Source: Advenella sp. S44 (GTDB taxonomy: Bacteria; Pseudomonadota; Gammaproteobacteria; Burkholderiales; Burkholderiaceae_B). Taken from it: a stretch of DNA of 64,000 nt. This document shows, piece by piece, positions 1 through 64,000 of the stretch. A program made the translations under genes and the position numbers. Where the stretch lies: NCBI RefSeq assembly GCF_002810445.1, contig NZ_NEXS01000003.1, positions 62,001 to 126,000 of the forward strand. The letters are read 5' to 3'. Positions within the stretch are counted from its first letter, which is position 1. Every line of letters begins with the position of its first letter. Below the pieces are notes generated by a model. That model was not told the DNA's origin. It searched no databases and worked only from the letters and a program-made list of their open reading frames with translations.

Positions 1-294
1 CTGTTCCTCGCGAATCAGCTTCATGAAAGGAAGCTGTAAACCGAAGTTGCCGCCAATCACGCGTTGTATCAGGCCGGTATATGCCAGCCGGCAAAAACCC
101 TGCTCGGTTACGGCGCCGACGCCTGTGACGTGAAACAACGTCAATCTCTGTGGCGTGTGCGTGTCAAGGAAGCGTTGTTCAAGCGCCTGCAATATGCTTT
201 CAGGCACGCCGGTTCCGCCGTTGCCGCCCACGACAAGAACGTCGTCGTTCTTCACCAGATCGGCCGCTTCCTGCGCGGTCATCAGATTGATCAT
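1..294 (-). CDS. CoA-transferase family I, N-terminal part (cut by window edge)
   Basis: Reading leftward from an ATG at 294, 98 codons stay open to the window edge. The N-terminus (MINLMTAQEAADLVKNDD, then VVGGNGGTGVPESIL) is typical of acyl-CoA:acetate/3-ketoacid CoA-transferases (PF01144): a glycine-rich loop after the first strand, then a helix and a LTLFHVTGVG strand. An AGGAGA ribosome site precedes the ATG. The gene follows the acyl-CoA dehydrogenase gene on the same strand with a 12-bp gap, so the two are probably co-transcribed for activation and oxidation of a carboxylic acid. The catalytic glutamate lies beyond the window, so the exact subfamily (propionate, acetoacetate, malonate or other) cannot be told. 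Confidence 0.8.
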   Translation of the reverse strand, partial: MINLMTAQEAADLVKNDDVLVVGGNGGTGVPESILQALEQRFLDTHTPQRLTLFHVTGVGAVTEQGFCRLAYTGLIQRVIGGNFGLQLPFMKLIREEQ

Positions 295-306
295 GTCAGG
301 GATCTC

Positions 307-1449
307 CTATGCGAATTCTTTCTCAAGTTGACGCGCGATAATCAAGCGCTGGATCTGATTCGTGCCTTCATAGATCTGCGCCAGCCGAAGATCGCGGAAA
401 ATCCGTTCGATGCGATATTCCTTCGAATAGCCGTTGCCCCCATGGATTTGCAGGGAGTTCGACGCATGTTTTATCGCCATGTCCGTTGTGAACAATTTGG
501 CATGTGCTGCTTCTTTTGCTATGGGTAACCCGGCGTCGTGAAGACGGGCAGCGTGATGGATCAGCAATCGGGCGGCGGAAATATCTGTGGACATATCGGC
601 CAGCATGAACTGCACCGCCTGGAATTTGATAATCGGCGAATTAAACTGTCTGCGTGTCTGGGCGTACGAAATTGCGTCTTCCATAGCGGCCTGCGCCATT
701 CCCAGCGCCATGGACGACATCATAAGCCGTGAAAAATTGAAGTTTCTCATCGCCATTTTGAACGCCTGATGTTCTGGTCCGATGCAATGGTCTATCGGTA
801 CCCGCACGCTGTCAAAAATAACCTGGCAGTCTTCGAGGCCATGCATGCCTAATAGCTCTTCAGATTTTCCGCGTATGACGCCTGGCCTGTCGGTTTCCAC
901 CAATATGCAACTGATGCCTTTATGACCGGCGTTTTTATCTGTTTTTGCGAACACCATGATAAAGTCGGCTATTTGCCCAAACGTCACCCAGGCCTTGACT
1001 CCATTGATGACATACTCATCGCCGTCGCGCTCGGCTGTTGTACGCATTGCAGCAACATCCGAGCCGTGGTCCGGCTCCGTGGCGGCAGAAGCAGGCAGAA
1101 TCGAGCCATCAAGAACACCGGGAATAAATGATTTCTGAAAGTCATTGCCATGTTCTTGTAGAAATAGGGCTGCTTCGACAGGTAGCGCATACGCATTGCC
1201 AAGTGCGCCGGAGCCACGCGCAATTTCTTCCATGGCAATACAAGTGGCCATGGTACCTAAATCGCTACCACCCCCGGACTCCGCCAGGCCGGCGCCAAAC
1301 AGTCCCATATCAGCGAGCCCTTGATAAAGCTGGCGCGGGAAGCAGTCATTCCGGTCAATGTCTGCGGCGGCAGGCATGACGGCATGTTCGACGTAACGAC
1401 GTACGGAATCACGGAGCTGTCGCTGCTCCTCGGTATAAAAAGTGTCCAA
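307..1449 (-). CDS. Acyl-CoA dehydrogenase
   Basis: 380-residue FAD flavoprotein of the acyl-CoA dehydrogenase family, expected to oxidise an acyl-CoA to the 2-enoyl-CoA and pass electrons to ETF. Seen: N-terminal helical domain, middle beta domain with the PASAATEPDHGSD substrate/FAD segment, and C-terminal helical domain with IHGGNGYSKEY and the catalytic-base motif IYEGTNQIQR near residue 366. The start is a TTG with GGGAG seven bases upstream; no better ATG exists in frame. Length is normal for the family. It sits just before a CoA-transferase gene, and a perfect ATTTGATCAAAT palindrome lies about 25 bp upstream. The substrate cannot be read from the sequence; a short or branched acyl chain is only a guess. 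Confidence 0.9.
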   Translation of the reverse strand: MDTFYTEEQRQLRDSVRRYVEHAVMPAAADIDRNDCFPRQLYQGLADMGLFGAGLAESGGGSDLGTMATCIAMEEIARGSGALGNAYALPVEAALFLQEHGNDFQKSFIPGVLDGSILPASAATEPDHGSDVAAMRTTAERDGDEYVINGVKAWVTFGQIADFIMVFAKTDKNAGHKGISCILVETDRPGVIRGKSEELLGMHGLEDCQVIFDSVRVPIDHCIGPEHQAFKMAMRNFNFSRLMMSSMALGMAQAAMEDAISYAQTRRQFNSPIIKFQAVQFMLADMSTDISAARLLIHHAARLHDAGLPIAKEAAHAKLFTTDMAIKHASNSLQIHGGNGYSKEYRIERIFRDLRLAQIYEGTNQIQRLIIARQLEKEFA

Positions 1450-1474
1450 AGTGCATCTCCCTGAATTGAGAATA

Positions 1475-1486
1475 ATTTGATCAAAT
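1475..1486. promoter_or_regulatory. ATTTGATCAAAT palindrome, candidate operator
   Basis: A perfect 12-bp palindrome just upstream of the acyl-CoA dehydrogenase start and overlapping nothing essential of the tautomerase gene except its last bases. The same core recurs at 1934-1939 and 1963-1972 in the divergent promoter, suggesting one regulator for both transcripts. The regulator is not identified. Confidence 0.4.
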
Positions 1487-1488
1487 AT

Positions 1489-1875
1489 TTAGGTATTTAT
1501 GTGATTTTTGGATTCGAGTATCCCGCCATGTGAAACTTCGCTGGGATCGCGATCCAGAAAATACACAACAATCTGCTTGGGCGAAGTGGTGTCATACGCG
1601 AGCATCGTCGCTTCGGTAATGCGTGCTGCGGCTACCATTCGGTCTGTTTCGGTTCGCATGAACGCATGGATTTTGATGAAAATGCGATTGACGGACGCTT
1701 TATCGTGAAATCGTCCCGCGTGGCCGTACCCACGTGCGCTTACATCAAAAAAATAGATTGATACGATGGATCGAGAAATGTCGTACGCCATGCATAAACT
1801 TTCGGTTAAGAGTTCTGTTGCAACTTCTCTTTGTGCGGACGTGGCTTCGAAATCAAATACTTCTATGAATGGCAT
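1489..1875 (-). CDS. Tautomerase-superfamily protein (4-oxalocrotonate tautomerase-like)
   Basis: The start at 1875 gives 128 residues beginning MPFIEVFDF. Tautomerases use the amino group of Pro1, exposed after Met removal, as catalytic base, so a start placing Pro second is decisive; AGGAGG lies directly upstream. An open frame extends 24 codons further upstream but would bury the proline. The length, about twice a 4-OT monomer, and two beta-alpha-beta halves (IVSIYFFDV and KQIVVYFLDRDP as hydrophobic strands) fit a fused two-unit tautomerase such as the CaaD or MSAD type. It lies between the acyl-CoA dehydrogenase gene and the divergent lyase/TRAP cluster. Substrate unknown; probably an enol or keto acid of the same pathway. 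Confidence 0.7.
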   Translation of the reverse strand: MPFIEVFDFEATSAQREVATELLTESLCMAYDISRSIVSIYFFDVSARGYGHAGRFHDKASVNRIFIKIHAFMRTETDRMVAAARITEATMLAYDTTSPKQIVVYFLDRDPSEVSHGGILESKNHINT

Positions 1876-1930
1876 ATTGCCTCCTGCTGCTTTTGTTTTG
1901 TCTGAAAATTTATTGACAAGCATAATAATA

Positions 1931-1972
1931 TGATGATCAAATGTCAATTAATAACTAAGATATTTGATCAAA
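1931..1972. promoter_or_regulatory. Divergent promoter region with TGATCA/TTTGATCAAA repeats
   Basis: The AT-rich 128-bp gap between the tautomerase gene and the lyase gene carries TGATCA (1934-1939, within ATGATCAAAT) and TTTGATCAAA (1963-1972), the same core as the palindrome at 1475-1486. Two sites about 29 bp apart between divergent starts suggest binding by a dimeric regulator that controls both directions. This is inference from repetition; no regulator gene next to it is intact. Confidence 0.4.
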
Positions 1973-2003
1973 ATAATCATATCAGAGTAGGAGGAATGAA
2001 CCG

Positions 2004-2888
2004 ATGGCGGATTTTCGAGGCAATTACACGGTGATGGTCACACCCTTTGACGAGGCTGGAAAGGTGGACGAGGGCGGCTTGCGCCGCTTTGTCGACTGGC
2101 AGATCGCCGAAGGCGTGCAAGGTCTGATTCCACTTGGCAGCACGGGGGAGTTTCTGTCCATGACGCGTGCAGAGCGTACTCAGGTGGCATCGGTTGTTAT
2201 TCAGCAGGCTGCAGGCCGCGTGCCGGTGCTGGTCGGCACGGCAGCGGAGTGGACGGATGAGGCAGTCGATATGAGTCGGGAAGCCGAAAGGCTAGGAGCG
2301 GACGGCGTGATGATTGTGCCTCCCTTTTACTCATCTCCGACAGAAGACGAAATTTTTATCCATTACGAACGGATCGCTCAGGTCATGAGTATTCCGATCA
2401 TGGTGTATAACAACCCTAGTACTTCCAATGTGGACTTGAGTGCGCAGCTGGTCGCTCGTTTATCGCACATTGACAATGTTTCCTATATCAAGGAATCTAG
2501 TGGAGATGTCACTCGTACCACGCGCATCCTTGACTTATGTGGCGACAGGATCACCGTATTCGCGGGCTATCATCCCTGGGAAAGCTACTTGGTCGGGGCG
2601 CAGGGATACGTGTCTGTCTTCTCTAATATCGCCCCCCGATTATCGACCGAATTGTTCAACGCGACGGTCGAACGTAAGGATCCCGAGACCGGTCGTCAAA
2701 TCTACCATCGCGTACTCCCGTTGCTGGATGCATTAAGTGGGGATCTGTATGTATCGGCGACCAAAGCGGCACTGAACCTGATCGGTATGCCGGTTGGAGA
2801 GCCGAGAGCACCACGCTTGCCATTACCCGCCTGCCGACTGGCTCCACTCAAATCAGTCCTGAACGGATTGGGTCTTATCGAAAACTGA
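2004..2888 (+). CDS. Dihydrodipicolinate synthase/N-acetylneuraminate lyase family aldolase
   Basis: 294-residue class I aldolase or dehydratase of the DapA/NanA family (TIM barrel). Seen: carboxylate-binding GSTGEF near residue 48, the tyrosine of MVYNNPSTS near 135, and the Schiff-base lysine in SYIKESSGD near 164. AGGAGG precedes the ATG. It heads a plus-strand run with the TRAP genes and an AllA-like gene and is not next to lysine or sialic acid genes, so it is more likely a catabolic 2-keto acid aldolase or dehydratase than DapA. The C-terminal 40 residues (GMPVGEPRAPRLPL and onward) are typical of the catabolic members. Substrate not assignable. Confidence 0.85.
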   Translation: MADFRGNYTVMVTPFDEAGKVDEGGLRRFVDWQIAEGVQGLIPLGSTGEFLSMTRAERTQVASVVIQQAAGRVPVLVGTAAEWTDEAVDMSREAERLGADGVMIVPPFYSSPTEDEIFIHYERIAQVMSIPIMVYNNPSTSNVDLSAQLVARLSHIDNVSYIKESSGDVTRTTRILDLCGDRITVFAGYHPWESYLVGAQGYVSVFSNIAPRLSTELFNATVERKDPETGRQIYHRVLPLLDALSGDLYVSATKAALNLIGMPVGEPRAPRLPLPACRLAPLKSVLNGLGLIEN

Positions 2889-2983
2889 AGCATTTTGTCA
2901 GCGCCGTTGACGAAATAATCTGTGCGCAAAAAGCCGGCAGATGTCGGGCCGGCCTGCTTTATTCAATAAAAGGAGAGTTGGAG

Positions 2984-3976
2984 ATGAAAGTGCTCAAGAC
3001 GAGTTTGACTCACGCGCTGTTGGCGTTACTGGCGCTATATATGATTTCTATAGCGCCAGCTCGTGCCGCCGATATCGTTCTCAAGGCCAGTCATAATGCT
3101 AACCAGGATGAACCGTACCACTCCGGGATGGAACGCATGGGGGAACTCCTGAAGCAGAAGACAGGAGACAAGGCCGAAATTCAGGTATTTGCGAATGCAC
3201 AACTGGGCGATGAAATGGAAAGTGTCCAGGGAACCCAGTTGGGTATTGTCGATATCGCCGTTACTGCCAATGAAGTGATGGCCAATTTTGCCCCTGATAT
3301 GAGCGTGTTCGGCCTGCCCTACCTGTTTAAAGATGCGGAGCATATGGATCGCGCCGTTGGTTCCAAACAGGTACATGACCAAGTCGACCAGATCCTGACC
3401 GCCAAAGGATATCGATTGCTGGGCATTTTCTTTGCAGGCACCCGTCACATTATGTCAAAACGGCCAATAGGATCGATCAACGATATAAAAGGCATGAAGA
3501 TCCGTACTTTGAATAATCCGATCCATATCGAAGCATTCAAAAGCTTTGGCGCTAACCCCACTCCCATGCCGTATACCGAGCTTTATGGGGCTTTGGAAAC
3601 GGGTGTGGTCGATGGCGCGGAGGCAGCCAATACCAATTATCACTCCCGTAAATTTTACGAAGTCGCGCCAAACTGGGCAATGACGGGCTGGATAGAAATG
3701 GTTTCGCCTGTTGTCATTGGTGCGGCGAAGTTCGATTCATTACCCAAAGATATTCAAACTGCATTACTTGAAGCAGGCGCAGAGGCGTCGAAAATGGAAC
3801 GCAAAGTGTATCGCGATAGCGACCAACAGCGCCTGGCGCAATTGAAACAACTGAAAGTCAATATTACTCACCCGGATATTGAGGCTTTCCGTTCTGCCTC
3901 GCAAAAGATCTACGAGAGCTATGTCAAGACGGACGGGCAAAAACAATTACTACAGACTATCCGAACTATGGACTAA
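2984..3976 (+). CDS. TRAP transporter substrate-binding protein (DctP family)
   Basis: 330-residue periplasmic receptor. The ATG at 2984 has AGGAGAG six bases upstream; a TTG two codons earlier is less likely. A Sec signal (LLALLALYMISIAPARA) is followed by the mature start ADIVLKASHNANQDEPYH. Family marks are GTQLGIVDIAVTA, LPYLFKDAEHMD, the ligand-carboxylate arginine in GMKIRTLNNPIH and the TELYGALETGVVDGAE block. It is followed by the small and large permease genes, so it forms a complete TRAP system for an organic acid. The ligand is not known; the neighbouring lyase and AllA-like enzyme suggest a keto or hydroxy acid, possibly a ureido acid. Confidence 0.9.
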   Translation: MKVLKTSLTHALLALLALYMISIAPARAADIVLKASHNANQDEPYHSGMERMGELLKQKTGDKAEIQVFANAQLGDEMESVQGTQLGIVDIAVTANEVMANFAPDMSVFGLPYLFKDAEHMDRAVGSKQVHDQVDQILTAKGYRLLGIFFAGTRHIMSKRPIGSINDIKGMKIRTLNNPIHIEAFKSFGANPTPMPYTELYGALETGVVDGAEAANTNYHSRKFYEVAPNWAMTGWIEMVSPVVIGAAKFDSLPKDIQTALLEAGAEASKMERKVYRDSDQQRLAQLKQLKVNITHPDIEAFRSASQKIYESYVKTDGQKQLLQTIRTMD

Positions 3977-3993
3977 AAGAAGGAGCAGGCAGA

Positions 3994-4515
3994 ATGAAAT
4001 CACATCTACAGGAATTTGCGCGCTGGGTAAACAGATTACAGCAATTGATGTCGGCGATTGTGGTTGTCCTGTTCACCGTTATGATGGGTGTTGTCCTTTT
4101 ACAGATCGGCAGCCGCTATCTTTTGAGTTATGCCACTGCCTGGGCAACGGAACTATCGACATTCTGCCAAGTGTGGCTCGTCCTGCTGGGAGCTGGTGTC
4201 GCCATGGCCCGCAACCAGCACATGGCAATCGATTTGTTGCCGGCCATGCTCCCGCTTCGTTATGCTCGTATCGCCAGTATCCTGATTGCGCTCGTTGTTC
4301 TATTGTTTTTGGGGATGATGGCTTATGGCAGCATTCCGTTGGTCAGACTGGGTACGGTACAGTCTTCTCCTGCCATGGGGGTGCCCCTGTGGCTGGTCTA
4401 TGCGTGTCTGCCTATCGGTGCCGCGTACATTGCGCTTGAACTGGTGGTCTCGGTTGTGCGACGCTGGGACAATCCGTTTGCCGCTCCCGAAATCGTCGAT
4501 GTAGAGGTGGCATGA
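3994..4515 (+). CDS. TRAP transporter small permease (DctQ family)
   Basis: 173-residue membrane protein with four predicted helices (residues about 20-42, 55-75, 92-112 and 133-155), the DctQ layout. AAGGAG precedes the ATG. WATELSTFCQVWLVLLGAG matches the conserved EE/ELS-W segment of the family. The last codon overlaps the large permease start (ATGA), indicating translational coupling and a fixed stoichiometry. It works with the receptor upstream and DctM downstream in Na+- or H+-driven uptake. Confidence 0.88.
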   Translation: MKSHLQEFARWVNRLQQLMSAIVVVLFTVMMGVVLLQIGSRYLLSYATAWATELSTFCQVWLVLLGAGVAMARNQHMAIDLLPAMLPLRYARIASILIALVVLLFLGMMAYGSIPLVRLGTVQSSPAMGVPLWLVYACLPIGAAYIALELVVSVVRRWDNPFAAPEIVDVEVA

Positions 4516-5801
4516 TGAGCATGATCATGATCTGTTTTCTAGGTTTTCTGGCTCTTGGCGTGCCGCTCGTCTTTGTATTGGGGGCTGCGGCGATGATCAC
4601 GTTGTTGGTGACGACCGACGTTCCCCTGACCCTGATCAGTCAGCGCATGTTCGCCGGATTGAATTCGTTTACGCTGATGGCGATTCCGTTCTTTATTTTT
4701 GCCGGTGTCATCATGGATGCGGGAGGCATCTCGCGCCGCATTGTCGATTTTTCGTCTGCGCTGATCGGCTGGATGACAGGAAGCTTGTTGCACGTGGCCT
4801 GCGTCACATCAGCGGGCCTGGCTGCGGTATCCGGATCAGGTTCGGCGGATGTCGCGGCTGTATCCTCCATTATGCAGCCTCAATTGCGACGCCGTCGATA
4901 TGATGTCGATTTTTCTGCGGCAATGATCGCGTGCGCGGGAGCGATGGCACAGGTCATTCCGCCAAGTTTGACGATGGTTGTCATCGCTGTCATCGGCAAT
5001 ATGTCGATTGGCGCTTTGTTTCTATCGGGAGTGGTGCCGGGGTTGCTGTGTATCGGGCTTTTGCTGATTGTGTCATACTTCTTTGCGCGAAAAGGGGGCG
5101 CGCAATACAAGGAAGCGGAGCCCTTTTCATTTGTCAAGCTGCTACGGGCCACCTATGCCGCGCTACCGGCCTTCGGCATGCCTGTACTTATCGTAGGCGG
5201 TATTATCGGCGGTATCTTCACGCCGACCGAAGCGGCTGCCATGGCGGGCTTCTATGGCATGCTTGTCGGTCTGATTATATACCGTGAACTGAAACTCAGC
5301 GATCTTCCGCAACTCGTCCTGCGGGCAGCCTCGCTGTCGGCAGCCGTCATGCTGATCATTGGCACCGCTACCGTGTTTTCGTGGCTGGTTGCTAATGCTA
5401 ACGTACCAACCATGTTGGCAAGCTGGCTGCGTAGCGTATCGGAGAGTCCGCTGATGTTTTTACTTTTCGTCAACGGCTTGTTCCTGCTGATTGGCATGTT
5501 CATGGAGACCATTGCCGCCATTCTTATTGTTGCTCCTGTGCTGTTGCCGATTGCCGCCAGCTTTGGCATTGATCCGATTCACTTTGCCTTGGTTGTCGTA
5601 TTCAATTGTGCACTTGGCACTGTCACGCCACCGTATGGCATCTGCCTTCTGGTGGCATCAACCGTGGCCAACCGATCGCCAATCCAGGTATGGAAAAAAT
5701 CATTTCCGCCCATATTAGCCATGGTCGTGGTATTAGCACTTATTACCTTTTTCCCTGAAATGTCACTGTGGTTGCCGAGATCAGCCGGCTTATTGAACTG
5801 A
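4512..5801 (+). CDS. TRAP transporter large permease (DctM family)
   Basis: 429 residues, about 12 hydrophobic segments, the transport subunit of the TRAP system. Family motifs seen: MAIPFFIFAGVIMDAGG near residue 57, SGSGSADVAA near 108, IPPSLTMVVIAV near 150, and FTPTEAAAMAGFYG near 237. The start ATG overlaps the dctQ stop. Length is normal. The next gene (AllA-like) starts 10 bp after the stop, so it belongs to the same transcript. Confidence 0.92.
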   Translation: MMSMIMICFLGFLALGVPLVFVLGAAAMITLLVTTDVPLTLISQRMFAGLNSFTLMAIPFFIFAGVIMDAGGISRRIVDFSSALIGWMTGSLLHVACVTSAGLAAVSGSGSADVAAVSSIMQPQLRRRRYDVDFSAAMIACAGAMAQVIPPSLTMVVIAVIGNMSIGALFLSGVVPGLLCIGLLLIVSYFFARKGGAQYKEAEPFSFVKLLRATYAALPAFGMPVLIVGGIIGGIFTPTEAAAMAGFYGMLVGLIIYRELKLSDLPQLVLRAASLSAAVMLIIGTATVFSWLVANANVPTMLASWLRSVSESPLMFLLFVNGLFLLIGMFMETIAAILIVAPVLLPIAASFGIDPIHFALVVVFNCALGTVTPPYGICLLVASTVANRSPIQVWKKSFPPILAMVVVLALITFFPEMSLWLPRSAGLLN

Positions 5802-5811
5802 GCAGACAAAT

Positions 5812-6315
5812 ATGAATTTCAGGACTTTGAGGATAGAGCCACTTACACACAGCGAATTTTCCCCGTATGGCGATGTTATCGAGGTGCATGGCGCGACACA
5901 GCATTTCACGATCAATGACGGTAATACGGAGCGCTACCATGATTTGGCGCGGCTTGACCCCGGCCCGGAAGGCAAGGTCATTGTCTCCATTTTTCGCGGC
6001 CAGCCGCACAAGGCGCCAATCGAAATCAGCATGCTGGAGCGACATCCATTAGGCAGCCAGACTTTTATGCCACTCTCCGGGAAACCCTATCTCGCTGTTG
6101 TAGCACGGCCTGACGCAGAGCCTGAGATCGAAGCTGTACGCGTTTTTTTGTGTCAGGGGAACCAGGGTGTGAACTACGCAGCTGGTGTCTGGCATCATCC
6201 TTTATTGGCTCTTGAGGTCGTTTGCGATTTTCTTGTTATCGACCGCAGCGGCCCGGGCAATAACTGTGATTTCGCCCGCTTAGTACAGCCGGGACTGATC
6301 ATTTCATCTTCGTGA
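5812..6315 (+). CDS. allA: Ureidoglycolate lyase family protein (AllA-like)
   Basis: 167-residue cupin-like protein of PF04115, whose reference enzyme splits ureidoglycolate into glyoxylate and urea. Seen: N-terminal LTHSEFSPYGDVIE, the HPLGSQTFMPLSGKPYLAVVA core, and the signature VNYAAGVWHHPLLALE. It ends the lyase/TRAP run. No allantoinase or allantoate amidohydrolase is nearby, so a role in purine breakdown is uncertain; the enzyme may act on another ureido or 2-hydroxy acid imported by the TRAP system. Family membership is firm, the substrate inferred. Confidence 0.8.
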   Translation: MNFRTLRIEPLTHSEFSPYGDVIEVHGATQHFTINDGNTERYHDLARLDPGPEGKVIVSIFRGQPHKAPIEISMLERHPLGSQTFMPLSGKPYLAVVARPDAEPEIEAVRVFLCQGNQGVNYAAGVWHHPLLALEVVCDFLVIDRSGPGNNCDFARLVQPGLIISSS

Positions 6316-6316
6316 G

Positions 6317-6478
6317 CAGTACACGGCTACCGTGGTGCTTAACAGCGCGCCATTTAGCACGCTGTCATGCTTGCTCCAATCAACCCGCGTTGCGGGGCAC
6401 GGGCGTATTGAGCAACTGCTGCTCCCACAAGAACGCAATGCCGCTGCCGGCGACATGCTGGACAAGCACTTCGCTTAG
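6317..6478 (+). pseudogene. Possible remnant of a GntR/FCD regulator C-terminus
   Basis: In the 409-bp gap after the AllA-like gene, the frame from 6317 to a TAG at 6476 reads like the end of an FCD-domain regulator: GHGRIEQLLLPQERNAAAGD then MLDKHFA, comparable with the usual EHRAIL..L..RD..AA..LL..H ending. No start or DNA-binding part remains. The rest of the gap (to 6724) holds nothing recognisable. Weak call based only on the shape of the last helices. Confidence 0.22.
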
Positions 6479-6724
6479 CTCGGCGGGGTTGAAAGAAAAG
6501 AATACAGTTTGTCGATTTTTACATAGAGAAGTTCTTTTGTACCGTCGCTGTGAAACAAGGTAAAGCCCAGTTATATGCATAATTTACTGTTGTTATGTTC
6601 CGGTCATGAAAAGAAAATGCAGTCGCTTAAGTGCTGAGTAGCCCGATTTCGATGGCGTTTTATCCCGAAATCGGCCTGAGATTTTCAAACTGATCAGCAC
6701 CAATAACACCTTATGTACACCAGA

Positions 6725-7732
6725 TTACTGTTTTATTTTTTCAAACCCTATCCGTTCCGTGGTTTCGCGCCACGCAGAGATGTCCTGCTTGATCTGCTCT
6801 CCATACGCCTGTGGGGTAGTCGCAGCAGGAAATACGCCCAGCCTTTCAAAAGTTTTTTTCACGTTTGAGTCATTGAGTGCAGCATTTAGCGCTGCGTTCA
6901 AGGTTGTGACGACCGAAGGTGGTGTGTTGGCAGGGGATACGACACCGTACCAGGTGGGGTTATTCAAATCCGGGAGGCCTGCCTCAGTGTACGTGGGCAC
7001 GTCGGGCAGATCATTGAGACGCGCTTCGGACTGGACTGCCAATGCGCAAAATTTTCCGTCTTTAACGTGCGATAGAGCCGAACTCACGCTATCGAACACG
7101 GCGTCGATTTGGCCCGAATAGAGATCGTTAATAGCCGGAGCCAGTCCTTTATAGGGGACGTGAAGCATTTGCGTGCCTGTCGCTGCCTGAAAACGCATGC
7201 CCGTTAAGTGAGAGAGCGTGCCCGTACCCGCTGAGCCAAAGGCAACTTTTCCCGGAGCGTTTTTAAGGTTGTCTACAAAAGTCTGCATCTTGCAGTCTGG
7301 TGCCATCTTATGTGATGTGATCAGGATGCCTGGGGATACTACAATCCGGCCAATCGGCGCGAAATCGCCTACGGGATCATACGTTAGCTTTTCGTAGATG
7401 CTCGGTGCGATAGCGTGAGTTGAAGCATTGGCGATCAAAAGTGTATATCCATCAGGCGCAGCCCGGCGTACTTTGGTCACAGCAATAGAGCCAGCAGCGC
7501 CGGCGCGATTCTCGATCACAATCGTTTGGCCCAGCTTTTTGCTCATCTCTACTTGAACAGTGCGAGCCGCGGTGTCGGCGGGGCCCCCTGGCGCCATCGG
7601 CACGACAAGTGTGATAGGCCGGTCAGGGTAGCTATCTGTCTGAGCGAGAACGGGGAAACTTGTGGCAAGCGGACTGGAAAGTACCAATAATAAAGCCGAC
7701 CTGATACTTGGTTTTTTAATGAGAGTATTCAT
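6725..7732 (-). CDS. Bug-family (TctC-type) tripartite tricarboxylate transporter receptor
   Basis: 335-residue periplasmic solute receptor. The ATG at 7732 has GGAGAAG seven bases upstream and is preferred to one five codons earlier. A signal peptide ends at about VLAQ, followed by YPDRPITLVVPMAPGGPADT, the classic Bug N-terminus. VIENRAGAAGSIA, GYTLLIANASTHA and PYKGLAPAINDL loops are also typical. No TctA/TctB membrane genes are present here, as is common for Bug receptors of Alcaligenaceae. It lies downstream of the broken enolase-superfamily gene and likely delivered that enzyme's acid substrate. Ligand unknown. Confidence 0.9.
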   Translation of the reverse strand: MNTLIKKPSIRSALLLVLSSPLATSFPVLAQTDSYPDRPITLVVPMAPGGPADTAARTVQVEMSKKLGQTIVIENRAGAAGSIAVTKVRRAAPDGYTLLIANASTHAIAPSIYEKLTYDPVGDFAPIGRIVVSPGILITSHKMAPDCKMQTFVDNLKNAPGKVAFGSAGTGTLSHLTGMRFQAATGTQMLHVPYKGLAPAINDLYSGQIDAVFDSVSSALSHVKDGKFCALAVQSEARLNDLPDVPTYTEAGLPDLNNPTWYGVVSPANTPPSVVTTLNAALNAALNDSNVKKTFERLGVFPAATTPQAYGEQIKQDISAWRETTERIGFEKIKQ

Positions 7733-8516
7733 TTTTGTCTTCTCCATACTGATTTTGTGTCAACGAAGCAGATAGCCATGCCCATCACGACCAGCATTCA
7801 TTGCTTCGTCTGGTGAATTGACCTGGGCATCTTTCAGTTGTTCGTAATCTGGGGTAAAACCCAGTCCGGGGCCTTTGGGTATTTCCATACGGCCATTAAT
7901 CGGATCTGGCGTGCCGACGAAAAACCGCTTGCCAGTCTGCCACATCCCGTAGTGAAACTCGACGGGCCCGCCATTCATCACACCAGCCAGTAGATGCATA
8001 TTAAAAATGGGCCAGCCGCCTCCGTTTGACATGGGCAAGTTGAAAGCTTGTGCCAGGTGTGCCACTTTCAGGGATTCTGTGTAGCCTCCGTTGTAAAGCA
8101 CATTTGGCTGTATTACGTCTACGGATTGATTGACGATCAGCTCCCGATAGCGCCAACGGTGTCCTTCCATTTGTCCAGCAGCGATAGGAATCGAAGTATG
8201 CTGACGTAAGTCTGCAAGCGCGCGGGCATCGTTCTGCTGAATGGGTTCTTCAAACCACGTAAGATTGCACTCTTCGATCTCACTGCACAATAGCCGTGCT
8301 TCATGGAGGTTGAAATAGCAGTTGGCGTCAATCATCAGCTGTACGTTCGGTCCGATCGCATCCCGGGCGGCCCTCACTCGTCGCGCATCGTCCTGCCATG
8401 TCCGGGACGGTTCGCCCACGACCATTTTGAGAGCTCGGTGTCCTTCTGCCACGAATTTACGTCCATATTCGGCTAGCTGATCTTCGTCGAAGAACGGATA
8501 TCCGAAGGTAGTATAC

Positions 8517-8520
8517 GTAT
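8517..8520. repeat. Target-site duplication, left copy (GTAT)
   Basis: GTAT directly abuts the left end of the insertion sequence and is repeated at 9708-9711. A 4-bp duplication is what the IS407 group of the IS3 family makes. Confidence 0.85.
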
Positions 8521-8592
8521 TGTAACTATCCCCTAAAATAATACAGCTGAAGCGTAGAATTTTTCTTACACTAAGAAAAAAGGATTTTTACG

Positions 8593-8853
8593 ATGAGCAA
8601 ACGGATGACAGAAAGCCAAATTGTGGCGATGTTGAAAGAAGCGGAAGCTGGGATACCGATTAAAGAGCTGTGCCGCAAGCATCATGTAGGTAACTCCACA
8701 TTTTATAAATGGCGAGCCAAATATGGCGGCATGGAGCTCTCCGACGTAAAACGACTCAAAGAGCTCGAGGAGGAGAATCGTCGCTTAAAGCAGATGTATG
8801 CTGATTTAAGTTTGAAGTCTCAGTTGCAGGAAGAAATCATAAAAAAGCTGTAG
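8593..8853 (+). CDS. IS3-family OrfA (HTH protein)
   Basis: 86 residues: N-terminal helix-turn-helix (TESQIVAMLKEAEAGIPIKE, then LCRKHHVGNSTFYKWRAKYGG) that binds the IS ends, followed by a leucine-zipper-like coiled coil (VKRLKELEEENRRLKQMY). The frame ends ATA AAA AAG CTG TAG; the A-AAA-AAG at 8841-8847 is an in-phase -1 slippery heptamer, and slipping there enters the orfB frame, so OrfAB transposase would be made by programmed frameshifting. OrfA alone usually acts as a regulator of transposition. Confidence 0.92.
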   Translation: MSKRMTESQIVAMLKEAEAGIPIKELCRKHHVGNSTFYKWRAKYGGMELSDVKRLKELEEENRRLKQMYADLSLKSQLQEEIIKKL

Positions 8854-9668
8854 TGCCTGTTGCGACGCGTAAAGACTGGGCAAAAGCGCTACAGGCACAG
8901 CATGACATCAGCGTTGTTTTAAGCTGCATGATTACGGGGATGAGTCGCACCGCGTTTTACTATCAGCCTAAACGTTGTGATGATAGCGAGGTAATTACAG
9001 TGCTAAACACGCTGGTTGAAAGACATCAACGTTGGGGGTTCCCCAAGTGTTTTAAGCGCATACGCGCTTTAGGTTACCGCTGGAATCATAAGCGTGTACA
9101 GCGTGTTTATAATGCATTGCGACTCAACATAAAGACAAAGCGCAAGCAACGCGTGCCTGCTCGCCAACCCGAACCACTCGTCGTACCTAAAAGTACGGGT
9201 CAGTGTTGGTCGATGGATTTTATGTCGGACCGCTTAGAAAATAACGTGCGATTTCGTACATTTAATGTGATTGACGATTGCAATCGCGAGTTGCTAGGAA
9301 TCGATATTGGCACGGGCTTGCCGTCTGCTCGTGTCACCCGTTACCTAGATGGGCTGGCCTCTTGGCACGGCTACCCACGTAGAGTTCGTGTCGATAATGG
9401 CCCCGAGTTCACCTCCGCGGAGTTCGTTCAGTGGGCACATCAACATGGCGTTTATATTGATTATACGCAGCCCGGTTGCCCCTATCAAAACGCCTATATT
9501 GAGCGCTTCAATCGTACGTACCGCCAAGAGGTATTAGATTTATATCTTTTTACGTCGTTGAAGCAAGTTCAACACATCACGGAACACTGGACAACGATTT
9601 ACAACACCGAAAGACCGCACGATTCACTCAATGACATGACACCCATTGACTATAAATTAACATTATAA
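8853..9668 (+). CDS. IS3-family OrfB (DDE transposase domain)
   Basis: 271 residues from a GTG overlapping the orfA stop; probably made mainly as an OrfAB fusion. An HTH_21 part (LVERHQRWGFPKCFKRIRAL) precedes the rve integrase core. The DDE triad is visible: D in CWSMDFMSD, D in RVRVDNGPEFTS, and E in PYQNAYIERFNRTYRQEV, the last with the IS3-typical spacing of about 35 residues. Ends with RPHDSLNDMTPIDYK, as usual. It appears intact. Confidence 0.93.
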   Translation: MPVATRKDWAKALQAQHDISVVLSCMITGMSRTAFYYQPKRCDDSEVITVLNTLVERHQRWGFPKCFKRIRALGYRWNHKRVQRVYNALRLNIKTKRKQRVPARQPEPLVVPKSTGQCWSMDFMSDRLENNVRFRTFNVIDDCNRELLGIDIGTGLPSARVTRYLDGLASWHGYPRRVRVDNGPEFTSAEFVQWAHQHGVYIDYTQPGCPYQNAYIERFNRTYRQEVLDLYLFTSLKQVQHITEHWTTIYNTERPHDSLNDMTPIDYKLTL

Positions 9669-9707
9669 ATTCTATGTGTGTGGTGTATTAAAGATGGGGT
9701 ATTTACA

Positions 9708-9711
9708 GTAT
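9708..9711. repeat. Target-site duplication, right copy (GTAT)
   Basis: Second copy of the 4-bp GTAT flanking the IS; see 8517-8520. Deleting the IS plus one copy restores the enolase-superfamily frame. Confidence 0.85.
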
Positions 9712-10204
9712 CGGCCCAGTCACGGTATCCGCCCAGCAATTCGCAGACGGTGCGCCCTTCCTTTTTACCTCGTATGTCCCAAAGGGCAATATCGATCGCC
9801 GATAAAGCGTTCGATATAACTCCTGTATATGCACGGTTATTCAACTTTTTCCATACAGTGGAGTGAATCTTCTCCGTGTGATAGGGGTCCATCCCCTTGA
9901 GCGTTGGGAGCAGATGATCGGTGATTGCCGAGATGACTGCCCAGGGCAGGAACTGGCCCGTAATACCGAGACCCGAAATCCCTTCGTCGGTTTCAACTTC
10001 GACGAAGACAAATGATCTGCTTTCGATGGACTTCCCGATTCCGGGAAGGTCTATTTCGTTTCGATGTAGTGAAGCTTTAATATCAGTAATTTTCATATTG
10101 GAGTATGGATAAAGAAGAGGCCCCTGGCCTGTTGCAATCGATTGGTTGTATGCATGCGAATGGTTTGATATGCATGCTGCGTACTTTAATCGTGTCCGAG
10201 TCAT

Positions 10205-10260
10205 CAGTCCAATTCAATGATAATATCGATTAATGAGTTTTATAGATAGGAATTGCCACA
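10205..10260. promoter_or_regulatory. Divergent promoter region with candidate LysR box
   Basis: The short gap between the enolase-superfamily gene and the LysR gene contains an imperfect dyad around ATAATATCGATTAAT that fits the T-N11-A pattern of LysR-type regulators. The divergent layout supports control of the enolase/Bug genes and of lysR itself. The exact box is not proven. Confidence 0.35.
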
Positions 10261-11190
10261 ATGAATGCAACACTCAGACACCTTCGATGCTTTGTGGAAG
10301 TGGCGCTCTGGCAGAGTGTCACCAAAGCGGCGCTTCAACTGAACGTATCACAATCGGCGCTTACACTCACACTGCAGCAACTGGAAGCGTCCATCGGCGT
10401 GCGGTTATTTGACCGAACGACGCGGACGCTGCTACTCACGGCGGCGGGGGAAGAGTTTCTTCCCACCGCGCACAGGCTACTGGAGGATTTCGATTCTGCT
10501 TTGGGAAAGATGCGCGCGATCGGGGCACGGACTCGGGGTCACGTCAATATCGCCGTGGTGCCTTCAATCATGGCACTTGTGATACCAAAAATGATAGGCA
10601 AATTTATGAAATTATGCCCGAATGTCACTGTACATCTTCGGGAAGATGGTTCCACCGCTGCAGAGCAACGGGTTTTGAGTCGGGAAGCAGACTTTGGTAT
10701 CACTAGTCCATTGAACCGCCTCTCAAATCTGCGTTATACGCCCCTTTTTGACGATCAATTTGCGGTTGTATTCAATACCGGGCATCCTCTGGCAAACTTA
10801 AAACGTGTTTGTTGGAGTGATTTGAATCCGTATCCGGTTATTGGTTTTTCACAGGACAGCCGACTCGCAATGCAAGTGAGGCAGATGCAATCGCCGACCG
10901 TGCCCAATCATGTACGAAGTCCGCTATGTCAGGTCAGTCATACGGCCACAATTGAATCTTTGGTTAACCAGGGATTGGGCATATGTGCATTGCCGTCACT
11001 TTCTGCGCAAAGAGTACCGTTGAATAAACTGGAATGCCGGCTGCTTGAAGAACCAGCATATCACCGACAGGTATGTCTGGTTCAGCCCGATCAGCGCAGC
11101 CTGTCGCCTGCGGCCGAAGTTATGCTTGATCTGATCCTGGAAGAAATCCCGCGTTCAGCCGTATCTGCTGGTGTCAGGATGCTTATCTAG
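10261..11190 (+). CDS. LysR-family transcriptional regulator
   Basis: 309 residues, the family length. N-terminal winged HTH: LRHLRCFVEVALWQSVTKAA then LNVSQSALTLTLQQLEASIG and LFDRTTRTLLLTAAGEEF (residues about 5-65). The rest is the two-lobed inducer-binding domain (GHVNIAVVPSIMALVIPKMI). AGGAA lies upstream of the ATG. It is transcribed divergently from the IS-broken enolase-superfamily gene and the Bug receptor gene and most likely controls them in response to the transported acid or its product. The inducer is unknown. Confidence 0.92.
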   Translation: MNATLRHLRCFVEVALWQSVTKAALQLNVSQSALTLTLQQLEASIGVRLFDRTTRTLLLTAAGEEFLPTAHRLLEDFDSALGKMRAIGARTRGHVNIAVVPSIMALVIPKMIGKFMKLCPNVTVHLREDGSTAAEQRVLSREADFGITSPLNRLSNLRYTPLFDDQFAVVFNTGHPLANLKRVCWSDLNPYPVIGFSQDSRLAMQVRQMQSPTVPNHVRSPLCQVSHTATIESLVNQGLGICALPSLSAQRVPLNKLECRLLEEPAYHRQVCLVQPDQRSLSPAAEVMLDLILEEIPRSAVSAGVRMLI

Positions 11191-11234
11191 CACTTGAAAG
11201 TGTCATTTCGCTCGCCGCCAGCATCTACCACTGC

Positions 11235-11414
11235 TTACCGTACCTTGTTCTCATTCACATTCCTGGACACGTCATGGAGCTGTAGCACGGCTGCATTGCG
11301 CCCGGTACGACGGCAGACAATGTTCAGATCGACAGTTATGCCGTCCTTGCGTCGAATGGGTCGGAATATCGCTACATAAAAGAGCTTTGTTTGTGCGTTC
11401 CGAAATGAGATGCG
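11235..11414 (-). pseudogene. Possible PAS-domain fragment
   Basis: The 367-bp gap after lysR has no intact gene. One minus-strand open stretch reads ...FYVAIFRPIRRKDGITVDLN followed by GRNAAVLQLHDVSRNVNENK, resembling the last strands of a PAS domain (RRKDGs..pv......GR.A.l...rDvTe). It has stops at both ends and no start. Probably debris of a sensor or regulator; weak call. Confidence 0.25.
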
Positions 11415-11557
11415 TCAGGTATCACCATATGGTCGAACTCTCCCTTCAACAACAATGGCGTTGACACTGTCCGCTTGGGCAATTTTCGACCCGATATGCT
11501 CACGCGCTGGCGCACGTTTGTGGTCACCTTGTCTATGGAGCCTGCGCGGCCAGCAAT

Positions 11558-12297
11558 TTAAGCGCCAACTTGCTTAATCCAGTCGCGTATGTTCATTCCA
11601 ACACGCTCAATGTCTGTTCGATTCAGTGTGCCGCTATGCATAATTACGTTCCGTGACCGCTCAATAACGTCCATAAGTCCGGTGGCCCACTCGATTGTTG
11701 GAATGTGAGCTTCAAAGAGTGTCCAGTTTTGCCTCAGGATGCTGACAAGGTCTCCCATTAGGGTGTAGTTAATCGGATTGTCCTCTCGTTGGACATGCCA
11801 ACGGATTTTGTCCTGCGAATCTTCTCCGATACACAGGCATCCCACCTGTTTGCACCGATTTCTTCAGACAGCACTTTGGTAATTAGATCGTGTACTGAAT
11901 TCTCAAAACCTGCAATAGCAATATATATGTTGGCCATAGCGCGGGCATCATCTATGGGATGGTCGTCAAGCAGATCTAACGACAAAACTCTTGCAATCTC
12001 GGACGAATCGAATTCTGCGAGTCGGCGGTTCCGCCGTCCTGCAGTATCAAGCGCCTGCTCAGTGAGATGTGCTCGATATACAAATTCGTACAGGAGGCTT
12101 TCTGGTGAGGTCATAGCAGATGGCGTCGGAGACTTTGGAACAGAGCATCGTAGACTTGTGGTGTGATCATTCGATAGCTTTTTGTCATTCTGATTATTAT
12201 TGTGCGTTTCATCTGTGCCTGGGCCTGGCGTCGAGTGAGTGCTTGCTGTCGATTGAAAATTTCCTAGCTTTACCAGGGTAGTAAAAGTCATTGCCAT
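11558..12297 (-). pseudogene. HEPN-domain protein gene with a single-base frameshift
   Basis: Starts at an ATG (12297) with AAAGGAG upstream. The first frame gives about 165 useful residues: a polar, probably disordered leader to about residue 60, then helical LLYEFVYRAHLTEQALDTAG and ENSVHDLITKVLSEEIGANR. A shift of one base in a run of four T at 11806-11809 (four A on the coding strand; five would restore the frame) moves into a second frame with REDNPINYTLMGDLVSILRQ, then WTLFEAHIPTIEWATGL and ERSRNVIMHSGTL. That tail matches the Swt1-type HEPN layout, with R-x4-H (RNVIMH) as the putative RNase site. Either a real mutation or a homopolymer read error. Possible defence or toxin role is inference. 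Confidence 0.6.
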
Positions 12298-12758
12298 TTT
12301 GTCTCCTTTCTAGTCCATGCACTCAGTCTATTTGCTACTAATCTATACTATTAATACAAAATGCACCATTTCAACTAACAGGAGACAGCAAATACGATAG
12401 GTATGAACATGCGATATATCCCGAGTAGGAGTTTTTCCCCGCATAACCAATGCCCATTTTTGACACCGGCAAAATCAGGCGTTATATATTTTATCGAGTT
12501 ATCCATACTGGCATAAATAGAAGCCCCGAATGCACCCGAAAGTACACCGGTTTGCAATTTTCATAAAAGTAGGGGCCCCTACGCCCCCGTTGTCTATATT
12601 GAACATCACCACCGGGACATATCCGAGCTGGCCAAAATATGCAGGAAGCGAGGATGTGAATAGCGCGGCTTCCATTCACTGCGTGAACGATTGAGAAAAT
12701 TGATCTATTAAGGATGACTTTTAGCAGCAGCGCCAATTTTAAAACACAATTCCAGCCG
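12298..12758. other. 461-bp gap without a supportable gene
   Basis: Between the HEPN gene and the second dctM. Short minus-strand frames read as hydrophobic fragments (for example LPAYFGQLGYVPVVMFNIDN, then TGVLSGAFGASIYASMDNSI in another frame) and might be a decayed membrane protein gene, but no start, ribosome site or family match was seen. I call nothing here. Confidence 0.4.
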
Positions 12759-14057
12759 TCATTTTCCCATTCCAAGTGCATTCGGCAGACCTGTAGCTAT
12801 TTCTGGAACGAACGTAACAAGCAATACTATAAACAACAGTACTGCCAGATAAGGCAATACACTCAAGCTTAGCCTTTCTACGGAAACCTTCGAAATACGT
12901 GATGCTACAAATAAATTTACCCCCAGTGGCGGAGTGAGCAACGCCATTTCATTCGTGATGACCAGGATAATACCAAAGTGAATAGGGTCTATACCTACCA
13001 GATGGAGCATAGGGAGTACCACAGGTACGAGGATAATGATTGTGGATAATGTTTCCATAAACATGCCCAGTACAATCAACACAACGATAAGCATTAAAAG
13101 AATAATTTCCGGCTGTGTGGATATACTCAAAACTGCTTCGGCCAATTTTTGCGGAATTTGTTCATATGTCATGATTTTTCCGAACAACGTGGACGTGCCG
13201 ACGATGATCAGCACGGCACCGCACATATTGACACCCTCCAACAGCGCCTTATAAATATGGATTGGCTTTAATACACGATTGACAACACCGGCCACGAATA
13301 ACGAATAAACGATAGCAAGTACTGAAGCCTCTACAGTTGTCGCAACACCTGAATATATTGAACCCAGGATAATGACCGGTGTCATTAACGAAAAAAAACC
13401 CTTTTTGCAAGCTTGTAGAAATACACCCAAATTGAACGATTGGGCGTACTGGCCGCCATTGAACCCATTTCTGCGGGCGAGCAGCCAAGCCATCGCGGAC
13501 ATCGAAAAGGCCACGACAAACCCAGGGATAAATCCAGCAGTAAACATACCAGTTAAGGAAACATTCGCCAAAATGCCGTAAATAATCATAGGATTACTTG
13601 GAGGTATGAGGATTCCGATCGTGCCGCCAGACGACGCAACAGCACCGGCATATTCTTTGCTGTATCCATTTTTAATCATCGTCGGAACCAGTAATGCACC
13701 GACAGCTGCCACGGTGCCTGGTCCGGAACCAGAGATTGCAGCAAAAAACGTACACGCCATAATCGTTGTTATACCAAGGCCACCATACATCCTGCCGACA
13801 AGCTGCTTGACGACGTCCACAATCTGGGAAGTAATATTTCCATGTTCCATTATTACCCCTGCAATAATAAAGCAGGGTATGGCCAGTAGTGGAAACATAT
13901 TCAAGCCATCAAAAATCGAATTATGAATAACGGACATTGGCAAATAATCGCCAGCCACCAATGCAACTATCGATGCTATTGCCAAACTCATGAATATTGG
14001 CATGCCCATAAGGAATAGCACTGCCAGTGAAATGAGAACGAGGGTTGAAACTTCCAT
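12759..14057 (-). CDS. TRAP transporter large permease (DctM family), second system
   Basis: 432 residues with about 12 membrane helices. Marks: LLAIPCFIIAGVIMEHGNIT, ISGSGPGTVAAVGA, GILIPPSNPMIIYGI and ALLTPPLGVNLFVASRI. It is the last gene of the lacI-transketolase-reductase-TRAP operon, 21 bp after dctQ. It shares layout but little close sequence with the DctM at 4512-5801, so the two systems probably carry different ligands. It would drive import by Na+ or H+ symport. Confidence 0.92.
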   Translation of the reverse strand: MEVSTLVLISLAVLFLMGMPIFMSLAIASIVALVAGDYLPMSVIHNSIFDGLNMFPLLAIPCFIIAGVIMEHGNITSQIVDVVKQLVGRMYGGLGITTIMACTFFAAISGSGPGTVAAVGALLVPTMIKNGYSKEYAGAVASSGGTIGILIPPSNPMIIYGILANVSLTGMFTAGFIPGFVVAFSMSAMAWLLARRNGFNGGQYAQSFNLGVFLQACKKGFFSLMTPVIILGSIYSGVATTVEASVLAIVYSLFVAGVVNRVLKPIHIYKALLEGVNMCGAVLIIVGTSTLFGKIMTYEQIPQKLAEAVLSISTQPEIILLMLIVVLIVLGMFMETLSTIIILVPVVLPMLHLVGIDPIHFGIILVITNEMALLTPPLGVNLFVASRISKVSVERLSLSVLPYLAVLLFIVLLVTFVPEIATGLPNALGMGK

Positions 14058-14078
14058 GGGAGCTTCCTCTAGTATGTA

Positions 14079-14606
14079 TTATTGGAGCGGCTGCTCAATG
14101 TCTTCCCTGACCAGTCCTGTCAAAGTGCCGTCTCGCCATCTTATGTAATAATTCTCGATGATCCGCCAGCTCATCGCTATGAAACTAAGCGGAATAATCA
14201 TTTCTATGTAGGCACGTACAATACCTAATGTCGGTGATAATTCAGGAAATTCGATGCCAGAACGAATGACATCCCATGACCACCAGGCAATCAATATATT
14301 GAATACCACCCATACTAGATCACACAAAATTCTGAAATACAGCCGGTATCTGAGCGGAAATAGCAGAAACTGTGCTGAGATACGTACATGCGCGGCATGC
14401 TTGGCAACCATCGGAACCGCAGCGAACGTAGCCCAGAGAAAAGTATATCTACTTAACTCTTCACTCCAGGGCACACCAGCTCCTGTGAAACTACGCATTC
14501 CCACCTGAACCACCAGACACAGCACCATTGCGCCCATGCAGGTAACACTGAGTATTTCTTCAAAATGATCATACAGCCATCGAATTGACAGTTTTTTTTT
14601 CATCAT
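14079..14606 (-). CDS. TRAP transporter small permease (DctQ family), second system
   Basis: 175 residues, four predicted helices. VPWSEELSRYTFLWATFAAV carries the family's conserved W-x-EE-x-x-R/Y segment. Lies 25 bp after dctP and 21 bp before dctM on the minus strand. Pairs with DctM as the membrane part of the transporter. Confidence 0.9.
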   Translation of the reverse strand: MMKKKLSIRWLYDHFEEILSVTCMGAMVLCLVVQVGMRSFTGAGVPWSEELSRYTFLWATFAAVPMVAKHAAHVRISAQFLLFPLRYRLYFRILCDLVWVVFNILIAWWSWDVIRSGIEFPELSPTLGIVRAYIEMIIPLSFIAMSWRIIENYYIRWRDGTLTGLVREDIEQPLQ

Positions 14607-14631
14607 CTGACTCCTTATCGTTTATAAGGTC

Positions 14632-15690
14632 TCACGATTTCTTCGACATGATTTCCTGGGCTTCATCCATCATGCTCTTGCCTCCAATCTGCTTGTAGAA
14701 CTTCGGCCAGATAGCGCGCGCTTTTTCCTGCCAAATAAGTCCGTCAGTTGGAGTACTGACCTGCATTCCGTGATCCACACACTCCTTCTTGGCCTGTGCC
14801 TCCAGCTTCTCAGCGTATTGCCATTCTGCTTCAGCTGCTGCCCTTGCTGCTTTAGTCACAAGTTCTTTAGATGGTTGGTCCAAACGACGAAACCACTGTT
14901 CGCTCACCAGCATAGGTCCAACCCAAAGCATGTACGGAATTTCAGTCACGTACTTTTGAACTTCCCAGAATTTATTGTCGCGGTTGACTGAGTACGGATT
15001 CTCCTGTCCATCAACAACGCCTTGTTGCAAAGCATTAAAAGTTTCTGCCCAAGCCAGAGGATGAGGCTCTACTCCCCAGGAACGAAATGCATCCAATTGC
15101 ACGTCAACAGAAGGAACACGGATTTTCAATCCTTTCAAATCATCGATTTTCGTTATAGGATGTTTTGAATTGGTAATGTGACGATAGCCACCAATAAGCC
15201 AGGACAACGGGCGCGCACCACTCTGCTTGGCAATGGTTTCGCCGATTTTGTCCGTGAAAGCAGTGTCTCCGAATAATCTGGCCGCAGCATCTGTATCCGG
15301 GAACATATAAGGGAGTGAAAATATATTCGCCTGTGCTGCAAACGGCGTTAAATTGCCGACTGCCAGAACAGCCAGTTGAATTTCCTGATCCCGTAATTGC
15401 CGGACATTGGATTGCTCGTCGCCAAGGGCGCCACCATAGAAAGTCTGAACTTTAATCTGTCCATTCGACTCCTTCTCAACGATCTCTTTGAATTTATCAA
15501 TAGCATAAGTGTGCACCCCTCCATTCGGGCTTGAAGTTGCTGCACGTATCGTCATACTCTTATATTCGAGCGCGTGGGCGGATACCAGCGGACTCAGAGC
15601 AATCAATGACAAGCCGACTTTTAGAAGCGAGGATGGCTGGCGTAATATGGTGGTGAAATGCTCGCGCTTGGATGATAATAGTGATTTCAT
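14632..15690 (-). CDS. TRAP transporter substrate-binding protein (DctP family), second system
   Basis: 352 residues from an ATG at 15690 with AGGAGA seven bases upstream; an earlier in-frame start would add a non-signal leader. Signal segment SLLKVGLSLIALSPLVSAHA precedes LEYKSMTIRAATSSPNGGVH. Family marks: FKEIVEKESNGQIKVQTFYG, SLPYMFPDTDAAARLF, ligand arginine in DLKGLKIRVPSVDV and FNALQQGVVDGQENP. It follows the reductase gene by about 95 bp. The ligand is unknown; the neighbours suggest a small hydroxylated or sulfonated acid. Confidence 0.9.
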   Translation of the reverse strand: MKSLLSSKREHFTTILRQPSSLLKVGLSLIALSPLVSAHALEYKSMTIRAATSSPNGGVHTYAIDKFKEIVEKESNGQIKVQTFYGGALGDEQSNVRQLRDQEIQLAVLAVGNLTPFAAQANIFSLPYMFPDTDAAARLFGDTAFTDKIGETIAKQSGARPLSWLIGGYRHITNSKHPITKIDDLKGLKIRVPSVDVQLDAFRSWGVEPHPLAWAETFNALQQGVVDGQENPYSVNRDNKFWEVQKYVTEIPYMLWVGPMLVSEQWFRRLDQPSKELVTKAARAAAEAEWQYAEKLEAQAKKECVDHGMQVSTPTDGLIWQEKARAIWPKFYKQIGGKSMMDEAQEIMSKKS

Positions 15691-15785
15691 GGCATGTCTC
15701 CTGATATTGTCCGGTCTGACGCCGGTTTGTATAAATATAAATAAAAGCGAACACTTGCTTGAACAAATTCCAAGCAAGCATGGTT

Positions 15786-16679
15786 CTATGCTGGCCGCAA
15801 TCCGGCAATATCTTCAAGTACGTGAAGCATAGAAGTGCAGTCTTCTTCTGATCTTCCCCAGGGGGCCGCCAATCCAAAAGATTGTCTCGCCGCCGCTCCG
15901 ATAAACAACGGAGCACCCAATTGGTCTCCCAGCTTTAACGCCAACGTAATGTCTTTCAAGCCCATTTTCAAAGGGAACTCGGGAGTGACGTCACCACGCA
16001 AAACTTTTCTTGGAAAGTTCGTCAACATTTGACCCTTTCCAGCTGGTGTTGAGCCAAAGACACGCATCGCAATCTCCCGGTCAATGCCTGCAAGACGCGC
16101 AAAAGTGAGGCCTTCGGCAGCGACGACCATATTCACCATTGAGATATAGTTGTTTATGAGTTTGAGTCGAATTGCCGTACCCAACGGGCCGACATGCAAA
16201 ATATCTTCTTCTTTACCCAACTGACTCAACACTGGCATAGCGGTTGCCAAATCGTCGGATTCGCCGCCGGCAAGCACCAATAACTCACCTCGGGCCGCCT
16301 CACTCATGCCCCGACAAACGGGAACATCCATGGACCGAATACCCAATGCGCTGAGGCGTTCGGCGCAGCAATGTATATAATTTGCATCCGATGTGCTCAT
16401 CTCCAGAAGCAAGGCCCCTGAGCGAAGCCCCTTTACTGCACCTGAAGCCCCAAATAAGGCCTGCTCAACGGCTTTCTCATTCGGAAGCATCGTGATGATG
16501 ATATCTGCATCGATAGCAGTCTTCTCCGGCGTCTCGCCAAAGGTAAACCGTTCATCTACCAAACGCGTCTGGGCCTCGGGTGATAGATCAAAACCAACAA
16601 CCTGATGGTCGCCCTGAATAAGGCGCCGGACCATAGGAATTCCCATCTTTCCAAGGCCGAAAAAGGCGATACGCATCAT
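15786..16679 (-). CDS. NAD(P)-dependent beta-hydroxyacid dehydrogenase family, YihU (sulfolactaldehyde reductase)-like
   Basis: 297 residues. Rossmann motif GLGKMG near residue 8; catalytic lysine in RLKLINNY near 170; C-terminal helical domain. The usual substrate strand DAPVSGG of 3-hydroxyisobutyrate and tartronate semialdehyde reductases is replaced by DVPVCRG. From memory, YihU has DVPVGR here and uses that Arg, the Asn pair and the Ser of its NNYMS for the sulfonate; all are kept here (R, NN, S in NNYIS). This makes an organosulfonate aldehyde/alcohol pair plausible, though a carboxylated substrate cannot be excluded. The start overlaps the transketolase C-subunit stop (ATGA), so the three enzymes are translationally linked. 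Confidence 0.75.
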   Translation of the reverse strand: MMRIAFFGLGKMGIPMVRRLIQGDHQVVGFDLSPEAQTRLVDERFTFGETPEKTAIDADIIITMLPNEKAVEQALFGASGAVKGLRSGALLLEMSTSDANYIHCCAERLSALGIRSMDVPVCRGMSEAARGELLVLAGGESDDLATAMPVLSQLGKEEDILHVGPLGTAIRLKLINNYISMVNMVVAAEGLTFARLAGIDREIAMRVFGSTPAGKGQMLTNFPRKVLRGDVTPEFPLKMGLKDITLALKLGDQLGAPLFIGAAARQSFGLAAPWGRSEEDCTSMLHVLEDIAGLRPA

Positions 16680-17668
16680 AGATCCTTTTTCTTGACGAGG
16701 TCGATTGCTGCGGCGACGATAGCATTTGTATCCATACCATATTTTTGGAGTAAAAATGCCCGTGATCCTCCTTCAGCAAAGGTATCCTGCAACCCGATTC
16801 TATGCAGGCGAGCAGCCACACCCTCTTGAGCCAAACACTCGGCCACAGCACTTCCCAGGCCTCCGATAATGGAATGATTTTCGGCGGTTATCACGGCACG
16901 GCAGCGACGCGCCTGTTCGAGGACGAGCGCTGTATCCAGCGGTTTGATGGATGCCATATTAACCACTGAAATTTCAATGCCGTCCGCGGAAAGCCGATCT
17001 GACGCCTCCAGTGCAGTCTCGACCATGATGCCGACCGCAAAAACGACCAGATCTGAACCTTCTCGCAATATGCTGCCTCTTCCGAAATCAAAATCACCGG
17101 CAGTCATTTCTGGACGTTTGGATAGCGCATCACGACGCATCCTCATATAGACGGGGCCAGGGCGGGCGCAACTTGCCTTTACTATCGCTGCAATCTGTTC
17201 TGGACCGGATGGTTCGGCAATCGCAACATTTGGTAATGCACGCATCAGGGCAATATCATCGATGGCCTGATGCGACACACCTAAGAGGGTTAAGACGCCG
17301 GGCAAAAAGCCGACCATTTTTACATTGGTGCGAGGATAGGCAACCTGCATGGCTATTTGATCAAACGTTCTGCGTGTCGAGAACACACTGAAAGTATGGG
17401 TCACAGCAATGTGGCCACAGCGTGCCATGCCAGCAGCCATACCCATCATGTTAGCTTCAGCAATGCCGACGTGAACGAACTGATCTGGGAGTCGATCCCG
17501 AATCTGATCTGTTTCCGTTGAGGCCACAAGGTCAGCGCAAAGGCAGATCAGCTCAGGACGACGTTCGGCTTCGGCGAACAGGGCATCGCCGTATGCGCGA
17601 GGCATTTCCTCAGCCTGCCCTCGAGCAATAAAATCATCAACCTTCAAATCATCCAGACTAGCACCCAT
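16676..17668 (-). CDS. Transketolase, C-terminal (PYR + C) subunit
   Basis: 330 residues: the pyrimidine-binding and C-terminal domains of a split transketolase. Seen: RQAEEMPRAYGDALFAEAER start, the ThDP-activating glutamate in FVHVGIAEANMMGMAAGMA near residue 75, the GVSHQAIDDIALMRALPN loop, and the C-terminal ITAENHSIIGGLGSAVAECL. It pairs with the N-subunit gene one base upstream. Split transketolases of this length are often specialised for catabolic ketoses. No sugar kinase or isomerase is encoded alongside. Cytoplasmic; forms an alpha2-beta2 enzyme with TktN (known for the family). Confidence 0.9.
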   Translation of the reverse strand: MGASLDDLKVDDFIARGQAEEMPRAYGDALFAEAERRPELICLCADLVASTETDQIRDRLPDQFVHVGIAEANMMGMAAGMARCGHIAVTHTFSVFSTRRTFDQIAMQVAYPRTNVKMVGFLPGVLTLLGVSHQAIDDIALMRALPNVAIAEPSGPEQIAAIVKASCARPGPVYMRMRRDALSKRPEMTAGDFDFGRGSILREGSDLVVFAVGIMVETALEASDRLSADGIEISVVNMASIKPLDTALVLEQARRCRAVITAENHSIIGGLGSAVAECLAQEGVAARLHRIGLQDTFAEGGSRAFLLQKYGMDTNAIVAAAIDLVKKKDL

Positions 17669-17669
17669 A

Positions 17670-18533
17670 TTAGTTCTCCCTCACGGCCGGTTTTGATTCA
17701 TGTAATTCACGTAATGCCTTGTCGGCCATATCTGGAGGTAACTTCAAATTATGTCCAAGTATCCCTTCCAAACTTGGGACGCCTTTACCCACTAACGTAC
17801 GTGCGATTATTACTGTCGGTTGACCACGAAACAGCCTTGCCTTATCAAAGGCATCGACAATTTCATCAATATCATGACCATCAATCTTGAGAACATTCCA
17901 ATTGAATGCAATGAATTTGTCAGCTACAGGTTCCATGTTCATGACCAATTCAGTATCGCCCTCCACCTGCATCTGGTTCCAGTCTATGATCATGCAAAGA
18001 TTGTCCAGGCCATAATGGCCGGCAGCCATGGTTGCTTCCCAGACCTGACCCTCCTGCAATTCGCCGTCACCCAGCATCACATAACAGCGATAAGAACTTT
18101 TCTTGCGTTTTCCTGACAATGCCATGCCTACAGCGACTGATAAACCCTGTCCCAAAGAACCGCAGGTTGCCTCGACGATGGGGCCTAATCGTTCGGACAT
18201 ATTGATCTCATACGGTGAGCCATCTTGGCAATATGTCGTTAATACGTCGCTGGGCAGCAGACCGGCCTGGGCGAGCGCAGCGCCAAAGATTGCTGAATTA
18301 TGTGCAGTAGACAGAAGAAACCGGTCCCGATCCGGCCAGTTTGGCTCGTCTTTCCTGTAGTTCAACTCTCGCCCATAAAGCGCAGCGAATAGATCAGCGG
18401 CTCCCAGACCTTGTTGCACGTAACCTTGGCCGGTTCCGGCAACCAGTGTGACGACATTACAGCGAAGTTCATATGCCATCAGTTCAAGACTCTGGGCAGA
18501 ACGTTTTATTGGCGTGTCTGACATTACATTCAT
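17670..18533 (-). CDS. Transketolase, N-terminal (PP) subunit
   Basis: 287 residues: the diphosphate-binding domain. The ThDP motif is complete: GDGELQEGQVWEA (near 155) to the asparagine in MIIDWNQMQ, with the usual spacing. SERLGPIVEATCGSLGQGLS and GHNLKLPPD are typical; the substrate-side histidines include that in LLSTAHNSAIF near 76. It starts 14 bp after lacI and ends one base before the C-subunit gene, so transcription starts at the lacI promoter. It transfers a two-carbon ketol unit; donor and acceptor are unknown here. Confidence 0.9.
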   Translation of the reverse strand: MNVMSDTPIKRSAQSLELMAYELRCNVVTLVAGTGQGYVQQGLGAADLFAALYGRELNYRKDEPNWPDRDRFLLSTAHNSAIFGAALAQAGLLPSDVLTTYCQDGSPYEINMSERLGPIVEATCGSLGQGLSVAVGMALSGKRKKSSYRCYVMLGDGELQEGQVWEATMAAGHYGLDNLCMIIDWNQMQVEGDTELVMNMEPVADKFIAFNWNVLKIDGHDIDEIVDAFDKARLFRGQPTVIIARTLVGKGVPSLEGILGHNLKLPPDMADKALRELHESKPAVREN

Positions 18534-18547
18534 GTAATTCTCTTGTT

Positions 18548-19579
18548 TTAGTTTGAAGTAAGTTTGGTTGGCGCAGGACCGGTGCTTTGTCGCAAAATCA
18601 ACTCAAGTTCGAGTCGCGTACTTTGCGGCATGGGATTCCCGCCACTGACTTCCAACAGCATCTCGGCTGCTCGTTGTCCCATCTGTATGGCTGGTGATCT
18701 CATGGTTGTAAGAGGAGGGTGAAAATGTGCCGCCATAGCCAAATCATCAAATCCGGTGATTGAGATATCTTTCGGAATACTGATTTTCTGCGCCTGGCAT
18801 TCCAAGATTGCACCAAATGCCTGTACATCATTCCCGCACACGACTGCGGTGGGCCGCTGTGGAAGCTCAAGAAATTTACGCATGGCCGCTCTGCTGGATG
18901 GAATATCGTAGGCGCACTCAATCGTTAGCGACTGATCCGGTTCGATACCCCGGGCACGCATCGCTTCGTGGTACCCGGTTATGCGTGCTACAGCACGATC
19001 ATTGTCACAAGTGATGCCGCCTATCACTCCGATGCGTCGATGCCCAAGATCCAGAAGCAAATCGGCCAGCCTGAATGCTTCTTTTTTATTATTCCAACCA
19101 ATACTGGGAACGTTCTCATCAAATACCGACGTAATAACATAAGGAATTTTACGGCTATCAAGAAATTCATAAACCTCAGAGGCACGAGAAGCGCCTACCA
19201 GCACGATTCCTCCGATATTAAGTTGCGCCAGCGTTCGCAACTGCGCCATCTCGTCTTTTGAATTATAGTTGCTGGCGGCTATCAATACGTGCAACCCATG
19301 CTCAGCCATAATAGCCTGGAAACCTTCTAGAAGCTTGGCAAATATGGCGTTATCTAGCGTTGGAACCACTGCGGCGTAGGTAAATGAGCGTTGTGTTACC
19401 AACGATCTGGCATTACCGTCAGGAATGTAATTATGTGCCTTGATTGCTTCTTCAATGATGCGCAGCGTCTCGCTTGCCACCTGTTTTGGTGAGTTAATCG
19501 CGCGTGACACCGTTGATTTTGATAGCCCAGTCTCCCGGGCAATATCCACAATAGTAATTTGACGTTTTGGTATTTTCAT
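18548..19579 (-). CDS. LacI-family repressor
   Basis: 343 residues from the ATG at 19579 (MKIPKRQITIVDIARETG). N-terminal HTH VDIARETGLSKSTVSRAINS with the hinge helix PDGNARSLVTQRS, then a periplasmic-binding-like effector domain (GGIVLVGASRASEVYEF, ITGFDDLAMAAHFHPPLTTM). A longer open frame upstream would read through the operator and is rejected. It heads the operon, so it likely represses itself, the transketolase, the reductase and the TRAP genes until the substrate or an intermediate binds. No strong ribosome site is visible; the leader is short. Confidence 0.92.
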   Translation of the reverse strand: MKIPKRQITIVDIARETGLSKSTVSRAINSPKQVASETLRIIEEAIKAHNYIPDGNARSLVTQRSFTYAAVVPTLDNAIFAKLLEGFQAIMAEHGLHVLIAASNYNSKDEMAQLRTLAQLNIGGIVLVGASRASEVYEFLDSRKIPYVITSVFDENVPSIGWNNKKEAFRLADLLLDLGHRRIGVIGGITCDNDRAVARITGYHEAMRARGIEPDQSLTIECAYDIPSSRAAMRKFLELPQRPTAVVCGNDVQAFGAILECQAQKISIPKDISITGFDDLAMAAHFHPPLTTMRSPAIQMGQRAAEMLLEVSGGNPMPQSTRLELELILRQSTGPAPTKLTSN

Positions 19580-19589
19580 AGCATTAAAT

Positions 19590-19634
19590 TGGGAACGTTC
19601 CCAGAATATTAAAATCAAAATAAAATAGCGTCAA
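19590..19634 (-). promoter_or_regulatory. Operon promoter with LacI-type operator
   Basis: On the minus strand, TTGACG (19634-19629) and TAATAT (19611-19606) are 17 bases apart, a near-consensus sigma-70 promoter. Two bases further is TGGGAACGTTCCCA (19603-19590), a perfect 14-bp palindrome with the central CG of LacI/PurR-type operators, placed over the expected start of transcription and just before the lacI ATG. The layout is that of direct autorepression of the whole operon. Confidence 0.75.
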
Positions 19635-19858
19635 GTTAGGGTAAACGATGAATGCTCTAGATAGATCGTAGATTTTGGGCTAGGGCAATTGCAGGTCGGG
19701 GTTGAAATAGTTGTCAGCGCTCACGATAGAATCTTTTTGTTAACAAAATAACAATAGATTAATGGCCGAATGTAAATCGGAGTGATGATTGCTCGGTTGT
19801 GGAAGCCGTTGTGGCTCGGGCCCCCCGCCGCGTCTAGCTCTTGAGGAACCTATGATTA

Positions 19859-20594
19859 ATGCGTGTTACGCCAATGGATATCGTCCACGCACTGGTGGGT
19901 TTTGACGATATTTACTACTTCATGCATGCCGATCTGCTCTATGATATTTCAGGACAGATGGTGCAGCATTTGCGCGGCTATTTGTCAGAGGATGAAGCCA
20001 TCAGCAGTGTGGACCGTGTGGGCCGGGATCTACGCCTAATTGCGCGAGAAATTCATGCGTAGATGATGGCGCATTTCGAAGAGAGCGTGACGGGTGGATT
20101 CGATGTCCAGGTCAGCGGCGGCTTCACAGAGCTCAAATCATGCAATTGCACGGCTACAGCGGGTCAGGCGCCACACTATTTTTGAGAAACAGTGGGAGAG
20201 GCGGGGCGCATTAAGGCGATGTTGTTCGGCGGCTTCACAAAATGCTTGCACCTCCTCCAGAAATTTGATTCGGATACGGAGCGCCGCTTTGCTGTCATCC
20301 TTGAGCGCGATGCTGATAAGTGGTTCAAGCCTGCTAAGGGGCAATTTCAGCTTTTCTACAGATTGGGTAGCGAGCAACCGGAGTACATCCCCCACTTTGT
20401 GGTTGAGACTTCGTACAGGCATCAACACGCAAGAAGTACAGGTCAAGGCCGATGCGGCTGTCAATTGGCGTAAGCATGAGTCAGACTATGCTGATTCGGT
20501 CGATAGTAAGCCTTGGCGTTATCTGCTGGTGCCACACGACGATATTGCGAAGTCAAAGCAACTGACTGATTTTTTGAGGTTTATGAGGGCTTGA
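19859..20594 (+). pseudogene. Type III restriction (Res) subunit C-terminal remnant
   Basis: Only the last quarter of a Res-like helicase-nuclease is left. Frame one reads RVTPMDIVHALVGFDDIYYF, REIHA, stop (TAG), MMAHFEESVTGGFDVQVSGG, stop (TGA), then ERRFAVILERDADKWFKPAK and SEQPEYIPHFVVET; after about 20,400 the reading moves to another frame: VQVKADAAVNWRKHESDYAD and KPWRYLLVPHDDIAKSK. At least two nonsense changes and one frameshift are seen. The nuclease aspartate of the usual YIPDF is changed to His and the ETK block is lost in the shift. No Mod partner is present. Dead restriction system debris. Confidence 0.75.
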
Positions 20595-20942
20595 GGAGCT
20601 ACAGCACCGGGCGACTTGCTCACCTCACCTATCGCTGTGGATGCAGGTGATTTTTCACGGCCTAACCTATCTCCCAAGATAGGTGGCAGTGATTTGCGTT
20701 CTTTCGCGCCCTTTGTTCTTTTTTCTCATCGATCTGAGAAAGCTGCATTGCGAGGCCCAGATTTCGGTGCATAAGGCAGTTTACATAATTTACGCCTTTA
20801 TAGGAAACACCATCAAAATTGATGTTATTTCAATGGTGTTTCTGTAATTAGGAGACGTTGAGGGAATATAAAAACGACGGACTTTATTTTCTTTAGACAG
20901 ACTTTATTGCTCCTTATCAACATCCAACAACAGCTTGCCTTC
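20595..20942. other. 348-bp gap after the Res remnant
   Basis: No gene. A small perfect hairpin ACCTATCT-CCCA-AGATAGGT lies at 20665-20684 and a larger inverted repeat at 20804-20842. This is the boundary between the accessory half and the glmS-side core region. Confidence 0.5.
20804..20842 (-). terminator. Inverted repeat downstream of glmS, possible terminator
   Basis: GAAACACCAT and ATGGTGTTTC form a perfect 10-bp stem with a 19-base loop, 100 bp past the glmS stop on the minus strand. No clear U-tract follows, so it may be Rho-assisted or a processing hairpin. Confidence 0.4.
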
Positions 20943-22775
20943 TTACTCCACCGTCACGCTCTTGGCCAGGTTTCGTGGTTTATCTACGTCCGTTCCGCGT
21001 GCCACCGCCGTGTGATATGACAGCAGTTGCAGCGGGATGGTATGCAGAATCGGAGAGAGTTTGCCGTAGTGCTCTGGCATGTGAATCAGGTGCATGCCTT
21101 CGCTGGCCTTGATTTTTGAATCACTGTCGGCAAACACATACAGCTCGCCACCCCGTGCGCTCACTTCCTGCATATTGGATTTGAGTTTTTCCAGCAGCTC
21201 GTCGTTGGGTGCGATGGTGACCACCGGCATTTGTTCTGTCACCAGTGCCAGCGGGCCGTGTTTGAGTTCGCCTGCAGGATAGGCTTCAGCGTGGATGTAG
21301 CTGATTTCCTTGAGCTTGAGCGCGCCTTCCATGGCTATCGGATAATGCATGCCGCGTCCCAGGAACAGGGCGTTTTCCTTGTTGGCAAAACGATCGGCCC
21401 AGGCAATGATCTGTGGCTCCAGTGCCAGGATGGCGCCAATCGCGGTAGGCAGGTGGCGCAGCTGTTTGATGTACTGGTTTTCTTGCACATCGTTTAACCG
21501 GCCTTTGACTTTGGCGATGGTCAGGGCCAGCAGGAACAGGCCAACCAGCTGGGTGGTAAAGGCTTTGGTTGAAGCTACGCCAATTTCCACGCCGGCGTGG
21601 GTAATGAAATTGAGTTTGCATTCGCGCACCATGGCGCTGGTCTGTACGTTGCAGATGGTCAGCGTGTTTTCCATGCCCAGGGTGCGTGCGTGCTTGAGCG
21701 CAGCCAGTGTATCGGCCGTTTCGCCAGACTGGGAAATGGTAATGATCAGGCTATTGGGGTTGGGTACGCTGTCACGATAACGATACTCGCTGGCAATTTC
21801 CACGTTCACTGCGATTTTGGCAATGGATTCTATCCAGTATTTGGCGGTCAGGCCGGCGTAGTAGCTGGTGCCGCAAGCCAGGATAAGAATGTTGTCGATA
21901 TTTTTGAAGATTTTTGCCGCATCATCGCCGAACAGTTCTGGCTCGATCGATTCGATACCGTCAATGGTGTCGCCCACGGCGCGAGGCTGTTCGAAGATTT
22001 CCTTTTGCATATAGTGGCGATAGGGGCCCAGTTCGGCAGCGGCGGTATGAGCGTGCACGACATTGACCTTGCGCTCTACGGGTTTGCCGTCGATATCCAC
22101 AATCCAGATTTTCTGCAACTGTAAATCAACCACGTCGCCATCTTCCAGGTAGACGATATTGTCGGTGGTGCCGGCCAGGGCGAGGGCGTCGGAAGCCAGG
22201 AAATTTTCGTTTTCTCCGCGACCAACAATCAGCGGTGAGCCGTGGCGTGCGCCCACGACGCGATGGGGTTCATCATGGCAGAATACGGCGATGGCGTAGG
22301 CGCCGGTCAGGCGGCGAACGGTTTGCTGGACTGTTTCGAACAGATCGCCGTTATACAGATGGTCGATCAAATGGGCGATTACTTCAGTGTCGGTCTGGCT
22401 CTCGAAAACGTAGCCATGGCTTTTGAGTTCGTCACGCAGTTCGTCATGGTTTTCGATAATCCCGTTATGAACCAGCGCGATACGTGGTTTGCTGTTGGCA
22501 GGACCGGAAAAATGCGGGTGTGCATTACGCGTGGCAGGCACACCATGCGTGGCCCAGCGGGTATGCGCAATACCGGTAAAACCGGCGATGTGGTCTTCCC
22601 GGATCTGGGTTTCGAGTTCCGATACGCGCTGTGTGCTGCGCGTGCGGCGCAATTGGCCGTCCATATGCACCGCGACACCACATGAATCGTAACCACGATA
22701 TTCGAGCCGTTTCAGGCCTTCAACAAGGACCGGTGTGATGTCACGTTGCGCCACAGCGCCAACAATTCCGCACAT
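20943..22775 (-). CDS. glmS: Glutamine-fructose-6-phosphate aminotransferase
   Basis: 610 residues, full length. It makes glucosamine-6-phosphate from fructose-6-phosphate and glutamine, the first step towards UDP-GlcNAc for peptidoglycan and LPS. Seen: MCGIVGAV with the N-terminal nucleophile Cys (after Met removal), [26 protein letters not shown] of the glutaminase domain; two SIS domains with [45 protein letters not shown] and [18 protein letters not shown]-terminal KSVTVE. It is monocistronic here and divergent from the Lrp-like gene. glmU, a later step of the same pathway, lies 5 kb away. Confidence 0.98.
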
Positions 22776-23284
22776 GCGATAACTCCATTTGTTCTGAATA
22801 AGAAAGGTGTATTGTGCACCTTCCGTGGGGAAATTAATAATCTTATTTTTGTTAAAAATGAAATATTAATTCATGAAGTTATAAAATAGACGTTTTATTT
22901 CATTTGTATAGATTTTTGAAATTATATTTCATTACAAAGCTGTAATAAGAAGCAAGATTGTCGTGGCCTGCTAACATAGTCCTATATTGTGGACGGTGCG
23001 CAACCATGGACCGGATATCACCGGTACGGTGGTATTCCAAACACGGCAAAATCGCAAGTAGGACGAATCACCGATAGCAAATTCATGGGGTTGTGCGCAT
23101 TGTGGGTAGCGAAGTCATGCACATGGCGACGAATGAGATAGCGAATCGCGAACAGTGCGGCATCGCGGGCAAGGTGAAATTAAGCTCGGGGCGAAATGGC
23201 TGAGCCGACCTTTGCGCACTGTGACAGGTCGCGCGTGGGCAGACTGCACGCCGGCAGGCCGCTTAATGGAATTGAGAGGAAAAA
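22776..23284. other. 509-bp divergent intergenic region (glmS / Lrp)
   Basis: The 150 bases next to glmS are very AT-rich and probably hold its promoter. The remainder is of average composition with no open frame, hairpin or RNA gene I can support. The glmS ATG is preceded by GGAGTTATCGC. Confidence 0.5.
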
Positions 23285-23746
23285 ATGGAACTTGACGAGC
23301 TGGATAAGCGCATTCTGCAGCAGCTGCAGAAAGATAGTAATCTGACCAACCAGGCGTTGTCTGAGATTGTGCATGCGTCAGCCCCTACCTGTCTGCGGCG
23401 CGTACGCCAGTTGCACCAGCGGGGCATCATTCAGAAAACGGTGGCCATTGTTGATCCGACACGTGTGGCTACGACATTGACTGCGATTGTTGAAGTCACT
23501 CTGGACGTGCAAACGGCAGAGGCTTATCGCGATTTTGAAGAAAGTGTGGCCCGCGAGCAAAGTATTCTTCAGGCCTACCGGGTCTCCAGCGGTCCCGATT
23601 TCGTGCTGATTGTGCAGGTTCAGGATATGCCGGCCTATCATGCTTTGGTTCATCGATTCTTTACCGCGCAGAAAAATGTACGGAACGTGCGCAGTTTCTT
23701 CTCGGTTCATCGCAGCAAGTTCGAAACGCAGGTTGCCATAGATTGA
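23285..23746 (+). CDS. Lrp/AsnC-family transcriptional regulator
   Basis: 153 residues. N-terminal HTH: LDELDKRILQQLQKDSNLTN then QALSEIVHASAPTCLRRVRQ, where the recognition helix is in the usual place (residues about 30-45). The C-terminal RAM ligand domain carries ALTAIVEVTLD-like strands and PDFVLIVQVQDMPAYHALVH. GAGAGGAAAAA precedes the ATG. Lrp proteins form octamers and sense amino acids; the target here is unknown. It is divergent from glmS but 500 bp away, so control of glmS is not implied. Confidence 0.93.
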   Translation: MELDELDKRILQQLQKDSNLTNQALSEIVHASAPTCLRRVRQLHQRGIIQKTVAIVDPTRVATTLTAIVEVTLDVQTAEAYRDFEESVAREQSILQAYRVSSGPDFVLIVQVQDMPAYHALVHRFFTAQKNVRNVRSFFSVHRSKFETQVAID

Positions 23747-23868
23747 GGCGTACCGCGCATTGCAAGCAATATGCAGCAATGACGGGCAATGCACCAGAGG
23801 GCATCTCAGAAAACGGAAAAATCTTACGCTCAGACGGTTGAAACTGCCGAAAATTCCCAGCAATTTTC

Positions 23869-24252
23869 TTAACAAGAATTAACATCAAAAATTGCGGTTT
23901 TCAATTTCTGTAGCAACGTTAAAAAACTTTCTGCACGCAAAAAGAATTTTCTGCTGGGCTTGAGTCCTTTGGCCAGCCGAATATGGTCTGCTCACGAACT
24001 GTGAGACGGTCTCGTATTAAAGTTAAAGTTTTGGGTCCCACCTTCTGGATTGAGGCCATAGGCAACAGCAATTGCTTCGAGAGGCCTGGACTTGCCTGAT
24101 CCATTTTCTCCGGCCAAATAGGTAATTTTTGGGTGAAATTCTAAACGATCCAGAGATTTAACCGCTGCTAAGTTATAGGGATAAATATTATGAGATTCCA
24201 CGGTTTCACGGCGAAAAATAAGGTGTTGTAGAAACTGGGTACGTAATGCCAT
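23869..24252 (-). pseudogene. Truncated AAA-family ATPase gene
   Basis: The frame from an ATG at 24252 gives the N-terminal part of a small SMC/ABC-like ATPase: NLAAVKSLDRLEFHPKITYL, Walker A GENGSGKS, LEAIAVAYGLNPEGGTQNFN. A TGA at 23992-23994 interrupts it, after which the same frame goes on with HIRLAKGLKPSRKFFLRAES before ending at 23869. Signature, Walker B and the rest are absent. Family members are about 230-250 residues, so roughly half is lost. Non-functional. Confidence 0.7.
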
Positions 24253-24629
24253 AGAAATTAGTAAAAGCCGAAGTCTCGTGTGAATAAATTATTTTTCTGT
24301 CTCAGTACAAAAAACAAAGGGCACTAACGTGCCCTAGATTTCGTAGCGCGTGTACTTGTAATTTTTTTACTATCCTGGCTGCTGCGAAGCTATAGCGGAA
24401 TTAGTCTCAAATTCTCATGAGAAACTGGTTGATTATCGGCTAAATTTAATGCTAAGGCACCAGTGTTTGATAGTTGAAATCGGTACAAGAAAATTTTCCC
24501 CCTAACGTGGTTGACGAGAATGCATGGTGGGGGCGATGAGGTGATCGCTTGATTAATCCATAAATTGTTACTGCGAGTTATGGGGAGATACGTTCATCCC
24601 CGTGCTTGATTCGTGTGGCGAGATCTGCG
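24253..24629. other. 377-bp gap
   Basis: Holds the terminator at 24311-24335 and otherwise AT-rich sequence without an open frame of note. Confidence 0.5.
24311..24335 (-). terminator. Rho-independent terminator (minus strand)
   Basis: AGGGCAC-GTTA-GTGCCCT hairpin (24318-24335) followed on the minus strand by TTGTTTTTTG. It lies about 300 bp beyond the glycosyltransferase gene and would end the glmU-MFS-glycosyltransferase transcript. Confidence 0.65.
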
Positions 24630-25697
24630 CTATCGAGTCAGGCTGGTCAGTTGCTCGAACTGAGCCAGATAGCGTGCGCTCATGCGGCCAATATCATGGT
24701 GGTCCTGTACGTATTGCCATGCCTTGTCGGCACGTGACTTGGCCTCTAATGGGTGCGCCAGCGCCTGTTGCAGGGCTGCGGCCATTGCCGCGTCATTGCC
24801 TGTCTCACATAAATAACCGCGCTCATCATCCAGCAGCTCGGCCAGCCCGCCGGCGTTGGTCGATACTACTGGTATGCGCAATGCGAACGCGTCCAGTACG
24901 CTGCTGCCTAATGCTTCTTCGCGACTGGCCATGACAAAAATATCAAACAGGCTGTATAGATCTTCGATGTTCTGGCGAAAGCCGGCCAGGTGATATACCT
25001 GTTGCAGGCCGTGCTCCCGGATCAGTGCCCGGGCCTGGTCTGAGCAATCTCCCTCGGCGCCAAAGTGCAGGAAAATAAAATCCTGTCGCAGCGCATGCAG
25101 CCGGGCGATGGCGCGAACCAGCGTCAGTGGATCTTTGACGGAAACGAGCGCGGCCGTGGTGGCCAGCACTTTTTTGTGGCCAATGGCAAATTCGTCACGG
25201 ACCTGCTGCGCATGCGCTGTGTTGATCTGCCTGGGTTCGATCGTGCTGGAAATCAGGATGGGATCGATCCCCAGCCTGCGTGGCTCGGTCGCAGCCATCT
25301 GGCTGATGGCCACAAATAGATCTGCCTTGCGCCACTTGCTTAGGGTGCGCCATTGTCGTTGCGGGTTGACGGGCAGGGAGGTGCGGCGGGTAAATACCAA
25401 GCGCGCCTTGCCGAAAAAACGGCGCGTGATGGCTGCCCAGGTAAGCGAGCCAGCGGTTTGTACATGGACGATGTCGAAGTCACGGGCATGCTGCAGCAAA
25501 TACAATGCCTGTTCAAATGGCCGCTGGCGTGTCACAACGGTAAAGTTTTCCTGTTGCGCCGCCTGTGCCAGTGGTTGTCCGGCTCGCGCCAGCAGAGCCA
25601 CCTGGTGGCCGGCATCGCGAAAGGCACGCATGCAGTAAAGTGTCTGGCGTTCACCGCCGCGCCAGCCTTTTTCGAAATTTACCTGCAGGATTTTCAT
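24630..25697 (-). CDS. Glycosyltransferase family 4 (GT-B)
   Basis: 355 residues. N-terminal MKILQVNFEKGWRGGERQTL (sugar-acceptor domain), HVQTAGSLTWAAITRRFF, and a C-terminal nucleotide-sugar domain with VLATTAALVSVKDPLTLVRA, HLAGFRQNIEDLYSLFDIFV and the EEALGSSVLDAFA segment in place of the E-x7-E motif (last position Asp). Retaining transferase, probably of LPS core or a surface glycan, acting at the inner face of the inner membrane. It follows the GT2 gene by 21 bp. Sugar and acceptor unknown. Confidence 0.88.
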   Translation of the reverse strand: MKILQVNFEKGWRGGERQTLYCMRAFRDAGHQVALLARAGQPLAQAAQQENFTVVTRQRPFEQALYLLQHARDFDIVHVQTAGSLTWAAITRRFFGKARLVFTRRTSLPVNPQRQWRTLSKWRKADLFVAISQMAATEPRRLGIDPILISSTIEPRQINTAHAQQVRDEFAIGHKKVLATTAALVSVKDPLTLVRAIARLHALRQDFIFLHFGAEGDCSDQARALIREHGLQQVYHLAGFRQNIEDLYSLFDIFVMASREEALGSSVLDAFALRIPVVSTNAGGLAELLDDERGYLCETGNDAAMAAALQQALAHPLEAKSRADKAWQYVQDHHDIGRMSARYLAQFEQLTSLTR

Positions 25698-25718
25698 GAT
25701 GACTATGCTTGTGCTGAA

Positions 25719-26522
25719 TTAGCGCGGTGGCTTGGCCTGCCTGGTGCGGGACCACAGGCAGGCATATTTATTGAAGACCGATTGCGCAGCCATGACCGAT
25801 AGCAGAAAGCCGGCCCTGCCATCCAATATGCCCAGGCGCAGAAAATAGGTTCTAAAAAAACGCGCGACCGCATGCAGTGTGGCGGTTGCCAGCGATCCCT
25901 TCTTTCCGGCGGCAGCGCGTTGCTCTGCCCAGGCAATGGCATAGCCCGCCGATTTGCGCAAATGCTCATCGACCGTCGCGTAGGTAAAGTGCAGCAGATC
26001 GCCCTTCAGGGTGGCAAGGTCAACCCCGGCGGGTAGCACCAGCGATTCGTGCACCAGGGCATTATCGTATTGCGTCAGCGTCCTGGGATGTAGTCGTTCA
26101 ACGTGACCGGGATACCAGCCGCAATGACGAATGAATTGACCGAAGGCCCAGGACAGGCGCGCCACCTGATAAATCGTATTGGGTGCCGGGTTTTGCAGTA
26201 CGGCTTCAATGCTGGCGCGCAGTTCTGGAGTGACGCGTTCGTCAGCGTCCAGCCACAGAATCCAGTCGGCGGTAACATGCGTTTGTGCGCGTTGCCGTTG
26301 CGGGCCAAATCCCGGCCAGTCGGCGCTGGTGTAGAAAGCCTGTGTATAACGGCGCGCAATCTGTTCAGTTGCATCGGTACTGCCCGAGTCCAGAATGACG
26401 ATTTCATCGGCCCAGTCAGCAACCGAATCCAGGCACGCCGCAAGGTGATGCGCTTCATTCTTGACGATCAGCGCAACGGCCAGTGTGGCGCGTCTTGCGG
26501 GATTGGCGGCTTCAGCAGGCAT
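25719..26522 (-). CDS. Glycosyltransferase family 2 (LPS-core WaaE/KdtX-like)
   Basis: 267 residues if started at the ATG at 26522; an open frame continues 16 codons upstream inside the MFS gene. Homologues begin near TLAVALIVKNEAHHLAACLD, which supports the short start. Seen: EIVILDSGSTDATEQIA, the metal-binding WLDADERVTPEL (DxD), GWYPGHVERLHPR and the C-terminal hydrophobic helices RTYFLRLGILDGRAGFLLSV. This subgroup (GT2 with a TPR-less membrane-anchored tail) adds glucose to heptose I of the LPS core in other bacteria. Overlaps the MFS stop by about 11 bp. Confidence 0.85.
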   Translation of the reverse strand: MPAEAANPARRATLAVALIVKNEAHHLAACLDSVADWADEIVILDSGSTDATEQIARRYTQAFYTSADWPGFGPQRQRAQTHVTADWILWLDADERVTPELRASIEAVLQNPAPNTIYQVARLSWAFGQFIRHCGWYPGHVERLHPRTLTQYDNALVHESLVLPAGVDLATLKGDLLHFTYATVDEHLRKSAGYAIAWAEQRAAAGKKGSLATATLHAVARFFRTYFLRLGILDGRAGFLLSVMAAQSVFNKYACLWSRTRQAKPPR

Positions 26523-27921
26523 CACTGTCAAGACCTTTGACATAGCGGAACAGGTTGATGATAACCGCAATTATAACCAGTGCGCTGGCAAAGCCCATGA
26601 CATACATCGGGCCGTTGTGCTGGTCGATATGGAAGCTGATGGCCACGCATGCTGCGCCGATACCCTGGCCGAACAGACGTGTGGTCGCCTGCACGCCACC
26701 TGTCGCACCGCTGCGCTTTAACGGCGTGGACAGCAGCATGGCGCGGTTATTGGGCGTTTGAAAGAAGCCGAATCCCATACCAGCCACAAACATGGGGGCA
26801 ACGTAATACCAAAGGGAAATGTCAGCAGGCAGCGCCATCAGCGAAATAATCCCGATAGCCATCAATGCCGCGCCGATACCGGCCAGTAGCGACGCCTTGA
26901 AATATCGGCATAGTTTGGCTGACAGTGAAGCGATGACGACACTGCCGACGGGCCAGACGCCAAACAGGAGTCCGACTTTTTGCAGGGGTATGCCCAAATT
27001 ATGCAGATAATAAAACGGCAAAGCCAGCATGGAAATCATTTGTGCCGTAAACGTAAGCGCAGAGACGATGACGGCGTATTTGAAAATCGGGTAGCGAAAC
27101 AGATCGACGGGCACCAGCGGGTTGGTCTGCGGTAAGGAGCGCCGGATCAGAAAGTAGCCACAGGTAGTCGCAATTGCAAGCACCAACAGGCCTCGTCCGG
27201 GATTGCGGCCGATAGCATCCAGGCCGATCAGCAACAACGCGAACGTCACAATATTCAGTATGGCGCTCAGATAATCAAAGCGACCCTTACGGGGTGAGGC
27301 CGCTTCGGGCAGATAGCCGGCTGCATACATAGCAAACAGGCAGATCGGGACCGTGAAGCCGAAGATCCATGGCCACGAGGCGACAGACAGAATAGCCGCG
27401 CCCACGGAAGGGCCCACCACAGACATGACACCGACCGTCATGGCGTTGATGCTGATGCCCGCAGCCAGTTTATGCGCCGGGTAAATATGGCGCACCAGCC
27501 CGCCGAACAGGCACATCATGGAAGAGGCACCCAGCCCCTGGAGCATGCGCGCGGCGACCAGGCTAGGCAGATTGCCCGACAGCGCGCATAGAAGCGAGGC
27601 AATCGTAAACAGTCCCAGGCCGAGCCGGAACATCCGCTTGAAGCCGACGCGTTCTGCCACCGCCGATAATGGCAACAGGGTCGCCATCACGGAAATCATA
27701 TAAGCGTTGACGATCCAGATGGAGTCTGCTTCGCCGACATTCAGTTCTCGTGAGATGGTCGGCAGGGCGATATTGGCGATATTGGCATCCAGCACCGTGA
27801 CGCCGATACAGCACAGCAGCGCCCCCGCCGCCCAGTAACGGGCGGGAGCGGGAAGGCCGGTGGAGTTTCTGGGCGCGGCGGGCGCGGATGTATCGGAACT
27901 GCGGTCAGAGGCTTGGTTCAT
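26512..27921 (-). CDS. MFS transporter, DHA2 (14-helix) drug:H+ antiporter type
   Basis: 469 residues with about 14 hydrophobic segments. Marks: motif C-like VMSVVGPSVGAAILS, LDANIANIALPTISRELNVG in helix 1 (motif D1), RMLQGLGASSMM. N-terminal 25 residues are polar and Pro/Ala-rich. It lies 4 bp after glmU on the same strand, and overlaps the GT2 gene, so an envelope-related efflux role is possible, but DHA2 members mostly export drugs or dyes. Substrate not predictable. Confidence 0.9.
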   Translation of the reverse strand: MNQASDRSSDTSAPAAPRNSTGLPAPARYWAAGALLCCIGVTVLDANIANIALPTISRELNVGEADSIWIVNAYMISVMATLLPLSAVAERVGFKRMFRLGLGLFTIASLLCALSGNLPSLVAARMLQGLGASSMMCLFGGLVRHIYPAHKLAAGISINAMTVGVMSVVGPSVGAAILSVASWPWIFGFTVPICLFAMYAAGYLPEAASPRKGRFDYLSAILNIVTFALLLIGLDAIGRNPGRGLLVLAIATTCGYFLIRRSLPQTNPLVPVDLFRYPIFKYAVIVSALTFTAQMISMLALPFYYLHNLGIPLQKVGLLFGVWPVGSVVIASLSAKLCRYFKASLLAGIGAALMAIGIISLMALPADISLWYYVAPMFVAGMGFGFFQTPNNRAMLLSTPLKRSGATGGVQATTRLFGQGIGAACVAISFHIDQHNGPMYVMGFASALVIIAVIINLFRYVKGLDSDAC

Positions 27922-27925
27922 GCCA

Positions 27926-29302
27926 TCAGTCTTGTTTCTTTGTCGGTCGTGTCCAGTTCTCCACGGTTGTCTGGCGAATGCGCGACAGCGTCAGTTTGTT
28001 GGCCGGTGCATCTTTGGTCAAGGTAGTGCCGGCCGCCAGTGTAGCGCCTTTACCCACGGTAACGGGTGCTACCAGTTGCGTATCGGACCCTACGAAGACG
28101 TCGTCTTCAATGATGGTCTTGGATTTGTTTACGCCGTCATAGTTGCAGGTGATGGTGCCTGCCCCGATATTGACCTGGGCGCCGATCTCGGCATCGCCCA
28201 GATAGCTCAGATGATTGGCCTTGCTGCCCTGGCCGAGTTTCGTTTTTTTGAGCTCAACAAAATTGCCGACGTGAGAATCGGCAGCCAGTTCTGCGCCGGG
28301 ACGCAATCTGGCGTATGGGCCGATTTTGACGTTTTCAGCTGCCGTGGCCTGCTCCAGGTGACTGAATGCTTCTACCTCGGTGCCGGCGCCCAATGTCACA
28401 TCGCGCAGCACGCAATGCGGGCCGATGCGCACGCCGTCAGCCAATATCACCTTGCCTTCAAAAACGCAGCCGACATCAATAAAGACATCACGTCCGCATT
28501 TGAGCGTGCCGCGCAGATCAAAGCGGGCGGGATCGGCTAGCGTGACACCCTGTACCAGCAGGCGCTGTGCCTGTTCAGCCTGCCAGGCGCGTTCCAGCTG
28601 CGCCTGCTGCACGCGGCTGTTGACGCCCAGGGTTTCCCAATTGGCATCGGGCTGGGCAGCATTGACGGGTACGTTGTCCTGGACCGACAGGGCGATGGTG
28701 TCGGTCAGGTAATACTCGCCCTGTGCATTATTGTTATTGATGCGACCCAGCCAGTCTTTCAGTTTTGCCGTGGGCGCAGCCAAAATGCCGGTGTTGACCT
28801 CACAAATTTTATGCTCCTGCTCGGTGGCGTCCTTGTGTTCGACAATGCGCTGCACTTGTCCACTGTCGTTGCGAATGATGCGTCCGTACCCGGTTGGGTC
28901 GGCCAGCGTTTCTGTCAGCACCGCCATGCCGTCGGCGCGAGCCTGCAGCAATCGTTTCAGTGTGGCCGGCTGCACCAGCGGGACGTCTCCATACAGCACG
29001 ATAGTGGTGTCGGCGGCATCGTCGCCTCCGACCAGGAGCGGCAGCGCCTGCTGGACGGCGTGGCCTGTGCCGTATTGGGGCTGTTGCAGAGCATATTCAA
29101 TGTCGGTTTGATCGGCAAAGGCATTTTTTACCGTGTCAGCGCCGTGTCCTACCACCACAATGATGCGGTCGGGAGAAAGTTGCCGTGCGCTGTCGATGAC
29201 CTGAGCGAGCATGGGTTTGCCGGCCAGGGTATGCAAAACCTTGGGCAGATCCGACTGCATGCGTTTACCCATACCTGCTGCGAGAATGACGATATTTAAC
29301 AT
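27926..29302 (-). CDS. glmU: Bifunctional N-acetylglucosamine-1-phosphate uridyltransferase / glucosamine-1-phosphate acetyltransferase
   Basis: 458 residues from the ATG at 29302 (E. coli enzyme 456). An open frame continues upstream but begins with non-homologous basic sequence. N-terminal pyrophosphorylase: [30 protein letters not shown] (metal Asp), [21 protein letters not shown]-terminal left-handed beta-helix with hexapeptide repeats, [34 protein letters not shown] and [14 protein letters not shown]. It acetylates GlcN-1-P then uridylylates it to UDP-GlcNAc. Heads a transcript with MFS, GT2 and GT4 genes; glmS lies nearby but on its own transcript. Confidence 0.98.
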
Positions 29303-29390
29303 AGATAGGTGTGTCGTAAAGTTGGAATTGGAAAAAAATAGGACAAGAGACGGGACGCAGCGATGGCGTCCTTTTGTATAAAGAGATGTG

Positions 29391-30089
29391 TCAGGTCGTG
29401 TTGCGCCCTGCAGCGCGGCGCTTTGTGGCAGGGCGGCTGGCAGCGGTGCGTTTTTTCGCCGCGGGTTTGACCGGCTCTTGCGGGTCGGCCGGTACATCGG
29501 GCTCCGGATTGGGCGGTGTTTTTACGGGAGCGGGTTCCTTATGCATGGCCTGCGTAGCCTGGGTTGCAGCCTGTGCCAATTGCGAGAATTGTCCCTGCAG
29601 CATGTCCCACCATGCCTGCGAGGCCTGGCTAACTGAGTCGGCCGCAAAATCCTTGCTTTTTTTGTCGGTGGCTTTTTCTTTGCCGCCTGTCTTGGACTTG
29701 CCGGCTGGCTTGGCCGGTTCGGCGGCGGCCGTCTTTTTCAGGCCAAACAGATCGTCCAGCGAGCGATCCTGGTTCTGTGTCTGCAGGGTGTCGACAAACG
29801 TTTTGAGGGTGTGAATACTGGCGCGCTGGATTTCCAGTCCCTGGATCGTGCCCGAGAGCATGGACAGGTTCATGGTTAGCCAGCTTTCTATACTCTTGAG
29901 TTCCTGGATGCGCTTATCCAAGTCTTCCGGATTCAGTGCGGGTGGCATGGAAAAGACCGGATTGCCTGCGTGCTGCATTTGTGCAAACTGCTGCCAGGCC
30001 TTGTTCATCATGTCCAGGCTTTGCATGATGGGATTGCTGGCGCTGTCGGCCCCCAGGCCCGGTCGATCAAACGGATTGCTGTTCGTCAT
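29391..30089 (-). CDS. phaM: PhaM-like polyhydroxyalkanoate granule protein
   Basis: 232 residues. N-terminal [20 protein letters not shown] and [40 protein letters not shown] match PhaM of Ralstonia (family knowledge), which activates PHA synthase PhaC1 and links granules to the nucleoid. The middle is Lys/Ala-rich; a second helical stretch ([20 protein letters not shown]) precedes a Pro/Ala/Lys/Arg tail ([20 protein letters not shown]) like histone H1-type DNA-binding tails. Its start overlaps the NUDIX stop by 4 bp, so the two are co-translated. No phaC or phaP is in this window. Confidence 0.85.
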
Positions 30090-30931
30090 GAAGTTCTCCC
30101 TGCGTTTTGATGCTGTGCGGCAAACTGCGCGAGTAATGTTTCAGAGCTGCGGCTGAGCATGCCTTCCAGTATAACAAGGGATGCTTCCAGGGTAATCTGT
30201 CTCTGGGCTATCAGTTGAACTGCCTGCTGCTGGCTGACGATCCGGATTTCCGATACTTCGCCGTCCATATTGCGCGGCGCGACGTGTGGCGCAAGAATGC
30301 AGTCGCTGACCAAAATGTCCTCCACCTGATAGCCCTCGGGTAACCGACGGTGCATGCGCAGCAGCGTGCGCAATGGCGTGCGGCATGTGAGATCGCTTTC
30401 AGGCAGTCCGGCCTCTTCAAGCGTTTCGCGTAGCAGCGCCTGTTCCCGATCTTCCGAGCCGTTGGCAAGGCCGCCGGCCAGCGTATCCCACATGCCCGGG
30501 TCGGTTGCCTTGGTCATGGCGCGTTTGGCGATGTACAGTTGCAGGTCGGGCGTCCAGGCGTTCAAGTGGACGGCATGTGTCAGCAGGCCCAGCGGACGCA
30601 TGGCCGAACGTTCCATTTTTGCAAGATTCTCTCCTTCGGCATATACTGTGAGCAGTTCATTTCGCCAGGTTTTGAGCAGACCTGCGTCGCGCAAAATAAT
30701 AGCGATGTCAGCCAGCAGCGGCTCCAGTTCAAATCGGGGCGTCCCTGGATCGGCAAGGTGTACGGCGGTTGCAGTGGTCCGCACCTGCGGCAAATGAGCG
30801 ATGGCGGCAAGTGCCTGTGGCGTGATAAAACCGGCCAGCTTGCCAGCGATGGTCAGCGGCAATGAATATTCTGGCGGCACTTCCTGTATTGATTGCAACA
30901 GGGCGGCGTAAAGGGCGGGAATTCGGTTCAA
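30086..30931 (-). CDS. NUDIX hydrolase with N-terminal DUF4743
   Basis: 281 residues. The NUDIX box is complete: G-GLANGS-E-DREQALL-RETLEEAGL near residue 160, binding Mg2+ for pyrophosphate bond cleavage. The N-terminal about 120 residues (LPLTIAGKLAGFITPQALAA, RNELLTVYAEGENLAKMERS, AMRPLGLLTHAVHLNAWTP) are the DUF4743 extension found in the YJR142W/plant Nudix20-24-type proteins, some of which remove damaged thiamine diphosphate. Substrate not shown here. Overlaps the phaM start. Confidence 0.88.
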   Translation of the reverse strand: MNRIPALYAALLQSIQEVPPEYSLPLTIAGKLAGFITPQALAAIAHLPQVRTTATAVHLADPGTPRFELEPLLADIAIILRDAGLLKTWRNELLTVYAEGENLAKMERSAMRPLGLLTHAVHLNAWTPDLQLYIAKRAMTKATDPGMWDTLAGGLANGSEDREQALLRETLEEAGLPESDLTCRTPLRTLLRMHRRLPEGYQVEDILVSDCILAPHVAPRNMDGEVSEIRIVSQQQAVQLIAQRQITLEASLVILEGMLSRSSETLLAQFAAQHQNAGRTS

Positions 30932-31028
30932 GGTTGCATCAATGTCGTGTCAAACATGCAACGATTGTATTCGCAAAACGTTCCCGCGCCGCTTCGCGTG
31001 CGCTTTTATATGGTTAAATGAACTATCT

Positions 31029-31059
31029 TTGACACAGGTTAAGGCGTCTTCGGTATAAT
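31029..31059 (+). promoter_or_regulatory. Promoter of the cytochrome oxidase cluster
   Basis: TTGACA (31029-31034) and TATAAT (31054-31059), both perfect hexamers, 19 bp apart, about 120 bp before the coxB start. The spacing is a little long, but no other candidate in the 248-bp gap is as good. Confidence 0.6.
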
Positions 31060-31179
31060 CCTGTACCGCAAAGGGTTGTGATTGGTACGCTTTATGCGGT
31101 TGCCGTCAGCTACGATAATCAGGCGCGATCCGATCAGTTTCATACGAAAAACGGAAAAGCGCACAAAAATGAGGTCAAC

Positions 31180-31998
31180 ATGAAGAAGTTGCAAGGTTTA
31201 CTTGGTCTTGGAGCGCTCCTGCCAGCCTGTACGGCTTGGGCTGACGTCCAGGATATGCCAGGTGGTCCTAAGGTATTGCAAGTCAATCTGCATAAGGGTG
31301 TCACCGAAATCGCCGAGAGCATGTACAGTCTGCATACCATGATGCTGGTTATCTGTACTGTTATTTTTATTGGCGTCTTTGGCGTCATGTTCTATTCGAT
31401 CTGGGCGCACCGCAAATCCAAGGGTTTCAAGGCTTCCGTATTCCATGAGCACATGGGCGTGGAAGTGGCATGGACGGTCGTGCCGTTCATTATCGTGATC
31501 GCCATGGCGTTGCCGGCAACGAAAACCGTTGTGGCAATGAAAGATACCAGTAATGCCGATATCACGGTCAAGGCGACCGGCTATCAGTGGAAGTGGGGCT
31601 ATGAATACGTCGATGGCGAGGCCAAGGGCATCAGTTTCATGTCTAATCTGACGACGCCTTACGACCAGATTGATGGCGGCGCCGAGAAATCCAATACCTA
31701 CCTGATGGAAGTGGACAACGAGTTGGTTGTTCCCGCAGGTAAAAAAGTTCGCGTCGTGCTGACAGCCGATGACGTCATTCATTCATTTTTTGTACCTGAG
31801 CTGGGTATAAAGCAAGATGCCATTCCTGGTTTCCTGCGTGATGCCTGGTTCCGTACCGATAAAATCGGGGTCTATCGCGGCCAGTGTGCCGAGTTGTGTG
31901 GTCAGAACCACGCATTCATGCCAATCGTTGTCCGCGTCGTGTCTGCTGAAGACTACGACAAGTGGATTGCCGAGCAGCAGAAAGTAGCAGCACAATGA
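31180..31998 (+). CDS. coxB: Cytochrome c oxidase subunit II (CuA)
   Basis: 272 residues from the ATG at 31180 (MKKLQGLLGLGALLPACTAW signal, ADVQDMP mature); a longer open frame upstream lacks a signal. Two membrane helices (about 45-68 and 88-108) and a periplasmic cupredoxin domain. The CuA site is complete: H in DDVIHSFFVPELGIK near 197 and the loop QCAELCGQNHAFM (C-x3-C-x3-H-x2-M) near 235-247. It accepts electrons from cytochrome c. First structural gene of the aa3 oxidase cluster; no C-terminal cytochrome c domain is attached, so it is the aa3 rather than caa3 form. Confidence 0.96.
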   Translation: MKKLQGLLGLGALLPACTAWADVQDMPGGPKVLQVNLHKGVTEIAESMYSLHTMMLVICTVIFIGVFGVMFYSIWAHRKSKGFKASVFHEHMGVEVAWTVVPFIIVIAMALPATKTVVAMKDTSNADITVKATGYQWKWGYEYVDGEAKGISFMSNLTTPYDQIDGGAEKSNTYLMEVDNELVVPAGKKVRVVLTADDVIHSFFVPELGIKQDAIPGFLRDAWFRTDKIGVYRGQCAELCGQNHAFMPIVVRVVSAEDYDKWIAEQQKVAAQ

Positions 31999-32080
31999 AA
32001 ATGACATTCAGAACTTTATATTCGCAATATTGCGCCTGTGATATCTGCAAGCCAGGCACGCAGCAGGCAAGGAGTCAAAA

Positions 32081-33682
32081 ATGAGTAGTACTGTAGTGGG
32101 TCACGCTCCTGATCATCACGGACATGATGACCATCACCACGCCGCCCCAACGGGCTGGCGCCGCTGGCTGTTTGCCACCAATCACAAGGATATCGGTACG
32201 ATGTACCTGTTATTCTCGTTTTTGATGCTACTGGAAGGTGGCGCGCTGGCGTTGCTGATTCGCGCCGAGCTTTTTGAACCGGGCATACAGTTCTTCCGGC
32301 CCGACCTGTTCAATCAGTTCACGACCATGCACGGTCTGATCATGATTTTTGGTGCGATCATGCCCGCGCTGGTTGGTTTTGCCAACTATATTATTCCTCT
32401 GCAGATCGGCGCTTCCGATATGGCTTTTGCGCGGATGAATAACTTCAGCTTCTGGCTGCTGCCTGTTGGCGCCATTCTGCTGACAGGATCATTCTTCGTT
32501 CCTGGCGGTGCAACGGCTGCCGGCTGGACGCTTTATGCGCCGCTGTCCCTGCAAATGGGTCCTGGTATGGATATGGCCATTTTTGCTGTCCATATTCTGG
32601 GTGCTTCGTCCATCATGGGTGCCATCAATATTATGGTAACCGTTCTGAACATGCGTGCGCCTGGCATGACGCTGATGAAAATGCCGCTGTTCTGCTGGAC
32701 ATGGCTGATTACGGCTTTCCTGCTTATCGCTGTGATGCCCGTATTGGCTGCCGCAGTCACGATGCTGCTGGCTGACCGCCATTTTGGTACGGCCTTTTTC
32801 AACGCCGCTGCCGGTGGCGACCCTGTTCTGTATCAGCACGTGTTCTGGTTTTTCGGACACCCTGAAGTGTATATTATGATTCTGCCGGCTTTTGGTATTG
32901 TCTCGGCAATCATTCCTACCTTCTCGCGCAAGCGCCTGTTTGGTTACGCTTCCATGGTGTACGCGACTGCAGCGATCGCTGTGCTCTCGTTCATTGTTTG
33001 GGCGCACCATATGTTTGCGACCGGTATGCCGGTCACAGGCCAGCTGTACTTTATGTACGCCACCATGCTTATTTCCATTCCGACTGGCGTGAAGGTGTTC
33101 AACTGGGTTGCGACTATGTGGCGCGGTTCGCTGACATTTGAAACGCCAATGCTGTTTTCCGTCGGCTTTATCTTTGTGTTCACCGTAGGTGGCTTTACCG
33201 GGCTGATCCTGGCGGTGGCACCGATCGACATCGCTGTACACGATACCTATTATGTTGTGGCTCACTTTCACTACGTGCTGGTAGCCGGCTCCCTGTTTGC
33301 GCTGTTTGCAGGCACTTATTACTGGCTGCCAAAATGGACAGGCCGCATGTACAACGAAAAACTGGGCAAGATTCACTTCTGGTCTACCATGATTTCGTTC
33401 AACTTGACGTTCTTCCCGATGCACTTCCTGGGACTGGCCGGTATGCCGCGTCGCTATGTTGACTACGCGCCGCAGTTCACCGATTTCCACCAGATTGCCA
33501 CGATTGGCGCCTTCTGGTTCGGGATCTCGCAACTGTTGTTCCTGTACGTTGTGCTCAAAACATATCGTGGATCCGGTGAAACGGCGACTGCCCAGGTATG
33601 GGAAGGCGCAGAGGGGCTGGAGTGGACATTGCCTTCTCCGCTGCCGTTCCATACATTTGAAACGCCACCTGTTGTCAAGTAA
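32081..33682 (+). CDS. ctaD: Cytochrome c oxidase subunit I (aa3 type)
   Basis: 533 residues, 12 membrane helices, the catalytic heme-copper subunit. Seen: heme a His in [17 protein letters not shown] (near 80), CuB/Tyr cross-link [13 protein letters not shown] (H and Y near 258-262), the His pair in [14 protein letters not shown], and [14 protein letters not shown] with both heme ligands. The N-terminus is His/Asp-rich ([16 protein letters not shown]), possibly a metal-binding leader. It reduces O2 and pumps protons in the inner membrane. Followed by the small assembly protein. Confidence 0.98.
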
Positions 33683-33691
33683 CGTAACGCT

Positions 33692-33802
33692 ATGACGCCA
33701 GAGCAAAAACGTAGGAACAGAATTACCGGTTTGATCCTGTTTGGATTGGTAATCGTCATCTTCCTGTGGGCTATTTTCGGTCATGTGTTGTCAGAAGCGT
33801 AA
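33692..33802 (+). CDS. Cytochrome oxidase small assembly protein, 36 residues
   Basis: A short frame 9 bp after ctaD: MTPEQKRRNRITGLILFGLV then a continuing hydrophobic helix and GHVLSEA. A basic cytoplasmic N-terminus and one membrane helix is the layout of the small protein found between ctaD and ctaG in related Burkholderiales. In those genomes ctaG (cox11) follows directly; here it does not. The stop codon lies within a perfect hairpin. The function is inferred from position only. Confidence 0.75.
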   Translation: MTPEQKRRNRITGLILFGLVIVIFLWAIFGHVLSEA

Positions 33803-33814
33803 AGGCTTCTGACA
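33789..33814 (+). other. Perfect hairpin over the small-protein stop codon
   Basis: TGTCAGAAGC and GCTTCTGACA form a 10-bp perfect stem with a GTAAAG loop, containing the TAA stop of the 36-residue gene. No U-tract follows, so it is more likely an mRNA processing or stability element than a terminator. It marks the place where ctaG would be expected. Confidence 0.55.
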
Positions 33815-33834
33815 CATTCAGGAAGGATGTGGCA

Positions 33835-34059
33835 ATGAGTGACGATTTGCGGGAATTATCCAAGAGAAAGCTGAACTTCTTTCAGACCATGAAAGCAGTG
33901 CTGTGGGGGTTGTTCGGCGTGCGCCGCGGCTCCAGCTATCAGGACGATATTTCACGGCTCAATCCGGTACATCTGATCCTGGGTGGCATCATAGCGACAG
34001 TCCTGTTTATTATTTTATTGGTGATGGTGGCGCGCTGGGCAATTACCAGCCTCACCTAG
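33835..34059 (+). CDS. DUF2970 membrane protein
   Basis: 74 residues from the ATG at 33835 (MSDDLRELSKRKLNFFQTMK). The cytosolic LNFFQTMKAVLWGLFGVRRG, DISRLNPVHLILGGIIATVL pattern and single helix (about 50-70) are the DUF2970 signature; the gene is regularly found between oxidase assembly and subunit III genes in betaproteobacteria. GGAAGGA precedes the start. Precise role unknown. Confidence 0.85.
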   Translation: MSDDLRELSKRKLNFFQTMKAVLWGLFGVRRGSSYQDDISRLNPVHLILGGIIATVLFIILLVMVARWAITSLT

Positions 34060-34090
34060 TTGTTGAAAGCGTTCCATGAGGGAGAACATT

Positions 34091-34966
34091 ATGAGTGCGA
34101 GCCACTCGGTTCAGGTAAAAGAAGCACCGTATTATTACGTGCCGGCCGATTCGGCCCATCCGGTTAAGACCAGTTTCACACTGCTGCTTATTTTGCTTGG
34201 TGCTGTAGGCTGGGTTAACCATGTTCCGTACAGCAAGTATGTGGTGCTGGTCGGCTTTCTTGGTTTATTCGTGGTGCTGTACCAGTGGTTCGGCGATGCT
34301 ATCCGCGAGTCCGAAACAGGTATGAACAGCAAGCGCGTGGACTTGTCTTACCGCTGGAGTATGGGCTGGTTCATCTTTTCCGAAGTGATGTTCTTTGCTG
34401 CTTTCTTCGGTTCGCTCTGGTATGCGCGTGAAGTGACGACGCCCTGGCTTAGCGACATGGACCACCAATGGCTGCTTTGGCCCGGCTTTACCGGCCAGTG
34501 GCCGAACCTGGGTCCTGCGGGCATTGTGAGTCACTTTGAAACGGTGGGTCCTTTCTGGCTGCCAACGATCAATACCTTGCTGCTGCTCACTTCGGGCCTG
34601 ACGCTGACGCTGTCTCACCACGCAGTGCGTGCTGAGCACCGCAAGAGCGCAATTATCTGGCTGTTCATTACGATCGCGCTGGGCTTCACCTTTGTGTTTT
34701 TCCAGGCTGAGGAATACATTCATGCCTATTCCGAGTTGAACCTGCGTTTTGACTCCGGTATTTACGGTTCGTTGTTCTATATGCTTACGGGCTTTCACGG
34801 GTTCCACGTCCTGCTGGGCGCAACCATGCTGACAGTCATCCTGTTTCGTCTGATTCGCGGTCACTTTACCGTCGACAATCACTTCGGTTTCGAGGGCGCC
34901 GCGTGGTACTGGCACTTTGTGGACGTGGTGTGGTTGGGCTTGTATTTGTTCGTTTACTGGTTCTGA
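34091..34966 (+). CDS. coxC: Cytochrome c oxidase subunit III
   Basis: 291 residues from the ATG at 34091 (MSASHSVQVKEAPYYYVPAD), GGAG upstream. Seven hydrophobic helices; family motifs RWSMGWFIFSEVMFFAAFFG (conserved Glu), FFQAEEYIHAYSELN, MLTGFHGFHVLLGATMLTVI and the last FEGAAWYWHFVDVVWLGLYL. Stabilises subunit I and binds lipid. Last gene before a strong hairpin. Confidence 0.97.
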   Translation: MSASHSVQVKEAPYYYVPADSAHPVKTSFTLLLILLGAVGWVNHVPYSKYVVLVGFLGLFVVLYQWFGDAIRESETGMNSKRVDLSYRWSMGWFIFSEVMFFAAFFGSLWYAREVTTPWLSDMDHQWLLWPGFTGQWPNLGPAGIVSHFETVGPFWLPTINTLLLLTSGLTLTLSHHAVRAEHRKSAIIWLFITIALGFTFVFFQAEEYIHAYSELNLRFDSGIYGSLFYMLTGFHGFHVLLGATMLTVILFRLIRGHFTVDNHFGFEGAAWYWHFVDVVWLGLYLFVYWF

Positions 34967-34990
34967 TACACAGCTACGCGACAAAATAAG

Positions 34991-35018
34991 GCAAAGGGTC
35001 GGTCAGCCGACCCTTTGC
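34991..35018. terminator. Bidirectional terminator hairpin
   Basis: GCAAAGGGTCGG and CCGACCCTTTGC form a perfect 12-bp stem with a TCAG loop, 25 bp after coxC. Plus-strand transcripts from coxBAC and minus-strand transcripts from the twin-membrane protein gene both meet here; the minus side has CTTATTTTG after it. Confidence 0.75.
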
Positions 35019-35176
35019 TGTTTCAGCATAAAAAGACGCTGTTACAGCAAAGCGCAGTCATTGGCGGTATGATGTCAAGTGGTGTTGCCCCGCTGCCTCA
35101 ATGGCAGGCTCTGGCGCATGTTGCCAACGGGCTGGCAAGCCCTGGCAAATATTTGGTAATGGATCGTGGCCGTTGT

Positions 35177-35389
35177 TTAGTGCGCGCTCTGCGTAAAGCC
35201 GGTACTGTCGATCCAGCCCATATGATGGGCAAATAGTACGAAAAGAAACAGCGCAATAGATAGTCCGATACGCACGGTAAGTGCGTTGACTGTGCGATTG
35301 GTTGTGCCTTTGTCGCGCATAAGGTAGAAAAAGGCGGATGCCAGACTGCCTATGATCACGAGAAAGGCGAGTCCGATAAAGATACGCAT
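35177..35389 (-). CDS. Twin transmembrane protein (DUF2909 type)
   Basis: 70 residues, two hydrophobic helices (residues about 3-24 and 40-60) joined by the polar loop RDKGTTNRTVNALTVR. AGGAG precedes the ATG. Encoded opposite to the cox genes and divergent from the SURF1 gene, as in related Burkholderiales. Thought to be linked to cytochrome oxidase because of position; activity unknown. Confidence 0.8.
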   Translation of the reverse strand: MRIFIGLAFLVIIGSLASAFFYLMRDKGTTNRTVNALTVRIGLSIALFLFVLFAHHMGWIDSTGFTQSAH

Positions 35390-35424
35390 GGGTTAACTCC
35401 TGACTGGAATAGAATATTGTAGTA

Positions 35425-36204
35425 ATGAAACGGAAATTAATAAACTGGAAAACAGTAACGATGCTGATTCTGCTGGCATTGCTGACTGTGATTTTCGTTT
35501 CTCTGGGCCGATGGCAATTGCATCGCGCCGATGAGCGCCGGGTGATTGCTCAGCGTATCGAAAGCGGACGAGCGCTGCCGCCGCTGACCATTGACAAACA
35601 TATCCGGTCTTCCGATATCGTCCAATGGCGTCCTGCCACTGTAGCGGGGCACTGGCTGGGCGCGTTCAGCGTACTGCTTAACCGAAACCAGAATGGTCGC
35701 CCCGGATACTGGCTGGCAACGCCCATGTTATTGCAGGAAGGCTCGCGCGAGGCTGTCATGGTTTTGCGCGGGTGGTTTCCACAGGTGCTAACACCTGATG
35801 CCATGCCCGAGTTCCCCTTGCCCGAAGGGCGCCAGACAGTAAGTGGCGACATTGCCCTGCGTGTTCCGCGCCTGTTTGAACTGTGGAATTTTGGCGCCAA
35901 GCCGGTCGCGCAGTTGCCACAACAGATTCCGCAAAGCAGCGGACCGCTGCCGCAAGTACAGAATCTGGATCTGGCCGAGTTTGCCAAGGTCAGCGGCCTG
36001 CATATGTTGCCGCTGGTGTTGATGCAGACTGGTCCCTCTGAGCAGGGGCTGGTTCGCGATTGGCCGCATCCTTCCATTGATGCGGATACGAATACGGGCT
36101 ATGCAATTCAGTGGTTCGCTTTTGCCGCCATTGCTGCACTGGCCTTATTGATCAGCCTGATCCGGCTGCGTCTGAAAAGTACAAAGGAAACGTCGTCGTC
36201 ATGA
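35425..36204 (+). CDS. SURF1-family oxidase assembly protein
   Basis: 259 residues. One helix at each end (about 12-30 and 230-250) with a periplasmic beta domain between, the SURF1 layout. FVSLGRWQLHRADERRVIAQ near the start and GYAIQWFAFAAIAALALLIS at the end match the family. SURF1 helps heme a insertion into subunit I. It overlaps the next start by 4 bp (ATGA), making a coupled assembly operon with the following gene, ctaA and ctaB. Confidence 0.9.
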   Translation: MKRKLINWKTVTMLILLALLTVIFVSLGRWQLHRADERRVIAQRIESGRALPPLTIDKHIRSSDIVQWRPATVAGHWLGAFSVLLNRNQNGRPGYWLATPMLLQEGSREAVMVLRGWFPQVLTPDAMPEFPLPEGRQTVSGDIALRVPRLFELWNFGAKPVAQLPQQIPQSSGPLPQVQNLDLAEFAKVSGLHMLPLVLMQTGPSEQGLVRDWPHPSIDADTNTGYAIQWFAFAAIAALALLISLIRLRLKSTKETSSS

Positions 36205-36863
36205 ATACCACCCGCCCGTCCGAATCCGGGATTGCCGTAAAGTCGGCCGTAAAGCGCTCCAATATGCCCTTGTATCTGATCATGCTGACATGTATCGTGC
36301 CTATGCTTGCGGCGGTCTTGCTTTATTATGTGCCTTCGCTGAGACCTGATGGTTCGACCAATTACGGCAATTTCGTGCAGCCGCAACGCCCCATGCCGTC
36401 AGCAGATACGCTGCGTCTGACCACGCTGGACGGCAAACCTTTTGATCTTCAGACACTGAAGGGCAAATGGCTGCTGCTGACCTCCGATGGCGGCGCCTGC
36501 CCCGATTCCTGCGCCCAGAAGCTGCATTTTACGCGTAACGGACACGCCAGCCAGGGCAAGAACGTCCAGCGCATTCAGCGAGTCTGGTTCGTCACGGATG
36601 ACCAGCCTGTGCCCGATAAAGTATTGCAAGCCTATAAAGGCACGATCATGTTGCGGGCTGATCCCAAGGCGCTGAGTCAATTTCTGCTGGACGAAGCCGA
36701 CAGGACCGGCGATGAAGTTGCAGTGGAAAAGAAAATGGACTCTTATTTGTGGATTATCGATCCCAATGGCAACCTGATTATGCATTACCCTGGCAATCAA
36801 ACAGATCCCATACGTTTTCGCGGTGACCTGGCCAAACTGCTGCACGCTTCGACCATTGGCTGA
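36201..36863 (+). CDS. Membrane-anchored SCO/thioredoxin-fold-like protein of the oxidase assembly operon
   Basis: 220 residues: one N-terminal helix (LYLIMLTCIVPMLAAVLLYY) then a periplasmic domain with a thioredoxin-like pattern: LTTLDGKPFDLQTLKGKWLL, then SDGGACPDSCAQKLHFTRNG. The CPDSC spacing equals the copper-binding C-x3-C of SCO proteins, and WIIDPNGNLIMHYP resembles their last strand; a SCO-type histidine is not obvious. It overlaps SURF1 and ctaA genes at both ends. In related genomes it is annotated only as hypothetical or as an oxidase-linked protein. A copper or thiol role is inference. Confidence 0.75.
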   Translation: MNTTRPSESGIAVKSAVKRSNMPLYLIMLTCIVPMLAAVLLYYVPSLRPDGSTNYGNFVQPQRPMPSADTLRLTTLDGKPFDLQTLKGKWLLLTSDGGACPDSCAQKLHFTRNGHASQGKNVQRIQRVWFVTDDQPVPDKVLQAYKGTIMLRADPKALSQFLLDEADRTGDEVAVEKKMDSYLWIIDPNGNLIMHYPGNQTDPIRFRGDLAKLLHASTIG

Positions 36864-37894
36864 TGCTTATGAATTCGGCAATTGAGCGCATACGCACCCG
36901 CTACCGCAGGCTGGTATTTCTGACCTGGTTTTTTACGCTGGATCTGATTATGTTCGGCGCCTTTGTGCGCCTGACTGATTCCGGGCTGGGCTGCCCCGAT
37001 TGGCCCGGCTGCTACGGTAAGGCCAGCCCTTTGGGCGCCTCCGAACATATCGCCACTGCGCTGGAGCAGCAACCTTTTGGCCCGGTTTCCATGTCCAAGG
37101 CATGGATTGAAATGATTCACCGGTACTGGGGCACCTTGCTGGGCATGATGATTATCGGCATCGTGTACATGGCTTGGCGCTATCGGCGCGAGCTTGGCCG
37201 GTCACCGGCGCTGGCCACGGTGACGTTGATCGCTGTCTGCGTACAGGGCGCTTTTGGCGCCTGGACGGTCACGCACAAACTGATGCCATTGGTGGTGACC
37301 ACGCACTTGGTGCTGGGCATGCTGCTGCTGGCCATGATGACATGGCTGGCTGCACGCGAAAAGCCCCATGTGGGTATTGCCGCCCGTGCGCGCAACTGGC
37401 GACCGTGGATGGCTGTGGGGTTTGTGATTCTGATCGTGCAGTTGTTTCTCGGTGGCTGGGTCAGCACCAACTATGCGGCGCTGGCATGCATGGATTTCCC
37501 GACGTGTCACGGCGCCTGGGTGCCTGAGATGGATTATGCTGGCGGTTATTCCCTTGTGCGGGCGCTGGGCGAGTTGCCGACCGGTGAAATTATTTCCCAG
37601 GAAGCGCTGACCGCGATACACTGGACCCATCGCAATTTTGCTGTTTTAGTTTTTGTTTTCCTGTTCGCGCTGGCCTGTGTCGCGCGGCGGGAACCCGGTC
37701 TTAAAGGGCCTGCCGATCTGCTGATCGCGTTGCTTATTGTTCAGGTACTGACCGGACTGACAACCATTTTCTTTCAATGGCCGCTGCTTATCGCGGTGCT
37801 GCACACAGGCGGCGCTGCCGGGCTGACCATCGCCTGCGTCACGCTGCTGGTGCGTATGTCCCGCGGCGGCAAAGGTTCATTTCTGCCACTATGA
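36863..37894 (+). CDS. ctaA: Heme A synthase (COX15/CtaA)
   Basis: 343 residues, about eight helices. [20 protein letters not shown] carries the loop Cys pair near 41-46; histidines in [33 protein letters not shown] and [10 protein letters not shown] are the heme ligands in the two four-helix bundles. It oxidises the C8 methyl of heme O to give heme A. Start overlaps the preceding stop (TGATG); an ATG two codons later is an alternative. Followed by ctaB with ATGA overlap. Confidence 0.95.
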
Positions 37895-38793
37895 CAACTG
37901 CTATTCATTCTGATGCCGGACTGTTGCGACAGTATCTGGTCCTGACCAAGCCGCGCGTGACCCAGCTAGCCGTGTTTTGCGCAGTTATCGGCATGTTCCT
38001 GGCTTCGCCGGGGCTGCCGCCGGTGCAGACACTGATTGCTGCGACAGTCGGTATCTGGCTGCTTGCGGCCGCTGCATTTGCCATCAATTGCCTGATTGAG
38101 TTTGAGATTGATGCGCGCATGTTGCGAACTGCACGCCGGCCCACGGCCAAGGGCACGATCACATCTTTGCAGGTCATCGTCCTGTCGGGCATCGTAGGCG
38201 GAGCCGGCATGCTGGTGTTGTATCATCTGGTGAACCCGCTGACCATGTGGCTGACCTTTGCCACCTTCATCGGTTATGCGCTGATCTACACCATTATTCT
38301 CAAGCCCCGCACCTCGCAAAATATCGTGATTGGTGGCTTGTCCGGCGCGATGCCGCCTGCACTGGGCTGGGCGGCGGTTGCCAATGCGGTGCCGGCTGAA
38401 GCGTGGCTGCTGGTGCTGATTATTTTTGTCTGGACCCCGCCGCACTTCTGGGCGCTGGCGCTGTACCGCGAACATGATTATCGCAATGCCGGTCTGCCCA
38501 TGCTGCCGGTCACGCACGGCAAGGACTTCACGCGCCTGCATATTCTGCTGTATACCTTGATGCTGCTGGTCATCACCATATTGCCATTTGTGATTCGCAT
38601 GAGCGGTTATATGTACCTGATCAGCGCACTTGTGCTGGGCGCCATTTTCATCGGCTATGCGTACAAGCTCTACAAGGCGTACAGTGATGAGCTGGCGCGC
38701 AGGACCTTCCGCTATTCGATCCTTTATCTGTCGCTGTTGTTTCTGGCGTTGCTGGTCGATCACTGGATTTTGATGTCCGGCCTGGCTGGCTAA
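37891..38793 (+). CDS. ctaB: Protoheme IX farnesyltransferase (heme O synthase)
   Basis: 300 residues from the ATG at 37891, overlapping the ctaA stop. UbiA-family prenyltransferase with nine helices. Seen: [20 protein letters not shown], the first Asp-rich-type motif [20 protein letters not shown] (N-x3-D-x3-x4-R-P), and [14 protein letters not shown]-type second loop after [16 protein letters not shown]. It adds a farnesyl group to heme b, giving heme O for CtaA. A longer open frame upstream lies within ctaA and is discarded. Confidence 0.96.
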
Positions 38794-38945
38794 CCAATTT
38801 GCTTCCTGTCGTCATGTCCTGTCGGCAAGCCGGAGGGTGACGACAAGTGTGATTTTCCCTTTACTGCGCCGGCCAACGTTCCCGGCGGTAGCTTATGTAT
38901 GTGAAGTTCCGTGTGCACGGTTTTTGTTGTTTCCTGGAGTGAATA

Positions 38946-39605
38946 ATGAAGCGGTTTCTGCCCCTGCGATTTGCGACCCGAACGGTCCTGGCAATGGCGA
39001 TGGCTGTCATGCTGGCAGCGTGTGACAATGGTGCGCCAGACAATGTCGGCACAACATCTGCCAATGCATCCACCGCGAACGCGCCGGCGTCTTCAGCTGC
39101 TTTCACCGGCACCGATATCACAGGAACCGGGTTCGGCAAGGATATTGACCTGGTGGATCACGATGGCACGGCAATTGAGTTGCAGCAGGCCTACCACGGC
39201 AAGGTCATGGTGATTTTCTTCGGGTTTACACAATGTCCTGACGTTTGTCCCACTACCATGGCCGAGCTGGCGCAGGTAAAGGAAAAACTCACGCCCGAGC
39301 AGCGCGACCGGGTGCAGGTCATCATGATCAGTGTCGATCCTGAACGTGATACTCCCGCCGTCCTGAAGCAGTATGTGAGCGCCTTTGATCCGTCATTTGT
39401 GGGTCTCACAGGATCGGCTGAACAAATTGCCAAGGTTGCCGCTTCTTTCAAGGCCTACTACAAAAAAGTCGAGAGCGACCAGAGCTACACGATGGATCAC
39501 AGTTCCGGCTTGTATGTGCTGGATACGGAAGGCGAGTCCCGCTTGCTGATCAAGCCCAATACGCCACCGGAAGCGATCGCGGCCGATATCCAGAACTTAT
39601 TGTAG
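38946..39605 (+). CDS. SCO1/SenC-family copper chaperone, lipoprotein
   Basis: 219 residues. Signal with lipobox LAAC near residue 26, so the protein is a lipid-anchored periplasmic protein; then a Ser/Ala/Thr-rich linker and the SCO domain: VMVIFFGFTQCPDVCPTTMA (copper-binding C-x3-C), MISVDPERDTP and the third ligand His in YTMDHSSGLYVLD. It delivers copper to the CuA site of subunit II. It lies 150 bp after ctaB and closes the cytochrome oxidase block, convergent with the antiporter gene. Confidence 0.93.
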   Translation: MKRFLPLRFATRTVLAMAMAVMLAACDNGAPDNVGTTSANASTANAPASSAAFTGTDITGTGFGKDIDLVDHDGTAIELQQAYHGKVMVIFFGFTQCPDVCPTTMAELAQVKEKLTPEQRDRVQVIMISVDPERDTPAVLKQYVSAFDPSFVGLTGSAEQIAKVAASFKAYYKKVESDQSYTMDHSSGLYVLDTEGESRLLIKPNTPPEAIAADIQNLL

Positions 39606-39786
39606 CGTAGCGGTGACTTCGCCTTTATGCGTTGCGTCATCGGCCCTGTGTTGCGGTTCCCTCATCTCGCAATCCCCCTACTGTGGTGCAGGACGGGTCC
39701 CCCGTTTTCCCGGCCCGCCAACCCGCCACAGTGCGTGAGGCGTCCGTTTGGGCGTTGCCAGGGCGTCCAGGTGCTGTTCCCGGCGA

Positions 39787-42561
39787 TCAGTGCTTGAGAT
39801 GCTCGTTTTCCGGCGTGCCGGTGCCTGAGGTGTCTGTCTCCGGTTCGCCAGTATTTGAAGTGTCAGTTCCGGGCATGGCATCGCTTGCGGTGTCGGTTCC
39901 CGGCATATTGGTGGCTGAAGTGCCCGTCCCTGCGGTGCGAAGATCTGGCTGCACCGTTCCTGACACAGGCATCGACTCCTCGCGTTGCGCTTCTGACCGG
40001 GCAGATATGCCGCCGGGTGCGGCGGCTGTTTCTGATTCGTTCTTATGATCGGTTTTGCTTGCGGTTTTTTCCGCGTATTGTTCCCATACTTCCAGCGCCC
40101 GCAAGCGCTGTTTGACCACCAGGTCGATTTTCTCTTTGATATCGGGAAATTTTTTCATCAGCGCATGAAAATCCCTGGCTTGCAGAAACAGCAGTTTTGA
40201 GTAACCCATGGAGCGCACGCTTTGCGTGAGGGTCTTGTCGGTCAGCATGCTCAGTTCTCCGAGCATTTGCCCCGAGCCCAGCTCTACGCGAGACGAATCG
40301 GGCAGGGTGATCGTCACGGCGCCCGACGCCACAAAAAACATGACTTTATGCCCATGTCTGTCGGTCTGCGGCACGGTTTGGTTGGGCAACATCAGGCGTG
40401 GCCTGAGCAGCTTGCTCAGAGGGGTCAGCGCGGTGTCGTCCATTTCTTCGAATAAGGGCACGCGCTTGACCAGTTCCTTGGCGCTAAGCGATACATCCAG
40501 GCTGGGATGGCGAAACAGGGGCTCCCAGCGCATATTGACCTGGGAGATCAGATTGTTATACACCTCTTTGGTAACCAGCGACTGTTCCAGCATTTCGTTA
40601 TAGCGCGTCACTTCCAGCGAACGGGCAATACGCGCCAGGTAGTCTTCCTGTGTCCAATGCGCATAAACCGGATAGGTCAGGTTCAGGGCGCTGAGCGCGT
40701 TATCGATGGCGTGCAGCCGCGCGACCAGGATCCGTTCTGCCTTGCCGGCGATCTGCTGCCCCAGCAATGGCGTCAGGTCGTCCTTGCAGAAGCGGATCAA
40801 CTGGCTGACTACCGAGTGCTTGCTGATCAGTTTGATAATGCGCTGGGACAGTTCATGAGCCAGCCATGGGCTGAAATTGAAATTGGTCTGCAAGCGCAGT
40901 GCAATTTTGAAGGCGTTGGTATAACGAATATCGTGACGCAACGCTCGGGTGTAGGCCCTGGCGCCGCCAGCGCGCGCGGCATCGCCCAGGTTTTCTGCAT
41001 TGGATAAGAGTGTCTGTGCCGCCTGCCATGGGATCAGCTGCTTCTTGAGCGAATCAAAAAACAGCTCTTCTTCTCGGTTGGAGATAATGGCTAGCGCAAC
41101 CGACAACCGCTCGCCCTTGTTCAGGTGATCGGTTTCGTCCTTTTGAATATCGGCCATCCCCTTGGCGAACACCGCATCCACCTGCTTCTTGGCACTGGTT
41201 TCCACTTTCAGCAGGCCGGCCAGTTCATCGGTCTGTTCCTTGACGTCATCCAGGGCGATGACCAGTGCCTGATTGCGCAGTCCCTGTTCGACCGGACTCA
41301 GCTGATCCAATCCCAGTCTGGAGATGAGCGGCCGCAAGGTCAGACCGTTGATCAGCAATGTTGCCAGCACATAGCAGGTGGTCGCCGCTGCGACAAAATG
41401 GCGCACATCTGCGGCAATTGCGGTCTGTTCGGTGACTGCCAGCGCCAGTGCCAGCGAAATGGCGCCGCGCAAGCCTCCCCAGCACATGACGGCACGAAAA
41501 GGACGACTTACGTGGGTGGACATATTCAGCAGTGTCAGTAGCGGGATCACGCCGAACACCACGGCGGCACGTGCGGCCAGCGTGGTGATAAACAGGAGGA
41601 CGACCAGCAATGCTTCCTTCAGGCTCATATCCACGACCAATCGAGGAATAAGCATGGCAGCCAGAATGAAAATCAAGGAATTGGCCCAGAAGCCGAATTG
41701 CTCCCAGGCATGCCCAAGTTGCTCAAAGGTGGACGGCGACATTCTTGTGCGTCCGGCCGAACCCACGACCAGCCCCGCAACCACGGTGGCAACGACCCCG
41801 GAAACGTGGAAATAGTGTTCGGAAATGAAAAAGGTCAGATAGGCTGTGCAGATTGTCAGGCTGATTTCGGCGGTCGGCCAGCCGCGCATGTAATGAAAAA
41901 GCCGGCACGTGATATGACCGAATACGAAACCGATCAGGCCGCCAATCAGGAAGCTGTACAGGAAGTGGCCGGCAATGCTTTCAATACTGAGTTCCGCCTG
42001 ACGCGTTATGACAGATATAAAAACGGTGTACAGGGCAATGGCCGCCGCGTCATTGAGCAGGGATTCGCCTTCCACGAGCGTCGTCAGGCGTTTTGGGGCA
42101 CCCACCTCTCGGAAAATACCTACTACGGCCACCGGGTCGGTCGTGGCAACAATCGCTCCAAGCAGCAGACAGATCGCCAGGCTGTGGCCGGAGAACTCGG
42201 CCATGATCAGGCCCACGCTGACAGTGCAAACCAGCACGGCCACGATCGCCATGGTCAATATTGGACTGATGTCGACCATAATGCGGCGCACATTCATGGC
42301 CATGGAGGTTTCGAACAACAGGATCGGCAGGAAAACAATCAGAAATGTTTGCGAGGAGATGGAAAATCCGTGCAGGGCGTGCAGGAAGTCACCAATAAAA
42401 GGCAGGTGAACGCCATTGGCCTGGACTACCAGCCCCAACGCAGCGCCCAAAATCGCAAGTGTGACGGTATGAGGCAGACCCAGCCGACTTGCCAGAGATG
42501 GCATAAAGCAGGCAATTGTCAATAATCCGGCCAGTGCAAATACGAAGTATTGGATTTCCAT
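39787..42561 (-). CDS. CPA1 Na+/H+ antiporter with cytoplasmic helical and cyclic-nucleotide-binding domains
   Basis: 924 residues. Residues about 1-410 are a 12-helix NhaP/NHE-type antiporter: GAIVATTDPVAVVGIFREVG, LVEGESLLNDAAAIALY (conserved ND pair), CWGGLRGAISLALALAV. A helical region follows (about 410-700), then a cNMP-binding-like domain: MFFVASGAVTITLPDSSRVE, GSGQMLGELSMLTDKT, ending near 830. The last 90 residues are an acidic Thr/Gly/Pro-rich tail with repeated GTDT units. Similar large plant-SOS1-like antiporters occur in many proteobacteria. Regulation by a nucleotide is inferred from the domain only. Convergent with sco. Confidence 0.88.
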   Translation of the reverse strand: MEIQYFVFALAGLLTIACFMPSLASRLGLPHTVTLAILGAALGLVVQANGVHLPFIGDFLHALHGFSISSQTFLIVFLPILLFETSMAMNVRRIMVDISPILTMAIVAVLVCTVSVGLIMAEFSGHSLAICLLLGAIVATTDPVAVVGIFREVGAPKRLTTLVEGESLLNDAAAIALYTVFISVITRQAELSIESIAGHFLYSFLIGGLIGFVFGHITCRLFHYMRGWPTAEISLTICTAYLTFFISEHYFHVSGVVATVVAGLVVGSAGRTRMSPSTFEQLGHAWEQFGFWANSLIFILAAMLIPRLVVDMSLKEALLVVLLFITTLAARAAVVFGVIPLLTLLNMSTHVSRPFRAVMCWGGLRGAISLALALAVTEQTAIAADVRHFVAAATTCYVLATLLINGLTLRPLISRLGLDQLSPVEQGLRNQALVIALDDVKEQTDELAGLLKVETSAKKQVDAVFAKGMADIQKDETDHLNKGERLSVALAIISNREEELFFDSLKKQLIPWQAAQTLLSNAENLGDAARAGGARAYTRALRHDIRYTNAFKIALRLQTNFNFSPWLAHELSQRIIKLISKHSVVSQLIRFCKDDLTPLLGQQIAGKAERILVARLHAIDNALSALNLTYPVYAHWTQEDYLARIARSLEVTRYNEMLEQSLVTKEVYNNLISQVNMRWEPLFRHPSLDVSLSAKELVKRVPLFEEMDDTALTPLSKLLRPRLMLPNQTVPQTDRHGHKVMFFVASGAVTITLPDSSRVELGSGQMLGELSMLTDKTLTQSVRSMGYSKLLFLQARDFHALMKKFPDIKEKIDLVVKQRLRALEVWEQYAEKTASKTDHKNESETAAAPGGISARSEAQREESMPVSGTVQPDLRTAGTGTSATNMPGTDTASDAMPGTDTSNTGEPETDTSGTGTPENEHLKH

Positions 42562-42641
42562 AAGAGAACAATATTCTGATACTGCGGAAACCCACTATAC
42601 CCGGATAATTTTTTGTGCAGACAGATATTTTTGGTGCGGAC

Positions 42642-42758
42642 AAAAAAAAGGGGCTTCAAAAGAAGCGCCCTGAACATCCGTTTCAAAGGGGAGGGGAAAG
42701 AGGAGAAGCAGAAACGGACGGATCCGGCCAAGTGTCAAGGACACGGATGAGCGAATCA
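42642..42758 (-). ncRNA. Candidate trans-acting small RNA, about 117 nt, with CU-rich loop
   Basis: Read on the minus strand between rpoH and the antiporter gene. Three stems follow one another: GTGTC-CTT-GACAC (42744-42732); TCCGTTTC...GAAACGGA (42718-42677), a perfect 8-bp stem closing a 26-base pyrimidine loop with CUCCUC and CCCCUCCCC runs; and GGGCGCTTC-TTTT-GAAGCCCC followed by eight T (42670-42642), an intrinsic terminator. A sigma-E-like promoter sits at the right distance upstream. No protein frame fits. CU-rich loops can pair with Shine-Dalgarno sequences, as known for some stress sRNAs such as the CcsR family. Inferred from structure only. Confidence 0.6.
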
Positions 42759-42764
42759 TGGTGA

Positions 42765-42792
42765 TTAGTCAGGGCCGGCCCTGCGAAGTTCC
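42765..42792 (-). promoter_or_regulatory. Sigma-E-type promoter for the small RNA
   Basis: Minus strand: GGAACTT (42792-42786), 15-base spacer, GACTAA (42770-42765). The E. coli RpoE consensus is GGAACTT-N15-GTCTAA, so there is one mismatch. The spacer holds the 14-bp palindrome CAGGGCCGGCCCTG (42770-42783), which could be an operator. Transcription would start near 42758. Confidence 0.55.
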
Positions 42793-42855
42793 GAAAGTTC
42801 TATCCGGAATATTTCAGCCGGTTACGCTTAGAGCATGGGCTTCGGACTAAGGTGG

Positions 42856-42894
42856 GGAGTGCGGAGTGCGGAGTGAGGAGTGAGGAGTGAGGAG
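42856..42894. repeat. 7-bp tandem repeat (GGAGTGM)
   Basis: Five full units and a partial one: GGAGTGC twice, GGAGTGA three times, then GGAGCGT. A non-multiple-of-promoter-spacing simple repeat upstream of the small RNA promoter and downstream of rpoH; likely variable in copy number. Confidence 0.85.
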
Positions 42895-42971
42895 CGTGCT
42901 CGAGCCGGGTCGCACGAATCATTGCGAGCACGATAACGCAGCACCCCGCGAGCGTCGGCGCCATAGAAAAA

Positions 42972-42990
42972 GGGCATCACAAGGACGCCC
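42972..42990 (-). terminator. rpoH terminator
   Basis: Minus strand GGGCGTC-CTTGT-GATGCCC (one G-U pair) followed by TTTTTC, about 22 bp after the rpoH stop. Confidence 0.75.
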
Positions 42991-43012
42991 TTTTGTGGCT
43001 GAAGCAATTGCG

Positions 43013-43891
43013 TTATGCGGCGAATGCGCCACGCATTTTCTTGAGCGCAGCCGATTCGATCTGGCGGATACGCTCTGCCGAGACACCAAACTCGTCGGCC
43101 AGTTCATGCAGCGTAGAGCCGCCACCTTCGTCCTGAAGCCAACGCGCCTCGATGATACGACGGGAGCGGGGATCCAGGACCGCCAGCGCGTTGGATACGC
43201 CGGCGCCTTGCATATCGTCATGGGCGCGGCGATCCAGCACCATGCCGGGCTCCTGCTCTCCATCATCGGAAAGGTAGGAGATGGGCGCGAAGTCATCGCT
43301 ATCGTCGTCCTGGGACTCCAGCGACATGTCGCGCCCGGTCAGGCGAACTTCCATTTCGCTGACGTCTTCGGGACGCACATTAAGTTTGGAGGCAATGCCT
43401 TCAATGTGCTCGGGCGTAAGCGTCTGACCATCGGCACGCATGCTGCGCAAGTTGAAGAACAGTTTGCGCTGCGCCTTGGTCGTCGCGATTTTTACCAGCC
43501 GCCAGTTGCGGATGATGTATTCATGAATTTCGGCTTTGATCCAGTGCACGGCAAAGGAGACGAGCCGCACACCGCGGGTCACGTCGAAACGTTTGACCGC
43601 TTTCATGAGGCCGATATTGCCTTCCTGGATAAGATCAGCGTGAGGCAACCCATAACCCAGGTACTGGCGGGAAATGGAGACAACTAGCCGCAAATGAGAC
43701 ATGATCAGTTCGCGCGCGGCGTTCAGATCGCCTTTTTCCTGAAGCGTTTCTCCCAATTCCCTTTCGCGCTCTGGCGTAAGCATGGGAATGCGGTTCACTG
43801 CACTGATATAAGATTCGATCGTGCCTAGCGCCCCGGGATTGGAAATCGCTGAGGCAATCGAGTTTTGCAGCGTAAGCGCTTGATTTGACAT
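43013..43891 (-). CDS. rpoH: RNA polymerase heat-shock sigma factor (sigma-32)
   Basis: 292 residues from the ATG at 43891 (MSNQALTLQNS), with AGGAGA 11 bases upstream; an earlier in-frame start at 43924 would lie beyond this ribosome site. Region 2: HLRLVVSISRQYLGYGLPHA, DLIQEGNIGLMKAVKRFDVT, RGVRLVSFAVHWIKAEIHEY. The RpoH box is present: QRKLFFNLRSMRADGQ near residue 135, which separates it from RpoD. Region 4 HTH: STLHELADEFGVSAERIRQI. It directs transcription of chaperone and protease genes. A perfect CIRCE element 46 bp upstream suggests HrcA control. Confidence 0.96.
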   Translation of the reverse strand: MSNQALTLQNSIASAISNPGALGTIESYISAVNRIPMLTPERERELGETLQEKGDLNAARELIMSHLRLVVSISRQYLGYGLPHADLIQEGNIGLMKAVKRFDVTRGVRLVSFAVHWIKAEIHEYIIRNWRLVKIATTKAQRKLFFNLRSMRADGQTLTPEHIEGIASKLNVRPEDVSEMEVRLTGRDMSLESQDDDSDDFAPISYLSDDGEQEPGMVLDRRAHDDMQGAGVSNALAVLDPRSRRIIEARWLQDEGGGSTLHELADEFGVSAERIRQIESAALKKMRGAFAA

Positions 43892-43936
43892 GATTTTGTA
43901 TATCTCCTGACAAGGAATATTCAAAGTACTTATATA

Positions 43937-43963
43937 TTAGCACTCTCTGTCACCGAGTGCTAA
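43937..43963. promoter_or_regulatory. CIRCE element (HrcA operator) upstream of rpoH
   Basis: TTAGCACTC, nine-base spacer, GAGTGCTAA: both arms match the CIRCE consensus without a mismatch, and the spacer length is exact. It lies 46 bp upstream of the rpoH ATG. HrcA bound here would repress rpoH transcription until heat-induced misfolding removes it. Confidence 0.95.
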
Positions 43964-44345
43964 TATTGACTGCGCATAAGCTAAAAAGTTCCGTTTCGAA
44001 CGGTTATGCAGCCGCACCGGCTACACCGGGATAAAACAGCCAGCATTCGGTTGCTCACATGCAACGCAGAGCTATCGGGTTCCGCGATTGCCGGCAACGC
44101 GACTGCTGTGAGCCAGTGCCAGCAAGCAACTGGCCGTCATAAAACCACAAATGACCGCGTTGCGTTCATCCAGGCTAACGCTCTTTATTATAAGACCGCC
44201 GCTATGCCTGGGTAGTTCCTTCAGTTGTCTTGTTCAGATTATGACAGCGGCGTGCGTAATGGAGCACATGGGACATCATGGCTGCCGGTATTAATAGATA
44301 TCAGCGGCCCGGGAACCCGCTGGTCCCCGGTGTGCCTCTTGCTTG
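43964..44345. other. 382-bp gap between rpoH and fghA
   Basis: Contains the upstream part of the rpoH promoter region. No gene, RNA or clear repeat was seen in the remainder. Confidence 0.5.
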
Positions 44346-45197
44346 TTATTTCAGGCGTTCGGCGTGGAAACGCAGATGATCTTCCATGAACGTGGAAATG
44401 AAATAATAGCCATGGTCATAATGCTCATGGCGGCGCAGTGTCAATGGTTGTTCTGCCTTGGCGCAGGCCGCCTCAAGCAACTCGGGCAGCAGTTGGCCGT
44501 CGGCCAGGAATTTGTCGGCCAGCCCCTGGTCAACCAGGATGCCGTCAGGAAAAGGCGTTTTGGCTTTTTCTATCAGTTTGCTGGCGTCGTAGTTTTCCCA
44601 AGTTGTGCGATCCTGTCCGAGATAGCCGCTGAACGCCTTTTCGCCCCATGGGCACTCCATTGGAGCGCTAATCGGTGCAAAAGCCGATACGGAACGGAAC
44701 AGTTCGGGATTCTTCAGTGCAATGGTCAGTGCGCCGTGCCCGCCCATGGAATGGCCGAAAATGCCGGTGCGGCTTTGATCGCCGCCAAATTCGGGGATGA
44801 ACTGGAGTACTTCACGGGTGATATAACTGTACATTTTGTAATTGTCTTTCCAGCCTGGCTCGGTCGCATCTAGGTAGAATCCGGCACCGGTGCCAAAATC
44901 CCAGCCTTCGTCTTCGCCCGGCACATTCGCGCCGCGCGGGCTGGTGTCTGGTGCAATCAGGAGCAAGCCCAACTCGGCTGCCATGCGTTGCGCACCGGCC
45001 TTGGTCATGAATGTTTCTTCGGTGCAGGTCAGGCCGGCCAGGTAAATGAGCGCAGGAACCGGGCCGCGAGCTGCTTGCGGCGGTATGAAGACAGAAAACT
45101 GCATTGGCAGGCCAATTTCGCTAGACGTATGTCGATAAAAACGCTGCGAGCCATTAAAGCAGTAATGTTCACTTAAAAGTTCGAATTTTTCACTCAT
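44346..45197 (-). CDS. fghA: S-formylglutathione hydrolase
   Basis: 283 residues from the ATG at 45197 with GGAGCAAGG upstream; a TTG two codons earlier is rejected. Esterase D-type alpha/beta hydrolase: oxyanion region YLAGLTCTEETFMTKAGAQR, nucleophile elbow GIFGHSMGGHGALTIALKNP with Ser near 150, Asp in DGILVDQGLADKFL near 225 and His in RHEHYDHGYYFISTF near 258. It hydrolyses S-formylglutathione to formate and glutathione, the second step of glutathione-dependent formaldehyde detoxification. The partner dehydrogenase gene is not nearby. Confidence 0.96.
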   Translation of the reverse strand: MSEKFELLSEHYCFNGSQRFYRHTSSEIGLPMQFSVFIPPQAARGPVPALIYLAGLTCTEETFMTKAGAQRMAAELGLLLIAPDTSPRGANVPGEDEGWDFGTGAGFYLDATEPGWKDNYKMYSYITREVLQFIPEFGGDQSRTGIFGHSMGGHGALTIALKNPELFRSVSAFAPISAPMECPWGEKAFSGYLGQDRTTWENYDASKLIEKAKTPFPDGILVDQGLADKFLADGQLLPELLEAACAKAEQPLTLRRHEHYDHGYYFISTFMEDHLRFHAERLK

Positions 45198-45377
45198 GGT
45201 CAAGCCCTTGCTCCAAAATATGATGATTGTTGTCGATTTTTGCCAAGTTTAAGGCTATCTTCTACCATAGCATTGTTTCGATCACGGTTACAATACATGC
45301 AAAAAATCGCCGATAACCCACAGGTTTACCGGTTCTTGCGGCCATTGCGGCTGCTTACCCAGTGTACAGTACATCTC

Positions 45378-46094
45378 ATGGCCCGTTTACCCCGGCTTTA
45401 CGCTCCTGGCATCCCTCAACTGGTTCACGCACGGTTCTTATTCCCGCTTTCAACGCGAGCAGCGTCGGGCAGCCGCACGCTCGATACGCTGCAGCAATGG
45501 CTTTTCGATGGCTATGCCAGGCATGGCGTCATGTTGCATGCCTGGACTTTGACCGATGACGGAATCTTGCTGCTGGCCACGCCGGGCGACGACAAATCGC
45601 TGTCGCGCCTGATCCAGATGCTGGGTCGGAATCTGGCCACCACGCTGCGCAAAGGTCCTGTCTTCAGCGGGCGCTACCGTTCAACGCTGGTTGAGCCGGG
45701 AGCCTGGGTCATTCCGTCGATGATCTGGCTGGAGTCATGGGTTGCCAGGGAAAAGGGCGCCAGCGACAGCGAGTTATGGCCGTGGTCTTCTGCGGGTTTT
45801 CATACGGGGGCCTTTATGGGATATTCGCCGGCACTGAACGACCACGCCGACTACTGGTCTTCCGGCAACACGCCCTTTGACCGGCAGGCGGCCTATAAGC
45901 ACCACTACACTGAAGGCCTGTCTTCGGGACAATTGCAACAGATTGCACAGGCCCTGCACGGGCAATGGGCGTTGGGTTCGCCCGAATTTATCGAGCAGCT
46001 GAATGCGGTGGCCAGCCGTCGCCCCATGCAGGGCAGGCGAGGTCGTCCGCGCACCCGGCCTATCGCGCACGAGGGCGAGTCACACAAAGCATAG
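45378..46094 (+). CDS. RAYT-like (Y1 transposase fold) protein lacking catalytic residues
   Basis: 238 residues from the ATG at 45378, chosen because RAYT proteins begin MARLPRLYxPG, as here (MARLPRLYAPGIPQLVHARF). The rest follows the REP-associated tyrosine transposase pattern: LFDGYARHGVMLHAWTLTDD, RLIQMLGRNLATTLRKGPVF, SGRYRSTLVEPGAWV, ELWPWSSAGFHTGAFM. But the H-U-H strand, usually PNHVHLL, reads DDGILLL, and the YIEL-NPVRA helix with catalytic Tyr reads WLESWVARE. So both metal and tyrosine sites are gone while the frame is intact, implying domestication. The C-terminus is basic (MQGRRGRPRTRP). Function unknown. Confidence 0.75.
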   Translation: MARLPRLYAPGIPQLVHARFLFPLSTRAASGSRTLDTLQQWLFDGYARHGVMLHAWTLTDDGILLLATPGDDKSLSRLIQMLGRNLATTLRKGPVFSGRYRSTLVEPGAWVIPSMIWLESWVAREKGASDSELWPWSSAGFHTGAFMGYSPALNDHADYWSSGNTPFDRQAAYKHHYTEGLSSGQLQQIAQALHGQWALGSPEFIEQLNAVASRRPMQGRRGRPRTRPIAHEGESHKA

Positions 46095-46263
46095 TCCGTT
46101 ACAGCGCAGTTCGACCGGCTGGCTTGGCCAGGATCTGGCGGCTGATCAGATGCTTTGGCCTCTGGTGTTGGCTTTGAAAAGGACGTGTTCAAACCGTAGC
46201 AACCGGTCAGGCTTTTAGAAAAATATTACACTGCTTTTCAGTAGAGTTGCGTATACTCCACGT

Positions 46264-48186
46264 TTGCTGCGGCTTCTGGAAGTTATTTTGCGATATCAAC
46301 TGCTTACGTTTGTTCTGACACTGTTTCTTGTGTTTTTCGTCAGCCGTATTCTATTAGTACTGTGGCAGCGCAAGCGCGTTGCGGCAGCCGATGGCTTTGC
46401 CCGGGTATTTCTGGGCGGCTTGCGCATGGACCTGAATCAGATAGCAACGTATGCTGTGCTGCCGGCGGTGCTTACGCCATGGCTGCAAGAGCGCCAGTGG
46501 TTCGTGACAGTGACGGGCATCTGGTTTGGTGTCTGGTGGCTCGGTTGCGTATTCATGGAAATATGTACCCCCCAGTTCATCGACGAATATGACTCGCGTC
46601 CGAATCGGCTCTTTGTCGAATATTTGAAGCACCCCAAAGAAGTTTGCGGCATGCTGTGGCGCGGCTACAAGAAAGTGCTGGCTGCGGGGTTGCTGGTTTT
46701 TGCTGTGATGATTGTGCTGGCGCTGCATCTGTTTTCAGGCTATATGCCAACGCCGCTGGGACCCTGGTGGCTCAGGCCCATTGAGTCGCTGGTATACGCG
46801 GGCGCAGGCTTTCTCATGATTCGCGGTACGCTCAAGAAGCGCCCCATTAATCCGTCTACTGTGGCGTTTGCCGGCGACGGCATGGTCAATAGCCTGGCGC
46901 TCAATTCCATGTATAGCCTGCAGTACGCGATCTATGCCATGAAATATGAAATGTCGGCTGAAGACGTCTATGGCAAAATGCCGGCCGAGCAAATGAACCG
47001 GATCGTGTGTGAGCAGGCCGGTATCGAAGTGGCGACCGATCCCGGCAAGTGTGCCGCCACACGGCATGTGCAGCCGGTAACGTGCAACGGGGCCAGGCCA
47101 CTTAATATCGTGCTGATTGTTCAGGAGAGCCTGGGTGCGCAATATGTGCAGACGCTGGGTGGACAGCCGCTGACCCCCAACCTGGATGCCCTGTATGATC
47201 AGGGCTGGGGCTTTACCCGCGCCTATGCGACGGGAACCCGCTCGGTGCGAGGGCTCGAAGCGCTGTCTGCCGGGTTTCCTCCTACCATCACCCAGTCGGT
47301 ATTTAAGCTGCCAGGCGCGCAAAGCGGATTCTTTACCATCGCCGATGTGCTGGGCCAGCACCATGGTTACCATTCGCGGTTTCTGTACGGAGGCGAAGCG
47401 CATTTCGATAATATGAAAGGCTTCTTCCTGGGCAATGGCTTTCGTGAGGTGGTGGACGGCCCCCAGTTCAAGGATCCGGCGTTTTTGGGTACCTGGGGCT
47501 ACTGCGACGAAGATATGTTCAATCAGCTTGATCGTCTGTTGCAGGAAGATCAGACGCGCAGCGAACCGGCGCTGACTCTGGCATTCAGTGTCAGCAATCA
47601 CTCGCCCTGGGAGTATCCGCAGGGGTGTATTGAAACCACGGGCAATCCGGCGTCGGTAGAGAATACCGTGCGCTATGCGGACTATGCCATCGGCCGTTTC
47701 TTTGATACGGCCAAAACGCGCGAATATTGGGACAATACGGTGTTTGTGGTGGTAGCGGACCATGATTCCCGCGTATTCGGCGCAGACCTGATTCCGCTCA
47801 GGCATTTTCATATTCCGGCTGTCATTCTTGGCGGCACAATCACGCCGCGCCGCGATGACCGCCTTATCAGTCAAATTGATCTGGCGCCTACGTTATTGTC
47901 GCTGGCGGGCGCTGCATGCGAGCATCCCATGATCGGCCAGGATCTGACTCGCCAGACGCCCGACCGGGCCATCATGCAATATGGTGACCGTTACGGCTAT
48001 CTGCAAGGCGATCGCCTCACGGTTCTTGAGCCCCATCTGGATCCGCGACAGTTCCGCTATACTGCGCCGGAAACGTTCGAACCCATATCGCCTGACGAGA
48101 CACTGATTCAATTGGCACGTGCCCACGCGCTTTGGCCCTTTAGTGTTTACCGGGATAAAAGCTATACTGTACCGAAACAACCTTAA
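46264..48186 (+). CDS. LTA synthase-like sulfatase-fold membrane transferase
   Basis: 640 residues. Five hydrophobic helices in the first 190 residues, then a periplasmic sulfatase-type domain (PF00884): [20 protein letters not shown] (metal Glu), nucleophile Thr in [26 protein letters not shown]-type loop ([19 protein letters not shown]), SNHSPWEYP and [11 protein letters not shown] with the last metal ligands. Proteins of this type move phosphoglycerol or phosphoethanolamine from lipids to glycans (osmoregulated periplasmic glucans or lipids). The start is a TTG without a clear ribosome site; the first ATG would remove two helices. 62 bp upstream of glpK. Confidence 0.85.
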
Positions 48187-48248
48187 GGACAGGCGGCGGA
48201 ACGCCATTTGAGCTTGCAGCTGCCTGGCTTCATTTGCGGAGACCGAGT

Positions 48249-49757
48249 ATGGATTATTTGCTGGCGCTGGATCAGGGAACGTCCAGTTCCCGCAGTATTC
48301 TGTTTGACTGCGATGGCCGTATTTTCGGCATTGCCCAGCAGGAATTCACCCAGCATTATCCGCAGTCGGGCTGGGTCGAGCATGATGCCATGGAAATCTG
48401 GCGCACCCAGCTGGTCACGATGCAAAAGGTACTACACCAGTCCGGCGTGAGTATCGAGCGAGTGCGCGCGGTTGGCATTACCAATCAGCGCGAAACATCG
48501 GTTCTATGGGACCGGAAAACCGGCCAGCCGCTGGGCCCAGCTATTGTCTGGCAGGATCGTCGTGGGGAAGCGCTATGCCGCCAGTTGCGTGAACAGGGAC
48601 ATGAAACGCTGATTCGCGAGCAAACCGGCCTGCGTCTGGATGCCTATTTTTCCGCGAGTAAACTGGCCTGGATGCTGGAGCATGTGCCGCAGGCCAGGGC
48701 GCGTGCTGAAAAGGGCGAATTGCTGTTCGGCACAATCGACACCTGGCTGATCTGGCAATTGACCGGCGGGAACGTTCACGCCACCGATGTCACCAACGCT
48801 TCGCGCACCTTGCTGTTGAATGCGCATACGGGGCAATGGGACCAGCAACTGCTGGACTTGTTTCACATTCCCAGCAGTCTGCTGCCGCAGGTGCTGCCCT
48901 CCAGTGCTCATTACGGAGACATCCGGGAAGACCTGCTAGGCCATGTGCTGCCCATTTGTGGCGTGGCGGGCGATCAGCATAGCGCGCTTTTCGGCCAGGC
49001 CTGCACGCGTGCCGGGATGGCCAAAAATACTTACGGCACCGGTTGCTTTGCCTTGCTGCACACCGGTGAACACTTTACTCGTTCGGAAAACGGGCTGCTG
49101 ACGACACGCGTGGCACAGTACGGTGAGGGGCAACCTGAGTTCGCGCTGGAAGGCAGTGTTTTCGTGGCGGGGGCGGCCGTGCAGTGGTTGCGGGACGGAC
49201 TAGGCATTATCAAAAAAAGCAGTGATGTGCAGGCGCTTGCCCTGTCGGTCCCCGACAGCGGCGGAGTGGTGTTTGTACCCGCCTTTACCGGCCTGGGTGC
49301 GCCGTACTGGAACGCCGAGGCTCGCGGAACATTGGTCGGAATCAGTCGTGCCACCACGGCAGCCCATATTGCCCGCGCGGCTGTCGAAAGTATTGCTTAT
49401 CAAAGCGCTGCGCTGTTGTCGGCGATGGCGCGCGACGGCGTGGGGCTGGAGCAGCTACGGGTCGATGGCGGGGCCAGTGTGAACGATGCGCTGATGCAAT
49501 TTCAGGCCGACCTGCTGGGTATTCCCGTATTGCGGCCGCAAGTGGTTGAAACAACGGCGCTGGGCGCTGCCTATCTGGCGGGCCTGCAGTCTGGGGTGTG
49601 GTCCGATGTCAGGCAGATCGGGCAGATGTGGCGCATCGACAAAACCTTTGAGCCCGCCATGAGCCGGGATCAGGCACAAGCCCGCATGGCGCAGTGGGAA
49701 CAGGCGGTGGGACAAACGGTAAGCGGCACGCGCGCAAATGCTGGCGAGCCAGCCTGA
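48249..49757 (+). CDS. glpK: Glycerol kinase
   Basis: 502 residues from the ATG at 48249 with GGAG upstream; five codons of earlier open frame are dropped. FGGY kinase: [20 protein letters not shown] (phosphate loop), [94 protein letters not shown] and the ATP-site [20 protein letters not shown]. It phosphorylates glycerol to sn-glycerol-3-phosphate. No glpF or glpD neighbour here. Possibly co-transcribed with the LtaS-like gene, whose reaction could release glycerol products (inference). Confidence 0.97.
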
Positions 49758-49806
49758 GTTTTTGGAAGCCAGCTTGAGCTGTTCGGCGCAGGCTCGAACG
49801 GTTTGT

Positions 49807-51180
49807 TTAGCTCAGAAAGCGCATCTGGAACGATCGGCCCTTGACGGGACGCTGACTCAGGCGCTGCAAGGTATCTTCTGCTATTTTGCGATCAATGGCC
49901 ACGAACGCCACGAAATCAAAAAGGCTGATTTTGCCGACCTGATCTGCCTGCAGGCCCAGGTCTTTGGTAAGGGCTCCCAGCAGATCGCCTGGTCGCAGCT
50001 TGTCCTTTTTGCCGCCACGAATGCAGATGGTGCGCATGGGCGGCGTAAAGGTCCCGCGAGCGCGCTGCAGCGAGTCCATGTCAAGCCAGGCCAGCGGCTT
50101 GCCCAGTGCCTGTTCGATGCGCTCGGCGCGAAATTTCTCTTTGGGTGTGCATAAGGTCAGGGCCAGCCCGCCTCGTCCGGCCACCCGACCGGTGCGGCCG
50201 ATTCGATGAATATGGGTTTCCACGTTGGGTGACATATCGACGTTAATGACGGCATCCAGTGTGGAAATATCCAGGCCTCGCGCCGCCACATCGGTCGCCA
50301 CCAGAACCGAGCAACTCTGTCCGATAAAGTCGACCAGAACATCTTCACGGTCGCGCTGGTCCATATCGCCGTGCAGGGTGCGCGCTTCAATGCCGCGTTC
50401 CAGCAGGGAACTGGTCAGCGCCTCGCATTGGGCCTTGGTGTTGCAAAAGGCCAGCGTAGAGACGGGGCGATAGGCATGGAGCAGTGTGGCGGTGGTGTCG
50501 AATCGGTCGGTGTCTTCGGTAGACACGAACCAGGAGTCGGTTTCAGGGTGATCGGGTTTGTCGTCTGCCCGAACGTGCACCGGGTTCACCAGAAATCCCT
50601 CGCTCGCTTTCAGGATGGCGGGCGGGAACGTTGCAGAAAACAGCAGATTCTGCCGTTTGAGCGGGCAGGCCTGCGTGATCGCACTGATGTCTTCGTAAAA
50701 GCCCATGTCGATCATGCGATCGGCTTCATCCAGCACCAGTACCTTGACGGCAGACAGATTTAATACATCGCGATCTACCAAATCCAGCACGCGACCGGGC
50801 GTGCCTACCACAATATGTGCACCATGCTGGAGCGATTCTGCCTGCGGTTTCAGCGCCGTGCCCCCATATAGTGCAAGCACTTTGATGTTGCCCAGTGCCC
50901 GCGCCAGCTTGCGGACCTCCTGTGCGACCTGCTCGGCCAATTCCCGCGTCGGACACAGGACCAGCGCCTGGCAGCCGAAATAGGCGGGGTTCAGCCGTTG
51001 CAGCAGGCCCAGTGCAAAAGCCAGGGTTTTACCGCTACCCGTTTTTGCCTGGGCCAGCACGTCGCGGCCCTCCAGTACGGCTGGCAGGCTGGCCGACTGA
51101 ATCGGCGTCATGGTCTGAAAGCCCAGTTCGGCCAGGTTTTTCTGCTGAGCATCGGAAAGGGGAAGGGTGGAAAAAGACAT
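49807..51180 (-). CDS. dbpA: ATP-dependent RNA helicase DbpA
   Basis: 457 residues. DEAD-box motifs in order: GFQTMTPIQSASLP (Q), AQAKTGSGKT (I), PTRELA (Ia), TPGR (Ib), VLDEADRM (II), FSATFP (III), LAFCNTKAQCEAL (IV), VLVATDVAARGLD (V), HRIGRTGR (VI). The C-terminal DbpA domain (about 385-457: MRTICIRGGKKDKLRPGDLL, GKISLFDFVAFVAIDRKIAE, KGRSFQMRFL) binds hairpin 92 of 23S rRNA, pointing to large-subunit assembly. Convergent with glpK. Confidence 0.95.
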   Translation of the reverse strand: MSFSTLPLSDAQQKNLAELGFQTMTPIQSASLPAVLEGRDVLAQAKTGSGKTLAFALGLLQRLNPAYFGCQALVLCPTRELAEQVAQEVRKLARALGNIKVLALYGGTALKPQAESLQHGAHIVVGTPGRVLDLVDRDVLNLSAVKVLVLDEADRMIDMGFYEDISAITQACPLKRQNLLFSATFPPAILKASEGFLVNPVHVRADDKPDHPETDSWFVSTEDTDRFDTTATLLHAYRPVSTLAFCNTKAQCEALTSSLLERGIEARTLHGDMDQRDREDVLVDFIGQSCSVLVATDVAARGLDISTLDAVINVDMSPNVETHIHRIGRTGRVAGRGGLALTLCTPKEKFRAERIEQALGKPLAWLDMDSLQRARGTFTPPMRTICIRGGKKDKLRPGDLLGALTKDLGLQADQVGKISLFDFVAFVAIDRKIAEDTLQRLSQRPVKGRSFQMRFLS

Positions 51181-51525
51181 GGTGACCTGGTGGTGACGAA
51201 AGGCAGGGGTTTGCCTTTCTGTGAATAAGCGCGATAGGAAAAGCGCAATGAAATCGACGACTTATTGTACCGTAATCGATGCACAGCTTTAATCTGTCCC
51301 TATTTAAAATTGAACCAAAATAGTGCGCTAATTGATAGGGTACGTCCCTAATTATTTTGCTTGCCACGACTGTCGTAATGGCGGTATTCTTTCTCATCCA
51401 TTATTGCGCTGCACGATAAAGGTCCGCAGTAAGCGCTTCGATCCCGCGCGTTTATCCCGGCGCACCTTTTGCGTGGCCGCTTTTACGCAGCACCTTTTTT
51501 TACGCAGCACCCTGCGGAGTTTCCT
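51181..51525. other. 345-bp divergent region between dbpA and gltB
   Basis: Carries the promoters of dbpA and gltB. Next to gltB a 14-bp direct repeat TTTTACGCAGCACC occurs at 51481-51494 and 51498-51511, 17 bp apart. No gene or riboswitch structure was recognised. Confidence 0.5.
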
Positions 51526-56274
<4,749 letters not shown>

Positions 56275-56287
56275 GGAACGATCTATT

Positions 56288-57754
56288 ATGGGTAAAATTA
56301 CCGGTTTTATTGAATTTGAGCGGGTCGCTGAATCATACGAGGCGCCGGGTGCGCGCCTGAAACACTATAAAGAGTTTGTGCTGGCGCTTGAAGACAAACA
56401 GGCGCAGGTGCAGGGTGCGCGTTGTATGGATTGCGGCATTCCGTTTTGCAATACTGGCTGCCCGGTCAACAATATTATTCCCGACTGGAATGACTTGGTG
56501 TACCGTAATGAGTGGAAGCAGGCGCTGGACGTGCTGCATTCGACCAACAATTTCCCGGAGTTTACCGGCCGCATCTGTCCGGCGCCTTGTGAAGAGGCCT
56601 GTACGCTCAATATCAATAATGATCCGGTCGGTATCAAGTCTATCGAACATGCCATTATCGACAAGGGGTGGAGCCAAGGCTGGGTCGTGCCGCAGCCGCC
56701 CCTGAGAAAAAGCGGTAAAAAAGTCGCCGTTGTCGGCTCCGGCCCAGCCGGGCTGGCCGCCGCGCAGCAATTGGCGCGCGCCGGCCATAGCGTGACGGTC
56801 TTTGAAAAAAGCAACCGTATTGGCGGGCTGTTGCGCTATGGCATTCCCGACTTCAAGCTGGACAAGAGTCTGATCGAGCGTCGGGTGGCGCAAATGGAGG
56901 CCGAGGGTGTTGAATTTCAGGCCTCTACGTATGTGGGCGCCGCAGGCGATGCCACCGAAGACGGGCTGAACGTGATCACGACCGCACAACTGGACAAGCA
57001 GTTCGACTCGGTCGTTATGGCCGGTGGTTCTGAAATGCCGCGTGATCTGCCGGTGCCCGGACGCGAGCTGACTGGCGTTTACTTTGCCATGGATTTTCTG
57101 CGTCAGCAGAACAAGCGCAACGCGGGTGACCGCATGGGAAACCAGATCTCGGCTGCCGGCAAGCACGTTGTTGTGATTGGCGGCGGCGATACCGGGTCCG
57201 ATTGTGTTGGGACCAGTAACCGCCAGGGCGCGGCATCGGTCACGCAGATTGAGCTCATGCCCCGGCCGCCGGAGCACGAGAACAAGGCGCTGACATGGCC
57301 CTACTGGCCCGCCAAACTGCGCACGTCGTCCTCTCATGCCGAGGGATGCGAGCGCGACTGGGCGATCACCACCAAATGCTTCAAAGGCGACAAGGGCAAG
57401 CTGAAAAAGATAGTCTGTGTGCGGGTGGAGTGGATCAAGGACGAAACCACCGGCCAGATGAAAATGCAGGAAGTCGAAGGTTCCGAATTCGAACTCAAGG
57501 CGGACCTGGTTTTTCTGGCCATGGGTTTTGTTTCTCCTGTGGCAGCGGTGCTTGATGCGTTCGGTGTAGAAAAGAACCAGCGCGGCAATGTCAAAGCCAA
57601 TGAGCAGAACTATCGCACATCCCGTGACAAAATTTTTGCTGCTGGCGATATGCGGCGCGGCCAATCACTGGTGGTCTGGGCCATCCGCGAAGGGCGTCAG
57701 TGCGCGCGTGCAGTGGACGAATTTCTGATGGGCAGCTCGCTGCTGCCGCGCTGA
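56288..57754 (+). CDS. gltD: Glutamate synthase (NADPH), small subunit
   Basis: 488 residues. The N-terminal iron-sulfur part holds two cysteine groups: [14 protein letters not shown] near 47-60 and [12 protein letters not shown] near 97-108. Then an FAD-binding Rossmann fold [40 protein letters not shown], and NADPH-binding [20 protein letters not shown]. It passes electrons from NADPH to GltB. AAGGAACGATCT precedes the ATG. Followed by a large hairpin. Confidence 0.97.
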
Positions 57755-57824
57755 TTTTCTGCTGGCGCGGCTGTTCGGTAATTGTTACGCGTGATTACGC
57801 AAATTCGGATAGCTCTCTTTTATT

Positions 57825-57865
57825 TGCGCAAGTGTCTGTTTGCAACCTGCACAGACACTTGCGCA
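57825..57865 (+). terminator. Hairpin after gltBD
   Basis: GCGCAAGTGTCTGT and ACAGACACTTGCGC form a perfect 14-bp stem (15 with the flanking T-A), 11-base loop, 71 bp past gltD, followed by ATTTGTGCGTTTTGCTTTT. Likely ends the gltBD transcript ahead of mlaF. Confidence 0.65.
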
Positions 57866-57937
57866 TTTGTGCGTTTTGCTTTTACCAACTCCTTTTAAAC
57901 AGATACAATAGGGTCTCTTTTTCAAGAAAATTCTTTG

Positions 57938-58774
57938 ATGACAGCAGAGTCACGTCACTCCTCCTCGCCGCTAATCCGGTTCGCGGATGTCACCCTTGGT
58001 TACGATACACGCGTCATTTTGCGGGATTTGAATCTCGAAGTACACAAAGGCGAAGTGGTTGCCCTTATTGGTGGTTCCGGTTCCGGAAAAACGACGCTGT
58101 TGCGGGCCGCAACCGGCCAGCTTCGCGCGCAAAAAGGCACCGTCACGGTTTTTGAACATGACATCAATCGCATGACGCCCCAGCAACTGGGCGGCGTGCG
58201 TCGTCGTATGGGTGTGCTGTTTCAGCAAGGCGCATTGTTCACCGATCTGAGCGTTTTTGGCAACGTTGCGTTTCCCCTGCGCGAACTGAGTCAGGACAGC
58301 GAAGCCGTGATCCTTGACAAGGTGCTGGACAAGCTGGATCAGGTTGGCCTGCGGCGCGCGGCACATTTGAGCGTGTCGGAGATTTCCGGGGGTATGGCAC
58401 GCCGCGTCGCGCTGGCCCGGGCCATTGTGCTGGAGCCGGAAATTATTTTGTTCGATGAACCGTTTGCCGGTCTGGACCCGATTTCACTTGGCATGACGGC
58501 CCGCCTGATCCGCAGTCTGACCGACAAGCTCGGATGCGCCACCGTGCTTATTACTCACGATCTTGAAGAGTCTTTTCTGATTGCTGACCAGGTTTACATG
58601 GTGGGTGACGGCAGCCTGGTGGTATCGGGCACGCCCGAGCAGGTGCGCCAGACGGACAATTCACTGGCGCGACAGTTCCTCAAGGGCGCATCCAGCGGAC
58701 CGGTGGTGTTCGAGTATCCGCCTTCCGACGATTTTGATCGCTGGCTGCGCCGTCATCGCGAGGGTATCAAATGA
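57938..58774 (+). CDS. mlaF: Phospholipid ABC transporter ATP-binding protein MlaF
   Basis: 278 residues from the ATG at 57938. Walker A GGSGSGKTTLLRA near 46, Q-loop GVLFQQGALFTDLSVFGNVA, signature SEISGGMARRVALARA, Walker B IILFDEPFAGLDPIS, H-loop ITHDLEES. The QQGALF variant and the C-terminal extension (GASSGPVVFEYPPSDDFDRW) are typical of Mla ATPases. It powers lipid movement between MlaD and MlaC to keep outer-membrane asymmetry. Overlaps mlaE by 4 bp. Confidence 0.95.
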   Translation: MTAESRHSSSPLIRFADVTLGYDTRVILRDLNLEVHKGEVVALIGGSGSGKTTLLRAATGQLRAQKGTVTVFEHDINRMTPQQLGGVRRRMGVLFQQGALFTDLSVFGNVAFPLRELSQDSEAVILDKVLDKLDQVGLRRAAHLSVSEISGGMARRVALARAIVLEPEIILFDEPFAGLDPISLGMTARLIRSLTDKLGCATVLITHDLEESFLIADQVYMVGDGSLVVSGTPEQVRQTDNSLARQFLKGASSGPVVFEYPPSDDFDRWLRRHREGIK

Positions 58775-59553
58775 TCGTCAATTGGATTACGGCGCTGGGA
58801 ACACGCATTACCCGGCCCATTCTGACGCTGGGCGTTTTCTTTCGGTTTTTCCTTGCCGTACTGGCGCGTACGAGTATTGTGTTCCGACGCCCAAGGCTGG
58901 TGATCGAACAGATCCACTTTATCGGCAACTATTCGCTGATTATTATCGCGGTATCCGGCCTGTTCGTGGGTTTTGTGCTGGGTTTGCAGGGTTACTATAC
59001 GCTGACCCGCTATGGCTCCGAAGAGGCGCTGGGCGTCATGGTAGCCCTCGGCCTGGTGCGCGAACTGGGGCCGGTAGTGACTGCGTTGCTGTTTGCCGGC
59101 AGGGCTGGCACCTCCATTACCGCGGAAATCGGCCTGATGAAAGCCGGCGAACAAATTGCCGCCATTGAAGTGATGGGGATCAATCCGTTAAAGCGTATTG
59201 TGGTGCCGCGTTTCTGGGGGGGCGTGATCGCCATGCCAATTCTGGCGCTGATTTTCTCGGCTGTCGGTATTACTGGAGGCTGGCTGGTCGCCGTAGTGCT
59301 CATTGGCGTGGATGGTGGCTCATTCTGGTCGCAAATGCAGAGCGCGGTCGATATCAGAAACGATATTCTGGCAGGATTTTTCAAAAGCGTCGTCTTTGGT
59401 CTGGCAGTCATGCTGGTTTCAGTCTATGAGGGCTGGATGGCGCGAGCCACCCCCGAAGGCGTCGCCCGCGCCACGACCCGCACAGTTGTGGTCAGTTCGC
59501 TATTAGTGCTTGCGCTCGATTTCCTGCTTACCGCAGTGATGTTCGGTGGTTAG
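58771..59553 (+). CDS. mlaE: Phospholipid ABC transporter permease MlaE
   Basis: 260 residues, MlaE (PF02405) family with five to six helices. Seen: IEQIHFIGNYSLIIIAVSGL, FVLGLQGYYTLTRYGSEEAL, ELGPVVTALLFAGRAGTSIT and AEIGLMKAGEQIAAIEVMGI (coupling region). The start overlaps mlaF. It is the inner-membrane channel of the complex with MlaF and MlaD. Confidence 0.96.
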   Translation: MIVNWITALGTRITRPILTLGVFFRFFLAVLARTSIVFRRPRLVIEQIHFIGNYSLIIIAVSGLFVGFVLGLQGYYTLTRYGSEEALGVMVALGLVRELGPVVTALLFAGRAGTSITAEIGLMKAGEQIAAIEVMGINPLKRIVVPRFWGGVIAMPILALIFSAVGITGGWLVAVVLIGVDGGSFWSQMQSAVDIRNDILAGFFKSVVFGLAVMLVSVYEGWMARATPEGVARATTRTVVVSSLLVLALDFLLTAVMFGG

Positions 59554-59593
59554 TCGCGTTTTGTGACATGCACACGAAAAAGGTTAATTTCAA

Positions 59594-60142
59594 ATGAGTA
59601 AGAAAACAGATTTTCTGGTTGGTTTGTTCGTATTGCTGGGTATTGTGGCTGCGATCTTCCTGATGCTGCAGGCCGGCAACCTGCGGACCTTTTCCATCGG
59701 GCAGACCTATCATGTTACCGGCAAATTCGAAAATATCGGCGCGCTTAAAGTGCGTTCTCCGGTCAAGAGCAACGGCGTGGTAGTCGGCCGCGTCAGCAAT
59801 ATCGCGTTTGACAATAAAGTATTCAAGGCGGTCGTGGGCATGGATATCGATGCCGGCTACCAGTTCCCCGAAGACAGCTCGGCGTCTATCATGACTTCGG
59901 GTCTGCTGGGTGAACAGTATGTTGGCCTGACCCCGGGCGCCGAGGAAAAGAATCTGGCCGATAATAGTGAAATCACCTATACGCAAAGTGCCGTCGTGCT
60001 TGAAGAGTTGATCAGCAAGTTCCTGTTTTCCAAGGCCGAGTCTGAAGGCTCCAGTGCGCCGGGCGGTTCTGGCGCAGAGCAGCAGGACGACTCGCCACCG
60101 GCGCTAACGCCACCGGCATCGGCACCGGCGCCTGTGCAATAA
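59594..60142 (+). CDS. mlaD: Phospholipid transporter MCE-domain protein MlaD
   Basis: 182 residues: N-terminal membrane helix (DFLVGLFVLLGIVAAIFLML) and one MCE domain (YHVTGKFENIGALKVRSPVK, GVVVGRVSNI, ASIMTSGLLGEQYVGLTPGA) to about 140, then a Ser/Gly/Pro/Ala tail. MlaD forms a hexameric ring that hands lipids between MlaC and MlaE. 40 bp after mlaE. Confidence 0.95.
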   Translation: MSKKTDFLVGLFVLLGIVAAIFLMLQAGNLRTFSIGQTYHVTGKFENIGALKVRSPVKSNGVVVGRVSNIAFDNKVFKAVVGMDIDAGYQFPEDSSASIMTSGLLGEQYVGLTPGAEEKNLADNSEITYTQSAVVLEELISKFLFSKAESEGSSAPGGSGAEQQDDSPPALTPPASAPAPVQ

Positions 60143-60255
60143 TCGTTCAATTACTGGTATATTTAGGCTAACGCAAGGGCGGGATAGTCTGGTGTTTTGA
60201 GCCGCTGGCTGGAAAGACCCAGAATCGACCTGCCAAATACAACAACGAGTGTCAT

Positions 60256-61275
60256 ATGAAACAAACACAAATACGCCTGATCGGCCTGGGATCCACGCTG
60301 GCGCTGCTTGCCGGTTGTGCGACGGTTAAAAATCCCACGCCTGGCGATCCGCTGGAAAGCTATAACCGCAGCATGTTTGCATTCAATGATGCCGTCGACC
60401 GTAATCTTCTGACACCCGTTGCCAAGGGCTACAAGGCGGTTGTGCCTAGTCCGGTACGCACCTGCGTGACCAATATTTTCAATAACTTTGGTGATATCTG
60501 GTCCGGCGTCAACAGCTTTTTGCAGGGCCGTGGCCTGGATTCGGTCAATACCTTTGGGCGGGTGCTGTTTAACTCCACCATGGGCCTCGGTGGATGTATC
60601 GACGTCGCATCTATGAAAGGCGCGCCGCGCATCCGTAACGATTTCGGTACGACCCTGGGCGTCTGGGGGATCGGTCAAGGTCCTTATTTTGTCCTGCCGT
60701 TGTTGGGCCCTTCTACGATCCGCGATACCGCCGGTACGGTGGGCGATGGATTCGGCGGATCCGCGGTCTATGCGTCGCCGGGTGCAATCAACGACGTCCC
60801 GGTCCGCAATACAGTCTGGGGAATCAGTCTTGTTAATTCCCGAGCCAATCTGCTCAACGCCAGTGATCTGATGGACGATGTCGCGCTGGATCGTTACAGC
60901 TTCCTGCGTGATGCCTATTTGCAACGTCGTGAGGCGCTGCTGAACCAGAAACTGGGCCCTGTGATTCTGAACCAGCCAGATGCGCAGGACCGAGGCAATG
61001 GCGGTCTGCCCTCATACGATGACCCCGAGGCCGACAATACTGGTGCAGCTGGCGGCGCCGCCGATCCAAATCTGCCGGTATATGACGATCCGCAAGCGGA
61101 TGCTGCCACGGCAGCTGGCGCTGCCCAAACCGGACAGAAGCCGGACTCCCGACCGTCGAGTGCGCCCGTGACAGGCCCTGCCCAAACTGGACAGAAGCCG
61201 GTTTCCGCGCCAGCATCTGGCCCGGCCAGTGCCGATCCGTCTTTGCCGGTCTATTCTGATCCGGAAAGCAAGTAA
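60256..61275 (+). CDS. mlaA: Outer-membrane lipoprotein MlaA (VacJ) with repeat tail
   Basis: 339 residues, about 90 longer than E. coli MlaA. Lipobox LLAGC near residue 21. Core: DPLESYNRSMFAFNDAVDRN, NIFNNFGDIWSGVNSFLQGR, FNSTMGLGGCIDVASMKGAP, FGTTLGVWGIGQGPYFVLPL LGPSTIRDTAG. The last roughly 100 residues are Pro/Ala/Gly-rich with three LP[VS]Y[DS]DPE-like units and two AQTGQKP units. MlaA with porins removes phospholipids from the outer leaflet. Placed between mlaD and mlaC, as in other betaproteobacteria. Confidence 0.94.
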   Translation: MKQTQIRLIGLGSTLALLAGCATVKNPTPGDPLESYNRSMFAFNDAVDRNLLTPVAKGYKAVVPSPVRTCVTNIFNNFGDIWSGVNSFLQGRGLDSVNTFGRVLFNSTMGLGGCIDVASMKGAPRIRNDFGTTLGVWGIGQGPYFVLPLLGPSTIRDTAGTVGDGFGGSAVYASPGAINDVPVRNTVWGISLVNSRANLLNASDLMDDVALDRYSFLRDAYLQRREALLNQKLGPVILNQPDAQDRGNGGLPSYDDPEADNTGAAGGAADPNLPVYDDPQADAATAAGAAQTGQKPDSRPSSAPVTGPAQTGQKPVSAPASGPASADPSLPVYSDPESK

Positions 61276-61291
61276 TTGCGCGCACGATAAC

Positions 61292-61336
61292 AACAGCCTG
61301 AAATGCGATTTTGATCCCATCGCTTTCAGGCTGTTT
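61292..61336 (+). terminator. Hairpin between mlaA and mlaC
   Basis: AACAGCCTGAAA and TTTCAGGCTGTT form a perfect 12-bp stem, with a further GCGA/TCGC inner pairing, then TTCATT. It would separate mlaFEDA from mlaC or set their ratio. Confidence 0.65.
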
Positions 61337-61459
61337 CATTCGGCAGGTTCTTTTACTCTTACTGACATTTCCCATGTATGCTCGGAAATACAATAAGTTA
61401 ATTGGGGCAGGAGCCGGCCACCCGGGCTGCCACGTCACAGATCAGAAAGGAGATCACGT

Positions 61460-62068
61460 ATGAAATTCGCAGGTATTCTCAGGACCACGCAGGCCGCCAT
61501 GATCGCCGGGTTTCTGTCAGCAGGAGCCATGCAGGCGGCCGTGGCTGCTCAGGACCCGAATCAGTTTGTTGAGCAGATCGCCGATAACACCCTGCAGGCT
61601 GTGAACCAGAACGATGCGGCCAAAAGCGGCGACGTCAGTGCCATCAACGGCATTGTCACACAATATCTGATGCCGCATATCAATATGGAAAAAACGACTC
61701 GGCTGGCTGTCGGCCAGCCCTGGCGCCAGGCCAGCGAGCAACAGCGTTCGGCGCTGGTCAATGGATTCAAGCAGACATTGTTGCGCACCTACAGTGGGGC
61801 CTTCCGTAATGTGACGCCCAGCACCACAATCACAATGCAGCCGTTTCGTGGTGATGCCAATGCCAGCGATGTTGTCGTGCGCTCAACGATTACCGCAGGG
61901 CAGGGGCCTGTCTCGGTTGATTATCGTCTGGAAAAAGCCGGCGACGGCTGGAAAATCTATGACCTGAATGTGGAAAACATCTGGCTGATACAGAATTACC
62001 GCAATCAGTTTGCCGGCCAGATTTCGCAAGGCGGCATTGATGGCCTGATCAAGGCGCTCAATCGCTGA
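61460..62068 (+). CDS. mlaC: Periplasmic phospholipid-binding protein MlaC
   Basis: 202 residues with a signal peptide ending near AAVAA (MIAGFLSAGAMQAAVAA). Ttg2/MlaC family marks: DPNQFVEQIADNTLQAVNQN, MPHINMEKTTRLAVGQPWRQ, EQQRSALVNGFKQTLLRTYS, then KAGDGWKIYDLNVENIWLIQ and NYRNQF. It shuttles phospholipids between MlaA and MlaD. AGAAAGGAG precedes the ATG. No STAS-domain mlaB gene follows. Confidence 0.95.
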   Translation: MKFAGILRTTQAAMIAGFLSAGAMQAAVAAQDPNQFVEQIADNTLQAVNQNDAAKSGDVSAINGIVTQYLMPHINMEKTTRLAVGQPWRQASEQQRSALVNGFKQTLLRTYSGAFRNVTPSTTITMQPFRGDANASDVVVRSTITAGQGPVSVDYRLEKAGDGWKIYDLNVENIWLIQNYRNQFAGQISQGGIDGLIKALNR

Positions 62069-62095
62069 TTGTGCGGGCGTTTGGGCTATAATGGA

Positions 62096-62130
62096 ATGCT
62101 TGCTTCATTGGTGAGGCAAGCATTTTTTTA
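62096..62130 (+). terminator. Terminator after mlaC
   Basis: ATGCTTGC and GCAAGCAT (extended by three weaker pairs) around a short loop, directly followed by seven T. It ends only a few bases before the next ATG; a TATAAT at 62087-62092 just upstream is too close to serve the downstream gene without running through the hairpin. Confidence 0.8.
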
Positions 62131-62135
62131 TAGCC

Positions 62136-62936
62136 ATGTCTGCCGTTCACGTACAACATCTTTCCAAAGTCTATGAAAGTGCCCGCAATGCGGGCTGGCG
62201 GCGTTTCCTGCCGCCGCGGGATGACGCCTCGCGCCAGCCGTTTCGGGCGCTCGATGATGTGAGTTTCACGGTCGAAGAAGGCGAATTCTTCGGCCTGCTC
62301 GGTCCCAATGGGGCCGGCAAGACCACGCTTATATCCCTGCTTGCGGGTCTGTCGCGTCCTACCGCTGGCGCGGCAAGCATTTACGGTTTCGATGTGGCAT
62401 CGCAGTATAAGCAGGCTCGCCGCTCGCTGGGCGTGGTGCCGCAGGAACTGGTGTACGATCCGTTTTTTACGGTGCGCGAAACGCTGCGCCTGCAATCGGG
62501 TTATTTCGGTATCCACCGTAACGACGACTGGATCGACGAGATTCTGCATAACCTGGGCCTCACTGACAAGGCGCAGGCCAATATGCGCGCGTTGTCCGGC
62601 GGCATGAAGCGGCGTGTGCTGGTCGCCCAGGCACTGGTGCACCGCCCTCCCGTGATTATTCTGGATGAACCGACGGCCGGCGTAGACGTCGACCTGCGCC
62701 GCAGCCTGTGGGACTTTATCTCAAGACTGAACAAAAGCGGCCATACTATCATGCTGACCACCCATTATCTGGAAGAGGCCGAGGCCTTGTGCAACCGCAT
62801 CGCGCTGCTCAAGCGCGGGCAAATCGTCGCCCTGGATACGACCCAGGCGCTTATGGCGCGCGTGGGCGGACGTGACCTTGAAGAGGCTTTTGTACACATT
62901 ATGCATAACGGCATGCAGGAGCGCGCCGCATCATGA
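62136..62936 (+). CDS. ABC-2 type exporter ATP-binding protein (YadG-like)
   Basis: 266 residues. Walker A GPNGAGKTTLISLL near 64, Q-loop GVVPQELVYDPFFTV, signature ALSGGMKRRVLVAQAL, Walker B VIILDEPTAGVDVDL, H-loop LTTHYLEEAE. A short polar insert (residues about 12-35) precedes the first strand. It overlaps its permease gene by 4 bp. Substrate unknown; the YadGH pair is uncharacterised in most bacteria but often lies near envelope genes such as mla and murA. Confidence 0.92.
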   Translation: MSAVHVQHLSKVYESARNAGWRRFLPPRDDASRQPFRALDDVSFTVEEGEFFGLLGPNGAGKTTLISLLAGLSRPTAGAASIYGFDVASQYKQARRSLGVVPQELVYDPFFTVRETLRLQSGYFGIHRNDDWIDEILHNLGLTDKAQANMRALSGGMKRRVLVAQALVHRPPVIILDEPTAGVDVDLRRSLWDFISRLNKSGHTIMLTTHYLEEAEALCNRIALLKRGQIVALDTTQALMARVGGRDLEEAFVHIMHNGMQERAAS

Positions 62937-63718
62937 GCCCGCTGCAGAAGGATATCAAGTTCGGTTCCGGCTTTCCGACCCTGCTCTACAAGGAATTGCT
63001 GCGTTTCTGGAAAGTGGCGTTCCAGACGGTTGCCGCGCCGGTCATGACAGCCATGCTGTATCTGCTGGTGTTTGCGCACGTGCTGGAAGATCGTGTCCGC
63101 ATGTACGATTCGGTCCCGTATACCGCCTTCCTGATTCCCGGGCTCATGATGATGAGCATGTTGCAAAACGCTTTTGCCAATCCCTCATCGTCGCTGATTC
63201 AAAGCCGCATTACCGGCAATCTGGTGTTTGTGCTGCTGCCGCCGCTGTCGCATTACGAATTTTTTGCGGCATATGTGATCGCCGCCGTCCTGCGTGCTCT
63301 TGCGGTCGGGCTCGGAATCTGGATTGTAGCCACGTTCTTCGTGCCCATCTGGCCAGCCAGCGTCGTGTGGGTATTGGTGTTTGCGGTGCTTTCCTGTTGT
63401 ATCCTGGCGGTGCTGGGCATTATTGCCGGCCTGTGGTCGGAAAAGTTCGACCAACTGGCGGCGTTTCAGAATTTTCTGATCATGCCCGCGACTTTTTTAT
63501 CGGGTGTGTTTTATTCCATTCACTCGCTGCCGCCTTTTTGGCAGTCGGTATCGCACTGGAATCCGGTTTTCTACATGATTGACGGTTTCCGCTACGGATT
63601 TTTCGAAGTATCGGATGTCTCGCCATGGCACAGCGTTGCCGTGGTCGCGGCCTTTTTTGCGTTGCTTTCTGCTTACGCCCTGCGTCTGCTTGCTCAGGGA
63701 TATAAACTCCGGACATGA
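62933..63718 (+). CDS. ABC-2 type exporter permease (YadH-like)
   Basis: 261 residues with six hydrophobic segments. Family marks: FPTLLYKELLRFWKVAFQTV, AFLIPGLMMMSMLQNAFANP, SSSLIQSRITGNLVFVLLPP and the C-terminal QNFLIMPATFLSGVFYSIHS. Overlaps the ATPase gene upstream and the ibaG gene downstream by 4 bp each, so all three are translated together. Confidence 0.92.
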   Translation: MSPLQKDIKFGSGFPTLLYKELLRFWKVAFQTVAAPVMTAMLYLLVFAHVLEDRVRMYDSVPYTAFLIPGLMMMSMLQNAFANPSSSLIQSRITGNLVFVLLPPLSHYEFFAAYVIAAVLRALAVGLGIWIVATFFVPIWPASVVWVLVFAVLSCCILAVLGIIAGLWSEKFDQLAAFQNFLIMPATFLSGVFYSIHSLPPFWQSVSHWNPVFYMIDGFRYGFFEVSDVSPWHSVAVVAAFFALLSAYALRLLAQGYKLRT

Positions 63719-63963
63719 CTATGTTACCTACCCCCGAACAGATTCAGCAATACATCGAATCGCACCTTCCCTGTGAGCACATCGAAGTGCGCGGCGATGG
63801 CTCGCACTTCGAGGCGCTGATCGTCAGCAGCGTTTTTGAAGGAAAGCGCCTTATCGCGCGACACCAGGCAGTGTACGCTGCGCTAGGCGAAAGAATGAAG
63901 GCCGAAATTCACGCGCTTTCAATGAAAACCCTGACTCCCGACGAGTACCGCAAGCATGGATAA
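63715..63963 (+). CDS. ibaG: BolA-family protein (IbaG-like)
   Basis: 82 residues; the ATG at 63715 overlaps the permease stop, and a second ATG two codons later is possible. BolA fold: TPEQIQQYIESHLPCEHIEV, GDGSHFEALIVSSVFEGKRL, IARHQAVYAALGERMKAEIH, ALSMKTLTP. A Cys and the conserved His of RHQ are the usual Fe-S ligands shared with monothiol glutaredoxins. Position between envelope genes and murA matches IbaG of E. coli. Overlaps the murA start. Confidence 0.9.
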   Translation: MTMLPTPEQIQQYIESHLPCEHIEVRGDGSHFEALIVSSVFEGKRLIARHQAVYAALGERMKAEIHALSMKTLTPDEYRKHG

Positions 63964-64000
63964 ACTCAGAATTGTCGGCGGGCGACGCCTGAACGGCGAA
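63956..64000 (+). CDS. murA: UDP-N-acetylglucosamine 1-carboxyvinyltransferase, first 15 codons
   Basis: The frame starting at the ATG at 63956, overlapping the ibaG stop, reads MDKLRIVGGRRLNGE to the window edge. This is the typical MurA N-terminus (M-D-K-L-x-I-x-G-G-x-x-L-x-G) and fits the ibaG-murA order. Only the first strand is visible. Confidence 0.85.
   Translation, partial: MDKLRIVGGRRLNGE

Follow-up and report, generated by a model that had tools for sequence, protein, structure and literature searches.

The stretch of DNA analyzed here, hereafter called the window, comprises 64,000 nucleotides of the genome of Advenella sp. S44 and carries on its minus strand rpoH, coding for the heat-shock sigma factor, followed by the gene of a Na+/H+ exchanger with a cNMP-binding domain, hereafter abbreviated as antiporter. 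Between the two lies the predicted gene of a small RNA (sRNA), which has a sigma-E-type promoter of its own and ends in an intrinsic terminator (table 1), the antiporter open reading frame (ORF) beginning about 80 bases past the T run of the latter. Two repetitive features were also seen in this region, namely a 7-bp tandem repeat GTGAGGA of about six copies between rpoH and the sRNA (42852-42894), and a palindrome, CAGGGCCGGCCCTG, in the spacer of the sRNA promoter (42770-42783), which is absent from the promoter spacers of five Advenella loci (L003-L007).

Table 1. Predicted features of the rpoH-antiporter region of Advenella sp. S44, in window positions.
Feature	Position	Strand	Basis
Sigma-E-type promoter of rpoH, GGAACTT-N15-GTCAAT	43965..43992	minus	Sequence; box class of the SigE-transcribed rpoH (fam) promoter of B. 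bronchiseptica
rpoH, heat-shock sigma factor, upstream of the sRNA	43013..43891	minus	Pfam sigma-70 regions 1.2, 2 and 4; start codon (ATG of MSNQALTL) chosen by eye
Terminator-like hairpin and T run after rpoH	42967..42994	minus	By eye; missing from the list of the terminator scan
-35 box GGAACTT of the sigma-E-type sRNA promoter	42786..42792	minus	Sequence; AACT 1.9-2.0 bits per position (inflated) in 63 non-redundant sites
-10 box GACTAA of the sRNA promoter, 15 bases past the -35 box	42765..42770	minus	C, A and A 2.0 bits, T 1.5 bits (inflated) in 63 non-redundant sites
Predicted sRNA, about 116 nt	42642..42757	minus	Start inferred 7 bases past the -10 box; terminator; fold z -5.73
5' structured domain, sequence variable	42721..42757	minus	Fold; 9-19 pairs in 57 non-redundant predicted RNAs
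Middle stem-loop, 10-bp helix and 26-nt pyrimidine loop	42675..42720	minus	Helix 1 paired in 100% of cells, 6/10 pairs with both-side changes
CU-rich seed loop UGCUUCUCCUCUUUCCCCUCCCCUUU	42685..42710	minus	Near-invariant in 28 aligned loci; predicted unpaired
Intrinsic terminator, hairpin and eight T	42642..42671	minus	Fold, scan; helix 2 with both-side changes in 8/9 pairs
Na+/H+ exchanger with cNMP-binding domain, next downstream gene	39787..42561	minus	Pfam PF00999, PF00027

The promoter GGAACTT-N15-GACTAA that the first-pass annotation had described on the minus strand is present in the sequence at 42792-42765, as are the three stems and the terminator with eight T ending at 42642. The segment 42764-42642 folds into three hairpins with a predicted energy of -38.9 kcal/mol; 200 dinucleotide-shuffled versions average -21.6 (sd 3.0), and none of them is as low (z = -5.73). 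Two details had to be amended: the middle stem retains its 26-nt pyrimidine loop, with a single purine, but the helix proposed to have 8 bp consists of 10 pairs (eight Watson-Crick, one G-U and one C-G), and the start of the RNA is moved from near 42758 to near 42757, its end at 42642 being kept. The terminator is the sole terminator-like site listed in a scan of 42540-43060, a result which alone proves nothing, since shuffled sequences yield 0.6 such sites on average. When both strands of the whole window are searched with spacers of 14-16 bases, the sRNA promoter is the only match of 13/13 to the two boxes, the three runner-up sites scoring 11/13.

Conservation of the RNA and kinship with CT_521

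A blastn search with a 171-base region found matches in 28 of 61 genomes (that of Advenella sp. S44 included), and all 28 fall within the 37 genomes of the same family. In the alignment of these 28 loci (27 distinct), 14 of the 19 pairs forming the stem-loop and the terminator show changes on both sides, and 96.1% of the cells are paired, as compared with 84.0% after shuffling and 33-47% when the partners are slid by 1-3 columns. Both-side changes amount to 76 cells versus 27.8 in shuffled alignments; none of 500 shuffles reaches the values found for pairing, both-side changes or covariation, a significance that is overstated because the rows of the alignment are related. The slid controls are clear, and so are the base-pair replacements that the loop helix shows (UA to CG, CG to UA and GC to AU); RNAalifold predicts the identical 19 pairs from the alignment; further pair types are not above the shuffles in this 28-locus alignment (232 of 500 as high). 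Conservation of stems and promoter among relatives, which the first-pass annotation had proposed as a check, was found for both, the pairs being kept through changes on either side.

We built a covariance model of the stem-loop and terminator, named R1, on the 28 loci, which match it by construction. At E 0.01 this model matches 177 of 268 genomes of the family (that of Advenella, Bordetella, Achromobacter and their kin), in 35 of 43 genera, and leaves 91 of the 268 without a match. When applied to a sample of 300 genomes from the order, R1 matched nine genomes of the family and gave 15 weak matches outside it (best E 4.6e-5); none of the 11 outside loci that were fetched has rpoH in its stretch, and these weak matches are taken as due to chance or to other CU-rich RNAs. 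The Rfam 15 collection returned nothing at gathering score in the whole 64-kb window and, at E up to 5, just two eukaryotic families in 41000-44500, both far below their cut-offs; R1 supplies a model for an RNA without a match in that collection.

A search of genome contigs with the loop pattern yielded 98 stretches from Alcaligenaceae and two Burkholderiaceae bins (L147 and L204), many of which are closely related, above all those of Achromobacter. Family membership was looked up for Advenella, Eoetvoesiella, Schauerella, Candidimonas, Castellaniella and Pollutimonas, and the remaining genera we take to be Alcaligenaceae as well. As in the window, the sRNA directly follows rpoH, in the same orientation, in 90 of the 98 stretches, the loop being found 122-1026 bases (median 196) past the end of the rpoH alignment; the other eight comprise six that are too short upstream, one at a contig end (L144) and one, L178, that has no rpoH in the 4.7 kb upstream. 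The latter belongs to Pollutimonas bauzanensis and has the sRNA (4721) and its promoter beside the antiporter. An antiporter homologue lies downstream in 73 of the 98 stretches.

Predicted RNAs of this class, considered as a set of 57 non-redundant members whose starts were set from the promoter (loci without a recognizable one being omitted), have a length of 111-137 nt (median 120), and their loop has a mean unpaired probability of 0.95, the lowest value being 0.91. The 5' domains (50 non-redundant) vary in sequence and fold with a mean z of -2.5, 68% of them lying below -2. The comparison shows a predicted unit whose own promoter is of the RpoE (ECF02) type and whose RNA is made of a structured 5' domain that varies in sequence, a near-invariant loop presented by a covarying stem, and a terminator that covaries as well. 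That the predicted sRNA is real, and ordinary in kind, is well supported by this comparison.

The RNA, which the first-pass annotation did not know, is not new, for a described sRNA occupies the same place in Bordetella pertussis. This RNA, CT_521, has about 120 nt, is encoded between bp3747 and rpoH, depends on Hfq and is cleaved by RNase E (Kumar et al. 2025, PMC12235514). RIL-seq assigned it 22 partners with a common Shine-Dalgarno-like motif, to which its C/T-rich seed is complementary, and it is reportedly uninduced in bacteria within macrophages (PMC12235514). Removal of its -10 region raised the mRNA of plrR and bp0913 but lowered that of tcfA, and left the protein amounts of PtxA and FHA unchanged though their mRNAs seemed raised (PMC12235514), so that its effect is not simply one of repression. 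Both CT_521 and the Advenella sRNA (116 nt as predicted here) are located downstream of rpoH and carry a conserved C/T-rich seed just before the terminator. On the basis of place, size and seed we consider the Advenella sRNA a member of the CT_521 family, the 98 stretches containing no B. pertussis record; the link is made by B. petrii, B. trematum and B. hinzii, whose loci carry the same loop and promoter, as does the B. ansorpii locus. Of these species, B. petrii and B. hinzii were included in the Northern blot of the CT_521 study (PMC12235514).

The sRNA promoter, its proposed control by sigma-E and the alternatives

The 98 stretches contain 99 loop matches, three of which were dropped for having too short an upstream sequence, and the remaining 96 were scored against GGAACTT/GACTAA. 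Scores of at least 10/13 were obtained at 92 of these 96 loci, with a spacer of 15 bases in 91 of the 92, versus 3.0 of 96 for shuffled segments and eight of 96 for the opposite strand. The exceptions are both copies in L142 (score 7), L180 (9) and L195 (8), to which may be added L217, scoring 10 but with a poor -35 box. (The L142 stretch, from Achromobacter pulmonis ANB-1, has two identical copies of the sRNA, at 3514 and 7248, within a repeated segment, both lacking the -35 box.) Among 63 non-redundant sites, the information content stays below 0.4 bits at 12 of the 15 positions of the spacer and at each of the 12 in the upstream flank, while the values of the boxes (table 1) are inflated because the sites were chosen by score. 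It is well supported that a predicted promoter with fixed 15-base spacing has been conserved while its spacer drifted.

A promoter of the same class lies upstream of rpoH. Among the 104 rpoH loci with enough upstream sequence, some of which share genomes, a GGAACTT box with a sigma-E-type -10 scores at least 10/13 at 102 and at least 11 at 87, versus 15.4 and 1.4 in the respective shuffle controls, and the best spacer is of 15 bases at 97. A perfect CIRCE operator, TTAGCACTC-N9-GAGTGCTAA, is also present upstream of rpoH in the window (43937-43963), beside the sigma-E-type promoter, and the exact operator occurs at 95 of the 104 loci. Control of rpoH by HrcA has been described before in betaproteobacteria.

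The genome of Advenella sp. S44 contains one strong, full RpoE-type match (TIGR02939) and one partial match, and presents the pattern GGAACT-N17-19-CTAA at six sites, versus 40 for the reversed pattern. Three of the six, having T or A as the seventh base, precede the sRNA, a DegP/HtrA-family protease and a DsbA-like gene; the protease site lies 240 bases upstream of the ATG, within the preceding ORF, and the DsbA-like protein is above the Pfam cut-off but below that of NCBIfam. The other three sites were judged to be chance occurrences from their ORF context, and the matches to GAAACTTTT...CTAA inside the rpoE coding sequence were discarded. The features by which a member of a sigma-E regulon is recognized, namely a conserved AACTT in the -35 box with a matching -10 at 15-base spacing, are both present at the sRNA. 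From the conservation of its promoter and the same class of boxes at rpoH, the DegP-family and the DsbA-like genes, we infer that the sRNA is controlled by sigma-E. What our comparison adds is a putative promoter of the sigma-E type, kept across a family of bacteria and adjoining rpoH, whose own promoter belongs to this class too. A literature search, with most subscription journals outside its reach, found no paper on sigma-E control of CT_521. The five places of the CT_521 study that name rseA or RpoE do not concern this RNA (the rseA blot being for CT_532), and its authors leave stress control open (PMC12235514); PMC8386462 makes no mention of rpoH, rpoE or S17.

Alternatively, the sRNA may be real but transcribed with a sigma factor other than RpoE, or with sigma-70 and the help of a regulator. 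Its -10 box, of the form (A/C)CTAA, departs from the TC-bearing form of most rpoH promoters displayed, and the sibling RNA S17 (CT_433) is transcribed from a sigma-A promoter (PMC11722255). However, the -35 box and the spacing are as in rpoH promoters, a class that SigE of B. bronchiseptica transcribes, as seen in vitro with its rpoH (fam) promoter, SigE also transcribing the E. coli rpoHP3 promoter (PMC3490749), and the genome contains the strong RpoE-type match mentioned above. The scan of 42540-43060 found no sigma-70-like promoter, a weak argument given that only 0.2 would be expected by chance. We consider transcription by a factor other than RpoE to be improbable.

Like the sigma-70 promoter, three further explanations were each tested and set aside. 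A piece of the 3' end of rpoH mRNA, cut out by RNase E with no primary transcript of its own, would suit the location of the sRNA past rpoH on the same strand and the higher levels of CT_521 in RNase E and RNase III mutants (PMC12235514). Nevertheless, such a piece is very unlikely, for the fixed-spacing promoter is kept while the surrounding DNA drifts, a terminator-like hairpin (recognized by eye) follows rpoH, the P. bauzanensis locus has sRNA and promoter with no rpoH in the 4.7 kb upstream, and the promoter mutant of CT_521 had altered the mRNAs of several partners, as reported above. Even less credit can be given to the reading, anticipated in the first-pass annotation, of a mere leader or attenuator belonging to the antiporter transcript: the proximity of the antiporter ORF and its frequent presence downstream would favor it, but the element persists in loci without an antiporter homologue in the 1.5-kb flank (for example L008-L011, L013, L015 and L018) and hence is not just a leader, a covarying terminator of its own closes it, and CT_521 was seen at the expected size on a Northern blot (PMC12235514). 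Finally, a small protein might be read from an almost leaderless ORF, of 54 aa in the window, for at 66 of 100 loci an ATG falls within a 12-base interval about the predicted start. This is scarcely conceivable, because an ORF of at least 20 codons exists at just 28 of the 100, some running from ATG to TAG at once, and conservation tracks base pairing and loop rather than codons.

Targets, proposed mechanism and known regulatory RNAs

The pairing of the loop with Shine-Dalgarno sequences, put forward in the first-pass annotation, is favored by the RIL-seq data for CT_521 (PMC12235514) and not by our own target search. The complement pattern GAGGAGAAGC-N0-9-ATG was found in 29 of 41 genomes, nine among the matches listed being the opposite strand of the sRNA gene itself, but has no match in the genome of Advenella sp. 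S44. The pattern GGGAGGGGA-N1-9-ATG occurs in 32 of 41 genomes, partly in the form of a repeated GGGAGGGGAGGATG in two Advenella genomes (G004 and G005), where this sequence recurs many times on several contigs and is apparently a repeated element. Its three matches in the Advenella sp. S44 genome open a 20-aa frame, an ORF that resembles an aminotransferase by eye and a 209-aa ORF, and no outer-membrane protein was recognized among the matches of either pattern in this genome. Overall, these searches for loop complements before ATG (30 loci per search, five stretches read) produced no convincing conserved target.

Taken together, the RNA is probably a sigma-E-driven, Hfq-dependent and trans-acting sRNA, the Advenella member of the CT_521 family, which would act mainly via pairing of its loop with Shine-Dalgarno sequences. 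The dependence on Hfq and RNase E and the Shine-Dalgarno-like partners are known for CT_521 alone, and are attributed to the Advenella sRNA by analogy; sigma-E control is proposed here for CT_521 too, beyond what the rseA/RpoE passages of its description contain (PMC12235514). In the mechanism we envisage, envelope stress would free RpoE from RseA, and RpoE would then transcribe both rpoH and the sRNA from their neighboring promoters. Hfq would hold the sRNA at its U tail, as may be extrapolated from CT_521, and the loop, with its GCUUCUCCUC and CCCCUCCC runs, would pair with purine-rich Shine-Dalgarno stretches, mostly blocking translation of the targets. A broader proposal, which we advance only tentatively and regard as somewhat doubtful, is that the RNA constitutes the core sigma-E sRNA of Alcaligenaceae, stress firing two adjacent sigma-E promoters, one for RpoH and thereby for chaperones, the other for an RNA with an invariant anti-Shine-Dalgarno loop, which would serve as a broad brake on the translation initiation of numerous mRNAs together rather than as one specific for porins. 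If this were true, the CT_521 partners in Bordetella, including mRNAs of virulence factors, would come under envelope-stress control. CT_521 and CT_433 have been called central riboregulatory hubs, and our comparison names RpoE as a candidate controller of the former.

Among other known RNAs, S17 (CT_433) and bdhR1 (RF02278, the Betaproteobacteria toxic small RNA) work in a similar way, having a terminator hairpin and a C/U-rich seed that targets ribosome-binding sites, and S17 is also Hfq-dependent (PMC11722255), but their sequence and locus differ from those of the Advenella sRNA. Membership of the latter in RF02278 was rejected, since a search of 41000-44500 that admitted E values up to 5 gave no match to this model. 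A separate sRNA of the S17/bdhR1 type (RF02278), having a different CU-rich seed, is present elsewhere in the genome of Advenella sp. S44 (L074, G000:C12:225985-226049). The CcsR and alpha-r45 'cuckoo' RNAs have CU-rich loops in stress RNAs of alphaproteobacteria, with a different gene order. The likeness to the CcsR type noted in the first-pass annotation is at most functional, no such match having been obtained at E up to 5 with whatever models Rfam may have of these RNAs.

A parallel in proposed role is with MicA and RybB, Hfq-dependent RNAs of enterobacteria which are driven by sigma-E and serve as the repressing arm in the response to envelope stress. The connection of MicA with sigma-E is stated also in the CT_521 study (PMC12235514). 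The Advenella sRNA differs from this pair in having neither an Rfam match nor a recognized outer-membrane protein target among the own-genome matches described above, yet it may similarly act as the repressing arm of the sigma-E response, and would then be the counterpart of MicA and RybB for these betaproteobacteria, tied to the adjacent gene of the heat-shock sigma factor.
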